A stretch of 64,000 bases of DNA from Salimicrobium halophilum (GTDB lineage Bacteria > Bacillota > Bacilli > Bacillales > Halobacillaceae), in contig NZ_FNEV01000002.1 in NCBI RefSeq assembly GCF_900100295.1, positions 310,001-374,000 on the forward strand, read 5' to 3'. Below the pieces are notes generated by a model, which had not been told where the DNA came from, ran no database searches, and saw only the letters and a program-made list of their open reading frames with translations. This document shows, in pieces, positions 1-64,000 of the stretch (position 1 is the first letter of the stretch; each line of letters begins with the position of its first letter). Both the position numbers and the translations under genes were made by a program.

Positions 1-49
1 AAACCCTTGATACATAGGTAGCGATTCATCCTTAGTATCGAGGGTTTTT
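1..49. terminator. Intrinsic terminator-like hairpin
   Basis: Arms at 1-13 and 35-47 pair over 13 bases with one G-T pair, and a T run follows at 45-49. It lies just past the stop of the minus-strand sortase gene. It also ends whatever enters from the left on the plus strand. Confidence 0.6.
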
Positions 50-57
50 GGATTTTG

Positions 58-687
58 TTACTTTTTCAATTCTGTATAAACGACAAGTCTGTCTTCTCTT
101 CCATTAATGGATTCGTTGAAATCTCCTTCGCAGGTAATGAGATTAAGGGCACTGCGATGGGAATACCCGAAAATGTCTTTGACCGGCGAATTCTTACGAT
201 TGTAGACTTCTTTTCCTATGACTTCGAAAGTCAGTGTCTTGCCCTCTTTATCTTGGACGTGGATTTCGTCTCCAGCTTCAAGCTTGTGCAAGTCATAAAA
301 AACCGCCGGATTGACGGTATCATCCACATGACCTGCGATGACAGAATTTCCGGCTGCTCCCGGTTTGGTCCCTGGCTCAAACCAGGCGACGTTTTCCATT
401 CCATCTGGAACTCCCATACGTCCTTGTTCATCGACTCCTACATGTTCTATATCTGCCTCAACATTGATGGCAGGAATTGAGAGGATAGAGGGAGTGATCG
501 CCTCCCGCTCATCTTTAATGATCGGTTCAGTATATTCCGTGCTCTTTTTCGTCACTGGTTGGATTTCTGTATTCTCTTCGGTCTGAGCTTGTGTTTTTTC
601 ATTTTCTGCACTTTCCGTATCTTCACCGGATGAGCTCATACATCCACTCAGTATTACAAGTATTAGCAACAATAAATATTTGTACAT
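58..687 (-). CDS. Class F-like sortase lipoprotein
   Basis: A 209-residue exported transpeptidase-like protein. The N-terminus is a lipoprotein signal with lipobox LSGC (Cys16), followed by an acidic, low-complexity linker (about 17-65) and a sortase domain. The sortase triad is visible: His120 in IAGHVDD, Cys186 in LITCEG and Arg200 in EDRLVV. I chose the ATG at 687 because AAAGGAGG lies nine bases upstream; a TTG two codons earlier would leave no spacing. No pilin or LPxTG substrate gene is nearby, so the substrate is unknown. Solitary class F sortases of this layout are common in Bacillaceae, and most have no known role. Confidence 0.85.
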   Translation of the reverse strand: MYKYLLLLILVILSGCMSSSGEDTESAENEKTQAQTEENTEIQPVTKKSTEYTEPIIKDEREAITPSILSIPAINVEADIEHVGVDEQGRMGVPDGMENVAWFEPGTKPGAAGNSVIAGHVDDTVNPAVFYDLHKLEAGDEIHVQDKEGKTLTFEVIGKEVYNRKNSPVKDIFGYSHRSALNLITCEGDFNESINGREDRLVVYTELKK

Positions 688-812
688 CTGCAAGAGCCTC
701 CTTTAAAAAGCATACGTAGGAGAAGCGTTGTTGGATCACATGAATTTTTGAAAAAGGTTCAGATGTGATTCAATGGGAAGAGAAGATATACAATCAAAAG
801 GAGGGAGAGTAG

Positions 813-1169
813 ATGGAGGTGTCGCACATAAGAGAATTGATAAGGTTGAAAAAGAGGCGTCTGATACATATCAATATACTATTTCTCCTGCTGGTACCAT
901 TGGCGACGTACGCAGGAAATCACATGAGTGGATTCAGGTTTGTCCTCTTGTTCACTATCATCGTCTGGATAGCCGCTGCTTACTATCTTTTCCTATATTT
1001 CACTGGCAAGAAAATAGGTTTGAATTCGTGGGTACGCCATGATGAATTGGAGCGATTTTACCAGGGGGAACGAAAGTGGAAGCGTAATAAGGTGAAAGAA
1101 ATAGTTTTCATTATTAGTCTTGCTGTTGCATTTACGATTTTTTATATAGTTTTTGAATTCGATTCGTGA
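813..1169 (+). CDS. Small membrane protein of unknown function
   Basis: A 118-residue protein with a basic N-terminus (IRLKKRR) and three hydrophobic segments near residues 20-35, 42-62 and 96-113. The middle is a charged loop, so it is an inner-membrane protein. An AAAGGAGGGAG ribosome site precedes the ATG. I do not recognise the family. Its first about 40 residues resemble the 48-residue protein encoded at 2343-2489 (shared RLKKR..LI..N..FL pattern), so the two look like paralogues, the second of them truncated. Confidence 0.7.
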   Translation: MEVSHIRELIRLKKRRLIHINILFLLLVPLATYAGNHMSGFRFVLLFTIIVWIAAAYYLFLYFTGKKIGLNSWVRHDELERFYQGERKWKRNKVKEIVFIISLAVAFTIFYIVFEFDS

Positions 1170-1261
1170 AAACAGGGGAACGGCGTCGTATTGATTGGAG
1201 GTTGGATCGGAGTGAACCTCGGGGAACTGATGAGAATCGGCTGGCTGTCCAGTGAAGAGAA

Positions 1262-1297
1262 GAGCGATTCACCCGAATAAAAGGGAATTGCTCTTTT
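1262..1297 (+). terminator. Intrinsic terminator
   Basis: Arms GAGC..ATTC.CCC (1262-1274) and GGGAATTGCTC (1283-1293) pair, followed by TTTT. The sequence is related to the terminator at 2501-2536, which also starts with an AGCGATTCA block. A 29-codon open frame (TTG 1191 to TAA 1280) runs into it but is too short to call. Confidence 0.6.
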
Positions 1298-1300
1298 GTA

Positions 1301-1852
1301 TCATATTCTCTTCCATTGTGATCTTTTCAACGTCATATTGAGCGAATCAATCCAGTCCCCTTGATGCTCCAGGTCATCCTTGTCGACACTTGTTACGGTG
1401 AATCCCAAAGACTCGTACACATGTATTGCTCTCGGGTTGAAAGCAAAGACGCTTAGAGTGATAGCGTGTAGATCCGTTTCTCTGAACGCGTAATCCAGGA
1501 GTAGTTTTGACGCTTCCGTTCCAAGGCCACGGTTCCGTCCATCAGGTCCTATCAGGATACGGAAGTTCATGGAATGGGTTTGTTCGTCGTACAAATTGAG
1601 AACGACTTCGCCCACAAGCATACCTGTTTCCTTATCGATCACAGCAAGATCCAGGCGGTCCGTCTGACTATTTCTCGTCTGGTACCAGTCCTTTGATTTC
1701 TCCTCTTCGAATGTGTCATCACTTCCTGTGTATTTCAGGACGACCGGGTCTTTCAGACATTTCGCAATAGCCGGGAAATCTTTCTTAAAGTGGAAAGGAC
1801 GTAGTGCCACTTTACACCCTTTGATAGTTGGTTTGTGAGATAAGTCAATCAT
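1301..1852 (-). CDS. GNAT-family N-acetyltransferase (RimJ/RimL type)
   Basis: A 183-residue acetyltransferase of the RimJ/RimL branch (Acetyltransf_3), which uses acetyl-CoA to acetylate an amine. The substrate cannot be told from sequence. The acetyl-CoA loop is seen as GRNRGLGTEA, followed by the usual LLLDYAF helix and a terminal NPRAIHVYESLGF block that is diagnostic of the family. A ribosome site AAAGGAAG lies eight bases before the ATG. The gene is monocistronic and divergent from the next acetyltransferase at 1935. Confidence 0.85.
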   Translation of the reverse strand: MIDLSHKPTIKGCKVALRPFHFKKDFPAIAKCLKDPVVLKYTGSDDTFEEEKSKDWYQTRNSQTDRLDLAVIDKETGMLVGEVVLNLYDEQTHSMNFRILIGPDGRNRGLGTEASKLLLDYAFRETDLHAITLSVFAFNPRAIHVYESLGFTVTSVDKDDLEHQGDWIDSLNMTLKRSQWKRI

Positions 1853-1934
1853 TGGATGAACTTCCTTTCCAGAATGATTTTTACAGTTTCCGTTTACTAT
1901 TGTACACTTTCCCTAACAAAAAGGAGAGAGAGAA

Positions 1935-2309
1935 TTGTATATAAGGTATTACAAAACAGAGGACTTCGAAGCGATCAATGGTTTGAATGAGAAAGAAGGC
2001 TGGAACACTCTGGCTGAGAATCCTGAACAGACTAAGGCAGCATGGCAGAATTCCAACGCCAGTTTTGTAGCTGTAGAAGATGGAGAAATCGTCGGGTATC
2101 TTCGTGGCATGACGGATACGGTGGTCACGTTCTTCATATGTGAGATGCTAGTGGCAGAAGAATATCGCAAGAAAGGAATTGGACAAAAACTGCTTTCTTA
2201 TGGTCGTAGAGAGTTTCCTGAGACGCGAACGGACGTGTTGGCGACGAGCACTTCCCGCGATTTTTATGAACAAAACGAATTCATACCGTTTTATGGTTTC
2301 CGAAAATGA
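1935..2309 (+). CDS. GNAT-family N-acetyltransferase
   Basis: A compact 124-residue GNAT protein. The central strand VEDGEIVGYLRG is followed by the acetyl-CoA-binding EYRKKGIGQKLL block, and the C-terminus carries a YEQNEFIPFYGF ending like other GNATs. The start is TTG at 1935, with AAAAAGGAGAG directly upstream; no in-frame ATG fits better. The substrate is unknown. It stands alone, upstream of a short membrane-protein remnant. Confidence 0.8.
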   Translation: MYIRYYKTEDFEAINGLNEKEGWNTLAENPEQTKAAWQNSNASFVAVEDGEIVGYLRGMTDTVVTFFICEMLVAEEYRKKGIGQKLLSYGRREFPETRTDVLATSTSRDFYEQNEFIPFYGFRK

Positions 2310-2342
2310 CACTTATAAGTCTGAAGGGAGAGGGAGGATTGA

Positions 2343-2489
2343 ATGGATAATGAGGAGTGGGACCTGGAGGAAGTCAAAAGGTTGAAAAAGAGAAACTTGA
2401 TTCAAGCTAACGTCATTTTCTTATTTCTGTTTATAGGTGTACCATACATAGCTTCTCATACAACGGTTTCGACAATGATGACTATATAG
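2343..2489 (+). CDS. Short membrane peptide, probably truncated paralogue of the 813 gene
   Basis: A 48-residue open frame (MDNEEWDLEEVKRLKKRN...) with GGGAGAGGGAGG upstream of its ATG. Its first 35 residues match the pattern of the 118-residue protein at 813-1169: acidic start, RLKKR, then a hydrophobic segment. It stops just after that segment. A different frame continues as an acidic tail ending EEEDSDSSE and stopping at 2517-2519, similar to an open-frame ending EEKSDSPE near 1280. A frameshift or decay of a longer gene is therefore possible. Confidence 0.45.
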   Translation: MDNEEWDLEEVKRLKKRNLIQANVIFLFLFIGVPYIASHTTVSTMMTI

Positions 2490-2500
2490 AAGAGGAGGAC

Positions 2501-2536
2501 AGCGATTCATCTGAATGAAGATGGGTCGCTTTTTTT
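2501..2536 (+). terminator. Intrinsic terminator
   Basis: AGCGATTCATCT (2501-2512) pairs with AGATGGGTCGCT (2519-2530) through wobble pairs, followed by a T run. Confidence 0.65.
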
Positions 2537-2637
2537 GCATCTTGGATTTGATTTTGGACCGGTCAGCAAAATGTAGTGGGGCTGTAGTATCACTTCTTAT
2601 ATAATGAAATCAGAAACAAAAGAGGGAGGGGTGTCCG

Positions 2638-3084
2638 GTGAAAATAAACGTGGAGATCGATGAAGAGTTGGAGCGGCTGGAGGTGCTGATCCGAGCGAAA
2701 GAGTGGGATGACGAAGTGAACAGGTTGATGGATCGCCTGAAAGAGAAGCGACGCTCGTATTTCAGCGGCACGAATGGCGAGACGCGTCACGTGTTCAAAC
2801 CGGAGGAGATTTTATATCTCTATACGGAAGACAAAACGGTGCTGGCGCGTACGGAAGATGGACGTTACCGGATGAAAGAAAGGCTTTATGAACTGGAAGA
2901 AGAATTGCCGGAAGAGCAGTTCGTCCGGCTTTCCAAGTCAGCGATCGCCAACCTCGACGCCCTTCAGAAATTCGAAGCGTCTTTCAATGGGACCCTTTGC
3001 GTCTATTTCAGAAATGGGGAAAAAGAGTACGTCTCGCGCCGGTATGTATCGGATATCAAGCAAAAAATCGAAGGGAAAGGATGA
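2638..3084 (+). CDS. LytTR-domain DNA-binding regulator
   Basis: A 148-residue cytoplasmic regulator. Residues 1-45 form a charged N-terminal extension, and residues about 48-146 are a LytTR DNA-binding domain (EEILYLYTEDKTVLART, FVRLSKSAIANLDALQ and YVSRRYVSDIK are typical blocks). There is no receiver domain. The start is GTG at 2638 after AGGGAGGGG, and a TATAAT box sits at 2600-2605. The next gene, seven bases on, is a DUF3021 membrane protein. This LytTR plus small-membrane-protein layout is that of the LytTR regulatory systems known from streptococci (HdrRM, BrsRM), in which the membrane protein holds the regulator inactive. Targets here are unknown; autoregulation is likely by analogy. 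Confidence 0.88.
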   Translation: MKINVEIDEELERLEVLIRAKEWDDEVNRLMDRLKEKRRSYFSGTNGETRHVFKPEEILYLYTEDKTVLARTEDGRYRMKERLYELEEELPEEQFVRLSKSAIANLDALQKFEASFNGTLCVYFRNGEKEYVSRRYVSDIKQKIEGKG

Positions 3085-3090
3085 AGACCA

Positions 3091-3501
3091 GTGCTTAAAA
3101 AAGTAGTATTCCAAAGTTTTGTCGGGATCTGTTTCGGTGCATTCGTTTCCGTGATGGTCTATTACGGTGTCTATCTGTTTGGAGGAATAGAATCGTTCGA
3201 AGCTCCTTTATTCATCAAGAATACGACAGCGAGTATTTTCTGTGGCTGGTTCTTCAGCGTCGGTGCGCTGATCTTCGCATTGGAGCACTGGAGTCTTGCG
3301 AAACGGACGGTTGTTCATTTTCTCATTGTAACTAGCCTATACTTTATTTTGGCGATTGGCGTGGGATGGCTCTCTCTCACTACGACACAATTGATACTGG
3401 GTGTACTATTTTTCCTCGTCGTCTACGGACTGATCTGGCTCAGTTGCTATGTCTACTTTTCTTATCAGGCGAAAAAATTGAATGACTCTCTGAATATGTA
3501 A
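3091..3501 (+). CDS. DUF3021 family membrane protein, partner of the LytTR regulator
   Basis: A 136-residue integral membrane protein with four hydrophobic segments (about 9-30, 43-62, 72-93 and 100-124) and a short cytoplasmic tail, which is the DUF3021 layout. The start is GTG at 3091, only six bases after the LytTR stop, so the two are co-transcribed. By analogy with BrsM and HdrM it probably restrains the LytTR protein at the membrane. The signal it senses cannot be read from sequence. Confidence 0.85.
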   Translation: MLKKVVFQSFVGICFGAFVSVMVYYGVYLFGGIESFEAPLFIKNTTASIFCGWFFSVGALIFALEHWSLAKRTVVHFLIVTSLYFILAIGVGWLSLTTTQLILGVLFFLVVYGLIWLSCYVYFSYQAKKLNDSLNM

Positions 3502-3527
3502 GGCCGGCGACTGCCGGTCTTTTATTT
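3502..3527 (+). terminator. Intrinsic terminator
   Basis: GCCGGC-GACT-GCCGGT hairpin followed by CTTTTATTTT, directly after the DUF3021 stop. Confidence 0.8.
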
Positions 3528-3687
3528 TGCTTACAGCGTATTTTGAAACGAAATGAGTTCCCTTTTCGTATTACTTGGGAGAGACAGCTTATGTGGTTTG
3601 CTTTTTTTATTATCGGATGCCGATTTGTGGTATTCTTGTAGTATATCGGATACATTTTGTCGAGAACGAAAAAGGGGCTGACGAACC

Positions 3688-4554
3688 ATGGATAACCTCT
3701 ACTCTTCTACGCTTGAGAATTTGGAACGGACGTTTATGCCGTACCTTTCCGAATATCAGCGTTACATCGATTTTCAGACGATGAGAGACATGAAGCAGGT
3801 CATCAAAGACAAGCGTCCTGTTTATTTTGATTTGGATATAGATGAACTGGTGGAAATGAACACGAGATATATTATGGACGTCTTCTGGAATGGAGTTTTC
3901 TTCACCGCGGTGATCCCTTCTTCGAATACGTTCAAGGGTACCATCGAAGTATATGGGAAACCTCCGAAGATGCTCCTTGGCCGATTCGAGAAGGAAGAAG
4001 GGGAGGACACCTTTTTCCCGACATTTTTAAAAGAAGAATTCACGAGAAGAAAAGGACTCGGAGATACCTTACGCGATTTTTCGAAGGTGCTGTATACGTA
4101 TCTGGATTCCTATGTGGAGCACCGGGCACGGTCCGGAGACGAGATAACTTCAGAGCATCCCGGCGAAGCGATTCTCGAAGGCTGGGATTTCCCGTTTCTG
4201 GACGGGCACCCTGATCTTAAGAAAGAGTGGGTGTCCTTGAAGAAACGCACGGTGACCCAGTTCAGGCGCATGGAAGAACTCGAAATCGAAGAACAATACG
4301 CCCTTGAAACGATGGTGGAGAAAGACGTGCCGGACTTCATCGAATCCTTCGAGCAGCTGTCTGTGGCGAATAAAGAAAGCCGCAAAGAGGAAGTATTCGA
4401 GACAATGAATGACCTTCATAAGTTTATCGCGAAGCTTGAGCGTAAAGAAGAAGAAGGCCATACCCGGAAATTCGCCAGAAGCAAAGGGATCATCGCGTCG
4501 AAGTACAACAAGGAAGACGAGAATTTCTTCTCCCGTAAGGAAAAAGATGTGTAA
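3688..4554 (+). CDS. Uncharacterised protein, partner of the TelA-like gene
   Basis: A 288-residue soluble protein without signal peptide or membrane segment. The first half is mixed and contains an extended FTAVIPSSNTFKGTIEVYGKPP stretch. The second half (about 185-288) is strongly charged and helical, with a lysine-rich end. AAAGGGG lies before the ATG. It lies about 30 bases ahead of the TelA-family gene and is very probably co-expressed. In Bacillus the TelA-like YaaN follows xpaC, but this protein has no XpaC-like membrane segments, so I do not transfer that name. Function unknown. Confidence 0.7.
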   Translation: MDNLYSSTLENLERTFMPYLSEYQRYIDFQTMRDMKQVIKDKRPVYFDLDIDELVEMNTRYIMDVFWNGVFFTAVIPSSNTFKGTIEVYGKPPKMLLGRFEKEEGEDTFFPTFLKEEFTRRKGLGDTLRDFSKVLYTYLDSYVEHRARSGDEITSEHPGEAILEGWDFPFLDGHPDLKKEWVSLKKRTVTQFRRMEELEIEEQYALETMVEKDVPDFIESFEQLSVANKESRKEEVFETMNDLHKFIAKLERKEEEGHTRKFARSKGIIASKYNKEDENFFSRKEKDV

Positions 4555-4583
4555 TCAACCAATCCTAGATAGGAGAGATGGAC

Positions 4584-5705
4584 ATGAGCGAACGTTCTTT
4601 TCATAAAGACAAGGAAGCGGAAATGAACCATCAGGATTTGAGAGAAGCGATGACGTTAATTGAAAAAGAAGATATTGACCGTTTGAACGAGGAAGCGGAA
4701 AATTACGCGGGTCGATTCGATTCTCCGCGCGATGAATCTTTGTCAGAAGTGATGAGAGAACTCGGCGATCTCGGTGAAAAAGAACAGCGTATCGCCGGGG
4801 AGACGATGGAAACGTTGAAACGCCCGGTGAACGATCTCATGACGAAAAGTAACAATGACATTCCACAGACATTGAGTGAGCTCGAAGCGATCGTGTCGGA
4901 CCTTGACCCGAAACGTACGGAAGGCAATGGTGTACAGCGCTTCTTCTATAAACTGAGCAAAAAGCAGCCGATCGACCGCTATATGAAGAAGTACGAAACG
5001 GTCGACTCGAAGATCGATACCGTCGTCCGCAGCCTGCTTGCAGGAAAAGATCGCCTCGAAGAAGACAGCGTCGAGCTGCAGATGATCAAAGAGAATGCCC
5101 AGCAGCGGATCTACGACCTGGACAAGCAGATCTACCTCGGGAAGAAACTGTTCGAGCTTTTGAAAGAAAAAGAAGCGACGGGCGAATATGATCTGGCGCT
5201 GCTTACCGAAGGAAAAGAGAAAATCATCACGCGTACGAGGAACATGACGCAGATGAAGAGTGTGCTGCACCAGAGTATTTCATCCGTGGATATCATCAAG
5301 AAGAATAATGAAAAGCTGAAGGAATCGATCCGTAACGCGGTCACCCTGACGAAGAATATCATCACCGTTTCCGCTTCGATCCAGCTGGCTTTGAACAATC
5401 AGCGGAAAGTAATCGACACGGTGAACGGCGTCAACAAAGCGACGGAGGAAATGCTGTTGTCGAACTCCCGCAATCTGAGAGAGAATGCGGAAGAGACGAC
5501 GCAGATGATGGAGAATCCGGCCATCAGTATGGAAGCTCTCCAGGAGTCGTTCGATAACGTATTCGAAGCATTGAAGACGACGGAGCAGTCCTCCGAGCGG
5601 ATCATCGCTTCGAGTGAGCAGTTCATCGAAGAGATGGATGCACTGAATGAAAACGTACGGAAAAAATTATCACAGACGTCTACCCAACGAGCGCTTCGAG
5701 ACTGA
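4584..5705 (+). CDS. TelA/KlaA-family (toxic anion resistance) protein
   Basis: A 373-residue, almost wholly alpha-helical protein of the TelA family (PF05816; relatives YaaN and YceH of Bacillus). The family is named for tellurite resistance, but its biochemical role is unclear; members are linked to envelope or anion stress. Conserved blocks are KLSKKQPIDRYMKKYE (about 126-141), IKENAQQRIYDLDKQIYLGKKLFE and the Ala/Ser/Asn-rich TVSASIQLALNNQRK block. I chose ATG 4584 because AGGAGAG is seven bases upstream; ATG 4578 would abut it. It ends at a strong terminator. Confidence 0.88.
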   Translation: MSERSFHKDKEAEMNHQDLREAMTLIEKEDIDRLNEEAENYAGRFDSPRDESLSEVMRELGDLGEKEQRIAGETMETLKRPVNDLMTKSNNDIPQTLSELEAIVSDLDPKRTEGNGVQRFFYKLSKKQPIDRYMKKYETVDSKIDTVVRSLLAGKDRLEEDSVELQMIKENAQQRIYDLDKQIYLGKKLFELLKEKEATGEYDLALLTEGKEKIITRTRNMTQMKSVLHQSISSVDIIKKNNEKLKESIRNAVTLTKNIITVSASIQLALNNQRKVIDTVNGVNKATEEMLLSNSRNLRENAEETTQMMENPAISMEALQESFDNVFEALKTTEQSSERIIASSEQFIEEMDALNENVRKKLSQTSTQRALRD

Positions 5706-5722
5706 AGCGCTCGTTTGTTTTG
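5686..5722 (+). terminator. Intrinsic terminator overlapping the TelA stop
   Basis: A perfect stem, AACGAGCGCTTC with GAAGCGCTCGTT, has a six-base loop and is followed by TGTTTT. The TelA stop codon lies inside the stem. Confidence 0.85.
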
Positions 5723-5730
5723 GAGGAATA

Positions 5731-6262
5731 GCGAGCCACTCAAGCCGGAGAACTTGGCCTGAGTGGATCGGTAATTTGAAAGCGCCCCGTTCAGAGCCGC
5801 ACCTGGAGCGTGAGTGGGAGGCAAACGGGTTAGCTGGACACTCGGAGGAGCTCTGCCTCCTTGAACGGGACGCAAGTGCATCTAAGAACTTCATCAATTC
5901 TTCAAGAGCTAAAGCGAGCCACTCAAGCCGGAGAACTTGGCCCGAGTGGATCGGTAATTTGAAAGCGCCCCGTTCAGAGCCGCACCTGGAGCGTGAGTGG
6001 GAGGCAAACGGGTTAGCTGGACACTCGGAAGAGTCTTGCCTCCTTGAACGGGGCGCAAATGCATTCAAGAACTTCATCAATTCTTCAAGAGCTAAAGCGA
6101 GCCACTCAAGCCGGAGAACTTGGCCTGAGTGGCTCGGTAATTTGAAAGCGCCCCGTTCAGAGCCCCACCTCGAACGTGACTGGGAGGCAAACGGATTAGC
6201 TGGACACTCGGCAGAGCCTTGCTTCCCTGAACGGGGCGCAAGTGCATCTGAGAACTTCATCC
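5731..6262. repeat. Three tandem 183-bp repeats (third incomplete)
   Basis: Copies begin at 5731, 5914 and 6097, each with GCGAGCCACTCAAGCCGG. The period is exactly 183 bases (61 codons), so both strands stay open across the array (plus frame to 6285, minus frame 5670-6260). Each copy can fold: CCACTCAAGCC pairs with GGCCTGAGTGG, and GCGCCCCGTTCA pairs with TGAACGGGGCGC, with an inner GGAGGCA/TGCCTCC helix. No ribosome site or plausible start supports either frame as a gene. I treat it as a repeat, possibly a structured RNA. Nothing else is seen from 6263 to 6427. Confidence 0.85.
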
Positions 6263-6427
6263 CTGATTATGCGACAGTTTTCTAACAGCACAGGCGGCAA
6301 ACTACAGCATAACTTTCCTCATCAAACAAAATACAATCATCAAAAGAAAAAAATGCCGCATAACATAAGTTATCCGACACCTTCTCAAATCCACGCGCCA
6401 AAACTACCTCATATCCCACTAAGAACA

Positions 6428-7006
6428 TCACCGCGATACGAACTTATTCCCCGTCACCCAGAACCTCCACGGAAAATCGCGCGCTTCCTCCGAGTTCTCG
6501 ATTCCAATCCGGGGCCCGACGGAAATATCCTCAGGTATAAACCCTTTGGCGATATAAAGCGGCGGCTCCCCGTACAGGTGACCATAGTCCGATTTGACGA
6601 TGCCCAAAGCTTTCGTAAGCTTCCCAGGTCCGTTCGTCAGATCTTTTTCTTTCTTATCCCCGCGACGTTCATACATCAGGTCAATCCCCTGCACTGGTTC
6701 TACGGCACGAATCAGAATCGCTTCGGGTTCTCCCGCTTCTCCTGACACGACATTCACCAAACAATGGGTGTGCATGACGTACGTATAGGCGTACCCCGCT
6801 TCGCCGAACATCACTTCCGTCCGCTTCGTCCGTTTGTAATCATAGCTATGCGCGGCTTTGTCGACCGCTCCGATATACGCTTCCGTTTCTACGATATAGC
6901 CGGAAGCGACTCCTTCTTCGGTTTCTTTTATCAATTCACAGCCGAGCAATTCCTCAGCCAGCTCAAGTGTCGGCTTTCCAAAAAATTCTTTAGGCATCCG
7001 TTCCAT
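6428..7006 (-). CDS. 3-methyladenine (alkylpurine) DNA glycosylase, AAG family
   Basis: A 192-residue base-excision repair enzyme of the AAG/MPG family (Bacillus YxlJ type). It removes alkylated or deaminated purines from DNA. The N-terminal FFGKPTLELAEELLGCELI block, the catalytic IVETEAYIG.DKAAHSY segment and NGPGKLTKALGI are all present. I chose ATG 7006 because GAGGTGA lies five bases upstream. The frame stays open much farther upstream, but that part has no family similarity and overlaps the promoter of the divergent ABC operon. Confidence 0.93.
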   Translation of the reverse strand: MERMPKEFFGKPTLELAEELLGCELIKETEEGVASGYIVETEAYIGAVDKAAHSYDYKRTKRTEVMFGEAGYAYTYVMHTHCLVNVVSGEAGEPEAILIRAVEPVQGIDLMYERRGDKKEKDLTNGPGKLTKALGIVKSDYGHLYGEPPLYIAKGFIPEDISVGPRIGIENSEEARDFPWRFWVTGNKFVSR

Positions 7007-7088
7007 TCGCTTCACCTCGAAAATTATCATATCATACGTCACGCCCGTGGGCACAGCGACATATGCTGAGGTGTAGGAGGGGTGTGGG

Positions 7089-7892
7089 ATGAGTGAGTCA
7101 AAAGCGATCCAGCTTGAAAAACAGGAGTGGAGACGACAGCGGCGCCAGGAACGATGGAAGCAGCTCCTCACGATTGCTTCTCCGATTTTCCTTCTATTGG
7201 TCTGGGAGTTTCTATCGCGTACCGGACTGGTGGATGCGAGATTCTTCCCGCCACCGACCGCCATCATCGGCACGTTCTTATCGATGGCAGCAAGCGGAGA
7301 GTTATTCTCGCATATCGGCATCTCTCTGTTCCGCATTATCGCAGGATTTCTTCTCGGGGTCATACCGGCCATTTCGCTCGGACTTCTCATGGGATTGTAC
7401 AGTCCGCTCCGTCACTTCTTTTCCCCACTCATCATGGCACTCATGCCCATCCCGACGCTGGCCTTACTCCCGATCATCCTCATCGTTTTCGGAGTGGGGG
7501 AAACGTCGAAAGTCGTCACTATTGCAGGAAGTGTCTTTTTCCCTGTCATTATCAATACGGTTGCAGGAGTCGTGAATATCGACCGGATCTATCTCGATGT
7601 GGCAAGGAACTACGGGGCCTCGTCGAAAGACTTTTTTCTGAAAATCGCGCTGCCGGGAAGTCTGCCGGTGATGATGGAAGGCGTGCAGATGGGGCAGGCG
7701 ATTGCCTTACTGACGATTGTCGCGGCTGAAATGATGGGAGCGAATGCCGGCATCGGATACCTGATCTGGACGTCGTACAAAGCATTTCTGCTGAAAGAAA
7801 TGTTCGTAGGCCTGATGCTGATTTCCTTATTCGGATACTTATTTTCTCTATTGCTGAAAGGCATTCAGGCGAAAGTCGTTCCATGGAAGTGA
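7089..7892 (+). CDS. ABC transporter permease (SsuC/TauC/ThiX type)
   Basis: A 267-residue membrane subunit of an importer. A charged cytoplasmic N-terminus (1-23) is followed by about six membrane segments. The EAA-like coupling loop appears as VARNYGASSKDFFLKIALPGSLP (about 171-193), which contacts the ATPase. AGGAGG lies eight bases before the ATG. First gene of a three-gene importer: permease, ATPase, binding lipoprotein. Family members import aliphatic sulfonates, taurine, nitrate or pyrimidine precursors. I cannot choose a substrate. Confidence 0.9.
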   Translation: MSESKAIQLEKQEWRRQRRQERWKQLLTIASPIFLLLVWEFLSRTGLVDARFFPPPTAIIGTFLSMAASGELFSHIGISLFRIIAGFLLGVIPAISLGLLMGLYSPLRHFFSPLIMALMPIPTLALLPIILIVFGVGETSKVVTIAGSVFFPVIINTVAGVVNIDRIYLDVARNYGASSKDFFLKIALPGSLPVMMEGVQMGQAIALLTIVAAEMMGANAGIGYLIWTSYKAFLLKEMFVGLMLISLFGYLFSLLLKGIQAKVVPWK

Positions 7893-7902
7893 GGGGAGAA
7901 GG

Positions 7903-8688
7903 ATGAAGGAGAAGATTGTCATCGAGGCGCTGACGAAAGCGTTCTATCAGAAAGAGAAGATTCACACGGCCGTCGAAGATATAACTGTGTCGATCAGGGA
8001 CGGAGAGTTCGTCTGTCTTGTGGGACCGAGCGGATGCGGGAAGACGACGCTACTCCGGATTATCGCCGGGTTAATAAAAGAAAGTAGCGGTTCCTACAAC
8101 ATTCAGCGGGAGAAGAAAGAGAGCCCTTTGCAGTCGATGGTCTTCCAGGAACAGGGGGTTATTCCGTGGCTGACGGTCCGGGAGAATGTCGCTTTCGGAT
8201 TGAAGATGCGGGGCCTGGATAAAAGAATTGTAAAGGAGCGGACAGATCGATTTCTTGAAAAAGTCGGACTCACCGCCTATGCCCGCCAATATCCGAAAGA
8301 ACTGTCCGGAGGCATGAAACAGCGGGTCAGTATCGCAAGAGCTTTCGCCAACGATCCCGAAATCCTTCTTATGGATGAACCGTTCGGAGCGCTCGATGAA
8401 CAGAACAAATTCATCCTGCAGGAAGAGCTTCTTCACATATGGGCGGAAACGAAGAAAACGGTACTCTTCATTACACATAGCATCGATGAGGCGCTGCTTC
8501 TTGCGGACCGGGTGCTTCTGATGAGCGCGGGGCCGGGGAGTATTGTGAGGGATATAACGGTAGATATCGAACGTCCACGAACGATGGAGAAGGTGCGTGC
8601 CGACCCGCGGGCAGCGGAGCTTTTCGTGGAGATATGGAATCATCTGCAGGAAGAAGTGCAGAAAGGAAGAAAGGGGAACTCGTCATGA
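7903..8688 (+). CDS. ABC transporter ATP-binding protein (SsuB/TauB type)
   Basis: A 261-residue ATPase that drives the importer encoded by its neighbours. Walker A is GPSGCGKTT, the Q-loop is VFQEQGVIPWLT, the signature is LSGGMKQR, Walker B is ILLMDEPFGALD, and the switch histidine sits in FITHSIDEA. Start ATG 7903 follows GAGGGGAGAAGG. Its stop overlaps the start of the binding-protein gene (ATGA at 8685), which shows translational coupling. Confidence 0.93.
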   Translation: MKEKIVIEALTKAFYQKEKIHTAVEDITVSIRDGEFVCLVGPSGCGKTTLLRIIAGLIKESSGSYNIQREKKESPLQSMVFQEQGVIPWLTVRENVAFGLKMRGLDKRIVKERTDRFLEKVGLTAYARQYPKELSGGMKQRVSIARAFANDPEILLMDEPFGALDEQNKFILQEELLHIWAETKKTVLFITHSIDEALLLADRVLLMSAGPGSIVRDITVDIERPRTMEKVRADPRAAELFVEIWNHLQEEVQKGRKGNSS

Positions 8689-9740
8689 AGCGATTGGTTT
8701 CAGGGATCATGCTTGTAGTGCTGCTGGCGGCCTGTGGAGGGAAAGAAGCGCCGGAAGATAAGCCGGAAGTGAAAGAAGGGGACTTTGCGCCGCTTGAAGA
8801 GAAGACGACAGTGACGATTGCCGAAGATGGAGCGGCTTCGGGGGCAGGATTCTACATTGCGATGGAAAAAGGATACTTCGACGACTATAATATTGACGCG
8901 GAATTCACGACATTCGCCAATAGTGATGATATGTTGCCAGCGCTCGCTTCAGGAGAAGTGGATATTGCCGGTGGCGTATCGACAGCCTCCTTTTTCAATG
9001 CCATCGCTCAAGGGATCGACGTGAAGATCATTGCGGATAAGGGGCACTACATCGAAGGGGATTCTTATTTCTCTTTCGTTTTGAGAAAAGAACTTGAAGA
9101 TGAAGTGACAGACTATGAAGATCTGAAAGGGAAGCGGATCGCCGTCTCCGCCCGTAATACCGTCGATGATTACATCTATCAGAAAATGCTCGACCATGCC
9201 GGGCTCACCGAAGAAGACGTGGAATTCGTACTTATGTCTGATTTCGGGAACATGTTAGCGGCGATGGGGAACGGGTCGATCGATGCCGCCCTGCAAATCG
9301 AACCGCTCATCACTCAGGGCATCAACGAAGGGCTGCACGTCCGTTTCCATGATGCTACCGACTTCGCACCGGATGCCCAGATTGCCATGGTGCTCGGCTC
9401 GCCGGATTTCGTGAAAAACAGCGACGTGTCCGTGCGTTTCATGGCAGCGTACCTGAAAGGGTTGCGTGACTATCATGAAGCATTCGTCAACGGCAACGGA
9501 ATGGATGAAATCATCTCCATCATGACGAAGCATACGGCACTCAAGGACGAAGAGGTGTGGAAAGACGTCGGCGTTACAGGGCTCGATCCGAACGGGGAAA
9601 TGTTCATCGAAGATATCAAGAAACAGTACGACATGTATAAAGAAAACGGAGCGATTCAGGGGGATATCGATTTCGATAATGCAATCGTCACGGATATGAC
9701 GGACGAAGCGATTGAAGTCATAGGAAAATATGAAAAATAG
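8685..9740 (+). CDS. ABC transporter substrate-binding lipoprotein (NMT1/SsuA-like)
   Basis: A 351-residue lipoprotein: signal peptide, lipobox LAAC, an acidic linker, then a two-lobe NMT1/SsuA-type domain. Typical blocks are GAGFYIAMEKGYFDDYNID, LASGEVDIAGGVSTASFFNAI and LKGKRIAVSARNT. It captures the ligand outside the membrane for the adjacent permease. ATG 8685 overlaps the ATPase stop. An earlier in-frame start would lie inside the ATPase gene. No metabolic gene or riboswitch nearby identifies the ligand; a thiamine-pyrimidine, sulfonate or nitrate-like molecule is possible. Confidence 0.9.
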   Translation: MKRLVSGIMLVVLLAACGGKEAPEDKPEVKEGDFAPLEEKTTVTIAEDGAASGAGFYIAMEKGYFDDYNIDAEFTTFANSDDMLPALASGEVDIAGGVSTASFFNAIAQGIDVKIIADKGHYIEGDSYFSFVLRKELEDEVTDYEDLKGKRIAVSARNTVDDYIYQKMLDHAGLTEEDVEFVLMSDFGNMLAAMGNGSIDAALQIEPLITQGINEGLHVRFHDATDFAPDAQIAMVLGSPDFVKNSDVSVRFMAAYLKGLRDYHEAFVNGNGMDEIISIMTKHTALKDEEVWKDVGVTGLDPNGEMFIEDIKKQYDMYKENGAIQGDIDFDNAIVTDMTDEAIEVIGKYEK

Positions 9741-9770
9741 CGCGTCTTCTATGGTAGAATGAGGAAAACC

Positions 9771-9788
9771 GGGCCGGAAAATCGGCCC
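9771..9788 (+). terminator. Hairpin between ABC operon and acetyltransferase
   Basis: GGGCCG-GAAAAT-CGGCCC is a perfect six-base stem, but no T run follows. It may be a weak terminator or a 5' leader hairpin. A TGGTAGAAT extended -10-like box lies just upstream at 9752-9760. Confidence 0.35.
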
Positions 9789-9810
9789 TCTACATAAGGA
9801 AGTGGAAGAA

Positions 9811-10251
9811 ATGAACATAGAAGTTTGTCCATCTGAGGATGCGCCGATCGAGCTTTTACTCGAAGCGGATCCATCCGAAAAGCATATCCGTGATTACGTG
9901 AAGCGGGGAGTCGTTTACGTCGCGGAAGAGGAAGGGATCGTAGGCGTATTTGTCCTGTTACCGACACGTCCCGGAACGATAGAACTGGTGAATATAGCTG
10001 TCACTGAAGCCCGACGCGGAGAAGGGATCGGGAAGCGTCTCCTGGAAGCCGCGAAAGAAGCAGCGGAAGGGTACAAGCGTATAGAAGTAGGAACAGGCAA
10101 TTCCAGCACAAATCAGCTTTCGCTCTATCAGAAGGCCGGCTTCCGTATCACCGGTATCGATCACGATTTCTTTACGATTCATTACGAAGAAACGATATGG
10201 GAGAACGGCATCTGGTGCCGCGATATGATACGATTGACTCTGGAACTGTGA
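9811..10251 (+). CDS. GNAT-family N-acetyltransferase
   Basis: A 146-residue GNAT protein. The VNIAVTEARRGEGIGKRLLEAA block is the acetyl-CoA site, and LYQKAGFRITGIDHDFF is the usual terminal block, ending with IWENGIWCRDMIRL as in a YvbK-like subgroup. ATG 9811 is eight bases from AAGGAAG; the upstream GTG 9802 overlaps that site. Substrate unknown. Confidence 0.85.
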   Translation: MNIEVCPSEDAPIELLLEADPSEKHIRDYVKRGVVYVAEEEGIVGVFVLLPTRPGTIELVNIAVTEARRGEGIGKRLLEAAKEAAEGYKRIEVGTGNSSTNQLSLYQKAGFRITGIDHDFFTIHYEETIWENGIWCRDMIRLTLEL

Positions 10252-10273
10252 ATAAAAGAAAGAGGGTTTAGCG

Positions 10274-10444
10274 ATGCTTAAGATTTTCGATTTTGTCATT
10301 TTGCCGGCTATCATCGTACTGGTGGCCGTCTTACTATTGGACATGCCGCTTGTGCCGGCACTGATCGGCGCTTATATCGGTATATGGATAGCGCTTATTC
10401 TACGCCGGAAGAGGGAAGAGAAACATGGAAAACAAAACGGATGA
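10274..10444 (+). CDS. Small two-segment membrane protein
   Basis: A 56-residue protein: MLKIFDF, then two hydrophobic segments (about 8-25 and 27-45) and a basic tail (RRKREEKHGKQNG). It overlaps the start of the DUF202 gene by 20 bases, which suggests coupled translation. A modest AGAGGG site precedes it. I do not recognise the family. The membrane character and the overlap support it as real. Confidence 0.6.
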   Translation: MLKIFDFVILPAIIVLVAVLLLDMPLVPALIGAYIGIWIALILRRKREEKHGKQNG

Positions 10445-10787
10445 ACAGAAGCTGATTCAGCAGCACCTGGCGAATGAACGCACGTACCTCGCCTGGATCC
10501 GGACGGCGATAGCGCTTGTAGGAATCGGATTCCTGGCAACGACGCTTCATATCAACGCAGCGCCTGATGCGGGAGCTGTCGAGCAAAATCTTGTGATGAT
10601 CGTCAGTCTTTCGGCCCTGGGTCTCGGAGTTCTGACTATCATTGGAGCGACCCTTAACTACTACGCAATGAGAAAAAACATCAACGAAAGCCGCTTCCGC
10701 TCCTCACAGTGGATCATCGGCTTCATGACGAGTATCGCCGTATTACTCGTGATCCTCGTCAGCATCTATATTTTCGTTGTCGGTTAG
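10425..10787 (+). CDS. DUF202 family membrane protein
   Basis: A 120-residue protein with the DUF202 signature: QQHLANERTYLAWIRTAIALVGIGF at the N-terminus (about 12-36), then two more membrane segments (about 53-75 and 94-118). Relatives (YidH type) are small inner-membrane proteins without a settled function. It overlaps the preceding 56-residue membrane protein and is followed eleven bases later by an acetyltransferase gene. Confidence 0.88.
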   Translation: MENKTDEQKLIQQHLANERTYLAWIRTAIALVGIGFLATTLHINAAPDAGAVEQNLVMIVSLSALGLGVLTIIGATLNYYAMRKNINESRFRSSQWIIGFMTSIAVLLVILVSIYIFVVG

Positions 10788-10798
10788 GAGAATGACAG

Positions 10799-11269
10799 AT
10801 GGAATTCAAGACGATAGATTTGGAAAAAGATAAACAGACCGTGCTCCATTTCCGTAGGGAATCCTTCAGGGAAAGTTTCGGGGACGAAGATTCGTTCGAT
10901 GAAGAAGACTATCTCGACTGGCTTCAGAAGAAGATCAATGAATACCCGAACGGCGTTGTGTTCGTAATGAACGAGGAAGAGCCGATCGGTCAGATCGAGC
11001 TGTCGATCCGTGCGCACCAGGGACGTATCATCGGATATGTCCACCTTTTTTATCTGAAAGAGGAGTGGCGCGGCGAAGGCTATTGGCTGTTCGATTATGC
11101 GATGAAATTCTTCCACGAACGGGACATCACCGAATTTCACCTGAGAGTGGCACCTGGAAACGAGCGTGCCGTCGCTTTTTATAAGAAATACGGAATGACC
11201 GAAGCCGGGGAAGAACTCGGCGGGAAAGTGATACGAATGATAGGGAGTGTAAATGCATGGACATTGTAG
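10799..11269 (+). CDS. GNAT-family N-acetyltransferase
   Basis: A 156-residue GNAT protein. It has a GYVHLFYLKEEWRGEGYWLFDYAM acetyl-CoA block and RVAPGNERAVAFYKKYGM near the end. The glycine loop is degenerate (EEWRGEGYWLF rather than R.G.G..L), but the fold blocks are clear. TTAGGAGA lies seven bases before the ATG. The next GNAT gene overlaps its last 13 bases, so the two form a pair. Confidence 0.85.
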   Translation: MEFKTIDLEKDKQTVLHFRRESFRESFGDEDSFDEEDYLDWLQKKINEYPNGVVFVMNEEEPIGQIELSIRAHQGRIIGYVHLFYLKEEWRGEGYWLFDYAMKFFHERDITEFHLRVAPGNERAVAFYKKYGMTEAGEELGGKVIRMIGSVNAWTL

Positions 11270-11685
11270 AATTGAAGACGAGAAAAGAAATTACTCAGGC
11301 GTTTGCGGTCGTGAATGAACTGCGGACGCACCTGGACTTGAATAAATACCTCGAGCTCGTTACAGAAGCGATGGAGACGGACAACTATCACATGTTCGCG
11401 ATGATGGAAGAAGAGGAGATTGTAGCTGTCGCTGGACTGAAACCGATGGTCACTCTTTATTACGGACGCTTCGTCTGGGTCAATGACCTCGTTGTCACGA
11501 GTGAAAAGCGGAACAATGGCTACGGAGAAATCATGCTCCATTTCGTCGAGCAGTGGGCGGCCCAGAACAAATATGATCACGTCGCACTGTCCTCTGGTCT
11601 TGAAAAAGCACAAGCGCATAAGTTCTACCAGGAGAAAATGGATTACGATAAAGCGAGCTATGTCTTTTTGAAGAAAAACGTCTGA
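11257..11685 (+). CDS. GNAT-family N-acetyltransferase
   Basis: A 142-residue GNAT protein with VNDLVVTSEKRNNGYGEIMLHFVE (acetyl-CoA site) and LSSGLEKAQAHKFYQEKMDY (terminal block). The latter is typical of GNATs of the YhhY/YkkB-like short class. It starts inside the end of the preceding acetyltransferase gene; the ribosome site GGGAGTG is within that gene. The two enzymes may act on related substrates, but nothing in the sequence names them. Confidence 0.85.
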   Translation: MDIVELKTRKEITQAFAVVNELRTHLDLNKYLELVTEAMETDNYHMFAMMEEEEIVAVAGLKPMVTLYYGRFVWVNDLVVTSEKRNNGYGEIMLHFVEQWAAQNKYDHVALSSGLEKAQAHKFYQEKMDYDKASYVFLKKNV

Positions 11686-11701
11686 GAAAGGAAGTGCTTC
11701 C

Positions 11702-12742
11702 ATGATGGAAGGGAAGAGGATCACGGATTTGCTGGAAACGGAGATTCCTGTTGTTCAGGCAGGCATGGCCGGAGGCGTAACTACGCCGGAACTGGTAGCG
11801 GCCGTCTCGGAAGCCGGAGCATTCGGAACGATCGGCGCCGGATATATGTCAGCGGAAGATATGAAAGAGTCGATCCGTGAAGTGAAGAAGCGTACGTCGA
11901 AACCGTTCGGGGTGAATCTGTTCGTACCTGAAGAGCCGGAAGCAAGCCTTGAAGATAGGGAGAGAGCTGCCGAAGCCCTGCGTCCTTACCGGGAAGAACT
12001 TGGAATGGACGACGGGGATGCCCCGGAAGTTCCTGATGTTTTTCTTGAGCAGGTAGAAGGGGTGCTTGCTGAAACGGTGCCTGTGGTGAGCTTCACGTTC
12101 GGTATTCCTCCGAAAGAAGTTATCCAATCATTGAAGCAGGCAGGGATGACGGTGATCGGAACAGCGACGACGGTCGAGGAAGCTGTACAGAATGAAGAAG
12201 CAGGGATGGATGCAGTGGTCGCTCAAGGAGCGGAAGCCGGCGGTCATCGTGGCACATTCGATACAACCTTCGACAAAGCGATGATCGGCTCGATGTCTCT
12301 TCTTCCCCAAGTAGCCGATCACGTGTCGATTCCCATCATCGCAGCCGGAGGGATTATGGATCGCCGCGGCGTGGATGCAGCTTTCGTTCTCGGAGCGGAA
12401 GGGGTGCAGCTCGGGACTGCCTTTTTGACGACGAGAGAAAGTGGAGCTCAGGCGGTGCATAAAGAAGCGGTTCTTCACGCTGGGGAAGCGGATACGGTCG
12501 TGACGAAAGCCTTCAGCGGCAAACCCGCCCGCGGGATCGAGAATCGATTCACCCGTGAGATGGAAGGCCGGAATGTGCTGGACTATCCTCTGCAGAATGC
12601 ATTGACGAAGCCGATCCGGAAAGAAGCGGGTCGGCAGCAGAACACGGACTTTTTATCGCTCTGGTCCGGACAGAGCCCGAGACTCTCTCAGGACATGACC
12701 GTTGCGGAGCTCATCCGAAGTCTTGTCGGTCCGTGGGAGTAG
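11702..12742 (+). CDS. Nitronate monooxygenase-like FMN enzyme
   Basis: A 346-residue FMN-dependent TIM-barrel protein of the nitronate monooxygenase (2-nitropropane dioxygenase) family. It oxidises alkyl nitronates such as propionate 3-nitronate. Visible blocks are VVQAGMAGGVTTPELVAAVSEAGAFGTIGAGYM at the N-terminus, VAQGAEAGGHRGTF (about 178-191, carrying the conserved His), and PIIAAGGIMDRRGVDAAFVLGAEGVQLGTAF (phosphate-binding part). A GGAAGTG site precedes the tandem ATGs. It closes the cluster and is followed by a strong terminator. The fold family also includes enoyl-ACP reductase FabK, but the length and the AGGHRG motif fit nitronate monooxygenase. Confidence 0.88.
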   Translation: MMEGKRITDLLETEIPVVQAGMAGGVTTPELVAAVSEAGAFGTIGAGYMSAEDMKESIREVKKRTSKPFGVNLFVPEEPEASLEDRERAAEALRPYREELGMDDGDAPEVPDVFLEQVEGVLAETVPVVSFTFGIPPKEVIQSLKQAGMTVIGTATTVEEAVQNEEAGMDAVVAQGAEAGGHRGTFDTTFDKAMIGSMSLLPQVADHVSIPIIAAGGIMDRRGVDAAFVLGAEGVQLGTAFLTTRESGAQAVHKEAVLHAGEADTVVTKAFSGKPARGIENRFTREMEGRNVLDYPLQNALTKPIRKEAGRQQNTDFLSLWSGQSPRLSQDMTVAELIRSLVGPWE

Positions 12743-12770
12743 AGCACAGCTAAGGTTATGGAGATATAAC

Positions 12771-12813
12771 GCTATGGATGTCGCGGAAAGTGTGACGTCT
12801 GTAGCTTTTTTTT
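12771..12813 (+). terminator. Intrinsic terminator
   Basis: A 14-pair stem (12771-12784 with 12792-12805, including wobble pairs) is followed by eight T residues. It ends the 9811-12742 gene string. Confidence 0.8.
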
Positions 12814-12845
12814 ATTGATTGCGGTCTATTCAGGTGAAACATTTA

Positions 12846-12966
12846 TTGCTGAGCGGTTCGTTTTTTTGGAAATGGACCGTTCGCGGAGCGGAAAAAAGCA
12901 CGAGTGTCCGATTCTTAGTATTTGCGGTACACTCAGGACGGGTAGCACCCTCGTGAACGGTTCAAA
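12846..12966. repeat. GGTTCG/TTTGCGGTAC intergenic repeat, copy A
   Basis: GAGCGGTTCGTTT...GGACCGTTCG (12851-12882) is followed by TTTGCGGTACACTC (12921-12934) and GTGAACGGTTC (12953-12963). Closely related blocks recur at 36979-37139. Copies in both places sit directly before the hairpin array. No open frame or start site is seen in 12814-13012. Confidence 0.65.
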
Positions 12967-13012
12967 AGCATCTGAATGCCCCTTGCCCCTCTGACAAGCA
13001 GAGGGGGCTTAG

Positions 13013-13302
13013 GCCAGGGCTTCTAAGCGGGAAGTTTCCACTTTTTATTCAATCCAGCTGCATCACCCAGAAACCCGAGCCATAAGTAACCAGGATCAGA
13101 AAAAAGAAAGAGCACTTTTGTCTGACCAGGTTACTTATGGCTGAGGTTTCTAGGCGGGGTGATTCCGCTTTTTCTTTCATAATCCAGCTGCGAAGCCCAG
13201 AAGTCCATAACATAAGCGGCCACTTCTGTTTCGGAAAAAAGCATCCGAAGCCAGAACCGTCCGCTTATGTTAGAACTTCTAAACGGACTTCTCCGCTTTT
13301 TC
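13013..13302. repeat. Hairpin-element array A (half unit plus two full units)
   Basis: A half unit (to 13047) carries only the right-hand blocks TTCTAAGCGGG and TCCACTTTTT. Two full units follow at 13051-13173 and 13181-13302. Each full unit reads CAGCTGC, arm 1, CCAGAA, a long stem containing CATAAG...CTTATG, TTCTA.(A/G)CGG, arm 1', TCCGCTTTTT. Arm pairs differ between units but stay complementary (ATCACCC with GGGTGAT; GAAG with CTTC). No coding sequence is present. Confidence 0.8.
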
Positions 13303-13309
13303 TTTACCA

Positions 13310-13338
13310 TTGACTTTTATTTCCCACGCCCCTAAAAT
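13310..13338 (+). promoter_or_regulatory. SigA-type promoter for the YitT-like gene
   Basis: TTGACT at 13310-13315, a 17-base spacer, then TAAAAT at 13333-13338. It lies 46 bases before the ATG at 13384. Confidence 0.65.
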
Positions 13339-13383
13339 CTTAAAAGTATTACACGAAATTCCGAGAGATCGGAGGGGCATGAA

Positions 13384-14205
13384 ATGAAACATCGTTTGAG
13401 AAATCTTATTGTATTATTTGTAGCATCTATCGGATTGGCGTTCGCTTTCAACTTTTTCCTGCTGCCGCATGAAGTACTTTCCGGCGGCGTTACAGGTCTT
13501 GCGATGATCTTCGGTCTATTGACGCCGTTCAATTCCGGTGTATGGCTCGTCATCTTCAACATTCCTGTGCTGATCATCGGCTGGATGAAGCTGGGGAAAG
13601 AATTTATCGCGAACAGTATCTTCTCGGTTGCCGTGACGTCGGTGGCTATGCTTTATATTCCGCTCATTCAGGTGACGGAAGACGCGCTGTTGTCTTCAGT
13701 ATTCGGCGGAGTGATTACAGGTGCCGCTATCGGTGTCATCATCAGATTCTACGGGTCGACCGGTGGTTTTGATGTGATCGGGCTCGTTCTTACGCTGAAA
13801 AGGGATCTGCCGCTCGGAGCGCTTGTCTTCAGTTTGAACAGTCTCGTCGTTTTCGCTTCCGGTTTCTTTTTTACATGGGAACTCGCGCTTTATACGCTTG
13901 CTTCCATTTACATCACCGGAATCGTCGTCGACCGTATTCATACTAGGCACATCAAGCTCAGTCTTATGGTGGTCACGGATAAAGATCAGGAGCTTCGCAG
14001 CGAATTGATCGGGAACCTGATCCGCGGGATTACCGTCATGGATGCGCACGGGGCTTATTCCAACCAGGAGCGGAAAGTCCTTTATACCGTCATTTCCCGT
14101 TATGAACTGGCTCTCGTTAAATCTATCATAAGCGAAGTGGACTCCCGCGCGTTCGTCAGCGTGACAGAAACCGTGGAGGTTATGGGTAACTTCCGAAGGT
14201 CCTGA
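13384..14205 (+). CDS. YitT-family membrane protein (DUF161/DUF2179)
   Basis: A 273-residue protein with five to six membrane segments in residues about 7-180, forming the YitT (DUF161) membrane domain. It begins with the diagnostic ALIGLAFAFNFFLLPHEVLSGGVTGLAMI-like stretch and includes RFYGSTGGFDVIGL. A soluble C-terminal DUF2179 domain (about 200-270, GAYSNQERKVLYTVISRYELALVKSII) follows. Such proteins are common in Bacillaceae in several copies, and their transport substrate is not known. GGAGGGG lies before the ATG. Confidence 0.9.
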   Translation: MKHRLRNLIVLFVASIGLAFAFNFFLLPHEVLSGGVTGLAMIFGLLTPFNSGVWLVIFNIPVLIIGWMKLGKEFIANSIFSVAVTSVAMLYIPLIQVTEDALLSSVFGGVITGAAIGVIIRFYGSTGGFDVIGLVLTLKRDLPLGALVFSLNSLVVFASGFFFTWELALYTLASIYITGIVVDRIHTRHIKLSLMVVTDKDQELRSELIGNLIRGITVMDAHGAYSNQERKVLYTVISRYELALVKSIISEVDSRAFVSVTETVEVMGNFRRS

Positions 14206-14212
14206 TATCTCT

Positions 14213-14244
14213 ATCGTCTCTTTATCAAAAGAGGCGATTTTTTT
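14213..14244 (+). terminator. Intrinsic terminator
   Basis: ATCGTCTCTTT and AAAAGAGGCGAT form the stem with a three-base loop, followed by seven T residues. It ends the YitT-like gene. Confidence 0.85.
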
Positions 14245-14385
14245 ATCCACCGGAAGTTTTGATTCTATCAATTTCTGTTTCTAGCATATAGTAGATTCCC
14301 ATACATATAGTATAGCAAGTGCTTCATTTTGGAGCGTGAAGGTCACGATTTCCGGGAGCATATTGGGGAAAGAGGAGGGACTGGT

Positions 14386-15999
14386 ATGAACAGACAGGAT
14401 GTGGATGCTGTCGTTGTAGGAGCCGGTTTTTCAGGATTGTACATGCTATACAGATTGCGAGAAGCAGGAATGACGACGAGGGCGTTCGAAGCGGCGGACG
14501 GGGTAGGGGGCGTATGGTATTGGAATCGCTATCCGGGGGCCCGGTGTGATTCGGAGAGTATCTATTACAACTATACGTTCTCGAAAGAATTGTTCGAGGA
14601 ATGGTCGTGGTCCTCCAGGTATCCGGAGCAGCCTGAGATTCTGGATTACTTGAACCATATGGCAGACAAGTTCGAACTGAAGCCGCATATTACGTTCAAC
14701 ACGAAAGTAATGAAAGCTTCCTTTCACGAAGACGAGGATCGCTGGTACGTGGACACAGAGTCCGGGGAACAAGTGAGGTGCAAGTACTTCATCACCGGTG
14801 TCGGTTGTATCTCCGCGGCAAATGTTCCTGACATCCCGGGGTTGGACCGATTCGAGGGAGAGTGGTATCACACAGGTCACTGGCCGCATGAAAAGGTCGA
14901 CTTTACAGGTGAAAGAGTGGGCGTCGTGGGGACAGGCTCGAGTGGTATCCAGTCGATTCCTGTAATTGCGGAGGAAGCGGAACATCTTTCCGTATTCCAA
15001 CGAACGCCGCAGTACAGCATACCGGCCAACAACTATCCGTATTCCGAGGAATTCAAGAAACAAGTGAAGAACGACTACGATACGATACGGAGGCAGATGA
15101 GAGAATCCGTAGCAGGATTGAAATTCGAGTATGGAGACCGTTGCGTGCTCGATGACTCGCCTGAGAAAAGATATGAGCGCCTGCAGGACGGCTGGGACAA
15201 AGGAGGCTGGCACATTCTCTTTACGTACAACGATCTTCTGACGAATGAAGAGGGGAATGAAAAAGTCGCTTCCTTTGTTCAGGATAAAATCAAGGAAATC
15301 GTCGATGACCCGGATACGGCGGAGAAGCTCACACCCGACCATTACTACGGAACGAAACGGGCGATTGTCGATACGAACTATTTCGAGACGTACAACTTGC
15401 CGCACGTGACCCTGGTAGACGTGAAAGAGTCACCTATTCAAGAGATTACGGAAACTGGTGTGAAAACATCAGAAGGAGAATATCCCCTTGATGCGCTTGT
15501 ATTCGCCACCGGGTTCGACGGGATGACCGGTTCGCTTTTCAAAATGGATATCCGGGGACGCCGGGACCTTTCTCTGAAAGATAAATGGAAAGACGGAGAA
15601 GCGGTACGCACCTATCTCGGGCTTGCGACGGCGGAATTTCCGAATATGTTCATGCTGACGGGGCCGGAGAGTCCTTCTGTGCTCGGGAATATGCCTGCAG
15701 CCATCGAGCAGCATGTGGAATGGGTGATGGATTGTATCGAGGATTCTGAAGAAGAGGGTGTCTCCGTCATCGAAGCGGAAGAAGAGGCGGAGGTAGAGTG
15801 GAGTGCCCACTGCCGGGAAATGGCTGAGTCGACGCTTTATATTAAGACGGACTCCTGGTACACGGGAGCGAATATCGAAGGAAAAGCGAAAGGGTTTCCG
15901 ATCTACGTCGGAGGATACGGACCTTACCGGACGATTTGTGACGAAGTGCGGGAGAAAAATTATGAAGGATTTCACCGATATCAAAGGGAGGAATTATAA
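14386..15999 (+). CDS. Baeyer-Villiger-type flavin monooxygenase
   Basis: A 537-residue FAD/NADPH enzyme that inserts oxygen next to a ketone to give an ester or lactone (cyclohexanone-monooxygenase-like). The first Rossmann motif is GAGFSG (residues 12-17). The Baeyer-Villiger fingerprint F.G...H...WP is seen at residues 156-167. The NADP motif GTGSSG is at 182-187. ATG 14386 follows AGAGGAGGGA; the frame extends upstream, but without family residues. The next gene, a GDXG-type esterase, overlaps its stop. The pair therefore fits ketone to ester to alcohol plus acid. The natural ketone is unknown. Confidence 0.9.
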   Translation: MNRQDVDAVVVGAGFSGLYMLYRLREAGMTTRAFEAADGVGGVWYWNRYPGARCDSESIYYNYTFSKELFEEWSWSSRYPEQPEILDYLNHMADKFELKPHITFNTKVMKASFHEDEDRWYVDTESGEQVRCKYFITGVGCISAANVPDIPGLDRFEGEWYHTGHWPHEKVDFTGERVGVVGTGSSGIQSIPVIAEEAEHLSVFQRTPQYSIPANNYPYSEEFKKQVKNDYDTIRRQMRESVAGLKFEYGDRCVLDDSPEKRYERLQDGWDKGGWHILFTYNDLLTNEEGNEKVASFVQDKIKEIVDDPDTAEKLTPDHYYGTKRAIVDTNYFETYNLPHVTLVDVKESPIQEITETGVKTSEGEYPLDALVFATGFDGMTGSLFKMDIRGRRDLSLKDKWKDGEAVRTYLGLATAEFPNMFMLTGPESPSVLGNMPAAIEQHVEWVMDCIEDSEEEGVSVIEAEEEAEVEWSAHCREMAESTLYIKTDSWYTGANIEGKAKGFPIYVGGYGPYRTICDEVREKNYEGFHRYQREEL

Positions 16000-16925
16000 T
16001 GGTACTACACCCACAGGCGAAATTTTTACTCGATCAGATGGCGGAAGCGGACGAAACGCCGATGCACCTGCAGACCCCCCAGGAGGCGAGAGAAGCTACG
16101 GATTTCAGTCCCCTCGCCGGAGAGCCTGAAGAGGTAGCAAAAGTGGAAGACCGGACAATCCCCGGGCCGGAAGGAGACATTCCCGTTCGAGTGTATACGC
16201 CGGAAGGAGAAGGGCCATTTCCTGCGCTCGTCTTTTACCACGGAGGAGGCTGGGTCATCGGAGATCTCGAAAGTGTCGATGTGCCTTGCCGGATGATAGC
16301 AAATAGAAGCGAATGTGTCGTCGTTTCCGTCGACTATCGACTCGCTCCAGAGCATAAATTCCCGGCAGCCGTGGATGATGCTTATGCGGCACTCCGATGG
16401 GTCGCTTCGTATGGAAAAGAAATAAATGTAGACCCTTCACACGTGGCAGTGGGAGGAGACAGCGCAGGAGGGAACCTTGCCGCCGTCACAAGTCTGATGG
16501 CGAGAGATCGGCAGGAATTTTCGGTGTCCTATCAGATGCTCATCTACCCGGTGACGAATTATTCCTTTGAGACGGAATCCTATAAAGAGAATGCGGATGA
16601 CTATCTGCTGACGAAGGATTCCATGCAGTATTTCTGGAATCATTATCTTTTGAAAGACCGGGACGGGTCCAGTGCCTATGCCTCTCCGCTCCTCGTCGAA
16701 GATTTGAGCGACTTACCACCGGCGTTCGTTGTGACGGCAGGGTATGATCCGTTACGGGATGAAGGGGAGGCTTATGCGGAGCGGCTTCGTACCGCTGGTG
16801 TCGATGTCGAATATCACAAGTACGACGGAATGATCCACGGCTTTTTCTGGATGCCTGGAGTGCTGGATGATGGGAGAGACTGCATCGAACGGGCGTCTGC
16901 CGCTTTAAAGCAAGCTTTTGAATAA
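15999..16925 (+). CDS. Alpha/beta hydrolase, HSL-type esterase (GDXG family)
   Basis: A 308-residue esterase. The oxyanion motif HGGG is at residues 81-84, the nucleophile is Ser155 in GDSAGG, and the acid and base are Asp250 (AGYDPLRDE) and His280 (MIHGFF). There is no signal peptide, so it acts in the cytoplasm. Its ATG overlaps the TAA of the monooxygenase gene (ATAATG), with AGGGAGG upstream inside that gene. Translation is coupled and the enzyme probably hydrolyses the monooxygenase product. Confidence 0.92.
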   Translation: MVLHPQAKFLLDQMAEADETPMHLQTPQEAREATDFSPLAGEPEEVAKVEDRTIPGPEGDIPVRVYTPEGEGPFPALVFYHGGGWVIGDLESVDVPCRMIANRSECVVVSVDYRLAPEHKFPAAVDDAYAALRWVASYGKEINVDPSHVAVGGDSAGGNLAAVTSLMARDRQEFSVSYQMLIYPVTNYSFETESYKENADDYLLTKDSMQYFWNHYLLKDRDGSSAYASPLLVEDLSDLPPAFVVTAGYDPLRDEGEAYAERLRTAGVDVEYHKYDGMIHGFFWMPGVLDDGRDCIERASAALKQAFE

Positions 16926-16930
16926 TAGAA

Positions 16931-16958
16931 AAGTGCAGCCGAAGATGGCTGCACTTTT
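16931..16958 (+). terminator. Intrinsic terminator
   Basis: AAGTGCAGCC-GAAGAT-GGCTGCACTT stem followed by a T run; ends the monooxygenase-esterase pair. Confidence 0.9.
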
Positions 16959-16996
16959 TGTATGGGTACGTTTATGAAATGGTATTTTCATTATTT

Positions 16997-17094
16997 ATGA
17001 GAAAAGTGTCTTATAAGTTGAGGAATCATGTTTTTTTCCCTTGAGTCTTGTGTGAATTCGCATCATAACTATTTTTATCAGACACTTTTCCCAT
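16997..17094. repeat. 98-bp element with 20-bp imperfect terminal inverted repeats
   Basis: The left end (16997-17016) and the reverse complement of the right end (17075-17094) read ATG(A/G)GAAAAGTGTCT(T/G)ATAA, with two differences over 20 bases. The interior is AT-rich and non-coding. This is the shape of a small non-autonomous transposable element, but I see no second copy in the window and no clear target duplication. Confidence 0.5.
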
Positions 17095-17120
17095 CATTCT
17101 TATAGAAAACTATCTGATAC

Positions 17121-17155
17121 AAAAAGCAGCCCCTCCTCAAAGAAGGGCTGCTCTA
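17121..17155 (-). terminator. Intrinsic terminator for the UspA gene
   Basis: On the minus strand AGCAGCCC...GGGCTGCT forms a perfect eight-base stem followed by TTTTTG, six bases past the gene end. Confidence 0.85.
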
Positions 17156-17160
17156 CATAA

Positions 17161-17583
17161 TTATTTCACGACAATGACCGGATGATTCACATACTTCACA
17201 AGCTTGTGGCTGACGCTTCCGAGAATGAGCGTCTGGAACTTGTTGCGCCCGCGACTTCCGACGAGCACGCAATCATAGTCGCCTTCATTGGCGTATTCGA
17301 TTAACGTCTCTGCCGGCTGGCCGTGAAGAATCGTGATGTCGGCTCCAAGTCCTTTGTCTTCGATATATTCGATCGTGGACTGGAATCTTTCTTTCCGTTT
17401 CAAGGAGGCTGTGTCGGAATCTCCGTACTGCAGCACGTCCTTTTTCGATTGATCTCCGTCCACGGCGTATACGACCTCGATGTGGACCTGGTCTTTGTAA
17501 GGATCCACCATTTTCAGTGCTTCATCAATGGCGCGGTTGGAGTGGTCGGATCCGTCTGAAGCTAGAAGAATTTTTGTGAACAT
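17161..17583 (-). CDS. Universal stress protein, UspA family
   Basis: A 140-residue single-domain UspA protein. It begins FTKILLASDGSDHSNRAIDEAL and ends with the nucleotide-binding signature VGSRGRNKFQTLILGSVSHKLVKYVNHPVIVVK (G-2x-G-9x-G(S/T) pattern), so it probably binds ATP. It lies 19 bases downstream of the SulP gene on the same strand, so the two are very likely one transcript. UspA-SulP pairings are frequent and suggest that the stress protein modulates the transporter. Confidence 0.92.
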   Translation of the reverse strand: MFTKILLASDGSDHSNRAIDEALKMVDPYKDQVHIEVVYAVDGDQSKKDVLQYGDSDTASLKRKERFQSTIEYIEDKGLGADITILHGQPAETLIEYANEGDYDCVLVGSRGRNKFQTLILGSVSHKLVKYVNHPVIVVK

Positions 17584-17602
17584 AGTAGAACTCCCTTATG
17601 AT

Positions 17603-19069
17603 TTAGTGTCCGGAACTTTTCGATACCCCGCCGAGCTTACTCAGTAAACGTTCACTCTCACCGTTCAGCCCGATGAAGGTGACATCGATCCCTTTTTGTT
17701 CAAATTTCGCTTCGACACTATCGAGTGCCCCGATAGCGGAGTCGTCCCAAAGGTGGGATTCGCTCAGATCGATGACGACTTCTTTGACCAGATCGGACTC
17801 GTTGAATTCGATTCCTTCCTGGAATTCCGTCACAGAAGCGAAGAATAGCTGTCCTTGTACGTAGTATATACGTTTTTGCCCTTCGTTCATATAGAGGGAA
17901 AGGACGCGGACTTTCGAAATTTTCACAGCAAAGAAGATCATGCTTAGCACAACACCTGCAAGTACTCCATATGCCAGGTTATGCGTAATAACAACGGTCA
18001 GAACCGTCACAATCATAACGGAAGCATCCGATGCCGGAACTTTATGAAGGTTGCGGATTGATCCCCAGTCGAACGTGCTGATGGAAACCATGATCATTAC
18101 TCCTGCGAGTGCGGCCATCGGAATTTGTACGACGATATTTCCAAGGGCGATAATCAGGAACATAAGCGTGACGCCGGCGACAAGGGCAGAAAGTCGGCCT
18201 CGTCCTCCGGATTTCACGTTGATGACCGATTGCCCGATCATGGCACAACCTGCCATCCCTCCGAAGAACCCGCTGACGACGTTTGCGATTCCCTGTCCGC
18301 GGCTTTCCTGGTTCTTATCACTCTCGGTATCTGTGAAATCATCGACGATAGAAGCAGTCAGCAGGGACTCGAGCAAACCAACAATGGTAAGAGCAGCTGC
18401 ATATGGGAAAATGATCGCCAACGTTTCGAAGTTCAACGGAATATCCGGCAGCGCAAAGATAGGAAGGGTCTGTGTCAATTCTCCCATACTGCCTACATTA
18501 CGAACATCGATGCCCATACTTACGACTACGATGCTCATCACGATGATGGCTACAAGCGTTGATGGAATCGTCTTGTTAATATAAGGGAACAGGTAGATGA
18601 TTCCGAGCGTTGCAGCAACCAATACGTATACGATCCAGCCTTCATTTTCGAAGTGCTGAAGTTGTGATGTGAAGATCATGATGGCCAGTGCGTTGACGAA
18701 ACCGACCATGACCGACCTCGGAATGAACTTCATGAATCTGGCAAGTTTGAAAACACCCAGGATAAATTGGAGAATTCCTGTTAAAATGGTAGTGGCGAGC
18801 AAGTATTCGAGTCCGTGCTCAGCGACGAGCGTGACCATCAGGAGCGCCATAGCCCCTGTAGCGGCGGATATCATACCAGGTCGCCCACCGACGAATGCAA
18901 TGGTGACAGCGATACAAAAAGATGCGTACAGCCCGACCATCGGATCGACGCCGGCAATGATCGAAAAGGCGATCGCTTCCGGGATCAGGGCCAGGGCTAC
19001 AACGATTCCGGACAGCACGTCTCCGCGAATGTTCCCGAACCATTGTTGTTTCATGGATGAAGTTAACAT
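17603..19069 (-). CDS. SulP-family anion transporter with STAS domain
   Basis: A 488-residue SulP (SLC26-like) transporter. About 10-12 membrane segments cover residues 10-380, including the SulP signature region [33 protein letters not shown] cytoplasmic STAS domain (about 395-488) follows. The substrate may be sulfate or bicarbonate; sequence alone does not decide. ATG 19069 ([11 protein letters not shown]) has AAAGAGGG five bases upstream; the frame extends 15 codons farther without a ribosome site. Confidence 0.9.
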
Positions 19070-19342
19070 AAATACCCTCTTTCTATTGTTTATTATGCGA
19101 CCACTAAGTCTCATAGTAGTCAGGATGTATGACCGTTCGTTTATAAATGATTTATAATGGACTATAACAGATTATAATAGAAAGGGCTCAATTGCAACGG
19201 GGTTTTCGCTTGTTAAGCGTTTACATTGAAAATTTCTTAACAATTTGCCGGTTGAAAAGGATTACATCTGATTTTTCAATTGTTAAATGGATGAGAAGCA
19301 CGTACACTTACGGTAGTACATCGAAACGAAGGACGGATATAC

Positions 19343-19531
19343 ATGGATAATGAACGTGAGATCATGACCGTGGCCCAAGTCGCGGATTACCTGCAGATCA
19401 GTGAAGTGACGACCTATAAGCTGGTGCAGGATGGAAGAATCCCCGGCTTCAAGATCGGACGCCACTGGAGAGTACGAAAAGAAGACTTGAGAGAGCATAT
19501 CGCGAAGCTCGAGCACGGCGAGCACTTATAA
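19343..19531 (+). CDS. Excisionase-like (MerR-type HTH_17) DNA-binding protein
   Basis: A 62-residue protein made almost wholly of one winged helix-turn-helix: MTVAQVADYLQISEVTTYKLVQDGRIPGFKIGRHWRVRKEDL. This is the excisionase/HTH_17 family. No integrase or phage gene is nearby, so it is more likely a small stand-alone regulator than a phage excisionase. A GAAGGAC site lies ten bases before the ATG. The 270-base gap before it holds AT-rich promoter-like sequence and a palindromic GTTAAGCGTTTAC that only loosely resembles a cre site. Confidence 0.85.
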   Translation: MDNEREIMTVAQVADYLQISEVTTYKLVQDGRIPGFKIGRHWRVRKEDLREHIAKLEHGEHL

Positions 19532-19603
19532 AAAAGCTGCAACTCGAAAGCTTTTGCTGAGGACGCTAAAAGCTAACAGTTACAGCTGGAATTGATGAAT
19601 AAT

Positions 19604-19641
19604 AAAAGAGGAGCGGACACTTAGTCCTGCTCCTCTTCTTT
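19604..19641 (-). terminator. Intrinsic terminator (both strands)
   Basis: AAGAGGAGC.GGAC pairs with GTCC.GCTCCTCTT around the stop of the SET gene. T-rich sequence follows on both strands, so it serves both the HTH gene and the SET gene. Confidence 0.8.
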
Positions 19642-20016
19642 ATGGAACCAAAGCGGGTCATCGATATCCGCTTCTCCGTTATAGTTGATGAATATCTCTT
19701 CATCCGGCTGAATATCCCGGTAGGCATAAAAGTCGAACGAATGATTATCGAAATTTATTTCATAAATCGCATTCGGTTCGTAGGAATGGTTGAACATCAT
19801 ACCGTAGCCCAGTAAAAAGGCTGTGTGGTGCTCTCCATATTCGAACGCGTAATCCGCGAGGTACGTTTTCTCGATGTGCTCGTGCTGCTCGTTCGGATAA
19901 GGCAGAACCGGCGCCCGGTGAAATCTCGTGCCTTCCTTGATGAGCTGATTGGCGAACACTCCTTTGTTGAATTCATCTTCGACATCTGTAATCTGCGACG
20001 TGCGTACTTCGATCAA
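19621..20016 (-). CDS. Small SET-domain protein
   Basis: A 131-residue protein consisting of one SET domain, the fold of protein lysine methyltransferases. The N-terminal GVFANQLIKEGTRF strand pair, the cofactor/active-site motif MMFNHSYEPNA and the C-terminal DEEIFINYNGE are all present, so the AdoMet site looks intact. There is no pre-SET or post-SET cysteine cluster. The start is TTG at 20016 with AGGTGAT upstream. Small bacterial SET proteins of this kind have little-studied targets; histone-like or ribosomal proteins are guesses only. Confidence 0.85.
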   Translation of the reverse strand: MIEVRTSQITDVEDEFNKGVFANQLIKEGTRFHRAPVLPYPNEQHEHIEKTYLADYAFEYGEHHTAFLLGYGMMFNHSYEPNAIYEINFDNHSFDFYAYRDIQPDEEIFINYNGEADIDDPLWFHKEEEQD

Positions 20017-20083
20017 TCAATCACCTGCTTTTCTTTGGGAATCTGTTCAGTATGGCAGGGAACTGACAGAAAAGCAAGGCATC

Positions 20084-21274
20084 TCAGGCGAAAAGCTTCG
20101 TATCCTCGAAGTAATCATACTGGACGAAATCGAGTGTGTTCACATCAAGGTAGTTTTTGAGCACGTAAGCAGCTCCTCCAAGAGCGCAAGCATATTCACC
20201 GAGTTGCGAGATGCGGATCGACTCATAACTGTTTATCTTAGAATGGAGCGCGCGCTGGACCCGGTCCACAAACTCAGGATTCTGATTGATCAGCGCCCCG
20301 TTCAGAACGATACGCTGCGGGTTGAAAATGTTGATGACGTTGTTCAGCCCGTAGCTGAGATAATCGATATAATCAGAAAGAATGGGTTCGGCTTCGGGTT
20401 TTGCAAGGAGATCTATGAAATCACTTCCCTGACCGAGAGAGGACAACTGCTTTTTGAGCGTACGTTCGGAAGCGTAGAGTTCCCAGCAACCATGGTTACC
20501 GCACTGGCATTCCGGGCCGTGAGGTTCGATGATCATATGGCCGATCTCTCCGGCGAACCCCCTGAATCCACGGTAAATCGTATAGTCATTGATGATACCT
20601 AGCCCGATTCCGGAATAGAGTGTGATACAGAACAGGTCAGGGATGTTTTCGAAGTATACCTGTTCCCCGTAAGCGCTGAGGTTAGCATTGTTGTCGATGT
20701 AGATGGGAACATCGATTTCTTTTTCCAGACGTTCTTTCAGATTGACATGGGTCCACTGTTGTTTCGGTGTGAATTCGATTTCGTCTTCATTGTTGATGAT
20801 CCCGTGGATCCCGAGACAGATCCCCGTCAATCCGATGGGGGAGTGGCTTGCTTCGAACCGTTGGATCAGGGGAGAAAGGTTCTCTTTCACTTCGCTTACG
20901 AGCGTGTTGATATCTTTATCTCCGTTCGGTATCACTTCCCGGTGAATCGGTTTTCCTTTGATGTCGATGAACACGACACGGACTTCCTGGTCATCGATGT
21001 CCACGCCGATGCTGAATCCGGATTCGCCGTTCATCTCCACAAGGATCGGTTTTCTGCCAGGGGTCGTAATATCACCGACTTTCGTTTCCGTAACGATTCC
21101 ATCTTCGATCATAGAAGACACCTGAGCGGAGACCGTCGCTTTGTTCAAGCCGGTTTTCCTCGATAAATCACTTCTCGAAAGGGCTCCTTCTTTCACGATA
21201 TGTTCTACGAGAATTCTTCTATTTAAATGTTTGATGTAATTCGCATCACCAGTACTCACTATGTCATCACCCAA
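20084..21274 (-). CDS. ROK-family transcriptional repressor (XylR/NagC type)
   Basis: A 396-residue sugar-responsive repressor. An N-terminal winged HTH (about 16-65, EGALSRSDLSRKTGLNKATVSAQVSSMIEDGIV) is followed by a ROK domain with the zinc motif GPECQCGNHGCWE and the GIGLGII phosphate loop. It is divergent from the glucuronate operon. XylR-like palindromes TTTGTTT-N3-AAACAAA sit in front of uxaC and gnd, so it probably represses both. The start is uncertain: TTG 21274 or GTG 21259, the latter better spaced from GGGTGAT. The effector is probably a hexuronate or its breakdown product. Confidence 0.9.
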   Translation of the reverse strand: MGDDIVSTGDANYIKHLNRRILVEHIVKEGALSRSDLSRKTGLNKATVSAQVSSMIEDGIVTETKVGDITTPGRKPILVEMNGESGFSIGVDIDDQEVRVVFIDIKGKPIHREVIPNGDKDINTLVSEVKENLSPLIQRFEASHSPIGLTGICLGIHGIINNEDEIEFTPKQQWTHVNLKERLEKEIDVPIYIDNNANLSAYGEQVYFENIPDLFCITLYSGIGLGIINDYTIYRGFRGFAGEIGHMIIEPHGPECQCGNHGCWELYASERTLKKQLSSLGQGSDFIDLLAKPEAEPILSDYIDYLSYGLNNVINIFNPQRIVLNGALINQNPEFVDRVQRALHSKINSYESIRISQLGEYACALGGAAYVLKNYLDVNTLDFVQYDYFEDTKLFA

Positions 21275-21354
21275 TCTGCAAGTTATTTCCTTCTATTTAT
21301 CATATCAGAAAGCTGTATTTTTCACTATATCACAAACTTTTTCGAAAATAGGGG

Positions 21355-21383
21355 TTGAAATGTGAAACGCTTACACTTATCAT
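21355..21383 (+). promoter_or_regulatory. Promoter of the uxaC operon with cre-like spacer
   Basis: TTGAAA (21355-21360), a 17-base spacer, TATCAT (21378-21383). The spacer contains TGAAACGCTTACA, one base short of a CcpA cre consensus. The gnd promoter has the same design, with the related TGAAGCGGTTACA in its spacer. Confidence 0.7.
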
Positions 21384-21395
21384 AAGTATTAATAA

Positions 21396-21412
21396 TTTGT
21401 TTATCAAACAAA
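21396..21412. promoter_or_regulatory. ROK repressor operator, uxaC side
   Basis: TTTGTTT-ATC-AAACAAA is a perfect inverted repeat 12 bases downstream of the -10 box. It resembles XylR operators and recurs at 27341-27357. Confidence 0.7.
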
Positions 21413-21452
21413 CGAATTATAATCCATTACATGAAAAGGTGCGGAATATGTA

Positions 21453-22874
21453 ATGAAAACAATGATAAATGACGAGTTTTTACTCGAAAGCAAAACAGGT
21501 TACGATTTATATCACAACTATGCGAAACACATGCCGATTGTCGATTACCACAATCATCTTGTCCCTGAAGAAATACTCGAGGATAAGAACTTCAACAATC
21601 TTTATGAAATCTGGCTCGCAGGTGATCACTACAAATGGCGGGCGATGAGGGCCAACGGAATCGAAGAGAAGTACATCACAGGGGATGCCTCTCCCTACGA
21701 GAAGTTTCTCGCCTGGGCGAAAACCGTTCCACAGACGATCGGAAACCCATTGTATCACTGGACCCATCTGGAACTCAGGAACTACTTCGGGATTGAAGAG
21801 CTTCTGAATGAAGAAACGGCTCCGAGAATCTGGGAGATAACAGAACGCATGCTTCAGAAAGAGGCGCTATCGGTGAGGAACATCCTCAAGAAAGATCATG
21901 TTCGCTTCGTAGGAACGACGGATGATCCGACCGATGATCTCGAAGCTCATCGGAAGCTTCAGAACGTGGAGGATTTCACAGTATCTCCTTCCTTCCGGCC
22001 GGACCCGGGTCTCCATATCGAAAAGGATGAATTTCCTGCGTGGGTACAGAAACTTTCAGATGCAGCTGGAAAAGACATCACTTCTTATGAAGAGTTTCTC
22101 ACAGCTCTCGGTGATCGCGTCGCTTACTTTGACGAACTCGGGTGCCGCAGTTCGGATCACGGCATAAGTTCCATGTTTTTTGAAGAAGGGACGAAAGAAG
22201 AAGCGGCAGATGTATTCCGTAAGCGGATGAACGGGGAAGAACTGACGGTGAAAGAAGCAGACCTTTTCCGTACGTATACACTCGTCACGCTTGGAAAACT
22301 GTACGCGGATTACGGCTGGATTATGCAGCTTCATATGGGACCGAAGCGTAACAACAACACGAAGATGTTCCATCGTCTGGGTGGGGATAGTGGGTTTGAC
22401 TCCATCAACGATACAGCATTGGCAGAGCCTCTTGGAAATTTTCTGGATGCGCTTGAAAAAGAGGACAGTCTTCCGAAGACGGTGTTGTACAGCTTGAACC
22501 CGAACGATAACCATATCCTCGCTTCCATGGCAGGGAACTTCCAGGGGGACGGCATCAAAGGGAAAGTGCAGTTCGGTACGTCGTGGTGGTTCAACGATAC
22601 GATTGACGGGATGGAGAATCAGATGAAGACGCTCGCGAATATCGGGCTTATCAGTAACTTCATCGGTATGCTTACGGATTCGAGAAGCTTCCTATCGTTT
22701 TCGAGACACGAATACTTCCGCCGCATTCTCTGTAACCTGATCGGAAGCTGGGTCGACAAAGGTCTCGCGCCGAATGACCCGGAACTCCTGAAGGAATACG
22801 TCGAAAATATCTGCTACTATAACGCTGAAACGTACTTTCAACTGAATGAAAAAGTAGCGATGAAGGAGGTATGA
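21453..22874 (+). CDS. uxaC: Glucuronate/galacturonate isomerase (UxaC)
   Basis: A 473-residue enzyme converting D-glucuronate to D-fructuronate (or galacturonate to tagaturonate) in the cytoplasm. It belongs to the amidohydrolase-like UxaC family at full length. Conserved segments are PIVDYHNHLVPEEI (metal-site histidines, about 29-42), VGTTDDPTDDL, LQLHMGPKRNNN and GMLTDSRSFLSFSRHEYFRRILCN near the end. It starts at ATG 21453 or 21462. First gene of the glucuronide operon under the ROK operator. Confidence 0.95.
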   Translation: MKTMINDEFLLESKTGYDLYHNYAKHMPIVDYHNHLVPEEILEDKNFNNLYEIWLAGDHYKWRAMRANGIEEKYITGDASPYEKFLAWAKTVPQTIGNPLYHWTHLELRNYFGIEELLNEETAPRIWEITERMLQKEALSVRNILKKDHVRFVGTTDDPTDDLEAHRKLQNVEDFTVSPSFRPDPGLHIEKDEFPAWVQKLSDAAGKDITSYEEFLTALGDRVAYFDELGCRSSDHGISSMFFEEGTKEEAADVFRKRMNGEELTVKEADLFRTYTLVTLGKLYADYGWIMQLHMGPKRNNNTKMFHRLGGDSGFDSINDTALAEPLGNFLDALEKEDSLPKTVLYSLNPNDNHILASMAGNFQGDGIKGKVQFGTSWWFNDTIDGMENQMKTLANIGLISNFIGMLTDSRSFLSFSRHEYFRRILCNLIGSWVDKGLAPNDPELLKEYVENICYYNAETYFQLNEKVAMKEV

Positions 22875-22877
22875 TTG

Positions 22878-23726
22878 ATGCAATTGCCATTCAATATAGA
22901 TTTAAAAGGAAAAGTAGCTGTTGTCACCGGCGGTAGCGGGGTACTCGGTTCGGTATTATCGAAAGCGCTTGCGGGGGCAGGGGCGAAAGTGGTAGTTCTC
23001 GCCAGAACCCAGGAAAAAATAGATAAAGTCGTCGCAGACATCAATAACGATGGAGGCGAAGCATACGGGTACAGCGTCAGCGTCCTTGATAAAAATGATC
23101 TGGAACGGGTCCATAAGAAAGTGAAAGAAGAAGTAGGTCCTTGCTCCATCCTGATCAATGGAGCCGGTGGCAATCACCCGAAAGCGACGGCTTCTCATGA
23201 CCGCTTTCCTAAAAATGCTGATGCAACAGGGGATAAATCATTCTTCGATCTTGATCAGCAGGCAATCAGCCAGGTGTTCGATATGAACTTCCTCGGGACG
23301 CTGCTCCCTTCTCAAGTATTCGGAGCGGACATGATCGATCAGGAGGGGGCGACAATCATCAACGTATCCTCCATGAATGCGATGCGACCGCTTACCCGGA
23401 TTCCTGCCTACAGTGGAGCGAAAGCGGCAGTAAGTAACTTCACCCAGTGGCTTGGCGTCTATTTTTCAGAGGTTGGAGTGAGAGTGAACGCTATTGCTCC
23501 AGGATTCTTCTCGACAGAGCAGAACAAAGATCTTCTGTTCAACGAAGACGGTTCCTATTCGGAACGCGCTGAAAAGATTCTATCGCAGACCCCGGACGGC
23601 CGTTTCGGGAAACCGGAAGAACTGGTCGGTACGCTGCTATGGCTCGTACACACCCCGTCTTCAGGGTTCGTCAACGGCATCGTCGTTCCCGTTGACGGAG
23701 GATTCTCTGCTTATTCAGGCGTATGA
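22878..23726 (+). CDS. uxuB: D-mannonate oxidoreductase (fructuronate reductase), SDR type
   Basis: A 282-residue SDR that interconverts D-fructuronate and D-mannonate with NAD(H), like the SDR-type UxuB (YjmF) of Bacillus subtilis. The nucleotide motif is TGGSGVLG and the active-site residues are in INVSSMNAM and YSGAKAA. The NGAGGNHPKAT segment and the long insertion before SFFDLDQQAI are typical of this subgroup. ATG 22878 has AAGGAGGT seven bases upstream; the TTG one codon earlier is less well placed. It follows uxaC by three bases. Confidence 0.9.
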   Translation: MQLPFNIDLKGKVAVVTGGSGVLGSVLSKALAGAGAKVVVLARTQEKIDKVVADINNDGGEAYGYSVSVLDKNDLERVHKKVKEEVGPCSILINGAGGNHPKATASHDRFPKNADATGDKSFFDLDQQAISQVFDMNFLGTLLPSQVFGADMIDQEGATIINVSSMNAMRPLTRIPAYSGAKAAVSNFTQWLGVYFSEVGVRVNAIAPGFFSTEQNKDLLFNEDGSYSERAEKILSQTPDGRFGKPEELVGTLLWLVHTPSSGFVNGIVVPVDGGFSAYSGV

Positions 23727-23734
23727 CGACAATA

Positions 23735-23758
23735 GAAGGACTTACTTTCGTGAGTCCT
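23735..23758 (+). other. Intra-operon hairpin after uxuB
   Basis: AGGACTTAC-TTTC-GTGAGTCCT is a strong stem without a following T run, in the 95-base gap before the transporter gene. It could be an mRNA processing or stability site. Confidence 0.5.
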
Positions 23759-23774
23759 CCTATTACCAATTATT

Positions 23775-23788
23775 TGTAAGCGGTATCA
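23775..23788. promoter_or_regulatory. CcpA cre site before the hexuronide symporter
   Basis: TGTAAGCGGTATCA matches the 14-base consensus TGWNANCGNTNWCA at every defined position. It lies 34 bases before the transporter ATG, inside the operon, so it could act as a road-block or control an internal promoter. Confidence 0.65.
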
Positions 23789-23821
23789 GTTTTCGGAAAA
23801 AATGAAAAGGAGCGTGGAACT

Positions 23822-25300
23822 ATGTCGGATGCACACGTGACGAAGACGGGCTATGAGTACAACCAGGCAAAGATTTGGCAAATCGCTTTGTTCGCCATGA
23901 ATAACTCCGCAACGAACATCTATTTATTCGCCATCGGATTCATTTCTTATTACGCTACAGGGATTGCCGGTCTCGGGGTTGTGGTCGTAAGTGCTGTACT
24001 TACCGGTATGAGGGCTTTTGATGGAGTTACCGATCCGATTATCGGTTACATCATCGACAAGACGGAAACGAGATTCGGGAAATTCATGCCCCTCATGCTG
24101 ATCGGGAATGGAATACTTATCACTTCGTTCCTCATCATGTATGGCATCATGCATCGGCTTCCGGAAGGGTGGCAGCTGCCGTTCTTCATTCTCATGCATG
24201 CCATCTACATCGTAGGTTATACAATTCAGGCCGCCTGTACGAGAGCCGCTCAGACGGTGCTGACCAACGACCCGAAGCAACGTCCATTGTTCACCGTATT
24301 TGATGCTATCTATATCATCCTCGTCTTTACAGGGGGCCAGCTGCTTGTCGCCAACTACCTTGTGCCTAAGCACGGTGGATTCGATCAGTATTCTCTGTTC
24401 ATCGAGCTGAATGCTTATGCGATGGGGTTAAGCGCAATCTTCACGATCCTCGCAGCGATTGCCATCCGCGGGAAGGACAGAAAAGAATTTTATGGCCTCG
24501 GAAAGACACAGAACCTTCAGGTGAAGTTCAAGGATTATCTGCCGGTCCTTAAAGAAAACCGTCCGCTTCAAATGCTTGTCATCGCAGCGTCCTCCGACAA
24601 ACTCGCTATGCTGGTACTCAGGCAGCCGGCTATTCCGATCATGTTCTTCGGTATCTGGCTCGGTGATTATGCTCTGAGTGGAACGATGCAACTCGGAATC
24701 ATCCCACCGACACTGTTGCTCGTGTGGGCAGGGATGGTATATGCGAGAAAACGTGGGTTGAAACGGGCGCTCGTACTATTTACCACGATAGCGATGCTTT
24801 CGTTCGCAGCGCTGATTCCGTATCTGCTCTTCGTCGATCAGACGCAGATTTCCTTCAGTAACTTCGGTCTGGTCACGATAGGGTTTCTACTTCTTTACGG
24901 CATAGGTATGGGAATCTCTACATTCACCGGCGGTCTCGTCATTCCGATGATTGCGGATGTCGCTGACTATGAGACGTACAAATCCGGCCGCTACGTGCCC
25001 GGGATGATCGGAACCTTATTCTCCCTGGTGGACAAAATGGTATCGTCGCTCGCACCAGCCATCGTCGGGGTACTATTGGCATTTATCGGATTCCAGGATG
25101 AATTTCCAGGCGTCGATACACCACTGACGACAGCGCTCCTTGTCATGACGATCGTTCTCCAGTTCGGCGTGCCGATGCTCGGGTGGCTGACAACACTCAT
25201 TGCAATGAAGTTCTACAAGCTCGACTCTGAAAAAATGGAAGAAGTACAGGATAGAATCCAGGAAATAAAAAAGGAAGCTAAGAAAGAAGAAGCTATGTAA
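23822..25300 (+). CDS. GPH-family glycoside/hexuronide:cation symporter
   Basis: A 492-residue permease of the glycoside-pentoside-hexuronide family (MelB/UidB-like) with about 12 membrane segments. The family's [25 protein letters not shown] motif (about 62-86) is intact, and [20 protein letters not shown] is the second diagnostic loop. It probably brings glucuronides or glucuronate in with sodium or protons; sodium is plausible for a halophile. AAAAGGAG precedes the ATG. It sits between uxuB and uidA. Confidence 0.93.
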
Positions 25301-25322
25301 AAAAGGAAGGGAGAAGATTTAC

Positions 25323-27143
25323 ATGCTATATCCAATCACTACAGAAACAAGAGGAACGATAGACTTGAACGGAATTTGGGATTTTAAGCTCGATACCGCT
25401 CAGACACTGACAGAGAGCTGGAAGAACAAACCTCTCGAAGATACGATGGAAATGGCTGTGCCGACGTCCTACAACGATGTCGGTGTCGTCGATGAAATCC
25501 GCAACCATGTGGGCTGGGTCTGGTATGAGAGAGAATTCCAGGTTCCCCGTTATATGAAAGAGGAGCGTCTTGTGCTTCGTTTCGGATCTGCGACGCATGA
25601 AGCGAACGTATATGTGAACGGGGAGAAAGTGACCGAGCATAAAGGAGGATTCCTTCCTTTTGAAGCGGAAATCAATGATTACGTAACGTCAGGGAAAAAT
25701 CGATTGACGGTAGCCGTGAACAATATTCTGGATGAAACGACGCTACCGGTAGGCAATTACAAAGAAGAGGAATATGAAGGGTTGGGGAAAGTCGTATCCA
25801 ACGAGCCGAACTTCGACTTTTTCAATTACGCAGGTCTGCACCGCCCGGTGAAAATCTATTCTACTCCTCATACGTACACGAAGGATATCACTATTATTCC
25901 GGACATCGAAGGTTCAGACGGTAAGGTTAAGTATGACGTGGAGACGGAAGGGATAGCCGGGGATGCGAAAATCCAGGTTCTTGACGAAGAAGACCGGGTG
26001 GTGACAGGAGGAGAAGGCTTATCCGGAGAGGTAACGATTAAGAATGCCAACCTGTGGGAGCCGATGGATGCTTATCTTTACACGCTGCGCGTCGAGCTAT
26101 ATGAAGGCGGGGAGCTTGTAGACCAGTATGATCAGCCGTTCGGCGTAAGGACCGTAGAAGTCGCTCACAACGAATTTCTGATCAACGGAAAGCCGTTCTA
26201 CTTCAAAGGTTTCGGAAAGCACGAAGATACCTATATCCATGGTCGGGGATTCGACGAAGCAGCGAACGTCTTAGACTTCAACCTTATGAAATGGATCGGG
26301 GCAAACTCGTTCCGTACCGCACACTACCCGTATTCGGAAGAGATGATGCGTCTTGCCGATCGTCAGGGCATTGTCGTCATCGATGAAACACCGGCCGTCG
26401 GGATTCACCTGAACTTCTCTGTTTCGCTTCTCGGTGGAGCGGAGAGAAGAGAGACTTTCAAGGAAATCGGTACTTTCGAGCATCACCAGCAGGTTATCAG
26501 AGATCTCGTCGCCCGTGACAAAAACCATCCGAGTGTCGTCATGTGGAGCATCGCGAACGAGCCTGCGTCGAACGAAGAGGGAGCGGATGAATACTTCAAA
26601 CCGCTGATCGATCTTGCCAAAGAAGTGGATCCTCAAACGCGTCCGACGACGATCGTCAACATTCTTATGGCACCTCCGGGAGAATGTAAGATTTCCCCGT
26701 ACGTCGACGTCATTTCCATCAACCGCTACTATGGCTGGTACGTCTATGGTGGCAACCTGGAAGTGGCGAAAGTGAAGCTGAAAGAAGAGCTCGACAAGTG
26801 GGCGGAGCTTCATCCAGGAAAACCGGTCATTATGACGGAGTATGGAGCGGACACGATATCCGGCTTCCATGCGATCGATCCGATCATGTTCACCGAAGAA
26901 TACCAGGAGATGTTCCTTGAAGCGAACCATGAAGTCTTCGATGAATCGGAGAACTTCATCGGAGAGCACATCTGGAACTTCGCCGACTTCGAAACGAGTC
27001 CTGGGGTCATCCGCGTCCAGGGAAATAAGAAAGGGATCTTCTCTAGAGAACGTCAGCCGAAAGCCGCGGCTTACTATATGAAAGAACGATGGAAAGGTAT
27101 CCCTCATTACCATTACAAATCCCAAAAGGAAAAAGTTAAGTAA
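25323..27143 (+). CDS. uidA: Beta-glucuronidase, GH2
   Basis: A 606-residue glycoside hydrolase family 2 enzyme releasing D-glucuronate from beta-glucuronides. Sugar-binding domain (about 12-180), immunoglobulin-like domain (182-275) and TIM barrel (277-600) are in order. The acid/base is Glu413 (SIANEPAS) and the nucleophile Glu506 (IMTEYGAD). NRYYGWY matches known beta-glucuronidases, as does the NKKGIF loop that reads the carboxylate of glucuronic acid. There is no signal peptide, so hydrolysis is intracellular after import by the preceding symporter. Last gene of its operon. Confidence 0.95.
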
Positions 27144-27146
27144 GAG

Positions 27147-27179
27147 AAATCGCCCGTAGTAGATGCGGGCGATTTTTTT
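27147..27179 (+). terminator. Intrinsic terminator of the uxaC-uidA operon
   Basis: AATCGCCCG...CGGGCGATT stem followed by seven T residues, directly after uidA. Confidence 0.9.
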
Positions 27180-27294
27180 CATGCGTAGGGGAATTATAGA
27201 AATGATTTTGTACAGACGGATCTATTCTGAAAAATGTTTTTATTTATGGTAAAGTAGATACTATCAGTTTTCACGAGTAAAATCGAGAAAACCC

Positions 27295-27323
27295 TTGAAA
27301 AATGAAGCGGTTACATATATTAT
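27295..27323 (+). promoter_or_regulatory. Promoter of the gnd-lar operon with cre-like spacer
   Basis: TTGAAA (27295-27300), 17-base spacer, TATTAT (27318-27323). The spacer holds TGAAGCGGTTACA at the same offset as TGAAACGCTTACA in the uxaC promoter. Confidence 0.7.
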
Positions 27324-27340
27324 ATAAGTAACTGATATTG

Positions 27341-27357
27341 TTTGTTTAGTAAACAAA
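27341..27357. promoter_or_regulatory. ROK repressor operator, gnd side
   Basis: TTTGTTT-AGT-AAACAAA is a perfect inverted repeat (19 bases with flanking G and C), 17 bases downstream of the -10 box. It matches the uxaC operator arm for arm and places both operons in one regulon. Confidence 0.72.
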
Positions 27358-27389
27358 CAAATTAAACGAACGAGAAAAGGAGTATGATT

Positions 27390-28799
27390 ATGTCCAAATC
27401 ACAATTCGGAGTCATAGGTCTGGCGGTCATGGGTAAGAATCTTGCGATGAATGTCGAAAGCCGCGGCTATTCCGTAGCTGTATTCAACCGCACGTATGAG
27501 AAAACAGAAGAGTTTCTCAATAATGAAGCGAAGGGTAAGAACTTCACAGGGGCAGAGACGGTCGAAGAATTCGTCAACTCTCTGGAGACCCCGCGTAAAA
27601 TCATGCTGATGGTCAAAGCAGGACCGGCGACAGACGCTACAATCCAGTCTCTGCTGCCTCACCTGGATAAAGGGGACGTGCTGATCGACGGCGGGAATAC
27701 CCTTTATGAAGAAACGATGCGCAGGAATGAAGAGCTTGCGGAATCCGGCATTCACTTCATCGGTACCGGCGTTTCTGGCGGAGAAGAAGGAGCATTGAAA
27801 GGACCGTCCATCATGCCTGGCGGTCAGAAAGAAGCTTATGAGCTCGTTCGTCCGATTTTTGAAGACATTTCCGCAAAAGTCGACGGCGACTCGTGCACGA
27901 CGTATATCGGTCCGAACGGGGCTGGGCACTTCGTCAAGATGGTCCATAACGGTATCGAATATGGGGACATGCAGCTGATCTCAGAAGCATATGTATTATT
28001 GAAAGATGTGCTTGGAATGGATGCAGATGAGTTACATGAAACGTTCAAAGAGTGGAACGAAGGAGAGCTCGATTCCTACCTTATGGAAATCACTGCGGAC
28101 ATCTTTACGAAAAAGGATGACGATACCGGCAAACCGATGGTCGACGTGATTCTTGATTCTGCTGGTCAGAAGGGAACAGGTAAATGGACGAGCAAGAACG
28201 CTTTGGACCTTGGGGTTCCGCTTCCTCTGATTACAGAGTCTGTATTCGCCCGTTTCATCTCTTCTTTGAAAGAAGAGCGCGTAGAAGCAAGCAAAGTATT
28301 CTCCGGCCCTGAAATCTCTTATGACGGAGATAGAAAGGAACTCATCGAAGCGATCCGAAAAGCGCTTTACATGAGCAAAATCGCTTCTTACGCTCAAGGA
28401 TTCGCTCAGATGCGTCAGGCGAGTGAAGAGTACGGTTGGGACTTGAACTACGGAGATATCGCTATGATCTGGAGAGGCGGCTGTATCATCCGTGCCCGTT
28501 TCCTGCAGAAGATCAAAGAAGCGTACGACCGTGAACCGGAACTGAACAACCTGCTTCTCGACGAGTATTTCAAAGGTATCGTAGAAGATTATCAGGGTGC
28601 GCTTCGTGAAGTCGTAAGTGTCGCTGTGAAAAATGGAATTGCTGTACCGACCTTGCAGAGTGCTATCGCTTATTATGATAGCTACCGTACAGCGGACCTT
28701 CCGGCGAACCTGATCCAGGCTCAGCGTGACTACTTCGGTGCACACACGTACAAGCGTAAAGATAAAGAAGGAACGTTCCATACGGAGTGGCTGAAGTAA
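27390..28799 (+). CDS. gnd: 6-phosphogluconate dehydrogenase (decarboxylating)
   Basis: A 469-residue enzyme oxidising 6-phosphogluconate to ribulose 5-phosphate and CO2. The N-terminal Rossmann motif is [10 protein letters not shown]. Substrate and catalytic segments are [42 protein letters not shown] and, near the end, [22 protein letters not shown]. Length equals the Bacillus GntZ/GndA type. ATG 27390 is seven bases from AAAAGGAG; ATG 27384 would be too near. It leads the second operon, and its placement with gluconokinase and Lar genes suggests a dedicated catabolic copy. Confidence 0.95.
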
Positions 28800-28800
28800 G

Positions 28801-29640
28801 ATGAAGACATTATATTTTGATTGCTTCTCCGGCATCAGCGGCGACATGACGATCGCCGCTCTCCTCGATGCCGGGGGAGATTTTCATAAATTAGAAGCTG
28901 AACTCGCCAAGCTATCATTTGAAGATGAATATGAACTAGGGTATACGAAGGTGAATAAAAATGGAATCATGAGTGGTTTGTTTACAGTTGGTTTGTTGTC
29001 TGAACAAACAAATGGAACGTCTAACCACGATCACGAGCATAGTCATGATCATCACCACGGGCATCATCATGAGTACAACCACCATCACCATCATGGCCAT
29101 AGCCACGGACACGCTCACGGGCATCACCATCATCTTTCGTATAAAGACATCAAAACGATGATCGAAGATTCCCAACTGGCTCCTACGGTAAAAGAGAAAG
29201 CGCTTAAAATTTTCGAAATCATCGGCTATGCGGAAGGGAAGATCCACGGCATGGCTCTTGAGGACGTTCATTTCCACGAAGTCGGTGCCGTCGATTCCAT
29301 CATCGATATCGTAGGAGCGGCTATTCTGATCGAGGATCTGCAGGTAGATCGGATAGTTTCTTCCCCGGTGCCTACCGGATCCGGTCATATTCATATCGAC
29401 CACGGAACCTATCCGGTTCCGGCCCCGGCGACGCTTGAATGTCTGAAAGGGGTTCCTTTGAAAGAAAGCAGTTTGAAAGCGGAACTGACGACACCTACGG
29501 GAGCGGGGATCATCAAAGCTCTCGTCGACGAGTTCCGTACGATACCTCCGATGACCGTCGAAAGAATCGGATACGGAGCAGGTACAAAAACGTTTGAAGA
29601 CCATCCGAATGTCCTACGTGTCATGATCGGAGATAATTGA
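28801..29640 (+). CDS. larC: LarC N-terminal part (LarC1): nickel insertion into the pincer cofactor
   Basis: A 279-residue protein matching the N-terminal two thirds of LarC, which inserts nickel into the pyridinium-dithiocarboxylate cofactor. It begins TLYFDCFSGISGDM, has a long histidine-rich stretch (about residues 76-111), and carries AVDSIIDIVGAA and TPTGAGIIKAL. It ends at its own TGA. The C-terminal part is encoded 4.2 kb downstream at 33823. In Lactobacillus plantarum the two parts adjoin and are joined by programmed frameshifting; here they cannot be. It starts one base after the gnd stop. Confidence 0.92.
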   Translation: MKTLYFDCFSGISGDMTIAALLDAGGDFHKLEAELAKLSFEDEYELGYTKVNKNGIMSGLFTVGLLSEQTNGTSNHDHEHSHDHHHGHHHEYNHHHHHGHSHGHAHGHHHHLSYKDIKTMIEDSQLAPTVKEKALKIFEIIGYAEGKIHGMALEDVHFHEVGAVDSIIDIVGAAILIEDLQVDRIVSSPVPTGSGHIHIDHGTYPVPAPATLECLKGVPLKESSLKAELTTPTGAGIIKALVDEFRTIPPMTVERIGYGAGTKTFEDHPNVLRVMIGDN

Positions 29641-29652
29641 GGAGGGAGTAAT

Positions 29653-30291
29653 ATGGAAGCAGGACTGTTGGCTGTATTCGCCGTAGGTTTTTTTCTCGGG
29701 ATCAAGCATGCGATTGAACCGGACCATATCATCGCTGTATCCACCATCGCCAGTGAAAGTGACAAATGGATCCGTTCGTCACTCGCCGGTGTGTATTGGG
29801 GTATCGGTCATACGGCGACATTGTTCCTTGTAGGTATAAGTTTTATAGTGATGAAAGGGAGCATTCCCGAAACCTGGGCGATGTCTCTGGAGTTCCTTGT
29901 AGGGGTGATGCTCGTTTATCTCGGCATTCAGGCTCTTATCTTTTACAAGAAGCAGAAGGAAGCGAGCGCTCCGCGCAAAAATTCCAAATCGATGTTCATC
30001 GGTTTCATCCACGGGCTTGCGGGAAGCGGAGCGATGATCATTGCGACGATGAGCATGGTGGACAGTATCGTACTTGCAGGCGTCTACATTCTCATTTTCG
30101 GGGTAGGGACTGTGGTAGGAATGCTTTTGTTCACGACCTTGCTCGGCATCCCTTTTATGCTGACGAAGCACAAAGAGAAGTTGAATCATCGCCTCGTACA
30201 AGTCACAGGCGCTGTCAGTCTCGTTTTCGGTGTGTACTACATGTACGGTCTCGGAATTGAGGACGGACTATTTCAGTTATGGTTCTCCTGA
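29653..30291 (+). CDS. Nickel/cobalt permease-like protein (UreH/NiCoT type)
   Basis: A 212-residue membrane protein with about six segments. HAIEPDH (about 20-26) is the H-x4-DH metal motif of NiCoT/UreH permeases, and YWGIGHTATLFLVG is the second family motif. It lies between larC1 and larA-like genes, which argues for nickel supply to the LarA cofactor. AGGAGGGAG precedes the ATG. Cobalt cannot be excluded by sequence, but the context makes nickel much more likely. Confidence 0.85.
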   Translation: MEAGLLAVFAVGFFLGIKHAIEPDHIIAVSTIASESDKWIRSSLAGVYWGIGHTATLFLVGISFIVMKGSIPETWAMSLEFLVGVMLVYLGIQALIFYKKQKEASAPRKNSKSMFIGFIHGLAGSGAMIIATMSMVDSIVLAGVYILIFGVGTVVGMLLFTTLLGIPFMLTKHKEKLNHRLVQVTGAVSLVFGVYYMYGLGIEDGLFQLWFS

Positions 30292-30323
30292 TTCGGAGCA
30301 TTAGGAAAAGGAGGGGAAAGGTT

Positions 30324-31589
30324 ATGGGGATTTTACACGATCTCGTCAAAGATATCCCACTTCCGAAGATGGCGAAAGTGGAGCAGAATTTCGACAAAAC
30401 GGAACTTCAGCATTTTGAACATGAACTGAAACGAAAGCTTGAAGAGGAAGTGGACACTTCGAAAATAGAACCGGGAATGAAGATCGCTGTAGCTGTAGGC
30501 AGCCGCGGCATCGACAAGTTGGTGGAAATGACCGAAGGAACTATCCGTTTTTTGAAGGACCTCGGTGCTGAACCTTTCATCGTTCCCAGCATGGGGAGTC
30601 ACGGCGGGGCTACCGCGGAAGGACAGAAGGAAGTACTTGAACACCTCGGCGTCACGGAAGAAGCCGTAGGGGCGCCGATCCATTCTTCCATGGAAGTCGT
30701 GAAAGTGGGAGAACTGGACAAAGGGCTTCCGATTTTCATTGATAAACTGGCTTCTGAATCGGACGGCATCGTCGTGCTGAACCGGGTGAAACCACATACT
30801 GCCTTTCGTGGTCCGGTCGAGAGTGGTATTATGAAAATGATATCCATCGGCCTCGGCAAGCAGAGGGGTGCGGAAACGTGTCACCAGCTCGGATTCAAGC
30901 ACATGCATGAGCATGTCCCGCAGATGGCAGAGATTACGATGAAACGTATGCCTATTCTATTTGCCGTGGCTACGGTGGAGAACGCGTTCGATAAGGTGAA
31001 GCGTCTCGAAGTGATGATGCCCGAAGATGTCTACGAAAAAGAGAAAGAGCTGCAACAGCTAGCGAAGGAATCGTTGCCGAAAATTTTCTTCGATCAGATC
31101 GATGTCCTTATCATCGATGAAATCGGAAAGAATATAAGCGGAGATGGAATGGACCCGAACATTACGGGACGTTATCCTACCCCTTATGCCCATGGAGGAC
31201 CGGATGTCACCAAAATGGTGATACTCGATCTGACGAAGGAAACCGGTGGCAATGCCAACGGAGTCGGAACCGCCGACTTCACGACGGAGCGCGTCGTCGA
31301 TAAGATGGATCGTCATGCCACTTATGCAAACGGTCTCACTTCGACGGTCGTCGGTCCTACCCATATTTCCACAGCGATGGAGAATGACAGGGAAGCGATC
31401 CAGGCAGCGATCAAAACGTGTAACATCCTCGATTTCACGAACGTTCGCATGGTCCGTATCAAGAATACGCTCGAGATCGGTGAGATCGAAGTATCGGAAG
31501 TGATGCTTCAGGACGTGTCGGACAACGAAGAAACGAAGCAGGTATCTGAACTGTATGACCTTCCCTTCAAGGACGGGAATTTACGGTAA
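30324..31589 (+). CDS. LarA-family nickel-pincer racemase/epimerase; predicted mannonate/gluconate 2-epimerase
   Basis: A 421-residue member of the LarA superfamily (nickel-dependent 2-hydroxyacid racemases/epimerases), close in length to lactate racemase. N-terminal part: VAVGSRGIDK (Arg61) and MGSHGG (His93). Core: VKPHTAF (His158) and SGIMKM (Lys171, candidate cofactor-binding lysine), followed by IGLGKQRGA. The core spacing differs from L. plantarum LarA, so this is a different subgroup. The neighbours are gluconokinase, phosphogluconate dehydrogenase and the mannonate-forming pathway. I therefore infer epimerisation at C2 between mannonate and gluconate. A D-gluconate 2-epimerase has been reported in this superfamily. 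ATG 30324 follows AAGGAGGGG. Confidence 0.8.
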   Translation: MGILHDLVKDIPLPKMAKVEQNFDKTELQHFEHELKRKLEEEVDTSKIEPGMKIAVAVGSRGIDKLVEMTEGTIRFLKDLGAEPFIVPSMGSHGGATAEGQKEVLEHLGVTEEAVGAPIHSSMEVVKVGELDKGLPIFIDKLASESDGIVVLNRVKPHTAFRGPVESGIMKMISIGLGKQRGAETCHQLGFKHMHEHVPQMAEITMKRMPILFAVATVENAFDKVKRLEVMMPEDVYEKEKELQQLAKESLPKIFFDQIDVLIIDEIGKNISGDGMDPNITGRYPTPYAHGGPDVTKMVILDLTKETGGNANGVGTADFTTERVVDKMDRHATYANGLTSTVVGPTHISTAMENDREAIQAAIKTCNILDFTNVRMVRIKNTLEIGEIEVSEVMLQDVSDNEETKQVSELYDLPFKDGNLR

Positions 31590-31604
31590 ACGGTGGTGGA
31601 GGAA

Positions 31605-33053
31605 ATGCAAGAAGGATTAGTGATAGGACTCGATATAGGTACGACAAGCGCAAAAGCCGTCCTTTTCGAAACGAATGGGAAAGTCGTCAAGGAAACGGAA
31701 GAGAAGCTCGAGACGCTCCATCCTTTTGATGGTGCAGCAGAGCAGGATCCTATAGATGTAGAGGAGAAGGCGAGACTTGCCCTGACCTCGCTTATGGAAA
31801 ATATAGATAAGTCGCGTATTCTGGCAGGAGGGTTCTCGGCAGCGATGCACTCCTTCCTATTCGTAGATGGTGAGGAACGACCTCTGTCGCATGCAGCTCT
31901 CTGGTCGGATGCGAGGAGTCTGGAAGATGTCGAAGCTTTTCCGATGAAGGAAACGATCTATGAAAAGACAGGAACGCCGATTCACCCGATGACGCCGCTG
32001 GTGAAACTATTCCACCATAAGCGGGCGGAGACGGAAGCGTATAGAAAAGCGAAAGGCGTTCGTTCCCTGAAAGAATATATCATTTACAGCTGGTTCGGAG
32101 ATAAGGTTACGGATTATTCGATGGCTTCTGCGACGGGGATGTATAATATCCAGGAAAGTGACTGGGATGAACAGGCGCTTGGAATCGCCGGGATCGACAA
32201 AGGGATGCTAAACCCGATTGCAGCTCCGGATACGAAACTGTCTCTGATCAATACGGAGATCGCCGGAGAGGTCGGGTTGCCGGAAGGGGTTCCTTTTTAC
32301 CTCGGCGCCTGTGACGGGCAGCTCGCCAACCTTGGGGATGGGGCGATTGCGCCGGGAGAAGTCGCGATTTCCGCAGGTACGAGTGGAGCGATCCGCCAGT
32401 TCGCGAAGAATCCTTCTATCGATAAAGACAGGGAAACGTTCACGTATGCATTTGAGAAGGACTCTTTCATCGTCGGCGGTCCTACGAACAACGGCGGAAT
32501 CATTTTGCAGTGGATCAAAGAAGTGATGGGCTTCCAGGGTACGACAACCGAACTCACAGCTCTTGCTGAAGACGTAGCACCAGGAGCGGATGGTGTACTG
32601 TTCATCCCCCATGTGAATGGGGAGCGTTCTCCAGTCTGGGACCAGGGAGCTCGCGGAAGTTTTCACAACTTATCCATTCAGCACAAGCAACCTCATTTCG
32701 TAAGAGCTTGTCTTGAAGGTATCGCGTTTAACCTGTATCACATCGGCCAATCGGTGGAGCGGATGGCCGGGGAGCCGAAGCGGATCCGAATGAACGGAGG
32801 GCTTTCGAAATCCCGTCTGTTCGTTCAGATACTCGCCGATGTTTTCGGCCATGACGTAGAGCTTTCTGAGACCCACCACAGTGCCGCCTGGGGAGCTGCG
32901 TGGACGGCTCTTGTCGGTGCCGGCTATGCGGAATCCTATGAAGCGATACGTGAATACTCCCCTGTAAGTGAAGTGATCAACTATGATAGGGATAGACATG
33001 AAGTCTATCAAAACGTATTCAAAAAGTATCATCGACTCGTCCAGAGAGGATGA
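31605..33053 (+). CDS. gntK: Gluconokinase-like FGGY kinase
   Basis: A 482-residue FGGY-family sugar kinase, most like GntK of Bacillus, which makes 6-phosphogluconate from gluconate and ATP. The N-terminal phosphate loop is GLDIGTTSAKAVLFE, the hinge is SAGTSGAIRQFA, and the C-terminal ATP site is FIPHVNGERSPVWDQGARG with MNGGLSKSRLF. The start is taken as ATG 31605 behind GGTGGTGGAGG, though GTG 31593 is possible. Its product is the substrate of the gnd product at the head of the operon. FGGY kinases of other sugars look similar, so the assignment leans on context. Confidence 0.88.
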   Translation: MQEGLVIGLDIGTTSAKAVLFETNGKVVKETEEKLETLHPFDGAAEQDPIDVEEKARLALTSLMENIDKSRILAGGFSAAMHSFLFVDGEERPLSHAALWSDARSLEDVEAFPMKETIYEKTGTPIHPMTPLVKLFHHKRAETEAYRKAKGVRSLKEYIIYSWFGDKVTDYSMASATGMYNIQESDWDEQALGIAGIDKGMLNPIAAPDTKLSLINTEIAGEVGLPEGVPFYLGACDGQLANLGDGAIAPGEVAISAGTSGAIRQFAKNPSIDKDRETFTYAFEKDSFIVGGPTNNGGIILQWIKEVMGFQGTTTELTALAEDVAPGADGVLFIPHVNGERSPVWDQGARGSFHNLSIQHKQPHFVRACLEGIAFNLYHIGQSVERMAGEPKRIRMNGGLSKSRLFVQILADVFGHDVELSETHHSAAWGAAWTALVGAGYAESYEAIREYSPVSEVINYDRDRHEVYQNVFKKYHRLVQRG

Positions 33054-33058
33054 TTGGG

Positions 33059-33790
33059 ATGGATGACATACTACAAGCGCTTGAGGCGGGAGAACTCTCA
33101 GCAGAACAAGCGAAAGTAAAACTTACGAGCTACGATAATCTCGGGTTTGCGAAAGTCGATCGGCAACGACAAGAGCGGACAGGCTTCCCGGAAGTCGTGT
33201 ACGGAGAAGGGAAAACCGCTGATGAAATCATCCGTATTTTCCGATCTCTGAAAGAACATTCAGAAGTATTGCTCGCGACCAGAATCGACGAAGAAAAGGG
33301 GCGGAAGATCGTCGAGGTACACGACGACTGCACGTTCGACGAGCGATCAGGAACGGTTTATAAAAAGAAGCCACTAGAAGACACCGAGCATTATATCGCG
33401 GTCGTCTGTGCCGGAACGTCTGATTTAGCGGTAGCAGAAGAAGCCGCGATTACGGCTGAAGTATTCGGTGTAAGAGTCGAGCGCGTATATGACGTAGGCG
33501 TAGCCGGGTTGCACAGGTTACTTGGAGAAATCGAAAGAATACGAGCCGCTCGCGTGTCGATCGTAGTCGCCGGAATGGAAGGGGCCCTGCCGAGTGTCGT
33601 CGGAGGACTTGTTGCTCATCCGGTGCTCGCGGTGCCGACGAGTGTCGGATACGGCGCGAACTTCGGAGGTGTCTCTGCCTTACTTTCGATGCTCAATTCC
33701 TGCTCTTCGGGCATCAGTGTCGTGAACATTGATAACGGTTTCGGAGCAGCGTATAATGCAGTCATGATTGAAAAAATGGCGGGTAGCTGA
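33059..33790 (+). CDS. larB: LarB, pyridinium-dicarboxylate synthase for the nickel-pincer cofactor
   Basis: A 243-residue LarB, related to PurE. It carboxylates and hydrolyses nicotinate adenine dinucleotide in the first step of pincer-cofactor synthesis. Family blocks are YGEGKTADEIIRI, HYIAVVCAGTSDLAVAEEA, YDVGVAGLHRLL, VVAGMEGALPSVVGGLV and SCSSGISVVNIDNGFGAAY. ATG 33059 is nine bases from AGAGAGG; ATG 33050 overlaps the kinase stop (ATGA) and is less well spaced. Either way it is translationally coupled to the kinase. Confidence 0.94.
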   Translation: MDDILQALEAGELSAEQAKVKLTSYDNLGFAKVDRQRQERTGFPEVVYGEGKTADEIIRIFRSLKEHSEVLLATRIDEEKGRKIVEVHDDCTFDERSGTVYKKKPLEDTEHYIAVVCAGTSDLAVAEEAAITAEVFGVRVERVYDVGVAGLHRLLGEIERIRAARVSIVVAGMEGALPSVVGGLVAHPVLAVPTSVGYGANFGGVSALLSMLNSCSSGISVVNIDNGFGAAYNAVMIEKMAGS

Positions 33791-33822
33791 TCATCTTGGG
33801 TAAGAAAGGAGCTCTGTAAATC

Positions 33823-34308
33823 ATGAAAGCCGAGGACGAGTACCATATCGATGATAAAATGATGAAAATCGAAGTCAACCTCGATGATACTCCCGGTGAA
33901 TGGCTCGGCTTCGTGATGGAGGAGCTTTTCGACAAGGGGGCGAACGATGTCTATTATACGCCGATCTATATGAAGAAGAATCGGCCGGGCGTTCTCTTAC
34001 AGGTCTTATGTAGCGAGGAAGAACTTGATATAATGAAGGAAGTGATTCTTCGGGAAACGACGACGCTTGGGATCCGCTATCATCCGCTGACGGTAGAACG
34101 ATCCGAGAGAAAGTTCAAAACGGTGGAAACGAAATTCGGTCCCGTGCCAGTGAAAGTCGGCCTGAAGAACGGAGAAGTTTTTCAACTGGCTCCTGAATAC
34201 GAAGAATGCAGAACGATAGCGAAGAAGGAAAAGGTTCCTCTCAAAGTGGTGTATCAGGAAGTGTGGAAATCGATAGAGTCCTATGAAGGAGGAGAAGAGT
34301 ATGAGTAA
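33823..34308 (+). CDS. larC2: LarC C-terminal part (LarC2)
   Basis: A 161-residue protein matching the C-terminal domain of LarC: VNLDDTPGEWLGFVMEELFDKGANDVYYTPIYMKKNRPG, then RETTTLGIRYHPLTVERSERKF. It has its own AAAGGAG and ATG, so it is made as a separate polypeptide. It should assemble with the LarC1 encoded at 28801 to give a working nickel insertase. The end overlaps the larE start by eight bases. Confidence 0.93.
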   Translation: MKAEDEYHIDDKMMKIEVNLDDTPGEWLGFVMEELFDKGANDVYYTPIYMKKNRPGVLLQVLCSEEELDIMKEVILRETTTLGIRYHPLTVERSERKFKTVETKFGPVPVKVGLKNGEVFQLAPEYEECRTIAKKEKVPLKVVYQEVWKSIESYEGGEEYE

Positions 34309-35122
34309 GAACGAACAATTAGGGACGCTGCTCAGAAGTATGGAAAAAGTGGTCGTCGCTTTCTCAGGCGGGGTCGACAGCAGCTTTCTTCTGAAACGGG
34401 CACAAGATGAGCTCGGCTCTGACAACGTGCTTGCAGTAGTGGTCGCATCGGAGTTGTTCCGTCAGGAGGAGTTCGATGGTGCCGTCCGTCTCGCAGAAGA
34501 AATGGGCGTGCCGGTCCACCGCGTCAGTATGCGCGAACTCGAAGATGAGAACATCGTGAATAACACACCGGAGAGCTGGTATTACAGTAAGAAAATGCTG
34601 TATAAAGCATTGAACGAAACAGCGGAAACATTCGGATTCTCGTACGTCTTAGATGGAATGATCAAAGACGACGAAGATGACTTCCGCCCTGGTATGAGGG
34701 CACGTACGGAAGCCGGAGTGAGAAGTCCTATCCAGGAAGTCGGCATGTACAAACAGGAAATCCGTGAATTATCCAAAGCGCTGGACATTCCTGTCTGGGA
34801 TAAACCGGCATCCTGTTCCCTCGCTTCCCGGATCCCCTACGGCACGCCGATCGATCGTCAGAAGATCACCCAGGTCGACCAGGCAGAGCGTTTCATCCAA
34901 AGTCTCGGCTTCAAAATCGTACGCGTCCGTCACCACGGGGAACTCGCGCGTGTCGAAGTCCGTCCGGTCGAAATGTTGTCTCTGATGCAGAAGAAGGATC
35001 AGGTGCTCATGAAGCTTCGGTCGCTCGGGTTTTCCTATATTTCCATCGATCTTGACGGCTACCGCACAGGCAGCATGAACGAAGTGTTAGAAGACAAGAA
35101 GAATACGACGAGTGTCGGATAA
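34301..35122 (+). CDS. larE: LarE, ATP-dependent sulfur transferase for the nickel-pincer cofactor
   Basis: A 273-residue PP-loop enzyme that activates the pincer precursor by AMPylation and adds sulfur. The PP-loop is SGGVDSS (residues 22-28). Cys172 in KPASCSLASR sits where the sacrificial cysteine of L. plantarum LarE lies, and no extra cysteine cluster is near it, so this is the sacrificial-cysteine type. ATG 34301 has AGGAGG eight bases upstream. Last gene of the operon, before a terminator. Confidence 0.94.
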   Translation: MSKNEQLGTLLRSMEKVVVAFSGGVDSSFLLKRAQDELGSDNVLAVVVASELFRQEEFDGAVRLAEEMGVPVHRVSMRELEDENIVNNTPESWYYSKKMLYKALNETAETFGFSYVLDGMIKDDEDDFRPGMRARTEAGVRSPIQEVGMYKQEIRELSKALDIPVWDKPASCSLASRIPYGTPIDRQKITQVDQAERFIQSLGFKIVRVRHHGELARVEVRPVEMLSLMQKKDQVLMKLRSLGFSYISIDLDGYRTGSMNEVLEDKKNTTSVG

Positions 35123-35152
35123 TCAGGTCGGGTCTCCCGTCCTGATTTTTTT
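35121..35152 (+). terminator. Intrinsic terminator of the gnd-lar operon
   Basis: AATCAGG.CGGG-TCT-CCCG.CCTGATT stem followed by a T run, overlapping the larE stop. Confidence 0.9.
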
Positions 35153-35242
35153 CGTCTGTCTGTGTTAGAATAAACGGAATAGAAGAAATTCTTGGCGAAA
35201 AGCCTTTAGCAATTTTTCGAACAAAAAAAGGAGGGGAGCGTC

Positions 35243-35482
35243 GTGGCTTTTGTCATCACGAGTCCATGCATGAGCGAGAAATCCGGAGAGTGTGTGGATG
35301 TATGTCCGGTGGATTGCATCGAAGAAGGGGAAGATCAGTTTTACATAAATCCGAATACGTGCATCGACTGCGGAATGTGTGTCATGCAGTGTCCGGTGGC
35401 GGCGATCGTGGAAGAATTCGATCTCACCCCCGGAGACGAAGAGTATTTGAAGAAAGCGGAACAATTTTTTGAGAACAGGTAG
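35243..35482 (+). CDS. Dicluster ferredoxin
   Basis: A 79-residue ferredoxin. The first cysteine group is C-x7-C-x3-CPVDC, the arrangement of seven-iron or dicluster ferredoxins, and the second is CIDCGMCVMQCP, a classical 4Fe-4S set. It is a small cytoplasmic electron carrier; partners are unknown. The start is GTG 35243 after AAGGAGGGG. The gap to the aminotransferase gene is 12 bases, so they may share a transcript, but a functional link is not obvious. Confidence 0.9.
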   Translation: MAFVITSPCMSEKSGECVDVCPVDCIEEGEDQFYINPNTCIDCGMCVMQCPVAAIVEEFDLTPGDEEYLKKAEQFFENR

Positions 35483-35494
35483 GAGGAGATAGCT

Positions 35495-36556
35495 ATGTCC
35501 ATCAGAATCGAAAAGGCAGAAAGCTTAAAACAGAAACCGGAATCGAAAAAGATCCCGTTCGGACAGGTGTTTACAGATCATATGTTTGTAATGGACTACG
35601 AAGAAGGGCAAGGATGGTATGATCCTCGCATCGTTCCTTATGCACCGATCACCCTCGATCCGGCGGCAATGATCTTCCACTACGGACAAACAGTTTTTGA
35701 AGGGTTGAAAGCGTACCGCACGAAAGATGGGGGAACGCTTCTGTTCCGCCCGGATAAAAACATGCAGCGCCTGAATAAATCGAACCGCAGGATGAGTATC
35801 CCTGAAATCGATGAAGAGGAAGTGCTCGGTTATATCAAGCAGCTCGTGGAGATTGAGAAAGACTGGGTGCCGGAGTTTGAAGGGACCTCTCTGTACATTC
35901 GTCCATTCATTATTTCGACAGAACCGAATCTGGCAGTAGCACCTTCGAAAACGTACAAACTGATGGTCATTCTTTCCCCGGTAGGTCCTTATTTTGCCGG
36001 AGGCATGAAGCCTGTACGGATCAAAGTAGAAGATGAATTCACGCGCGCGGTGAAAGGCGGAACCGGTGCTGCGAAGACGGCCGGGAACTATTCCGCGGCC
36101 TACCGCGCCCAGGCGAACGCGAAGCAGGAAGGTCATGCCGATGTCCTTTGGCTCGATGGTGTAGAAAAGCGTTACATCGAAGAAGTCGGAAGCATGAACA
36201 TCTTTTTCAAAATCGACGGGAAAGTGGTCACTCCGGCCCTCAGCGGGAGTATACTGGAAGGGGTGACGCGTATGTCGGTCCTCGAGCTTCTGAAGGATTG
36301 GGACATTCCGGTGGAAGAGAGAAAGATCTCCGTAGCGGAATTGTATCAGTACTACGAAGAAGGGAAGCTTGAAGAAGCATTCGGAGCAGGAACGGCTGCT
36401 GTCATTTCTCCGGTGGGACGCCTTGACTGGCTGGGGAATACGATGACCATCAATGATGAAGAAGTCGGACCGCTCGCGAAACGTTTGTACGATGAAATAA
36501 CGGGAATTCAATTAGGAGAGAGAGAAGATACTAAGGGATGGAGTGTGAACGTGTAA
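35495..36556 (+). CDS. ilvE: Branched-chain amino acid aminotransferase (YwaA/YbgE type)
   Basis: A 353-residue PLP aminotransferase, fold type IV, acting on leucine, isoleucine and valine with 2-oxoglutarate. It belongs to the longer Bacillus/eukaryote-like BCAT group: FGQVFTDHMFVMDYEEGQGW, HYGQTVFEGLKAYR, FIRPF-type substrate loop YIRPFIISTEP, the PLP lysine region AAKTAGNYSAAYRAQ and EVGSMNIFF. A second aminotransferase of a different subgroup lies at 50594 with the synthetic genes. This copy may therefore serve degradation or methionine salvage. Confidence 0.93.
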   Translation: MSIRIEKAESLKQKPESKKIPFGQVFTDHMFVMDYEEGQGWYDPRIVPYAPITLDPAAMIFHYGQTVFEGLKAYRTKDGGTLLFRPDKNMQRLNKSNRRMSIPEIDEEEVLGYIKQLVEIEKDWVPEFEGTSLYIRPFIISTEPNLAVAPSKTYKLMVILSPVGPYFAGGMKPVRIKVEDEFTRAVKGGTGAAKTAGNYSAAYRAQANAKQEGHADVLWLDGVEKRYIEEVGSMNIFFKIDGKVVTPALSGSILEGVTRMSVLELLKDWDIPVEERKISVAELYQYYEEGKLEEAFGAGTAAVISPVGRLDWLGNTMTINDEEVGPLAKRLYDEITGIQLGEREDTKGWSVNV

Positions 36557-36584
36557 TCACTTCTCATTCAGAAAGGGGAGTCCC

Positions 36585-36908
36585 ATGCCTACGAACGATG
36601 AACGACTGTTTGCGATGCTCATTTATTTGATCAGTCTGTTTTTCCCCGTCCTCGGTCCATTGATCATCTGGCTGATCAAGCGGGAAGAATCTCCATTCGT
36701 CGATTACCACGGCAAAGAGTACCTGAATTTCTTCCTGTCGTATACGATCTATACAATCATCAGCGGTATTCTCGTACTGTTGTTGGTGGGGATTATTCTG
36801 CTGATTGTTGTCGGTATCGCCGCTTTCATTTTTACGATTATTGCTATGGTGAAAGCTTATGGTGGAGAAGAGTATCGTTTTCCATTAGTGATCCATTTCA
36901 TAAAATAA
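36585..36908 (+). CDS. DUF4870 membrane protein
   Basis: A 107-residue protein with three hydrophobic segments (about 9-27, 46-66 and 68-88), the DUF4870 (Tic20-like) pattern: ERLFAMLIYLISLFFPVLGPLIIWLIKREESPFVDYHGKEYLNF. AAAGGGGAG lies seven bases before the ATG. Small inner-membrane protein of unknown function, followed by a terminator. Confidence 0.88.
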   Translation: MPTNDERLFAMLIYLISLFFPVLGPLIIWLIKREESPFVDYHGKEYLNFFLSYTIYTIISGILVLLLVGIILLIVVGIAAFIFTIIAMVKAYGGEEYRFPLVIHFIK

Positions 36909-36913
36909 GTTAG

Positions 36914-36945
36914 TAAACCCGGAGTTCATCTCCGGGATTTTTTTG
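36914..36945 (+). terminator. Intrinsic terminator
   Basis: CCCGGAG-TTCAT-CTCCGGG stem followed by ATTTTTTT. Confidence 0.9.
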
Positions 36946-36978
36946 TGCAATTTCCTGTGTTGTCCCTAGTTTCAGGAG

Positions 36979-37139
36979 ATTTGCGGTACGTTCACGATTT
37001 GAAAAGGAAGCTTGAGTGGTTCGTTTCTATTGCATGGAACCGTTCGTGAATGGTTTAGCCTGATGAGCGATTTGTAACTATTTTTGCGGTACATTCGTGT
37101 GTTGGTGGATTCACTCAACGGTTCGTTTCCGCTGTGGGA
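36979..37139. repeat. GGTTCG/TTTGCGGTAC intergenic repeat, copy B (tandem)
   Basis: TTTGCGGTAC is found at 36981 and 37084, about 102 bases apart, each followed by a GTGGTTCGTTT or ACGGTTCGTTT block and a GGAACCGTTCG or GGGACCAATTC block. The first unit can fold by GGTTC pairing with GAACC. It is related to copy A at 12846-12966. Confidence 0.65.
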
Positions 37140-37159
37140 CCAATTCATCTGGAGAAAAA

Positions 37160-37377
37160 AAGGTGTCTCCACTTTTCTTTTAAGGGCTAGCTGCAAAGGC
37201 CAGAAACTCCTTAATACTGAAGTTTCTAATCGGGCCTTCTCCACTTTTCATGTCTAGTTGTAACACCTAGCCCTTAGCGACATAAGTGAAAACCAACCAT
37301 AAAGAAGAAATACGTTTCTTTAGGTTGATTTTCACTTATGCGAGAAGGGCTGAGCAAGGTGTCTCCACTTTTTTTTA
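37160..37377. repeat. Hairpin-element array B (diverged units)
   Basis: Unit 1 (37186-37245) lacks the long stem: CTAGCTGC, AAGGCC, CAGAAACT..AGTTTCTAATCGG, GGCCTT, CTCCACTTTT. Unit 2 (37253-37377): TCTAGTTGT, ACACC, CATAAGTGAAAACCAACC paired with GGTTGATTTTCACTTATG, GGTGT, CTCCACTTTT. Arm pairs AAGGCC/GGCCTT and ACACC/GGTGT differ from each other and from other arrays, yet both pair perfectly. No gene lies in 36909-37452. Confidence 0.75.
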
Positions 37378-37388
37378 AGGGTTTTCCC

Positions 37389-37402
37389 TGATAGCGTTTT
37401 CA
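37389..37402. promoter_or_regulatory. CcpA cre site before an SDR gene
   Basis: TGATAGCGTTTTCA fits TGWNANCGNTNWCA at every defined position. A TATAAT box follows at 37415-37420, so CcpA bound here would overlap the -35 region. Confidence 0.6.
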
Positions 37403-37452
37403 TGAAATCGAGATTATAATAAAGGGTGTACGATACTTAAGGAGGGATTTGG

Positions 37453-38187
37453 ATGCGTTTGAAGGACAAGGTAGCTGTCGTGACAGGTGGAAGCAGCGGA
37501 ATCGGGGAACATACGGTTCGGCTTTTCGTAGAAGAAGGCGCAAAAGTCGTGATCTCTGACGTCAATGATGAAAAGGGGCAGGCTCTGGCTAAGGAACTCG
37601 GCGATGCGACGGTATATCAGCATGCGGATGTAGCAAAAGAAGAGGATGTCGAAAAGCTGATCCAAAAAGCGGTCGATCAATTCGGGAAACTTGATATTCT
37701 ATTCAGTAACGCAGGGATTGGATCCCTTTCTCCTACGCATGAGCTTTCTGCTGAAGACTGGAAGCAGGTGCTTTCGATCAACCTGGACGGAGTTTTTTAC
37801 GGGGCGAAACACGCGGTGAAAGCGATGAAAGAAAGCGGAGGAGGCAGTATCATCAATACCGCTTCCATTCTTGGACATGTCGGACAGGCGCAGACAAGTC
37901 CTTATTCCGCTTCCAAAGGTGCGGTCGTGAACCTGACGAGAACCCTTGGAATCGAATATGCTCAGGAACATATCCGGGTGAACGCTGTATGTCCTGGTTA
38001 TATCGAAACCCCGCTTCTTGAACAGCTGGATGATGAGATGAAACAGCACCTGATCAGCCTGCATCCGATCGGTCGTCTTGGTCGTTCAGAGGAGGTGGCG
38101 AAAGCAGTGCTTTTCCTTGCGTCGGATGATGCGAGCTTCGTCACGGGTACAAGCCTTCTCGTTGATGGTGGATATACCGCCCGATAA
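37453..38187 (+). CDS. Short-chain dehydrogenase/reductase
   Basis: A 244-residue classical SDR. The cofactor motif is TGGSSGIG (about 12-19), NAGIG follows strand 4, catalytic Ser is in INTASILG, and the YSASKGA motif carries Tyr and Lys. The C-terminus LVDGGYTAR is typical. Asp after strand 2 (VISDVNDEKG) suggests NAD rather than NADP. It resembles glucose 1-dehydrogenase and cyclohexanol dehydrogenase types; the substrate is not determinable. AAGGAGGG precedes the ATG, and a cre site lies in its promoter. Confidence 0.88.
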   Translation: MRLKDKVAVVTGGSSGIGEHTVRLFVEEGAKVVISDVNDEKGQALAKELGDATVYQHADVAKEEDVEKLIQKAVDQFGKLDILFSNAGIGSLSPTHELSAEDWKQVLSINLDGVFYGAKHAVKAMKESGGGSIINTASILGHVGQAQTSPYSASKGAVVNLTRTLGIEYAQEHIRVNAVCPGYIETPLLEQLDDEMKQHLISLHPIGRLGRSEEVAKAVLFLASDDASFVTGTSLLVDGGYTAR

Positions 38188-38189
38188 AT

Positions 38190-38222
38190 AAAGACGCTCC
38201 GGTACGGACCGGGGCGTCATTT
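38190..38222. terminator. Bidirectional terminator
   Basis: GACGC.CCGG...CCGG.GCGTC stem between the SDR gene and the convergent small membrane gene; T-rich on both sides. Confidence 0.75.
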
Positions 38223-38399
38223 CTGTTTAAGCAGCTGCTTCGTCTTTTGGATGTAGGCGATAGCCAAGTAGCCGAGGCTGAGAACGAGCAGAATGCTGAT
38301 CGCGAGCCACATAAAGTTAAGTACTTGCGGGACGAATGTTGCAATGAGACCGAAAAGGATGGCCGCAATCATAAAAGCCGTAACGAATCGAATCACCAT
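38217..38399 (-). CDS. Small membrane protein
   Basis: A 60-residue protein with two hydrophobic segments (about 4-22 and 29-48) and a basic tail (QKTKQLLKQK). AGGGGGAG lies seven bases before the ATG. The gene follows the 151-residue gene by 12 bases on the same strand, so the two are probably co-transcribed. I do not recognise the family. Confidence 0.7.
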   Translation of the reverse strand: MVIRFVTAFMIAAILFGLIATFVPQVLNFMWLAISILLVLSLGYLAIAYIQKTKQLLKQK

Positions 38400-38411
38400 A
38401 CCGGACTCCCC

Positions 38412-38867
38412 CTAAATTCGTTTGAATCCTTCCTGCTCCAAAAAGTCGCTCGCTTCGTCATAGGTACGGAACGAGCCCTCAAGACGGTCGCCTCCGTAGA
38501 CGTTGAATCCGTCATCTTCTTTCATGAGAACGAGCAGCTCTTCGCCGTCGTTTTCCCATTCTTCGAGGAGCGGATCTCGCTCAGCATCGGTCATGGATAA
38601 AGAATCGATTGCGTCCTGTACAATTTCCTTCAGTTCCTCTTCAGAGAAATCACGGATATTGACCATACCGCGGTCATCCGTTTCCACATCTCCGATCATG
38701 CCGGCGTATACATAGCCGTTTCCGTTCGGATGCAGGTGATAGACGACATTCTTCTTATCATATAAACTCTCTTCATAGTGATAGTTGACTCGTCCGAGAG
38801 ATATTTCTTTCTTCTCGAGTTCTGTGAACGTATCGAGAATGTTCTGTTTTTCTTCAAAGGATAGCAT
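38412..38867 (-). CDS. Conserved hypothetical soluble protein
   Basis: A 151-residue acidic soluble protein without signal or membrane segment. It begins with a helical part (FEEKQNILDTFTELEKKEISLGRVNYHYEES), then a beta-rich middle (VVYHLHPNGNGYVYAGMI) and an acidic helical end (MTDAERDPLLEEWENDGEELLVLMKEDDGF). GGAGGGA lies before the ATG. I do not recognise a named family; the strong acidity fits a halophile's cytosol. Confidence 0.7.
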   Translation of the reverse strand: MLSFEEKQNILDTFTELEKKEISLGRVNYHYEESLYDKKNVVYHLHPNGNGYVYAGMIGDVETDDRGMVNIRDFSEEELKEIVQDAIDSLSMTDAERDPLLEEWENDGEELLVLMKEDDGFNVYGGDRLEGSFRTYDEASDFLEQEGFKRI

Positions 38868-38915
38868 ATAATCCCTCCATTCCGTACGAATTATAGCACA
38901 AATATGAGTGATTAA

Positions 38916-39959
38916 CTACGGGGTGAAGCGGAAGAACACATCGTCCTCCTCCTCAGGATTGCCGCGCCCGTCACGGTTACTGGTAATTCCGTGCCCGTAC
39001 CCCTCTGTGAAGAGGATATCACGGATGCGTCCATATTCCTCAGAAAGAACGTTGATCTCGAGGGACTCTGGTTCCACTTCAAGAAGTCGCTCTCCTCTGA
39101 GAGCCGCGACGTATAACTTGCCTTCAAAAGCATCTATTCCGGAAGGAGCCCACGTATCGTTGCCGGTATGATAAAAAGGAGTTACCATCCCTTCCGCCTG
39201 TTCGTCTCCTTCGATGACGGGCCAGCCGTAGTTTTTACCGGGTTCGATGATATTGATTTCGTCTTTCGCACTCTCCCCGTGTTCAGTACTGTACATCGTA
39301 CCGTCTTCGGTCCACGTGATGCCCTGCGGGTTGCGATGGCCATACGAGTAGACATACGACTCTTCAAACGGATTATCCTCAGGGACGCTACCATCGATAT
39401 TCATACGAAGAATCTTTCCGGCGAGGCTTTCTTTATCCTGGGCACATTCCGGATCAGCTGCATCTCCGGTAGTGATGAAAAGATGGCCTTCCGGACCCTG
39501 CTCCAGTCTCCCCCCGTTATGGATCCGTGCCCCTGGAATTTCATCGATGATGACTTCCGACTCCGTCCAGGTATCATCCGTTTTGGTTATTTTCGAAACA
39601 CGGTTCCGCGGTCCATCCCCCGCATTGTAGGAATAATAAATATACCCTTGATCAGCATCGAGGAGAGAGAAACCTAATAGCCCTGCTTCTCCGCGAGTAT
39701 AGAGGGGAGCGGAAAGCTCGAGGGTCTGTTCTGTGATCTCGCCTGCATCACTGACAAGGAACAGTTTTCCCGCCCGTTCCGTTATATAGAAATCGTCTCC
39801 GGATGCTGCGATGGACCAGGGCGTATTGAAATTCGTCGCAAGTATGCCCTGTTCCAGAGGTTCAGCATTTTCCTTTTCCGCGGTGGAAGAAGTGGGTTCC
39901 TGTTCACCCGAACTGCAAGCGGCTATGAATATAAATAGAAAGAAAATGATGGATCTCAT
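38916..39959 (-). CDS. Sugar dehydrogenase-like beta-propeller lipoprotein (GSDH/YliI family)
   Basis: A 347-residue lipoprotein: signal peptide with lipobox AAC, low-complexity linker, then a glucose/sorbosone dehydrogenase-type propeller. Family blocks are LATNFNTPWSIAASGDDFYITERAGKLFLV, RGEAGLLGFSLL, YIYYSYNAG, RIHNGGRLEQGPEGHLFITTGDA, SYGHRNPQGITWTEDGTMYSTEHGE and GYGHGITSNRDGRG. PQQ-dependent aldose oxidation is known for some members; many Firmicute members lack a PQQ pathway nearby, as here. ATG 39959 (MRSIIFF) has AAAGGAGA five bases upstream; the frame extends six codons farther. Confidence 0.87.
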   Translation of the reverse strand: MRSIIFFLFIFIAACSSGEQEPTSSTAEKENAEPLEQGILATNFNTPWSIAASGDDFYITERAGKLFLVSDAGEITEQTLELSAPLYTRGEAGLLGFSLLDADQGYIYYSYNAGDGPRNRVSKITKTDDTWTESEVIIDEIPGARIHNGGRLEQGPEGHLFITTGDAADPECAQDKESLAGKILRMNIDGSVPEDNPFEESYVYSYGHRNPQGITWTEDGTMYSTEHGESAKDEINIIEPGKNYGWPVIEGDEQAEGMVTPFYHTGNDTWAPSGIDAFEGKLYVAALRGERLLEVEPESLEINVLSEEYGRIRDILFTEGYGHGITSNRDGRGNPEEEDDVFFRFTP

Positions 39960-40002
39960 GGCGCTCTCCTTTTTCACGTAACATAGCAGATATTATCTGT
40001 AA

Positions 40003-40016
40003 TGTAAACGATTTCG
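40003..40016. promoter_or_regulatory. Possible cre site
   Basis: TGTAAACGATTTCG matches the cre consensus except the last base. It lies between the divergent sugar dehydrogenase-like gene and the FUSC-like gene. Confidence 0.35.
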
Positions 40017-40102
40017 CCCGACTGTGAACCGATTCGGTTGCTGAACACTCTCATAATGCGTATCATGTAAAAGGATATCTAACAGAAAGGAGGGAGGAAT
40101 CT

Positions 40103-42256
40103 ATGATGTACTGGTGGGAACGTATGATGGCGACGGACCCTGGTCGGAAACGTTTTCGACAGGCGGGAAAGGCTAGCTTGAGCCTCATGACTTCCGTGTT
40201 CGCGACGATGCTCATTCTTACTTTCGTTGGAAAAGAACCGCTGCTACCTTCGATACTAGCAGGAATGGTCGGGATGATGGGCATTATGGTAGTGATGGAT
40301 GATACGGAAAAAGAGAAGAAACAGACGACCCTTCTCCTTCCACTATCGGCGGCTTCCGGTATTACATTCGGTTCCCTGCTTGCGGAGAACGTGTTTCTTG
40401 TAAGTGGGCTTATGATTCTCGTAACGGCCAGCGCGTTTTATTTTTCAAGATATGGCACCCGCTATTTCTCCCTCGGCATGATCGGTTTTCTTACTACGTA
40501 TCTGGCATCCTTTCTCGGGTTGCCGGTTCAGGAATTCCTCTGGTTTTACATGGCTATCTTCATAGGAATGATCAGTGCGTATTCCTATAATTTTCTTCTT
40601 TTCAAAGATTCGGCTCGTATGCTGAACCACAGCATGCGCTCTTTCCATCGTCAGGCGAATTTGACTTTCGACCTGCTGGAGGAAGTAATACGGGATGAGA
40701 ACCTTCTCGAGGAGAAGAAAGCGATCCTCGATCAAAACTCCAGGAAACTCCGGGAGTACGCGAGCAGTGTCGCGACAGATGTGAAGGCACAGGAGATCCA
40801 GGAGCTGTGGCCGGGGCTGTCGACGGCGCAGGTACGGCTGTATCTTTTCGATGCGGCGATGCTAGTCACCACCTTGTCGGACAGCCTGCAGCGGCTCAAG
40901 GAAGATCGTGCTTTTGAAAATGGACGGATCCGGAGGCTGTTGATCGATGTGCTGGACCATCTTCGGAAAGCGGAAGTGTTGAAGCATTCCTACGACGCTT
41001 ATGACCTTGAGAAAGCGAACGACACCCTCGAAGAATTGCGCGGGGTCATTGATGATCTGTTTCATAGTCAGGTAGACAGGCCGGGAGGATGGCTCTATCT
41101 CCTGCGTCGTATAGAAGCGATCGCCGGCCACGTGACCGAAGGCGCCATGGAGATCCGGCAGTCGATGTACAGGGATCGACATATAGAGGATCAGGAAGAA
41201 GAGGAAGAAGCTGAAGAGGTAGAAGAAGGGATGAAACCTTCTACGAAAAAAGCGATCCAGGCTTTGATCGCAGGGTCGATCGCAATTGTCGTAGGCCATT
41301 GGATTTCCCCGATCCAGCCATACTGGGTGATACTGACGACGTTCATCGTCCAGATCGGTACGGATACAGTAGGCCGGACGTACCTGAAAGGGCTGGAAAG
41401 ATCGATAGGTACGGTGATCGGAGCGATTTTCGGATTCGGGTTGGCTACCGCCGTATCAGGATACGCCATTCTTGAACTGATTCTTATCTTTTTCGTCATT
41501 TTCTGTGCGTTCTATATGCTCAGCGTGTCCTATACGATCATGAGTGTATTCATTACGATGCTGATCGCTTTCATGTATGACCTCATTCTCGGGGGAATTA
41601 CGTATGAACTGCTGGCAGCACGGGTCATTGATACGATTGCCGGTGCGATCATCGCTCTTACTGTCGTGTCCTTCATTTATCCGACAAAAACGATGAACAA
41701 AGTGACGACTACGTTCGAAGAATACCTCGAAGAACTCGAATCCTATGTGACGGATTACCTGAAAGGGTTCCGCGGCAAAGGAGTCAAAGACCTGGCGGAG
41801 AATGCCTTCGACCTTGATGAAAAGCTTCAGCTTATGGAAGACGAGGCTAAACCGGTGCTTCAGGGGCCGGGCATCCGTAAGTATTCAGGCTTGCCACGAT
41901 GGATGACGATTTTTACGGCTATCAATTATTATGCGAAGCAGCTCGTCGCCTCCTCGTATCAGAAAGAATTCTCCTATGATGATACGGTGAGGGTAGAGCT
42001 CGAGCGAACGGAAGAAAAAATAGCACAGAATCTCCGTATTCTGCGTGAAAGTATGAAAGAGAAGAAAAAAGCTGGTGCGCTGCACGATCTGAAAAGAGAA
42101 CGGGATATTATCGAGACACATGCGCCTGCGTCATCCGAGGCGAGAGGAGATCTAATTCATCATCTTCATTATGTGTGGAAGATCAATCAGTCTCTTCTCG
42201 TTCTGGGGGCCAGGCTTCATCTGGACGAAAAAGAATCCCGAGACGACGTTTTGTAG
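40103..42256 (+). CDS. FUSC-family (aromatic acid exporter-like) membrane protein
   Basis: A 717-residue inner-membrane protein with the duplicated layout of the FUSC family. One block of about six membrane segments (residues 22-165) is followed by a cytoplasmic helical region (about 170-385) with a glutamate-rich stretch. A second membrane block (about 388-540) containing IQPYWVILTTFIVQIGTDTVGRTYLKGLERSIGTVIGA, the FUSC signature, comes next, then a helical C-terminal domain. Relatives YccS and AaeB export aromatic acids; the substrate here is unknown. AGGAGGGAGG precedes the tandem ATGs. Confidence 0.88.
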   Translation: MMYWWERMMATDPGRKRFRQAGKASLSLMTSVFATMLILTFVGKEPLLPSILAGMVGMMGIMVVMDDTEKEKKQTTLLLPLSAASGITFGSLLAENVFLVSGLMILVTASAFYFSRYGTRYFSLGMIGFLTTYLASFLGLPVQEFLWFYMAIFIGMISAYSYNFLLFKDSARMLNHSMRSFHRQANLTFDLLEEVIRDENLLEEKKAILDQNSRKLREYASSVATDVKAQEIQELWPGLSTAQVRLYLFDAAMLVTTLSDSLQRLKEDRAFENGRIRRLLIDVLDHLRKAEVLKHSYDAYDLEKANDTLEELRGVIDDLFHSQVDRPGGWLYLLRRIEAIAGHVTEGAMEIRQSMYRDRHIEDQEEEEEAEEVEEGMKPSTKKAIQALIAGSIAIVVGHWISPIQPYWVILTTFIVQIGTDTVGRTYLKGLERSIGTVIGAIFGFGLATAVSGYAILELILIFFVIFCAFYMLSVSYTIMSVFITMLIAFMYDLILGGITYELLAARVIDTIAGAIIALTVVSFIYPTKTMNKVTTTFEEYLEELESYVTDYLKGFRGKGVKDLAENAFDLDEKLQLMEDEAKPVLQGPGIRKYSGLPRWMTIFTAINYYAKQLVASSYQKEFSYDDTVRVELERTEEKIAQNLRILRESMKEKKKAGALHDLKRERDIIETHAPASSEARGDLIHHLHYVWKINQSLLVLGARLHLDEKESRDDVL

Positions 42257-42275
42257 TCGTTTCGGGATTCTTTTT
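42234..42275 (+). terminator. Intrinsic terminator
   Basis: ATCCCGAGACGAC and GTCGTTTCGGGAT form a long stem (one wobble) followed by TCTTTTTG, overlapping the stop of the FUSC-like gene. Confidence 0.85.
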
Positions 42276-42566
42276 GTTTCTAAGCGGGAAGTTTTCACAT
42301 CTTACTCTTCATAATCTAGTTGCGTTACCCAGAAACCGGAGCCATAAGTAGCTCGGATCAGAGAAAGGAAAGTGCGCCTTTCATCTGACCGAGCTACTTA
42401 TGACTAAGGTTTCTAAGCGGGGTAACTCCACTTTTTATTTCATAATCCAGCTCTGCCATCCAGAAGCCCGTGTCATAAGCAGTGATTTCTTTTTCAGGAA
42501 AGGGCACCTGAAAAGAGAAACCCCTGCTTATGCCAGACCTTCTAAGCGGGATGGCTCCGCCTCTTA
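42276..42566. repeat. Hairpin-element array C (half unit plus two full units)
   Basis: A half unit (42276-42310: GTTTCTAAGCGGGAAG) is followed by full units at 42313-42437 and 42444-42566. Helix 1 arms are GTTACCC/GGGTAAC and GCCATCC/GGATGGC. Long stems contain CATAAGTAGCTCGG..CCGAGCTACTTATG and CATAAGCAG..CTGCTTATG. The first full unit is close to the first unit of array A. The 307-base gap holds no gene. Confidence 0.8.
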
Positions 42567-43301
42567 TTTCTGCATAGGACGGACCATGACTTCATTGACA
42601 TCTACATAGTCCGGTTGGGTTACGGCGTAGGTGACGGCTTTGGCTATGTCTTCGGCGTTCAGTGTTTGTGTGCTTCGGCCCTTGAACATGTCGAGTACGT
42701 CTCCATCTGTAATGTGGTCGGTCAGTTCGGTGTCTACTGCTCCTGGGGAGATGTTCGTCACTCTGACGCCGGTGCTGGAGAGTTCTTTCTCCATGCCCAT
42801 GGACAACGCACGTACTGCATATTTCGTTGCACTGTAGACGGCGCTTGAAGGGAAGACTTCGTGTCCTGCTACGGAGGATATGTTGATGACATGACCGGAT
42901 TCCTGTTCGATCATCGTCGGCAGCGATGCATGGATTCCGAATAGTACCCCTTTGATGTTGACATCGACCATCTGCTCCCATTCATCGACGTGGTCGTTTT
43001 TAAGGAAAGATAGAAGCATGACGCCGGCGTTGTTAACGAAAATATCAACGCTTCCGAACGCTTCTTTCGTTTCTTTCACCAGGTTCTCCAGGTCTTCTTT
43101 CTTCGTTACATCCGTTTCTATCACTTTTGTATCTACGCTATAATCTTTCTTGACCTCATCGGAAAGCTCTTTCAATTTTTCTGAGCGGCGAGCGGCCAGT
43201 ACGACATTCGCCCCATGGCTAGCCAGATGATGGGCAATCGCTTTTCCTATGCCACTGCTGGCTCCTGTAATGATTGCGGTTTTATTTTGCAATGTTTCCA
43301 T
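42564..43301 (-). CDS. Short-chain dehydrogenase/reductase (YdfG-like)
   Basis: A 245-residue classical SDR. TGASSGIG is the cofactor motif, AARRSEKL after strand 2 suggests NADP, NNAGVM follows, and catalytic residues are in INISSVAG and YSATKYAV. The C-terminal VTYAVTQPDYVDVNEVMVRP is characteristic of the YdfG/serine-3-dehydrogenase-like subgroup that reduces 3-hydroxy acids or semialdehydes. AAGGAGGGA lies before the ATG. Monocistronic, divergent from lutR. Confidence 0.88.
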   Translation of the reverse strand: METLQNKTAIITGASSGIGKAIAHHLASHGANVVLAARRSEKLKELSDEVKKDYSVDTKVIETDVTKKEDLENLVKETKEAFGSVDIFVNNAGVMLLSFLKNDHVDEWEQMVDVNIKGVLFGIHASLPTMIEQESGHVINISSVAGHEVFPSSAVYSATKYAVRALSMGMEKELSSTGVRVTNISPGAVDTELTDHITDGDVLDMFKGRSTQTLNAEDIAKAVTYAVTQPDYVDVNEVMVRPMQK

Positions 43302-43433
43302 GAAGAATCCCTCCTTGAAGTGTATGCCTTATCTTTTGCAGGCAAAGGTTATATACCCGTTCCACTCCTTGAATAATCAAACGATCTTGAAAATGAGCGG
43401 GTTCGTTCTGCTGAAAAGCGTCGAAATCCCTCC

Positions 43434-43462
43434 TTGATTTTTCCTGTGAAAGCGATTACGAT
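43434..43462 (+). promoter_or_regulatory. lut promoter with overlapping cre site
   Basis: TTGATT (43434-43439), 17-base spacer, TACGAT (43457-43462). TGAAAGCGATTACG at 43447-43460 fits the cre consensus except its last base and overlaps the -10 box, which predicts glucose repression of lactate use. Confidence 0.6.
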
Positions 43463-43476
43463 ATATTTATACATAA

Positions 43477-43491
43477 GGTCATCTGATGACC
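43477..43491. promoter_or_regulatory. LutR operator
   Basis: GGTCATC-T-GATGACC is a perfect inverted repeat containing TCATC-N-GATGA, the motif I recall for Bacillus subtilis LutR. It lies between the -10 box and the lutR ribosome site, so LutR should repress its own operon. Confidence 0.75.
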
Positions 43492-43505
43492 GGAGGAGAT
43501 AAAAG

Positions 43506-44213
43506 ATGGAATACAAACAAATACGAACGAAGAAAATTTATGAACAAGTAGCTGATTCCTTAATAGAGATGATCAAGAACGGCGATCTTTCTCCCGGGGA
43601 TAAACTGGAGTCCGTCGAAACATTGGCAAGAAACTTCGACGTCGGACGCTCTGCTATAAGAGAAGCGCTCAGTGGGCTCAGGTCCATGGGATTACTTGAA
43701 ATGAAGCAGGGAGAGGGGACATATGTGAAAGAATTCGAAGCTTCGAAGTTCACACTCCCTGTCCCTTCCGCTTTCCTTATGAATATCAAAGATGTGAAAG
43801 AGCTGTATCAGGTCAGAAAGATGCTCGAAGTGGGAACCGCAGGGCTTGCAGCCGAACACCACGATGACGAAGATCTCGAAGCGATTCATTCGGCCCTTCA
43901 GGCGATGAAGAAAGCAGATAAGGAAGAACTTGCTGAGAAAGCGGACCATGATTTCCATATGGCGATCGTCAAAGCTACGCATAATGATATGCTTACCTAT
44001 CTTATGGGGAGTGTATCCGAAATCATGGCAGAGACGATCCGTGACACGAGAAGAGTGCTTCTCTACACAGAAGAGAAAGCTCATGATCTTTTTTCAGAAC
44101 ATGAGAAGATTTATAACGCCATAAAGAATAACAATTCCGATTTGGCAGAAAAAGCGATGTACACGCACCTCGCCGCGGTAGAGATGCTTCTGTTTCAGCA
44201 TTTGGAAAAGTAA
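43506..44213 (+). CDS. lutR: LutR, FadR/GntR-type regulator of lactate use
   Basis: A 235-residue GntR-family repressor of the FadR branch. Winged HTH at about 6-72 (KKIYEQVADSLIEMIKNGDLSPGDKLESVETLARNFDVGRSAIREALSGL), then an all-helical FCD effector domain with metal-type histidines (DHDFHMAIVKATHN, HLAAVEMLL). In B. subtilis LutR represses lutABC until L-lactate is present. Here it is the first gene of the operon, 15 bases before lutA. GGAGGAG precedes the ATG. Confidence 0.92.
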   Translation: MEYKQIRTKKIYEQVADSLIEMIKNGDLSPGDKLESVETLARNFDVGRSAIREALSGLRSMGLLEMKQGEGTYVKEFEASKFTLPVPSAFLMNIKDVKELYQVRKMLEVGTAGLAAEHHDDEDLEAIHSALQAMKKADKEELAEKADHDFHMAIVKATHNDMLTYLMGSVSEIMAETIRDTRRVLLYTEEKAHDLFSEHEKIYNAIKNNNSDLAEKAMYTHLAAVEMLLFQHLEK

Positions 44214-44228
44214 AAGGGGGAGAGAAAT

Positions 44229-44951
44229 ATGAAAGTCTCTTTGTTTATCACTTGTCTGAGTGACTTGATTACACCGAAAGTCGGGCAGCATACGGTGGAA
44301 CTTTTAGAAAAAGCAGGCTGTGACGTGGATTTTCCGGAATCACAGACTTGTTGCGGCCAGCCGGCTTTCAACAGCGGCTATCTGCAGGAAGCGAAACAGG
44401 CGATGAAACAGACGATCCGTGCTTTTCAGCATGCTGATTATGTCGTCGGTCCATCCGGCTCCTGTGTCGGGATGCTCAAAGAGTACCCGAAAGCGTTTGA
44501 AGAAGAGAGGGCCTGGTACGTGGAAGCGAAGAAGCTTGCAGCTAAATCCTATGAGGTTACGGACTTCCTCGTCAATGTTCTGAACGTGACGGACACAGGC
44601 TCCACCTTCAAAGGAACCGTAACCTATCATCCGTCCTGCCACATGACGAGAGTGCTCGGCGTGAAAGAAGCTCCGAGAAAATTGCTTGAGAACGTCAAAG
44701 GAGCCGAAGTGATCGATTTACCGGAAGCTGAGGACTGCTGTGGGTTCGGAGGTACCTTTGCCGTGAAGAACTCCGTAATTTCAGGGGAGATGGTGAAAGA
44801 AAAGTCACGTCACGTAAGCGAAACGAAAGCGGAATATCTTGTCGGCGGCGACATGGGCTGTCTGTTGAATATTGAAGGACGAATGAGACGCGAGGGCAAG
44901 AACGTAAAAGTCGTGCATATCACGGAAATACTTAACGCTCAGGAGGGATGA
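44229..44951 (+). CDS. lutA: LutA, L-lactate utilisation iron-sulfur protein
   Basis: A 240-residue subunit of the LutABC L-lactate oxidising system, which converts lactate to pyruvate at the membrane/electron transport chain. It has two CCG-type domains: [15 protein letters not shown] (about 37-51) and [12 protein letters not shown] with [14 protein letters not shown] (about 170-183). These are the heterodisulfide reductase-like cysteine motifs. AAGGGGGAG precedes the ATG. Followed by lutB after four bases. Confidence 0.95.
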
Positions 44952-44955
44952 AGAG

Positions 44956-46380
44956 ATGGCTATCAGAATCGGAGATCAACCGTATGAAGGGCGAGTAAAA
45001 GCCGGTGTAGATAATACGTTTATGCGGGAAGCCGTTTCGTCAGCGCAAGGGAGATTCAGAAGCGGAAAACAGAAATCCTCGGAAGAACTCGGGAACTGGG
45101 AAGACTGGCGCACACTCGGGGAAGAAATCAGATCCCACACGCTTGAAAACATCGATTACTACCTGCACCAGTTAAGTGACAAAGTGGAGGAACGTGGAGG
45201 TCACGTATATTTCGCCGAAACGGCGGAAGAAGCGAATACGTATATTCAAGGTATCGTAAAAAAGAAGAATGCGAAAAAGGTCGTGAAATCGAAGTCGATG
45301 GTCACCGAAGAAATAGGGCTGAATGAAGCGCTTGAAGAAGCAGGGACGGAAATCGTGGAAACAGACCTCGGAGAATGGATCCTGCAGATGGATGAAGATC
45401 CTCCTTCGCACATCGTGACGCCAGCCCTTCATAAAAACAAAGAACAGATCCGTGATTCGTTCCGTGATAAAAAGGGCTACGAAAAGACAGATAAACCGGA
45501 GGAACTTGCTGCCTTCGCAAGACAAGAGCTTCGTAAGGACTTCTTGTCTGCAGATGTGGGAATCACCGGATGCAATTTTGCTGTCGCAGAATCGGGCGCC
45601 GTAACCCTGGTTACGAATGAGGGGAACGCCAGGCTCGTGACGTCTCTCCCTGACACGCAAGTATCTGTAATGGGAATGGAGCGTCTCGTCCCGACGTGGG
45701 AGGACCTTGAAGTGCTGGTCGGTCTTTTGACGAGGTCGGCAGTAGGCCAGAATCTCACGAGCTATGTAACGTCCATTATCGGTAGCAAGCTTGAAGAAGA
45801 AGTGGACGGTCCTGAAGAGTATCATTTGGTGATCGTCGACAATGGTCGTTCTAAAATTCTCGGGACTGAATTCCAATCTGCGCTTCACTGTATCCGCTGT
45901 GCCGCCTGCATCAATGTCTGTCCCGTATACAGGCACGTGGGTGGCCATGCCTATGGTTCTGTATATCCAGGACCGATCGGAGCTGTGCTTACACCTTTAC
46001 TGGATGGATATGAAGATCATAAAGAGTTGCCCTATGCTTCTTCTCTTTGTGCAGCTTGCACAGAAGCATGTCCGGTGAAGATACCGCTTCATGAACACCT
46101 TATCCGGCATCGGCAGATCATTGTCGAAGAGGAGAAGAAGTCGCCGCAAACAGAGAAAATCATGATGAAAGGTTTTGCGAAATGGGCATCGAGCCCGGCG
46201 GCTTATAAACTCAGCGAAAAAATGGCGCGTACCTCTTTGAAACCGTGGACGAAAGAGGAGACGATCGAGAAGGGGCCGGGTCCTCTCAAAGGATGGACGG
46301 ATGTCCGGGATTTTCCTGCGCCGGCGGAGCAAAGCTTCCGGAAATGGTTCAAAGACCGGAAGAAAGGAGAGGATTCCTGA
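44956..46380 (+). CDS. lutB: LutB, L-lactate utilisation iron-sulfur protein
   Basis: A 474-residue central subunit of LutABC. An N-terminal LUD domain (about 60-300, with [34 protein letters not shown]) is followed by two 4Fe-4S motifs, [14 protein letters not shown] and [12 protein letters not shown], and a C-terminal DUF3390-like segment. It carries electrons from lactate. The stop overlaps the lutC start (TGATG), so the two are translationally coupled. Confidence 0.95.
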
Positions 46381-47090
46381 TGACCATCAAGAATCGTGAT
46401 TCGTTCCTCAACAATCTTGCAGCGAACCTTGGACGACCGAGACGGACGGAGTCGGTGGAGAGACCGGCGTATAGCGTATCACCACAAAAGGAAGCGTGGA
46501 AAGACGCAACGTCTGAAGAATTGCTGGAGGTATTCAAAGAGCAGTCCATCAAAATGAGTGCCGAAGTAGAAGAAACGACCGAAGAGAACCTTCCTTCGCT
46601 TATAAGAGATCTCATTGTACGGGAGGGCAATTCTGTCATTGCGGCAGGTGGAGAGCGGAATGACCTTTACGGGTTGACGGAAATGTACGAAGAACTCGAG
46701 AGCAGGATTGGGGAGGTCCATATCTATGATTCGGCCTTAGGTAAAGAGAATCAGGTGATTGCCGAAAGAGCAGATGTAGGAGTGACATTCAGCGATGTGA
46801 CCCTTGCAGAATCAGGGACGGTCACACTTTTCAATGATAAGGACAATGGCCGATCCATCAGTCTCCTGCCGAAAACGTATATCGCTATTGTTCCGGAAAG
46901 TACGATTGTGCCACGGATGACTCAGTCGATGCAGGTTCTGCGTGAGAAGGAAAAAAGTGAAACAGAAAAGACGCCGTCCTGTGTAAGCTTCATTACAGGG
47001 CCGAGTAACAGTGCGGATATCGAAATGATCAAAATCGTCGGCGTGCATGGCCCTGTGAAAGCCATTTATGTAATCGTCCGCGATTCTTAG
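46380..47090 (+). CDS. lutC: LutC, L-lactate utilisation protein (LUD domain)
   Basis: A 236-residue LUD-domain subunit of LutABC. It has VGVTFSDVTLAESGTVTLFNDKDNGRSISLLPKTYIAIVPESTIVPRM and SFITGPSNSADIEMIKIVGVHGP, the usual LutC core. ATG 46380 overlaps the lutB stop, and AAAGGAGAGG is nine bases upstream. No lactate permease (lutP) is attached to this operon within the window. Confidence 0.94.
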   Translation: MTIKNRDSFLNNLAANLGRPRRTESVERPAYSVSPQKEAWKDATSEELLEVFKEQSIKMSAEVEETTEENLPSLIRDLIVREGNSVIAAGGERNDLYGLTEMYEELESRIGEVHIYDSALGKENQVIAERADVGVTFSDVTLAESGTVTLFNDKDNGRSISLLPKTYIAIVPESTIVPRMTQSMQVLREKEKSETEKTPSCVSFITGPSNSADIEMIKIVGVHGPVKAIYVIVRDS

Positions 47091-47097
47091 CACACAT

Positions 47098-47131
47098 GAA
47101 AAAGCCCTGAGGGGGAACTCAGGGCTTTTTC
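47098..47131. terminator. Bidirectional terminator between lutC and ectC
   Basis: GAAAAAGCCCTGA...TCAGGGCTTTTTC is a perfect 13-base stem with A and T tracts on both sides, serving both convergent operons. Confidence 0.92.
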
Positions 47132-47156
47132 GTACGTTTTCCAGATATAAATGAAA

Positions 47157-47549
47157 TTAATCTTCCAATACAGGGTAGACTCCGTTTTCATCGTGCGTTT
47201 CCTGTCCAGTAATCGGTGGGTTGAAGACGCATACCATACGCATATCTTCTCCTTCATAGGCACGAAGCAGATGCTCGTCGTGTTCATCAAGGATGTAGAT
47301 TTCGTCCTTCTTGATCGGATGGATCTTTCCGTCTTTTACTGTTTCGACTTCACCTGCACCCTGGATGCAGTACACGGCTTCCAGGTGATTCTGATACCAG
47401 ATGTGTGTTTCCGTACCTGCTTTGATGATTGTATCGTGCACGGAGTAGCCCATGCCGTCTTTTTTCAATACAAGACGACGGGACTCCCATGTGTCTGCTT
47501 TCACTTCTTGGTCTGTTCCTAAAATGTCTTCTAGTTTGATTACTTTCAT
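47157..47549 (-). CDS. ectC: L-ectoine synthase
   Basis: A 130-residue cupin enzyme closing N-gamma-acetyl-diaminobutyrate to ectoine, a compatible solute made under salt stress. The family opening is [16 protein letters not shown], and [50 protein letters not shown] contains the metal-site residues. [34 protein letters not shown] completes it. Last gene of ectABC, 19 bases after ectB. No ectoine hydroxylase (ectD) follows. Confidence 0.97.
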
Positions 47550-47568
47550 GTCCTGAAATTCCTCCTGT

Positions 47569-48849
47569 TTAGTTGGTTACCGGTTCGTTTTTAGCTACTG
47601 CAGCTTTGACGGATTCTTCGATAACATCGAACCCGCGTTCAAGCGTTTCGTTATCCATGTTGATGGCAGGGAACAGTTTGAATACTTCATCATCCGCTCC
47701 TGCAGTCTCCATAATCAGTCCACGCTTGAATGCCTCTGCCGCTACATCTTCCGCAATACCTTCAACACCGCAGGAAATTCCCTGCATCAGACCGCGACCT
47801 TTTACGTATCCGTCGAGTTCCGGATAGTCTTTTACGATACGATTCAGATAGGAAGTGACTTTTTCGATCTTTTCATGGATCGCTTTCTCGAATGCCGGGT
47901 CGTCCCAATATTTCAGAGCTTCTGTCGCAGTGACGAAGGCATGGTTATTCCCGCGGAACGTACCATTATGCTCCCCTGGTGCCCAAATATCATACTCAGG
48001 CTTGATCAATGTGATCGCAAATGGAGAGCCGTATCCTCCGATGGACTTGGACATACACACGATATCCGGTTTGATACCTGCTGGTTCGAAGCTGAAGAAC
48101 GTACCTGTACGTCCGACACCTGCCTGAACGTCATCGATGATCAACAGAATGTCAAAGCGATTGCACAGTTCTTCGAGGCGTTTCAACCATTTATTCGAAG
48201 CCCAGTTCAATCCACCTTCACCCTGTACCGTTTCAAGGATGACAGCCGCCGGTACTTCTACACCGCTTCCTCCGTCTTCAAGGTAATGTTCCAGATAGTC
48301 GAGAGAATCTGTCGTATCATCCATGTAACGGTCATATGGCATAGTCACTGCGTTGTGAAGCGGGATACCGGCACCTTTACGTTTGAACGCATTACCGGTT
48401 ACAGATAATGAACCGATAGTCATGCCGTGGAATCCGTTTGTAAACGTGATGACTTCTGTACGTCCCGTCACTTTACGAGCCAGTTTCAGGGCGCTCTCTA
48501 CCGTATTCGTTCCGGTAGGTCCCGGGAACATCACTTTATAGTCAAGATCGCGAGGCTTCAGAATTACGTCGTTGAACGTTGTAAGGAATTCCTGTTTTGG
48601 AGTCGTCGCCTTGTCGAGGCTGTGGGTAATGCCATCGCTCATAATATAGTCTACAAGCTTCTGCTTCATATTCGGATCATTATGACCGTAGTTAAGCGCT
48701 CCAGCACCACAGAAGAAGTCGATATACTCTTTTCCTTCTTTGTCCCACATAATAGATCCTTTCGCTTTTGTGAAGACAGTAGGGAAACTGCGGCAATACG
48801 AACGTACCTCAGATTCCAGGTTTTCAAATACTTTAAGATCTTTATTCAT
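47569..48849 (-). CDS. ectB: L-2,4-diaminobutyrate transaminase
   Basis: A 426-residue class III PLP aminotransferase making 2,4-diaminobutyrate from aspartate semialdehyde with glutamate. Landmarks are [55 protein letters not shown] and the PLP lysine in [13 protein letters not shown] 48849 has AAGGAGG eight bases upstream; the frame extends 12 codons farther into the ectA end. Second gene of ectABC. Confidence 0.96.
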
Positions 48850-48862
48850 CAATGAATCCTCC

Positions 48863-49366
48863 TTATTTTTTGTCGAATGGTCCAATTCGGAACGTCAATT
48901 CTTCTTCGTGTTCATCTCCGGGGAATAATTCTTTGTTGAAGCATGGGGATACGGTGCATGTTGTATCATTCTTCGCAGCGAATCCTTTGAACAAGGCGCT
49001 CGATGCATCGTTTGAAGGGGTCACAGTAGCTTCGAGGTAGCGGACTTCATCTGTAATCGTACGGTCTGTCAGTTCTTTCAGAAGTCCCGTAGCGATACCC
49101 TTGCCGCGTTGATTCTCATCGATGCCGATCTGCCATACAAAGATGACGTCCGGTTTTTCCGGGGGTACGAACGCGGTCACAAATCCGACAAGTTCACCGT
49201 TTTCTTTCGCTGTAACGCACGTTTCTGGGAAAAATTCGCACATCATTATATATTTGTAAGGGGAATTTTGATCGAGGGTAGATTCATTGACTAACTCCCA
49301 CATTGCAGCTCCGTCCTCGACAGTTGGCTTGTCATAGACGATCTCAGCCGTTGTAGCTGTTTTCAT
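48863..49366 (-). CDS. ectA: L-2,4-diaminobutyrate N-acetyltransferase
   Basis: A 167-residue GNAT enzyme acetylating 2,4-diaminobutyrate at the gamma amine. Blocks [33 protein letters not shown] at the start, [21 protein letters not shown] (acetyl-CoA site) and [24 protein letters not shown] are specific to EctA. AAAGGAGG lies before the ATG. First gene of the ectABC operon on the minus strand; no feedback-resistant aspartokinase gene is attached. Confidence 0.96.
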
Positions 49367-49438
49367 TAGAATAATTGGCCTCCTTTGGCGATCACTTCAT
49401 ACAATTTTTTGTGTGCTCTCGTAACGAACACGTTTATA

Positions 49439-49467
49439 ATGTTAGGCAGTTTTCGGAAATATATCAA
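49439..49467 (-). promoter_or_regulatory. Putative ectABC promoter
   Basis: On the minus strand TTGATA (49467-49462), 17-base spacer, TAACAT (49444-49439), about 70 bases before ectA. It looks SigA-dependent. I see nothing else recognisable in the 310-base gap 49367-49676 beyond AT-rich DNA. Confidence 0.5.
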
Positions 49468-49676
49468 ATGAGCTTAAACGTGATGAGCAAAGATTAGGTT
49501 GTAAAGCACTACATCCTTTTTAATTAGTTATTAGCTTCTTTTAAATTGCTTATGTATAGTACGCTTTTCACCGGAATCCTTCAGAAATGCTGTTTGATTT
49601 TTCTGACAGGACGTGTTAAACACGCGCGTATGGGGCATATAAGTGAATAAGAACCAAAAAAAAGGAGATGAGACCA

Positions 49677-50051
49677 ATGGGATTTTTGGATAATCTTATG
49701 GGGAATGCCGCTGAGGTCGATTTGTCGAAACTGGAGAAGGAACTCGAAGATATACTGATTGAAGGGGAGAAAGTGGATCGTGGATATAATGTCTTCAGGG
49801 ATATGTTCCTGTTTACGGATAAACGTCTGCTTCTTGTCGACAAGCAGGGAGTGACCGGGAAGAAGGTCGAATACCACTCCATCCCCTATAAAAGCATCAC
49901 CCATTTCAGTGTCGAAACAGCGGGAACATTCGACATGGACTCGGAGCTCAAAATCTGGCTGAGCGGAACTTCAGAACCTATTTATAAACAGTTCAAGAAA
50001 GGTAACAGTATAGCTGACGTCCATAAGGCACTTGCTACGTACACTTTATAG
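49677..50051 (+). CDS. Bacterial PH-domain protein (bPH_1, YozO-like)
   Basis: A 124-residue cytoplasmic protein of one bacterial pleckstrin-homology domain (PF08000). The core reads GEKVDRGYNVFRDMFLFTDKRLLLVDKQGVTGKKVEYHSIPYKSITHFSVETAGTFDMDSELKIWLSG. Function of the family is unknown. ATG 49677 is chosen because AAAGGAG lies nine bases upstream; the in-frame ATG 49668 overlaps that site. Monocistronic, with its own terminator. Confidence 0.9.
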   Translation: MGFLDNLMGNAAEVDLSKLEKELEDILIEGEKVDRGYNVFRDMFLFTDKRLLLVDKQGVTGKKVEYHSIPYKSITHFSVETAGTFDMDSELKIWLSGTSEPIYKQFKKGNSIADVHKALATYTL

Positions 50052-50061
50052 TAGAAACTCG

Positions 50062-50096
50062 GAAACCCCCGGTATCATCCGGGTGTTTCTGTTTTC
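50062..50096 (+). terminator. Intrinsic terminator
   Basis: GAAAC.CCCGG-TATCAT-CCGGG.GTTTC stem followed by TGTTTT, after the PH-domain gene. Confidence 0.8.
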
Positions 50097-50191
50097 CTGA
50101 GAGATAATATAGTAGAAAGTCGGTAATAATATGTAGGAAGTCTATGTATGATAGGAAGATAAAAGATAAATATGACCGGGTCGTCTAGAGG

Positions 50192-50216
50192 GGAAAAGGG
50201 ATACTTTTCCTTTTTT
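50192..50216 (+). terminator. Stand-alone terminator-like hairpin
   Basis: GGAAAAG-GGATA-CTTTTCC followed by TTTTTT, nested inside GAGGGG...CCCCTC (50188 to about 50238). No gene ends here, so it may belong to a short untranslated transcript. Confidence 0.45.
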
Positions 50217-50324
50217 CAATAGGCTGTGATCCCCTCACGAAAGCAGTGAACACACCTTCACTTTAAGATAAAAAAGAAAAAAAGAAAAAGCGCTTTTCCG
50301 CTTTAAACCATGCATATCAACGTT

Positions 50325-50336
50325 GGAAGCGCTTCC
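50325..50336. promoter_or_regulatory. Perfect palindrome GGAAGCGCTTCC, cre-like
   Basis: A 12-base perfect palindrome with the CG centre and half-site spacing of a CcpA site. It misses three consensus positions. CcpA is known to control ilv-leu in B. subtilis, so a role is possible. Confidence 0.35.
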
Positions 50337-50355
50337 TTGTATTTTGACTTTTTGA

Positions 50356-50370
50356 AGTGTTCTGAAAAAT
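50356..50370. promoter_or_regulatory. Candidate CodY box
   Basis: AGTGTTCTGAAAAAT has three mismatches to the CodY consensus AATTTTCWGAAAATT. It lies just upstream of the TTGACC promoter, in front of branched-chain amino acid genes, the classic CodY target. Confidence 0.45.
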
Positions 50371-50383
50371 TACAAAATATCTG

Positions 50384-50412
50384 TTGACCTTTGCTCTAAA
50401 GCATATTAAAGT
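50384..50412 (+). promoter_or_regulatory. Promoter upstream of the ilvE2 leader
   Basis: TTGACC (50384-50389), 17-base spacer, TAAAGT (50407-50412). Confidence 0.5.
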
Positions 50413-50418
50413 AATCAT

Positions 50419-50524
50419 CAATAAACATTTCGTTCTCGTCGGAGCGGGGCGAATTGTTTTGGAAAAGACCTCTTTTCTTGGCCCTGAAATAACTATTCTT
50501 TAATAGTGATCAGGGTCCCCTTTT
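50419..50524 (+). ncRNA. Possible leader RNA or small RNA ending in a terminator
   Basis: Downstream of the TTGACC promoter come three hairpins: TTCGTTCT/GGGGCGAA (about 50428-50455), GAAAAGA-CC-TCTTTTC (50462-50477) and GGCCCTGA...TCAGGGTCC (50480-50518), the last followed by CCTTTT. The aminotransferase gene starts 70 bases later, behind a second promoter-like TATATAAT. It is either an attenuating leader or a separate small RNA. No T-box motif or leader peptide is visible. Confidence 0.4.
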
Positions 50525-50593
50525 AAAAATTGGTTATACTGACAAACATCTATATATAATGGATAAAATATTAGACAGAAAGGAGTGCTAAGG

Positions 50594-51499
50594 ATGAGCA
50601 GCCAATGGATATTTTTGAGCGGTGAATTCGTAACGAAACAGGAGGCAGCAATCTCCGTCTACGACCACGGCTTTCTATATGGAGACGGGGTGTTCGAAGG
50701 TATTCGTGCTTACGAAGGGAACATCTTCAAGCTCGATGAACACCTCGACCGGTTATATGACTCTGCTAAATCAGTCATGCTCGATATTCCATACGACAAG
50801 GAGGAATTGGAGCAGATTATTGCAGAAACGATCCGTAAGAATGAATTAGAATCCGCTTATATCCGTGTAGTCGTTTCCCGCGGCGTCGGAGATCTCGGAC
50901 TGAACCCGGTTTCTTGCAGTGAGCCGCGTCTGGTTGTCATTGCTGAGGCACTTTCCTTATTTCCGAAGGAGCTTTATGAAAGAGGGGTCCGCCTCGCTTC
51001 TGTAGCAAGTCGTAGAAACAGACCGGACGTTTTGTCGCCACAGGTGAAATCACTGAACTATCTCAATAACATTCTCGTAAAACTTGAAGCGAACCAGGCT
51101 GGTGTAGACGAAGCACTGATGCTCAATGATCAGGGATATGTAACGGAAGGTTCAGCGGATAACGTATTCATCGTGAAGAATGGCAAGATTTATACGCCGC
51201 CGGTTTACCTCGGAGCCTTAGAAGGCATTACGAGGAACGCCATCATCGATATAGCCAGGGAACTGGATTATGAGATGGTGGAACAACCGTTTACACGCCA
51301 CGACGTGTATGTGGCAGATGAAGTCTTCCTCACAGGAACCGCCGCTGAAGTGATCGCGGCAGTCGAAGTGGATAAACGGATGATCGGTGACGGAAAGCCC
51401 GGCACGATCACGAATCATCTGCTATCTGAATTCCGTAAAATAACGACGACGGATGGATACACTGTATATCCATCCAGTGATGAAGTGCAAGTAGGATAA
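50594..51499 (+). CDS. ilvE: Branched-chain amino acid aminotransferase (IlvE type)
   Basis: A 301-residue fold-type IV PLP aminotransferase of the enterobacterial IlvE group: SVYDHGFLYGDGVFEGIRAYEG at the start, VVVSRGVGDLG, the PLP lysine in SPQVKSLNYLNNILVKLEA, and FLTGTAAEVIAAVEVD near the end. It makes the last step of leucine, isoleucine and valine synthesis. ATG 50594 follows AAAGGAG. It stands at the head of the ilv-leu operon, before the T-box, and differs in subgroup from the copy at 35495. Confidence 0.94.
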   Translation: MSSQWIFLSGEFVTKQEAAISVYDHGFLYGDGVFEGIRAYEGNIFKLDEHLDRLYDSAKSVMLDIPYDKEELEQIIAETIRKNELESAYIRVVVSRGVGDLGLNPVSCSEPRLVVIAEALSLFPKELYERGVRLASVASRRNRPDVLSPQVKSLNYLNNILVKLEANQAGVDEALMLNDQGYVTEGSADNVFIVKNGKIYTPPVYLGALEGITRNAIIDIARELDYEMVEQPFTRHDVYVADEVFLTGTAAEVIAAVEVDKRMIGDGKPGTITNHLLSEFRKITTTDGYTVYPSSDEVQVG

Positions 51500-51512
51500 C
51501 TATACCAAGAAC

Positions 51513-51817
51513 ACGATGATGGGAAGAAAGGTTTAAGGAAGCGTATTTTCAGAGAGTCAGGGTTGCTGGAAGCCTGGCATTACGTCTTAATCCGACATCG
51601 TCCCTGAGTGCTCACACTGAACGGTAAACCCAGTAGGTGGAGCCGGGTGCAGGTCACCCGTTACCAAAAGGAGCAGAACGTTTGCTCTGTGAGGCAAAGC
51701 AGCCGCTTTGCGAACAAGGGTGGTACCGTGGAAAGCATAACCTTTTCGCCCCTTTTTCCGAAATGACTCCAGGCGTTGGTCCGGGGAAGTATCGGAGAGG
51801 GATGGAAAGGTTTTTTT
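51513..51817 (+). promoter_or_regulatory. T-box riboswitch of the ilv-leu operon
   Basis: Stem I base ACGATG (51513-51518) pairs with CATCGT (51596-51601), and AGAGAG...GGTTGCTGGAAG gives the stem I apical motifs. The T-box sequence GAACAAGGGTGGTACCGTGG is at 51712-51731, complementary to an uncharged tRNA end. The terminator AACCTTTTC...GGAAAGGTT with seven T residues ends at 51817. The specifier triplet is not clear: CTT (Leu) and ATC (Ile) both lie near the expected place. Confidence 0.93.
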
Positions 51818-51866
51818 GTTGATAAAAAATAGATGAAATATTAAGAACGACAGGAGGATGATGAAC

Positions 51867-53593
51867 ATGAGAGCCAGTGCAGAGCCGAAACCGAAACAGG
51901 AGGCGGAACCGATTGTGAAGACAGGTGCAGATCTATTGGTGGAGGCGTTGATCAGTCAGAAAGTGGAAACGATCTTCGGTTATCCGGGAGGTGCTGTTCT
52001 TCCGATCTATGATGCCTTGTACCGCGCCAAGGGAAGCTTCGATCATGTTCTTCCAAGACATGAACAGGGAGGCATCCATGCTGCAGAAGGGTATGCACGT
52101 GTTTCCAGGAAGCCGGGGGTAGTCATCGGAACATCCGGACCCGGGGCGACGAACCTTATTACCGGTATCGCTGATGCTATGATGGACTCCCTTCCACTCG
52201 TTGTATTCACCGGTCAGGTGGCCAAAAGCGTAATCGGAACCGACGCTTTCCAGGAATCGGACGTTATGGGAATCACCACACCGATCACAAAACACAACTA
52301 CCAGGTGCAGGACCTCGAAGATTTGCCACGCATTGTTAACGAGGCATTCCACATTGCATCCACCGGGCGTCCGGGACCGGTCGTTGTGGATATCCCGAAA
52401 GATATCTCCTCTACCGTCTATGAAAAGGATGTACAGAGCGAATTTCATCTTCCGGGATATCAACCGACAATCAAACCGAATCCGCTTCAGGTCAACAAAC
52501 TGCGCGAAGCTCTCGTCATTGCCAAGAAACCCGTCGTTCTGACAGGAGCAGGAATCCTTCACGCAGGAGGATCTGATGCGTTGATGAAGTTCGTGGAGAA
52601 TTACGATCTTCCGGTGACTTCTACATTGCTCGGTCTGGGTGCGTTTCCGGGACACCATCACCGCTTCCTCGGGATGGCAGGAATGCACGGCACATACGCC
52701 GCCAACATGGCACTGTATGAATGTGACCTTCTAATCAATATCGGCGCTCGTTTTGATGATCGATTAACAGGGAACCTGAAGCACTTCGCTCCGAATGCGA
52801 GAATTGCTCACATCGATATCGACCCTGCGGAAATCGGGAAAAACGTGACGACGGAAATTCCGATCGTATCGGATGCGAAGAAGGCGATCGAGAAATTGAA
52901 CGATCTCGAACCGGCTACCCTCGATCATCAGGAATGGGTAGATAAACTTGAAAGTAACAAACAGAACTATCCATTGTGGCATAACGATTCGGAAGATGTA
53001 ATTCTGCCACAGTATCTATTAAGGAAAGTACATGAATTTACAGATGGAGAAGCGGTCGTAACGACAGATGTCGGCCAGCACCAGATGTGGGCGGCTCAGT
53101 ACTATACCTTCAATCGGCCGGACCGCTGGGTCACTTCTGGCGGACTTGGTACGATGGGCTTCGGCTTCCCGGCAGCGATCGGAGCACAAATAGCAGAGAA
53201 AGACTCTACCGTCGTGGCTATCGTCGGAGACGGCGGGTTCCAGATGACGATGCAGGAGATGTCGCTCCTTCAGGAACGCGGACTTCCGGTGAAAGTCATC
53301 ATCGTCAACAACCAGGCGCTCGGTATGGTACGGCAGTGGCAAGAGAAATTCTATGACGAACGTTACTCCGAATCGATCATCGATACGCAGCCGAACTTCG
53401 TGAAGATGGCAGAAGCCTACGATTTGAACGGATATAAATTCGAAAGCGTTCAGGAAATCGATGAAAAGCTTGCCGATGTTCTGAATGATGACAAACCGGC
53501 CGTCATCGACTGCCGCGTCGTTCAGCAGGAGAATGTGTATCCGATGATTGCTCCTGGTAAAGGAAGCCATGAAATGATAGGAGTGATGAAGCC

Positions 53594-53597
<4 letters not shown>
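51867..53597 (+). CDS. ilvB: Acetolactate synthase large subunit
   Basis: A 576-residue ThDP/FAD enzyme condensing two pyruvates (or pyruvate and 2-oxobutyrate) in branched-chain amino acid synthesis. Landmarks: [18 protein letters not shown] with the catalytic Glu in [36 protein letters not shown], and the ThDP motif [33 protein letters not shown] 51867 is nine bases from AGGAGG; two earlier ATGs abut that site. Controlled by the upstream T-box. Confidence 0.97.
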
Positions 53598-56692
<3,095 letters not shown>

Positions 56693-56705
56693 GGAGGGGA
56701 CCTTG

Positions 56706-57812
56706 ATGAACAAACATATCGTGTTGTTGCCGGGAGACGGCATCGGAAAAGAGGTAATGAAAGCGGCGAGGCTCACATTAGAGGCTGTCGCGGAGAGGAA
56801 CGGGCATACGTTTACATTTGAAGAGCAGCTGATCGGTGGAGCGGCTATCGACGAGAGAGGTACGCCGCTCCCTGATGAAACAGTGGATGCAGCAGGAAAA
56901 GCGGATGCTGTCCTTCTCGGTGCCGTAGGTGGCCCGAAATGGGACCATCTTCCAGGAGCTGAGCGTCCGGAGAAAGGACTATTAGGCATCCGGAAACAAC
57001 TCGGTCTGTTTGCGAATCTCCGTCCTGTCAAAGGATTCAAACAGCTGCTTCATGCTTCTCCGTTAAAGCAGGAAGTAGTGGAGAACAGTGATTTACTCAT
57101 CGTCCGTGAACTGACAGGTGGTCTGTACTTCGGACGACCGCAGAAACGTACAGAAGATGGAACCGGTGTAGTCGACACCCTTCAATATACCCGAAAAGAG
57201 ATTGAGCGAATCGTCGAACAGGGTTTTGAGAGTGCGAGAAAACGCCGGAAGCAATTGACATCCGTCGACAAAGCGAACGTTCTTGAGTCGAGCCGAATGT
57301 GGAGAGAAGTAGTCGAGGAGAAAAAGGAGAAGTACCCGGACGTGGAAGTCGAGCATATGCTCGTCGATGCAGCTGCTATGAAGCTTGTCACGAACCCTGC
57401 AGCGTTCGACGTCATTGTAACGGAAAACATGTTTGGAGATATTCTGAGTGATGAAGCGAGTGTACTCACAGGATCACTTGGACTGCTTCCTTCTGCAAGT
57501 CTCAGAGAAGACGGTGTAGGCCTGTATGAACCGGTTCACGGATCTGCTCCTGATATCGCGGGAGAAGATAAAGCGAATCCACTGGCGATGATTCTATCGA
57601 CAGCGATGATGCTTAAGCATTCTTTCGACATGGAGAAAGAAGCCGATCATATCGAAAAAGCCGTCCAGGAAGTGCTGGATGCCGGATACCATACCGGGGA
57701 TCTTTCCGTGACGAACGGAACTGTACTCGGATGCGAAGCCATGACTAAGAAAGTGATCGAACAGATCACTTCAGAAGACACAACAGCCAACATTATGCGT
57801 TGCTATACGTGA
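56706..57812 (+). CDS. leuB: 3-isopropylmalate dehydrogenase
   Basis: A 368-residue decarboxylating dehydrogenase using [18 protein letters not shown] opens the protein, [38 protein letters not shown] binds substrate, [12 protein letters not shown] follows, and [26 protein letters not shown] with [13 protein letters not shown] completes the active site. ATG 56706 follows AAGGAGGGG; the TTG one codon earlier is not needed. Confidence 0.97.
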
Positions 57813-57831
57813 GGGAAAGGAGAGAACTGGC

Positions 57832-59244
57832 ATGAGTCAACCGAAAACGATCATCGAAAAAATTTGGGATAAACACGTAGTACACCAGGAGGAGGGCAAG
57901 CCGGATCTCCTTTATATCGACCTGCATCTCGTCCATGAGGTCACGTCCCCGCAAGCATTTGAAGGCTTACGGATGGCCGGACGCAGCGTACGCCGTCCGG
58001 AATTGACATTCGCCACAATGGATCACAACGTACCGACGATCCACAGGAATGTGATCAAGGATGCCATCTCCAAAAAGCAGATGGAAACGTTGAAAGAGAA
58101 CTGTGAAGACTTCGGTGTATCCCTTGCTGATATCCATCACCCGGACCAGGGGATCGTCCACGTCATTGGACCCGAGCTGGGGCTTACCCAGCCAGGAAAG
58201 ACGATTGTGTGCGGTGATAGCCATACGTCCACGCACGGGGCATTCGGTGCCCTTGCCTTCGGAATCGGTACGAGTGAAGTGGAGCACGTCCTTTCTACAC
58301 AAACGTTATGGCAGGCTCCGCCGAAAACACTCCAGGTGAAGGTGAATGGAAATCTTCGTACAGGTGTCACAGCTAAAGACCTCATTCTTGCCATCATCGC
58401 AAAGTTCGGTGTCCGTTTCGGCACGGGCTATGTTATGGAGTATACGGGAGAGGCGATCCGCAACCTTTCCATGGAAGAAAGGATGACGATCTGTAACATG
58501 TCCATCGAAGCCGGGGCACGCGCCGGTTTGATTAGCCCTGATGAGAAAACGGTGGATTTCGTGGAAGGACGTCGTCACGCTCCTGAGGGGGAAGACTTCG
58601 AACGGGCGAAAGAAGAATGGCTGGCGCTCGCTACAGACGAAGGAGCGACGTACGACTCTACCGTGGAAATCAATGCAGACGAAATTGAACCGCAGGTCTC
58701 CTGGGGAACGAACCCTTCCCAGTGTGTACCAGTATCTGCGACGGTACCGGATCCTGAAGAAGTCGAAGAAGATGCGGACGGCGTCCGTCGTGCTCTTGAG
58801 TACATGGGTCTTAAGCCGAACCAGTCAATCGAATCGATTGAACTGCAGCACGTATTCATCGGTTCCTGTACGAACTCCCGGGTTGCTGACTTGAGAAAAG
58901 CGGCAAGCATCATCGAGGGGCGTAAAGTACACGAAGGCATCCGTGCCATGGTCGTTCCCGGTTCCTTTACGGTGAAAAAGGAAGCAGAAGAAGAAGGATT
59001 GGATAAAATCTTTACAGACGCCGGCTTCGAATGGCGCTCTGCAGGTTGCAGTATGTGTCTCGGGATGAACGACGATATCGTTCCACCAGGCGAGCACTGT
59101 GCCTCCACATCCAACCGTAACTTCGAAGGCCGTCAGGGGAATGGGGCAAGGACCCATCTCGTCAGTCCTGAAATGGCTGCAGCAGCAGCGATCGAAGGAC
59201 ACTTCGTCGATGTAAGAAAATACGACCAGCTGGTGAAGGGGTGA
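57832..59244 (+). CDS. leuC: 3-isopropylmalate dehydratase large subunit
   Basis: A 470-residue aconitase-type subunit carrying a 4Fe-4S cluster. Family blocks are [51 protein letters not shown] and the cluster cysteines in [10 protein letters not shown] and [11 protein letters not shown]. It works with LeuD, whose gene starts four bases later. GAAAGGAGAG precedes the ATG. Confidence 0.97.
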
Positions 59245-59248
59245 GAAC

Positions 59249-59833
59249 ATGGAAGCATTCGTAAAACACACGGGTCTTGTCTACCCGTTGAACCGTTCGA
59301 ATATCGATACCGATCAGATCATTCCGAAGCAGTTCCTGAAGCGGATTGAACGGAAAGGTTTTGGGAAATTTCTTTTTTATAACTGGCGTTACGATGATGA
59401 TGGGAATCTTCGTGAAGACTTTTCATTGAATTACCCGGAGTATGATAACGCGTCTATCATGGTGGCTGGAGAGAATTTCGGCTGCGGTTCCTCAAGGGAA
59501 CACGCGCCGTGGGCGATCCAGGATTACGGCTTCCGCGTCGTCATCGCACCCAGCTTCGCTGACATTTTCTACAGCAACTGTTTCAAAAACGGGATTCTTC
59601 CTGTACCACTTGCGGAAGAAGAAGTGCAGCAGATCATCGAACATGCGGAGAAAGAACAGTATCATATAACTGTCGATCTAGAGAGCCAGGAAGTCTATGC
59701 TGAAGACGGCTGGTCGGCATCCTTTGAAATCAGTGAGTATCACAAAAACATGCTGTTGAACGGGTGGGATGAAATCTCTGTCACGTTGACATATGAAGAT
59801 GCCATCACCGCTTTCGAACAGAATAAAGCTTAA
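59249..59833 (+). CDS. leuD: 3-isopropylmalate dehydratase small subunit
   Basis: A 194-residue swivel-domain subunit partnering LeuC. NIDTDQIIPKQFLKRIERKGFGKFLFYNWRYD and GENFGCGSSREHAPWAIQDYGFRVVIAPSFADIFYSNCFKNGILPV are the LeuD signature. Last gene of the ilv-leu operon, followed by a terminator. Confidence 0.97.
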   Translation: MEAFVKHTGLVYPLNRSNIDTDQIIPKQFLKRIERKGFGKFLFYNWRYDDDGNLREDFSLNYPEYDNASIMVAGENFGCGSSREHAPWAIQDYGFRVVIAPSFADIFYSNCFKNGILPVPLAEEEVQQIIEHAEKEQYHITVDLESQEVYAEDGWSASFEISEYHKNMLLNGWDEISVTLTYEDAITAFEQNKA

Positions 59834-59837
59834 CGGG

Positions 59838-59873
59838 AAGAACTCTCCTTTTCCAGGGAGGGTTCTTTATTTT
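59838..59873 (+). terminator. Intrinsic terminator of the ilv-leu operon
   Basis: AAGAACTCTCC pairs with GGGAGGGTTCTT (with mismatch), followed by TATTTT. Confidence 0.8.
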
Positions 59874-59896
59874 GGAAAAATAATCTTTCTAATAAT

Positions 59897-59965
59897 TGAG
59901 AATAATTTTCATTGACTTTCTCTTCCGTTTTTCGTACGATAGATTAAGAATGAGAATGCTTATCA
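59897..59965 (+). promoter_or_regulatory. Iron-regulated promoter with two Fur boxes
   Basis: TGAGAAT-A-ATTTTCA (59897-59911) and TGAGAAT-G-CTTATCA (59951-59965) both fit the 7-1-7 Fur pattern. Between them are TTGACT (59912-59917), a 17-base spacer and TACGAT (59935-59940). Fur with iron should shut this promoter. Confidence 0.85.
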
Positions 59966-59992
59966 ATTACATAAAATGGAGGAGAGAGACAT

Positions 59993-61024
59993 ATGAGAAA
60001 GACTTGGCTATTCATGATTGTCGCCCTATTTGCTGTAGTTCTTGCAGCGTGTGGAGGCAACGAAGATCAGGAAACAGAAGAAGGAACGGATGAGAACGGA
60101 TCCGCAGAAGAAACGGAAAGTGATAGTTCCGGAGATACACGCAGTGTAACCATCGAAGATGCTACAGGAGAAAAGACGATCGAAGGTACCCCTGAAAAGG
60201 TCGTCGTCCTGGAGTGGACGTATGCGGAATATCTTCAGGCTCTTGATATGCAGCCTGCCGGTGTTGCTGATAAAGAAGGCTTCGGAAATTGGGTGGATAC
60301 AGGCATTGAACTCGGTGAAGAGGTAGAAGACGTCGGGACACGTCAGGAGCCGAACCTCGAAGCGATTTCGCGTCTCGATCCTGATCTGATTGTCGGTGTA
60401 CAGTTCCGTCATGAAGGAATCCAGGATCAGTTGGAAGAGATCGCCCCTACCGTCATGTTCGCTCCATATTCGGAAGAGAGTGCCCAGGATCAGATGGCAG
60501 CAATGAAATCCGAATTCAACACGATGGGACAGATTCTAGGGAAAGAAGATATGGTAAGTGAGCGTCTGGATGAGATGGAGAATCATTTCGCCAGCGAACA
60601 GGAACGCTTAGAAGAAGCGGGCGTCCAGGATATCAATTATGTGATGACCCAAGCGTTCACATCTCAGAATACACCTACCCTGCGTCTGTTTACGGATAAT
60701 TCGATGGTTGCGAAAATCATGGGCAACTTGGGACTGGAAAACGCCCACTCCTCAGAAGAACTTCAGATTTACGGATATACACAAACAACGGTAGAGACGT
60801 TGCAGAACTACCAGGATGCTCATTTCTACTATATTGTACAGGAAGAGGATAACATCTTCTCCAATCAATTAGCCGGGAATCCGGTCTGGGAAGAGCTGAA
60901 CTTCGTACAGGAAGGTCGTACGTATCAGATGCCGGGAGATACATGGACATTCGGCGGTCCGATTTCTGCTGAAAAATTGGCGACGCAAGTCGTTGATGCT
61001 ACAATTGAAGGAAATCAGGAATAA
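59993..61024 (+). CDS. Siderophore/iron-complex-binding lipoprotein (FecB/FhuD type)
   Basis: A 343-residue substrate-binding lipoprotein: signal peptide, lipobox LAAC, acidic linker (about 20-45), then a type III helical-backbone binding domain. Blocks VVVLEWTYAEYLQALDMQPAGVAD and EPNLEAISRLDPDLIVGVQFRHEG are typical. It is close to citrate/hydroxamate-type binding proteins, but the ligand is unproven. Two Fur boxes flank its promoter. GGAGGAGAG precedes the ATG. The fused FecCD permease follows. Confidence 0.92.
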   Translation: MRKTWLFMIVALFAVVLAACGGNEDQETEEGTDENGSAEETESDSSGDTRSVTIEDATGEKTIEGTPEKVVVLEWTYAEYLQALDMQPAGVADKEGFGNWVDTGIELGEEVEDVGTRQEPNLEAISRLDPDLIVGVQFRHEGIQDQLEEIAPTVMFAPYSEESAQDQMAAMKSEFNTMGQILGKEDMVSERLDEMENHFASEQERLEEAGVQDINYVMTQAFTSQNTPTLRLFTDNSMVAKIMGNLGLENAHSSEELQIYGYTQTTVETLQNYQDAHFYYIVQEEDNIFSNQLAGNPVWEELNFVQEGRTYQMPGDTWTFGGPISAEKLATQVVDATIEGNQE

Positions 61025-61036
61025 GTAAGCAGGTAA

Positions 61037-61063
61037 GGCGCGCAGGTTGTTGCGCGTCTTTCT
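61037..61063 (+). terminator. Attenuator-like hairpin between binding protein and permease
   Basis: CGCGCA-GGTTGT-TGCGCG stem followed by TCTTTCT. It may reduce permease relative to binding-protein expression. Confidence 0.5.
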
Positions 61064-61089
61064 GCTGATTCATGAAGGAATGAAGCTAT

Positions 61090-63114
61090 ATGCAATTCGA
61101 TTGGAAAACAGTATGGAAGACCTCGCTCACATTCGGGGGAGGGCTTCTTTTTCTCTTTTTACTTACATGGATACATATAAATCAGGGGAATGTGTCGATT
61201 CCGGTGATGACGGTATTGGAGGCTGTGTTCTTCCCTGAAGATACCCTTGAACATCATACCGTACGCATACTCCGGATGCCGAGGGCTATGATGGGGATCG
61301 TCGCAGGGGGAGCGCTGGCTGCCTCCGGGGTCATATTGCAGACCGTAACGAAGAACCCGTTATCTTCGGCGAGTACGCTGGGGATCCATTCCGGAACATA
61401 CTTCGCCGTCGTCGTGACGACGATCTTTTTTCCGTTCGCTCTCTTTCTGAACGGAATCGTCACTGCATTCATCGGCGGGGTGGTCACCTTCCTTATCGTA
61501 TACATTCTTTCTGGAGCAGGGAATGCGACACCTGTACGTATGGTGCTTGCAGGAATGATTGTCACATTTCTATTCTCATCCCTCACAAGTGTTCTGCAGA
61601 TCTTTTATGAGAATGAAACGCAAGGGTTGTTCTTATGGGGATCAGGGACACTTGTCCAGAATAATTGGGACGGGGTACAGTTCGCACTCCCTGTGGTGGC
61701 TATCGCTTTTCTTATCGCTTTGGGGTATGCCAGGAAGCTTGATACATTGACGCTCGGCGATGAAGTGGCTACGGCTCTCGGTCAAAACGTCCGCTCCGTA
61801 AAGTTCATAACCATCATCGTAAGTGTGCTGCTCACATCCGTGACCGTAAGTGTCGTAGGACCAATCGGGTTCATAGGTCTCGTGGCTCCGCATATCATCA
61901 AACTCATCGGCTTCCGCTCCCATTTCACCCTTCTATTAGGTTCATTTTTGTGGGGAGCGAATGTCCTGTTGATGGCAGACGTGCTAGCTCGGATCATCGA
62001 CCCCTCTTTTTCGGAATTACCAGTCGGTGCCATCACTGCTTTGATAGGAGCACCATGGCTCATCTGGCTTGTCCTTCGCATGAAAGCCGGTGGTGCTTCG
62101 GATGGAGGAGCGGTGATGGCAGGTTCGTCTCTTGTCCAGATACGGCTTCGTGTTCTTTTACCGATCTTTGCAGGTCTTGTCCTGCTGACGGTATTCGTGA
62201 GTATGTCTACGGGCAACTATGGGTTCGAACCCGGGCAGACATTTGCTGTCTTTCAAGGAACAGCCGAATCCTTCATCCAGACCTTTATCTTGGAACTCAG
62301 ACTCCCTCGTGCGATTGTCGCTTTCACCAGTGGGGCGATATTGGCTGTCAGTGGCTTGATCTTTCAAGGGGTGCTAAGGAACCCGCTAGCTGACCCTTCT
62401 GTTATAGGAATCACCTCAGGGGCAGGCGTAGGGGCGTTGCTTACGATGTACGTCTTTTCCGTTTCTGCTGCCTGGATTCCTGTCGGAGCAATGGTCGGAG
62501 CGATCGTCTTTTTCTTCATCGTTATGATCCTCGGTGCTAAAATGGACTTTCAGCCGACGATGCTCGCTCTCTTAGGGATAGGTGTAAGTGCATTCGGACA
62601 GGCAATCATCCAGATTCTTGTCGTCCGTGCCGACATGGGCGTGGCATCTGCACTCACGTGGCTATCAGGTACGACGTATGCCAAAGGGTATGGAGAATTG
62701 TTCACCTACCTCGTCTGGCCGGTGTTGTTATTTATTCCGGTTTTGTTTTTCTATATCAAAACGCTGGATGTTCTTGGGCTTGGCGATGATACGGCAAAAG
62801 GACTCGGTCTGAACGTACGCTCGGTGCGCTTCCAGATGGCATTGATTGCGACACTTCTTGCGGCAAGCAGTGTGGCAGCGGTCGGGTCTATCGGTTTCAT
62901 CGGCCTGATCGCTCCTCATGCCGCAAGACTTTTCGTCGGTACCGTCAATCAGCGTCTGCTCCCGGTGGCGATGATGATCGGAGGGCTGCTTCTCGTCGTA
63001 GCGGATCTTTTCAGCCGGACGCTTCTCGCACCTGCGGAGATTCCTTCGGGGATTCTTGTCGCCGTCATCGGAGCCCCGTACTTTCTATGGCTGATGAAGC
63101 GGAGAGCCGCATGA
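61090..63114 (+). CDS. Double-length FecCD iron-siderophore permease (FhuB-like fusion)
   Basis: A 674-residue membrane protein made of two fused FecCD domains of about 335 residues each, with about 20 membrane segments. Each half has RMPRAMMGIVAGGALAASG- or RLPRAIVAFTSGAILAVSG-type openings and a late GPIGFIGLVAPHI or GSIGFIGLIAPHA coupling motif. Most Bacillus systems use two separate permeases; the fused form is the FhuB layout. No ATPase gene follows; dapF starts 59 bases on, so the energising ATPase must be encoded elsewhere. The ribosome site is weak (AGGAATGAAG). Confidence 0.93.
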   Translation: MQFDWKTVWKTSLTFGGGLLFLFLLTWIHINQGNVSIPVMTVLEAVFFPEDTLEHHTVRILRMPRAMMGIVAGGALAASGVILQTVTKNPLSSASTLGIHSGTYFAVVVTTIFFPFALFLNGIVTAFIGGVVTFLIVYILSGAGNATPVRMVLAGMIVTFLFSSLTSVLQIFYENETQGLFLWGSGTLVQNNWDGVQFALPVVAIAFLIALGYARKLDTLTLGDEVATALGQNVRSVKFITIIVSVLLTSVTVSVVGPIGFIGLVAPHIIKLIGFRSHFTLLLGSFLWGANVLLMADVLARIIDPSFSELPVGAITALIGAPWLIWLVLRMKAGGASDGGAVMAGSSLVQIRLRVLLPIFAGLVLLTVFVSMSTGNYGFEPGQTFAVFQGTAESFIQTFILELRLPRAIVAFTSGAILAVSGLIFQGVLRNPLADPSVIGITSGAGVGALLTMYVFSVSAAWIPVGAMVGAIVFFFIVMILGAKMDFQPTMLALLGIGVSAFGQAIIQILVVRADMGVASALTWLSGTTYAKGYGELFTYLVWPVLLFIPVLFFYIKTLDVLGLGDDTAKGLGLNVRSVRFQMALIATLLAASSVAAVGSIGFIGLIAPHAARLFVGTVNQRLLPVAMMIGGLLLVVADLFSRTLLAPAEIPSGILVAVIGAPYFLWLMKRRAA

Positions 63115-63173
63115 GTATGGTATGATGAGACAAAATGTAGTTATAAAACTCGGAAGTAGGAGTGGTGTCACGA

Positions 63174-64000
63174 ATGAAGATTCCATATATCAAAGGACAT
63201 GGATCGGATAACGATTTTATTATGATTGATGAACGTAAGCTCGAGGAGACACTTTCGGATGATGATAGAAGAGAGATGGCCCTTCTGCTGTCCGATCGTC
63301 TCGAAGGAGTAGGGTCCGACGGGATACTGTTCATCCTTTCCAGTGAAAAAGCCACCGCACGCATGCGCATGTTCAACTCGGATGGCACCGAGGCGGAAAT
63401 GTGCGGGAATGGACTCAGGTTAGTCGCCCGTTATGTAATAGAGGAAACGGGAGAAGACAAAGTGGATATCGAGACGGAAAAAGCGGTACTCGATGTGGAG
63501 AGAGTAGAGGAGATCTACGAAGGAATCGATACGTTCTCTGTAGCGATTGAACCGGTTTCCTTCCGAACAGATACACTTCCGATGACCTGGAACGAGGAAG
63601 AAGCCAGGGAAGTGGAGATCAGTGCTCTTACCGAAGATCAGACATTCACTGCTTTAAGCGTTCCGAATCCCCATGTCGTTTCTGTTCTTGATGATTACGA
63701 AGAAAAGGAGCTTGAAAGAATCGGGGAACTGGCGAATAATCTGCCTGACGTTTTTCCGAACGGCGTAAATGTAAGCTTTGTGAAACCGGTCAGGAAAAAC
63801 GAAATCTTCGTCCAGACGTATGAACGTGGTGTGGGGCTCACCAATGCTTGCGGGACGGCCATGTCCGCTTCGAGCATCGTTTCTGTCCTTGTAGCTGGGA
63901 ATGATTTGAAAACCCCGATCACGGTGATGAACAAAGGCGGGATGGTCCAATGCGTCGTTCATAAGAATGATGATTACCGTGTAGAGCTTCGGGGAAATGC
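63174..64000 (+). CDS. dapF: Diaminopimelate epimerase, C-terminus beyond the window
   Basis: The first 275 codons of a cofactor-independent epimerase that interconverts LL- and meso-diaminopimelate for lysine and cell wall synthesis. The two catalytic cysteines are Cys77 in AEMCGNGLR and Cys226 in TNACGTA; VPNPHVV is the third landmark. The opening KGHGSDNDFIMID is more like the longer DapF of lactobacilli and staphylococci than B. subtilis YutL. AGTAGGAG lies about 11 bases before the ATG. The frame is open to the window edge. Confidence 0.9.
   Translation, partial: MKIPYIKGHGSDNDFIMIDERKLEETLSDDDRREMALLLSDRLEGVGSDGILFILSSEKATARMRMFNSDGTEAEMCGNGLRLVARYVIEETGEDKVDIETEKAVLDVERVEEIYEGIDTFSVAIEPVSFRTDTLPMTWNEEEAREVEISALTEDQTFTALSVPNPHVVSVLDDYEEKELERIGELANNLPDVFPNGVNVSFVKPVRKNEIFVQTYERGVGLTNACGTAMSASSIVSVLVAGNDLKTPITVMNKGGMVQCVVHKNDDYRVELRGN

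Follow-up and report, generated by a model that had tools for sequence, protein, structure and literature searches.

What are the hairpin elements that recur at three places in a 64,000-nucleotide stretch of the Salimicrobium halophilum genome (the window), which of their strands folds, and how do they come to lie where they do? The initial annotation had described six units here, with fixed sequence blocks and co-varying helices, read on the plus strand. We examined them by folding and with R1, a covariance model built from 15 units. They lie in three arrays, A, B and C, each with a stub ahead of its first unit, and array A consists of its stub and two full units. The strand given below for units and stubs is the folded one, for which the evidence is presented further on.

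13021–13046, minus strand: stub of array A, the last piece of a unit, preceding the first full unit (sequence inspection)
13047–13175, minus strand (folded strand; first read as plus): full unit A1; R1 137.7 bits on plus
13177–13303, minus strand: full unit A2; R1 96.3 bits on plus
37160–37177, minus strand: stub-like 3′ piece of array B (direct repeat D1)
37183–37252, minus strand: shortened unit of array B; z −0.7, without an R1 match at E ≤ 1
37247–37375, minus strand: full unit B2, of a divergent subfamily (CTAGCC...GGGCTGAGCA); R1 82.5 bits on plus, z −7.9
42228–42275, no strand assigned: ordinary terminator-like inverted repeat (I3), immediately preceding the array C stub
42277–42305, minus strand: stub of array C, missing in the sister species G002 and G003
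42309–42438, minus strand: full unit C1; R1 137.4 bits on plus; complement −65.9 kcal/mol, z −9.3
42440–42567, minus strand: full unit C2; R1 102.8 bits on plus

All six units are present where they had been reported, and five of them fold far better than shuffled sequences (z −4.2 to −9.1). The unit at 37186, with its z near zero and no R1 match, is thus a cut-down copy, which leaves five full units of the six. R1 (E up to 1) finds these five, four of them also as weaker reads on the opposite strand, and its sole other match in the window, of 13.6 bits at 42195–42305, overlaps the array C stub. The fixed blocks had been said to be common to all six units; the one at 37253 lacks CAGAA and TTCTAA.CGG and has CTAGCC and CTGAGCA, although its architecture is kept. 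The exchanges of paired helix 1 arms are as the initial annotation had described them.

A unit is about 125 nt long and is built of an outer helix of 3 bp, a variable helix 1 of 7 bp, a one-sided bulge of 4–5 nt, a 6-bp helix 2, an inner stem containing CATAAG/CTTATG and, at the top, a hairpin whose 8-nt loop is close to AAAGNGCA. The folded complement strand begins 5′-AAAAGCGGA and returns to GCAGCTAGACAA-3′. In A7, an alignment of 30 units of which two are from the window, both sides have changed in 32 of the 37 pairs, against 21.2 in shuffled alignments; 92.9% of the paired cells can pair (69.4% shuffled), and the covariation score is 0.599, compared with 0.168 after shuffling and 0.078–0.165 when the structure is slid. 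Within the genome itself, at least six of the seven helix 1 pairs are kept in 82 of 95 units. For R1 the structure was hand-drawn on the basis of folds, and for a second model, R2, it is the consensus given by RNAalifold; both structures are thus biased in favour of the present sequences. In other genera the bulge frequently reads GANCA (GACCA, GAACA, GAGCA or GATCA; A7 plus 92 units) and resembles the end of the top loop (AAAGANCA). Two units, at L028 1748–1875 and L252 19090–19300, have a mismatched helix 1, their halves apparently coming from different units; the first 27 nt of the latter match the unit at the same site in the sister species G001.

The family extends well beyond the window. 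The pattern TTCTAANCGGN{4,7}TCCRC has 102 matches in the 3.16 Mb of this genome (G000) and none when reversed as a control. An R1 search of the same genome, in which 150 of 1164 candidates were scored, returned 140 rows that include two 61-nt fragments and at least two opposite-strand reads of another row, which makes about 135 or more a reasonable estimate of copy number. Across 61 genomes, this one included, R1 is present in 50. R2, built from 30 units of many genera, is present in 121 of the 150 sampled genomes of the host order (66 of 84 genera), under stricter filters and with at most 24 candidates scored per genome, and in 2 of 249 genomes of a phylum sample, namely this one and one more of the same order. 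A pattern scan of named genomes gave at least 117 stretches, 80 of them listed by title. Further copies and covariation had been proposed as a check, and both are found, the covariation being very strong; they support the earlier view that the fold is selected or copied as a hairpin. "Halophilic Bacillaceae", the group suggested for that search, is too narrow, as the carriers' titles include Neobacillus, Cytobacillus, Metabacillus, Sporosarcina, Planococcus and Jeotgalibacillus. The titles of two carriers (L157, L167) read Pseudomonas sp. ISL-84 and Paenibacillus sp. FJAT-29882; these labels may be mistaken, or the copies acquired by transfer.

Repeats of this kind are common in Bacillus intergenic DNA, and we know of no name for these. 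Rfam has no match in the window above the gathering cut-off; at a relaxed cut-off, 12850–13330 gave only sub-threshold microRNA models. Six consensus pieces of 13–14 nt matched, among the papers searched, seven with unrelated titles. We found no paper naming the family, which agrees with the initial annotation, the nearest candidates (bcr1–bcr18 and Bhal-1) being set apart by their descriptions and not by sequence. The bcr repeats of the Bacillus cereus group are described as intergenic and 100–400 bp long, bcr1–3 as MITE-like and often in UTRs (PMC6542083, PMC3446304), and bcr3 as associated with longer mRNA half-life (PMC3446304). They resemble the present family as intergenic repeats in Bacillus (PMC6542083, PMC3446304) and differ in being described as specific to the B. 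cereus group (PMC6542083), whereas this family is order-wide. Bhal-1 of Bacillus halodurans is likewise given as a stem-loop repeat family in a bacterium then named Bacillus, but its 36 copies are 74 bp long against about 125 here (PMC2267715). The 52-nt repeats in the description of PMC8161180 were set aside, their size and sequence being different. We therefore treat the family as a newly described variant of dispersed extragenic hairpin repeats, on a comparison with its nearest candidates by description.

Which strand folds is judged differently here from the initial reading. In folding, the complement of the strand first read was more stable in 262 of 281 units (60/63 own, 64/65 sister, 12/13 family and 126/140 named), by 5.7–7.0 kcal/mol on average. 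For A1 the complement reaches −62.9 kcal/mol (z −7.6); A2 gives −60.8 kcal/mol on the complement (127 nt) and −47.3 on the plus strand (136 nt), and C2 −57.2 (128 nt) and −45.8 (136 nt). Mismatches were counted after units with fewer than 9 of 13 pairs had been dropped and helices with more than two mismatches left out; the filter reduced the units from 66 to 63 (own), 68 to 65 (sister), 15 to 13 (family) and 179 to 140 (named), the starting numbers including alternative reads of one place. On the strand first read, helices 1 and 2 of the 281 units hold 3447 Watson-Crick, 56 A.C, 14 G.T and 74 other cells. When the distinct helix 1 pairs are counted once each (148, of which the 130 with at most two mismatches were used), there are 35 A.C against 7 G.T, a bias with p = 1.5e-5 if relatedness is ignored; the inner five pairs give 19:5, and the own, sister and named sets 16:4, 13:1 and 6:2. 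An A.C on one strand is a G.T on the other, and the complement thus behaves like the folded strand. The bias is equal where the downstream gene is not convergent (22:3), hence a property of the element and not of stop-adjacent sites alone. As counter-evidence, two inner pairs in other genera are rich in G.U on the strand first read (16 and 15 of 30). Whole-stem sums on that strand, which omit pairs below 60% Watson-Crick, are 79 A.C and 43 G.T for the own genome (one pair omitted, with 20 A.C and 4 G.T) and 88 A.C and 42 G.T for the diverse units (omitted: two G.T-rich pairs, with 29 and 51, and one A.C-rich, with 68). Another whole-stem count was dropped because fixed internal-loop positions dominated it. 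These results point to the complement, and not the strand first read, as the relevant one. The observation of a hairpin family is confirmed; its interpretation as a whole is partly supported.

The strand bias also bears on whether the units are arrays of intrinsic terminators on the strand first read, where they end CGCTTTT and so place a hairpin before TTTT. As a control, 294 terminator-like hairpins from the same DNA sets carry 105 G.T and 29 A.C on their T-run strand, favouring G.U over A.C, and the units show the opposite (Fisher p 7.5e-13); tRNA acceptor stems (19 of 23 tRNAs; 5 G.T, 1 A.C) are too few to weigh. The strand first read folds less well, and an ordinary terminator-like hairpin already lies between the upstream gene and the array in 99 of 107 gaps, against 52 after shuffling. 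Of the readings considered here, terminator arrays seem to us the least probable.

Placement relative to genes was examined in 159 arrays flanked by genes at either end (98 named, 34 sister, 27 own), with genes taken as simple longest-ORF calls; two arrays inside ORFs and arrays without both neighbours were left out. The upstream gene is on the strand first read in 114 of these, the downstream gene is convergent in 82, and 77 have no convergent downstream gene. Taking the CGCTT of the last unit as the array end, we found this end overlapping the convergent stop codon or at most 15 nt from it, mostly at 2–8 nt, in 46 of the 82 arrays, against 8.6 expected from even placement in the free space. 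For the other array end and the upstream stop, such closeness occurs once in 114 arrays, with 9.0 expected. When 38 own arrays were counted separately, 13 of 21 fell within 8 nt. In the window, the end of C2 overlaps the stop codon (TTA on plus) of a convergent SDR gene (42564–43301). A further case comes from G336, whose genome has two R2 matches: one unit there follows the stop codon of ATP synthase gamma by 4 nt, inside an atp operon, and has its folded strand in sense.

From these patterns in the DNA we tentatively favour, with somewhat less than even confidence, the explanation that the units are dispersed, non-autonomous hairpin repeats of about 125 bp, common in one order, which become 3′-UTR hairpins. 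Many genes are followed by a stub of about 27 nt, and full units are gained or lost between the stop codon and the stub. The folded strand at such sites is the sense strand of that gene, so that a unit would become a large mRNA hairpin directly after the stop codon. REP elements of E. coli occur near stop codons, and by analogy with them the hairpin would most likely shield the mRNA from 3′–5′ exonucleases or slow termination, while an enzyme acting in trans would presumably move the units. Counting against this explanation are the 77 of 159 arrays that lack a convergent downstream gene, the persistence of the A.C bias away from stop-adjacent sites, the two inner pairs rich in G.U on the strand first read, the low share of named arrays with a recognised stub (34 of 117), and the failure of the search for Y1 and RVT_1 enzymes to reveal a mover. 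Present in most of the order's sampled genomes, and in about 135 or more copies here, the repeat may affect a large number of mRNA 3′ ends simultaneously and in a species-specific way; with the covariance models and the strand test the family is easy to annotate and can be sought in existing RNA-seq data.

Conservation of the loop, bulge and CATAAG blocks across genera could instead suggest a regulatory RNA with its own function at each place and no mobility. The surroundings speak against this. The neighbouring genes vary from site to site, and among four genomes with 1–4 R2 matches, in which a shared neighbour gene was sought, none was seen. Many sites are also empty in sister species: R1 has no match in the 240 kb of window-matching regions from three of them. 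Site A is without a unit in G002 and G003, and G001 there carries different genes and a piece resembling a stub; site B is empty in G001 (the gene pair was not found in G002 and G003); and site C consists of about 60 bp with no unit in G002 and G003, and holds a decayed half in G001. We regard a locally acting regulatory RNA as very unlikely.

Turnover is also seen among 12 further gene pairs compared by eye between G001 and G000. P2, P4 and P7 hold no element at all and P8 none of this family; P1 has a stub in both genomes; at P9 there are two units in G000 and none in G001; at P11 G000 has a stub alone and G001 a unit with its stub; at P3 one unit stands against two; and P5, P6, P10 and P12 hold different units at the same site. 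The stub is common to sister species at several sites with different units. Arrays in which a stub could be made out ahead of the first unit number 47 of 62 in the own genome, 33 of 39 in sister genomes and 34 of the 117 listed from named genomes. The idea that helix 1 is copied from the target, which would make the stub arm resemble the 3′ arm of the last unit, was rejected as not significant in the own and sister sets (9/47 against 6.2 by chance, and 7/33 against 3.8); named genomes gave 19/34 against 6.2, with shuffles that mix species. In G001 and G000 alike, a lone stub (L218 4600–4700, L252 9277–9340) follows on from a reading frame, whose final codons and stop it apparently provides.

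Exchange of units at fixed places recalls integron attC sites, which form arrays of hairpin sites, act through the folded strand and are gained and lost at fixed places. The likeness extends to size and to the folded strand itself, which has paired arms and a one-sided unpaired bulge. The complement might accordingly be a folded single-stranded DNA, the substrate of a site-specific recombinase, with the stubs as fixed docking sites and the units as gene-less cassettes. It is the more stable strand with DNA parameters too (275 of the 281 units), sister species hold different units at the same sites, with a stub shared in several, and the arrays contain dissimilar units. However, attC arrays differ in having genes between the sites, and the helix 1 of these units varies without any fixed sequence, unlike a recombinase core site; nor does a recombinase alone explain placement 2–8 nt from stop codons. 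We consider this unlikely and retain the reading as 3′-UTR hairpin repeats.

The make-up of the arrays is informative about how they grow. Neighbouring units share helix 1 in only 1 of 33 own cases (P 0.008) and 1 of 32 sister cases (P 0.02), and neighbour cores are on average less alike than random pairs (means of 0.60 against 0.64 own, 0.56 against 0.62 sister), so own and sister arrays did not grow by simple duplication. In named genomes helix 1 is common to 15 of 25 neighbours, there again with shuffles that mix species, and unlike neighbours are therefore no rule of the whole family. Two G003 arrays about 3.5 kb apart (L227 303–670 and 3880–4185) hold the same two units in the same order, a pair that looks as if copied as a block. 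Among 59 own unit pairs with core similarity of at least 0.95, all seven arm bases are identical in 30, and no more than four in 11. This partial uncoupling of cores from helix 1 would also be expected if host machinery alone, through ectopic gene conversion and template switching between arms, spread the cores and kept the arms paired with no dedicated function, and the 13 pairs of helices 1 and 2 in 30 diverse units, which are without one-sided (G.U) change, fit such a process. The strand bias of the mismatches and the placement at stop codons point to selection on one strand, and we judge spread by host machinery alone quite unlikely.

What would move the repeats of the favoured reading is a question posed most sharply by genomes without Y1, RVT_1 or both. 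REP/BIME elements (GTAG and CGTC families) are described as 20–40 bp repeats with a GTAG or CGTC tag, often with Y1 transposases (PMC3733652), and share with the present units that they are dispersed extragenic palindromes in many copies, form hairpins and are thought non-autonomous (PMC3733652). The units here are about 125 nt long, in contrast to REP elements as so described, and Y1 is missing in several repeat-rich genomes. Among 61 relatives, Y1 is present in 48 and RVT_1 in 32, which would suit movement of the repeats, in the manner of REPs, by a Y1 (RAYT/IS200) transposase, or their copying, in the manner of SINEs, by an RVT_1 reverse transcriptase. However, Y1 was found in none of G000–G003 and G048, and RVT_1 in none of G000, G002, G003, G044 and G048, so that G000, G002, G003 and G048 are without both; all these genomes have at least 22 R1 matches. 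Both enzymes are thus ruled out as obligate partners in present genomes, and movement by either, which would call for an enzyme since lost or unrecognised, is highly improbable. The ten genes of the window that were inspected beside the arrays are ordinary. A MITE would have inverted ends in common with a transposon, and a target duplication; here a repeat of about 27 nt is common to stub and unit, and a search of the DNA sets for a longer element with these ends confirmed none. Of two candidates, 3.6 kb (L227) and 184 nt (L207), the former proved to be ordinary genes between two arrays. With blastn, which could miss diverged copies, a window unit had no match in plasmids, and for a unit of L123 plasmids gave a single match, at 75% identity, while phages gave none. 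A bolder proposition, which we hold to be doubtful, is that the family is a new kind of mobile repeat, recognised only as the folded complement strand and independent of Y1 and RVT_1, that would dock at the stubs of about 27 nt behind stop codons. In this genus each unit's helix 1 would not pair with its neighbour's, which would give strings of independent hairpins in mRNA ends.

Several further features of the genome accompany the repeats. Contigs C9, C10 and C11 hold 12 of the 140 R1 rows on 1.36 of the 3.16 Mb, and the family is thus unevenly spread; dnaA lies on the repeat-rich contig C14. Assuming a terminus opposite dnaA, hand counts put 30 of the 38 units listed for G013, and about 31 of the 46 arrays listed for G044, in the direction of the fork, a bias that carries no weight since gene orientation alone might produce it. 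Other short repeats (TTTATCTCAAAAAG, TTTATCGTAA) lie between terminator and array in several intergenic regions (L004, L010, L218, L252). A second repeat type (GAACCGTTCG..., TTTGCGGTAC.TTC/ACTC...) stands just ahead of arrays A and B, at 12850–12975 and 36980–37130 of the window, and pieces resembling it also precede other arrays of the genome.
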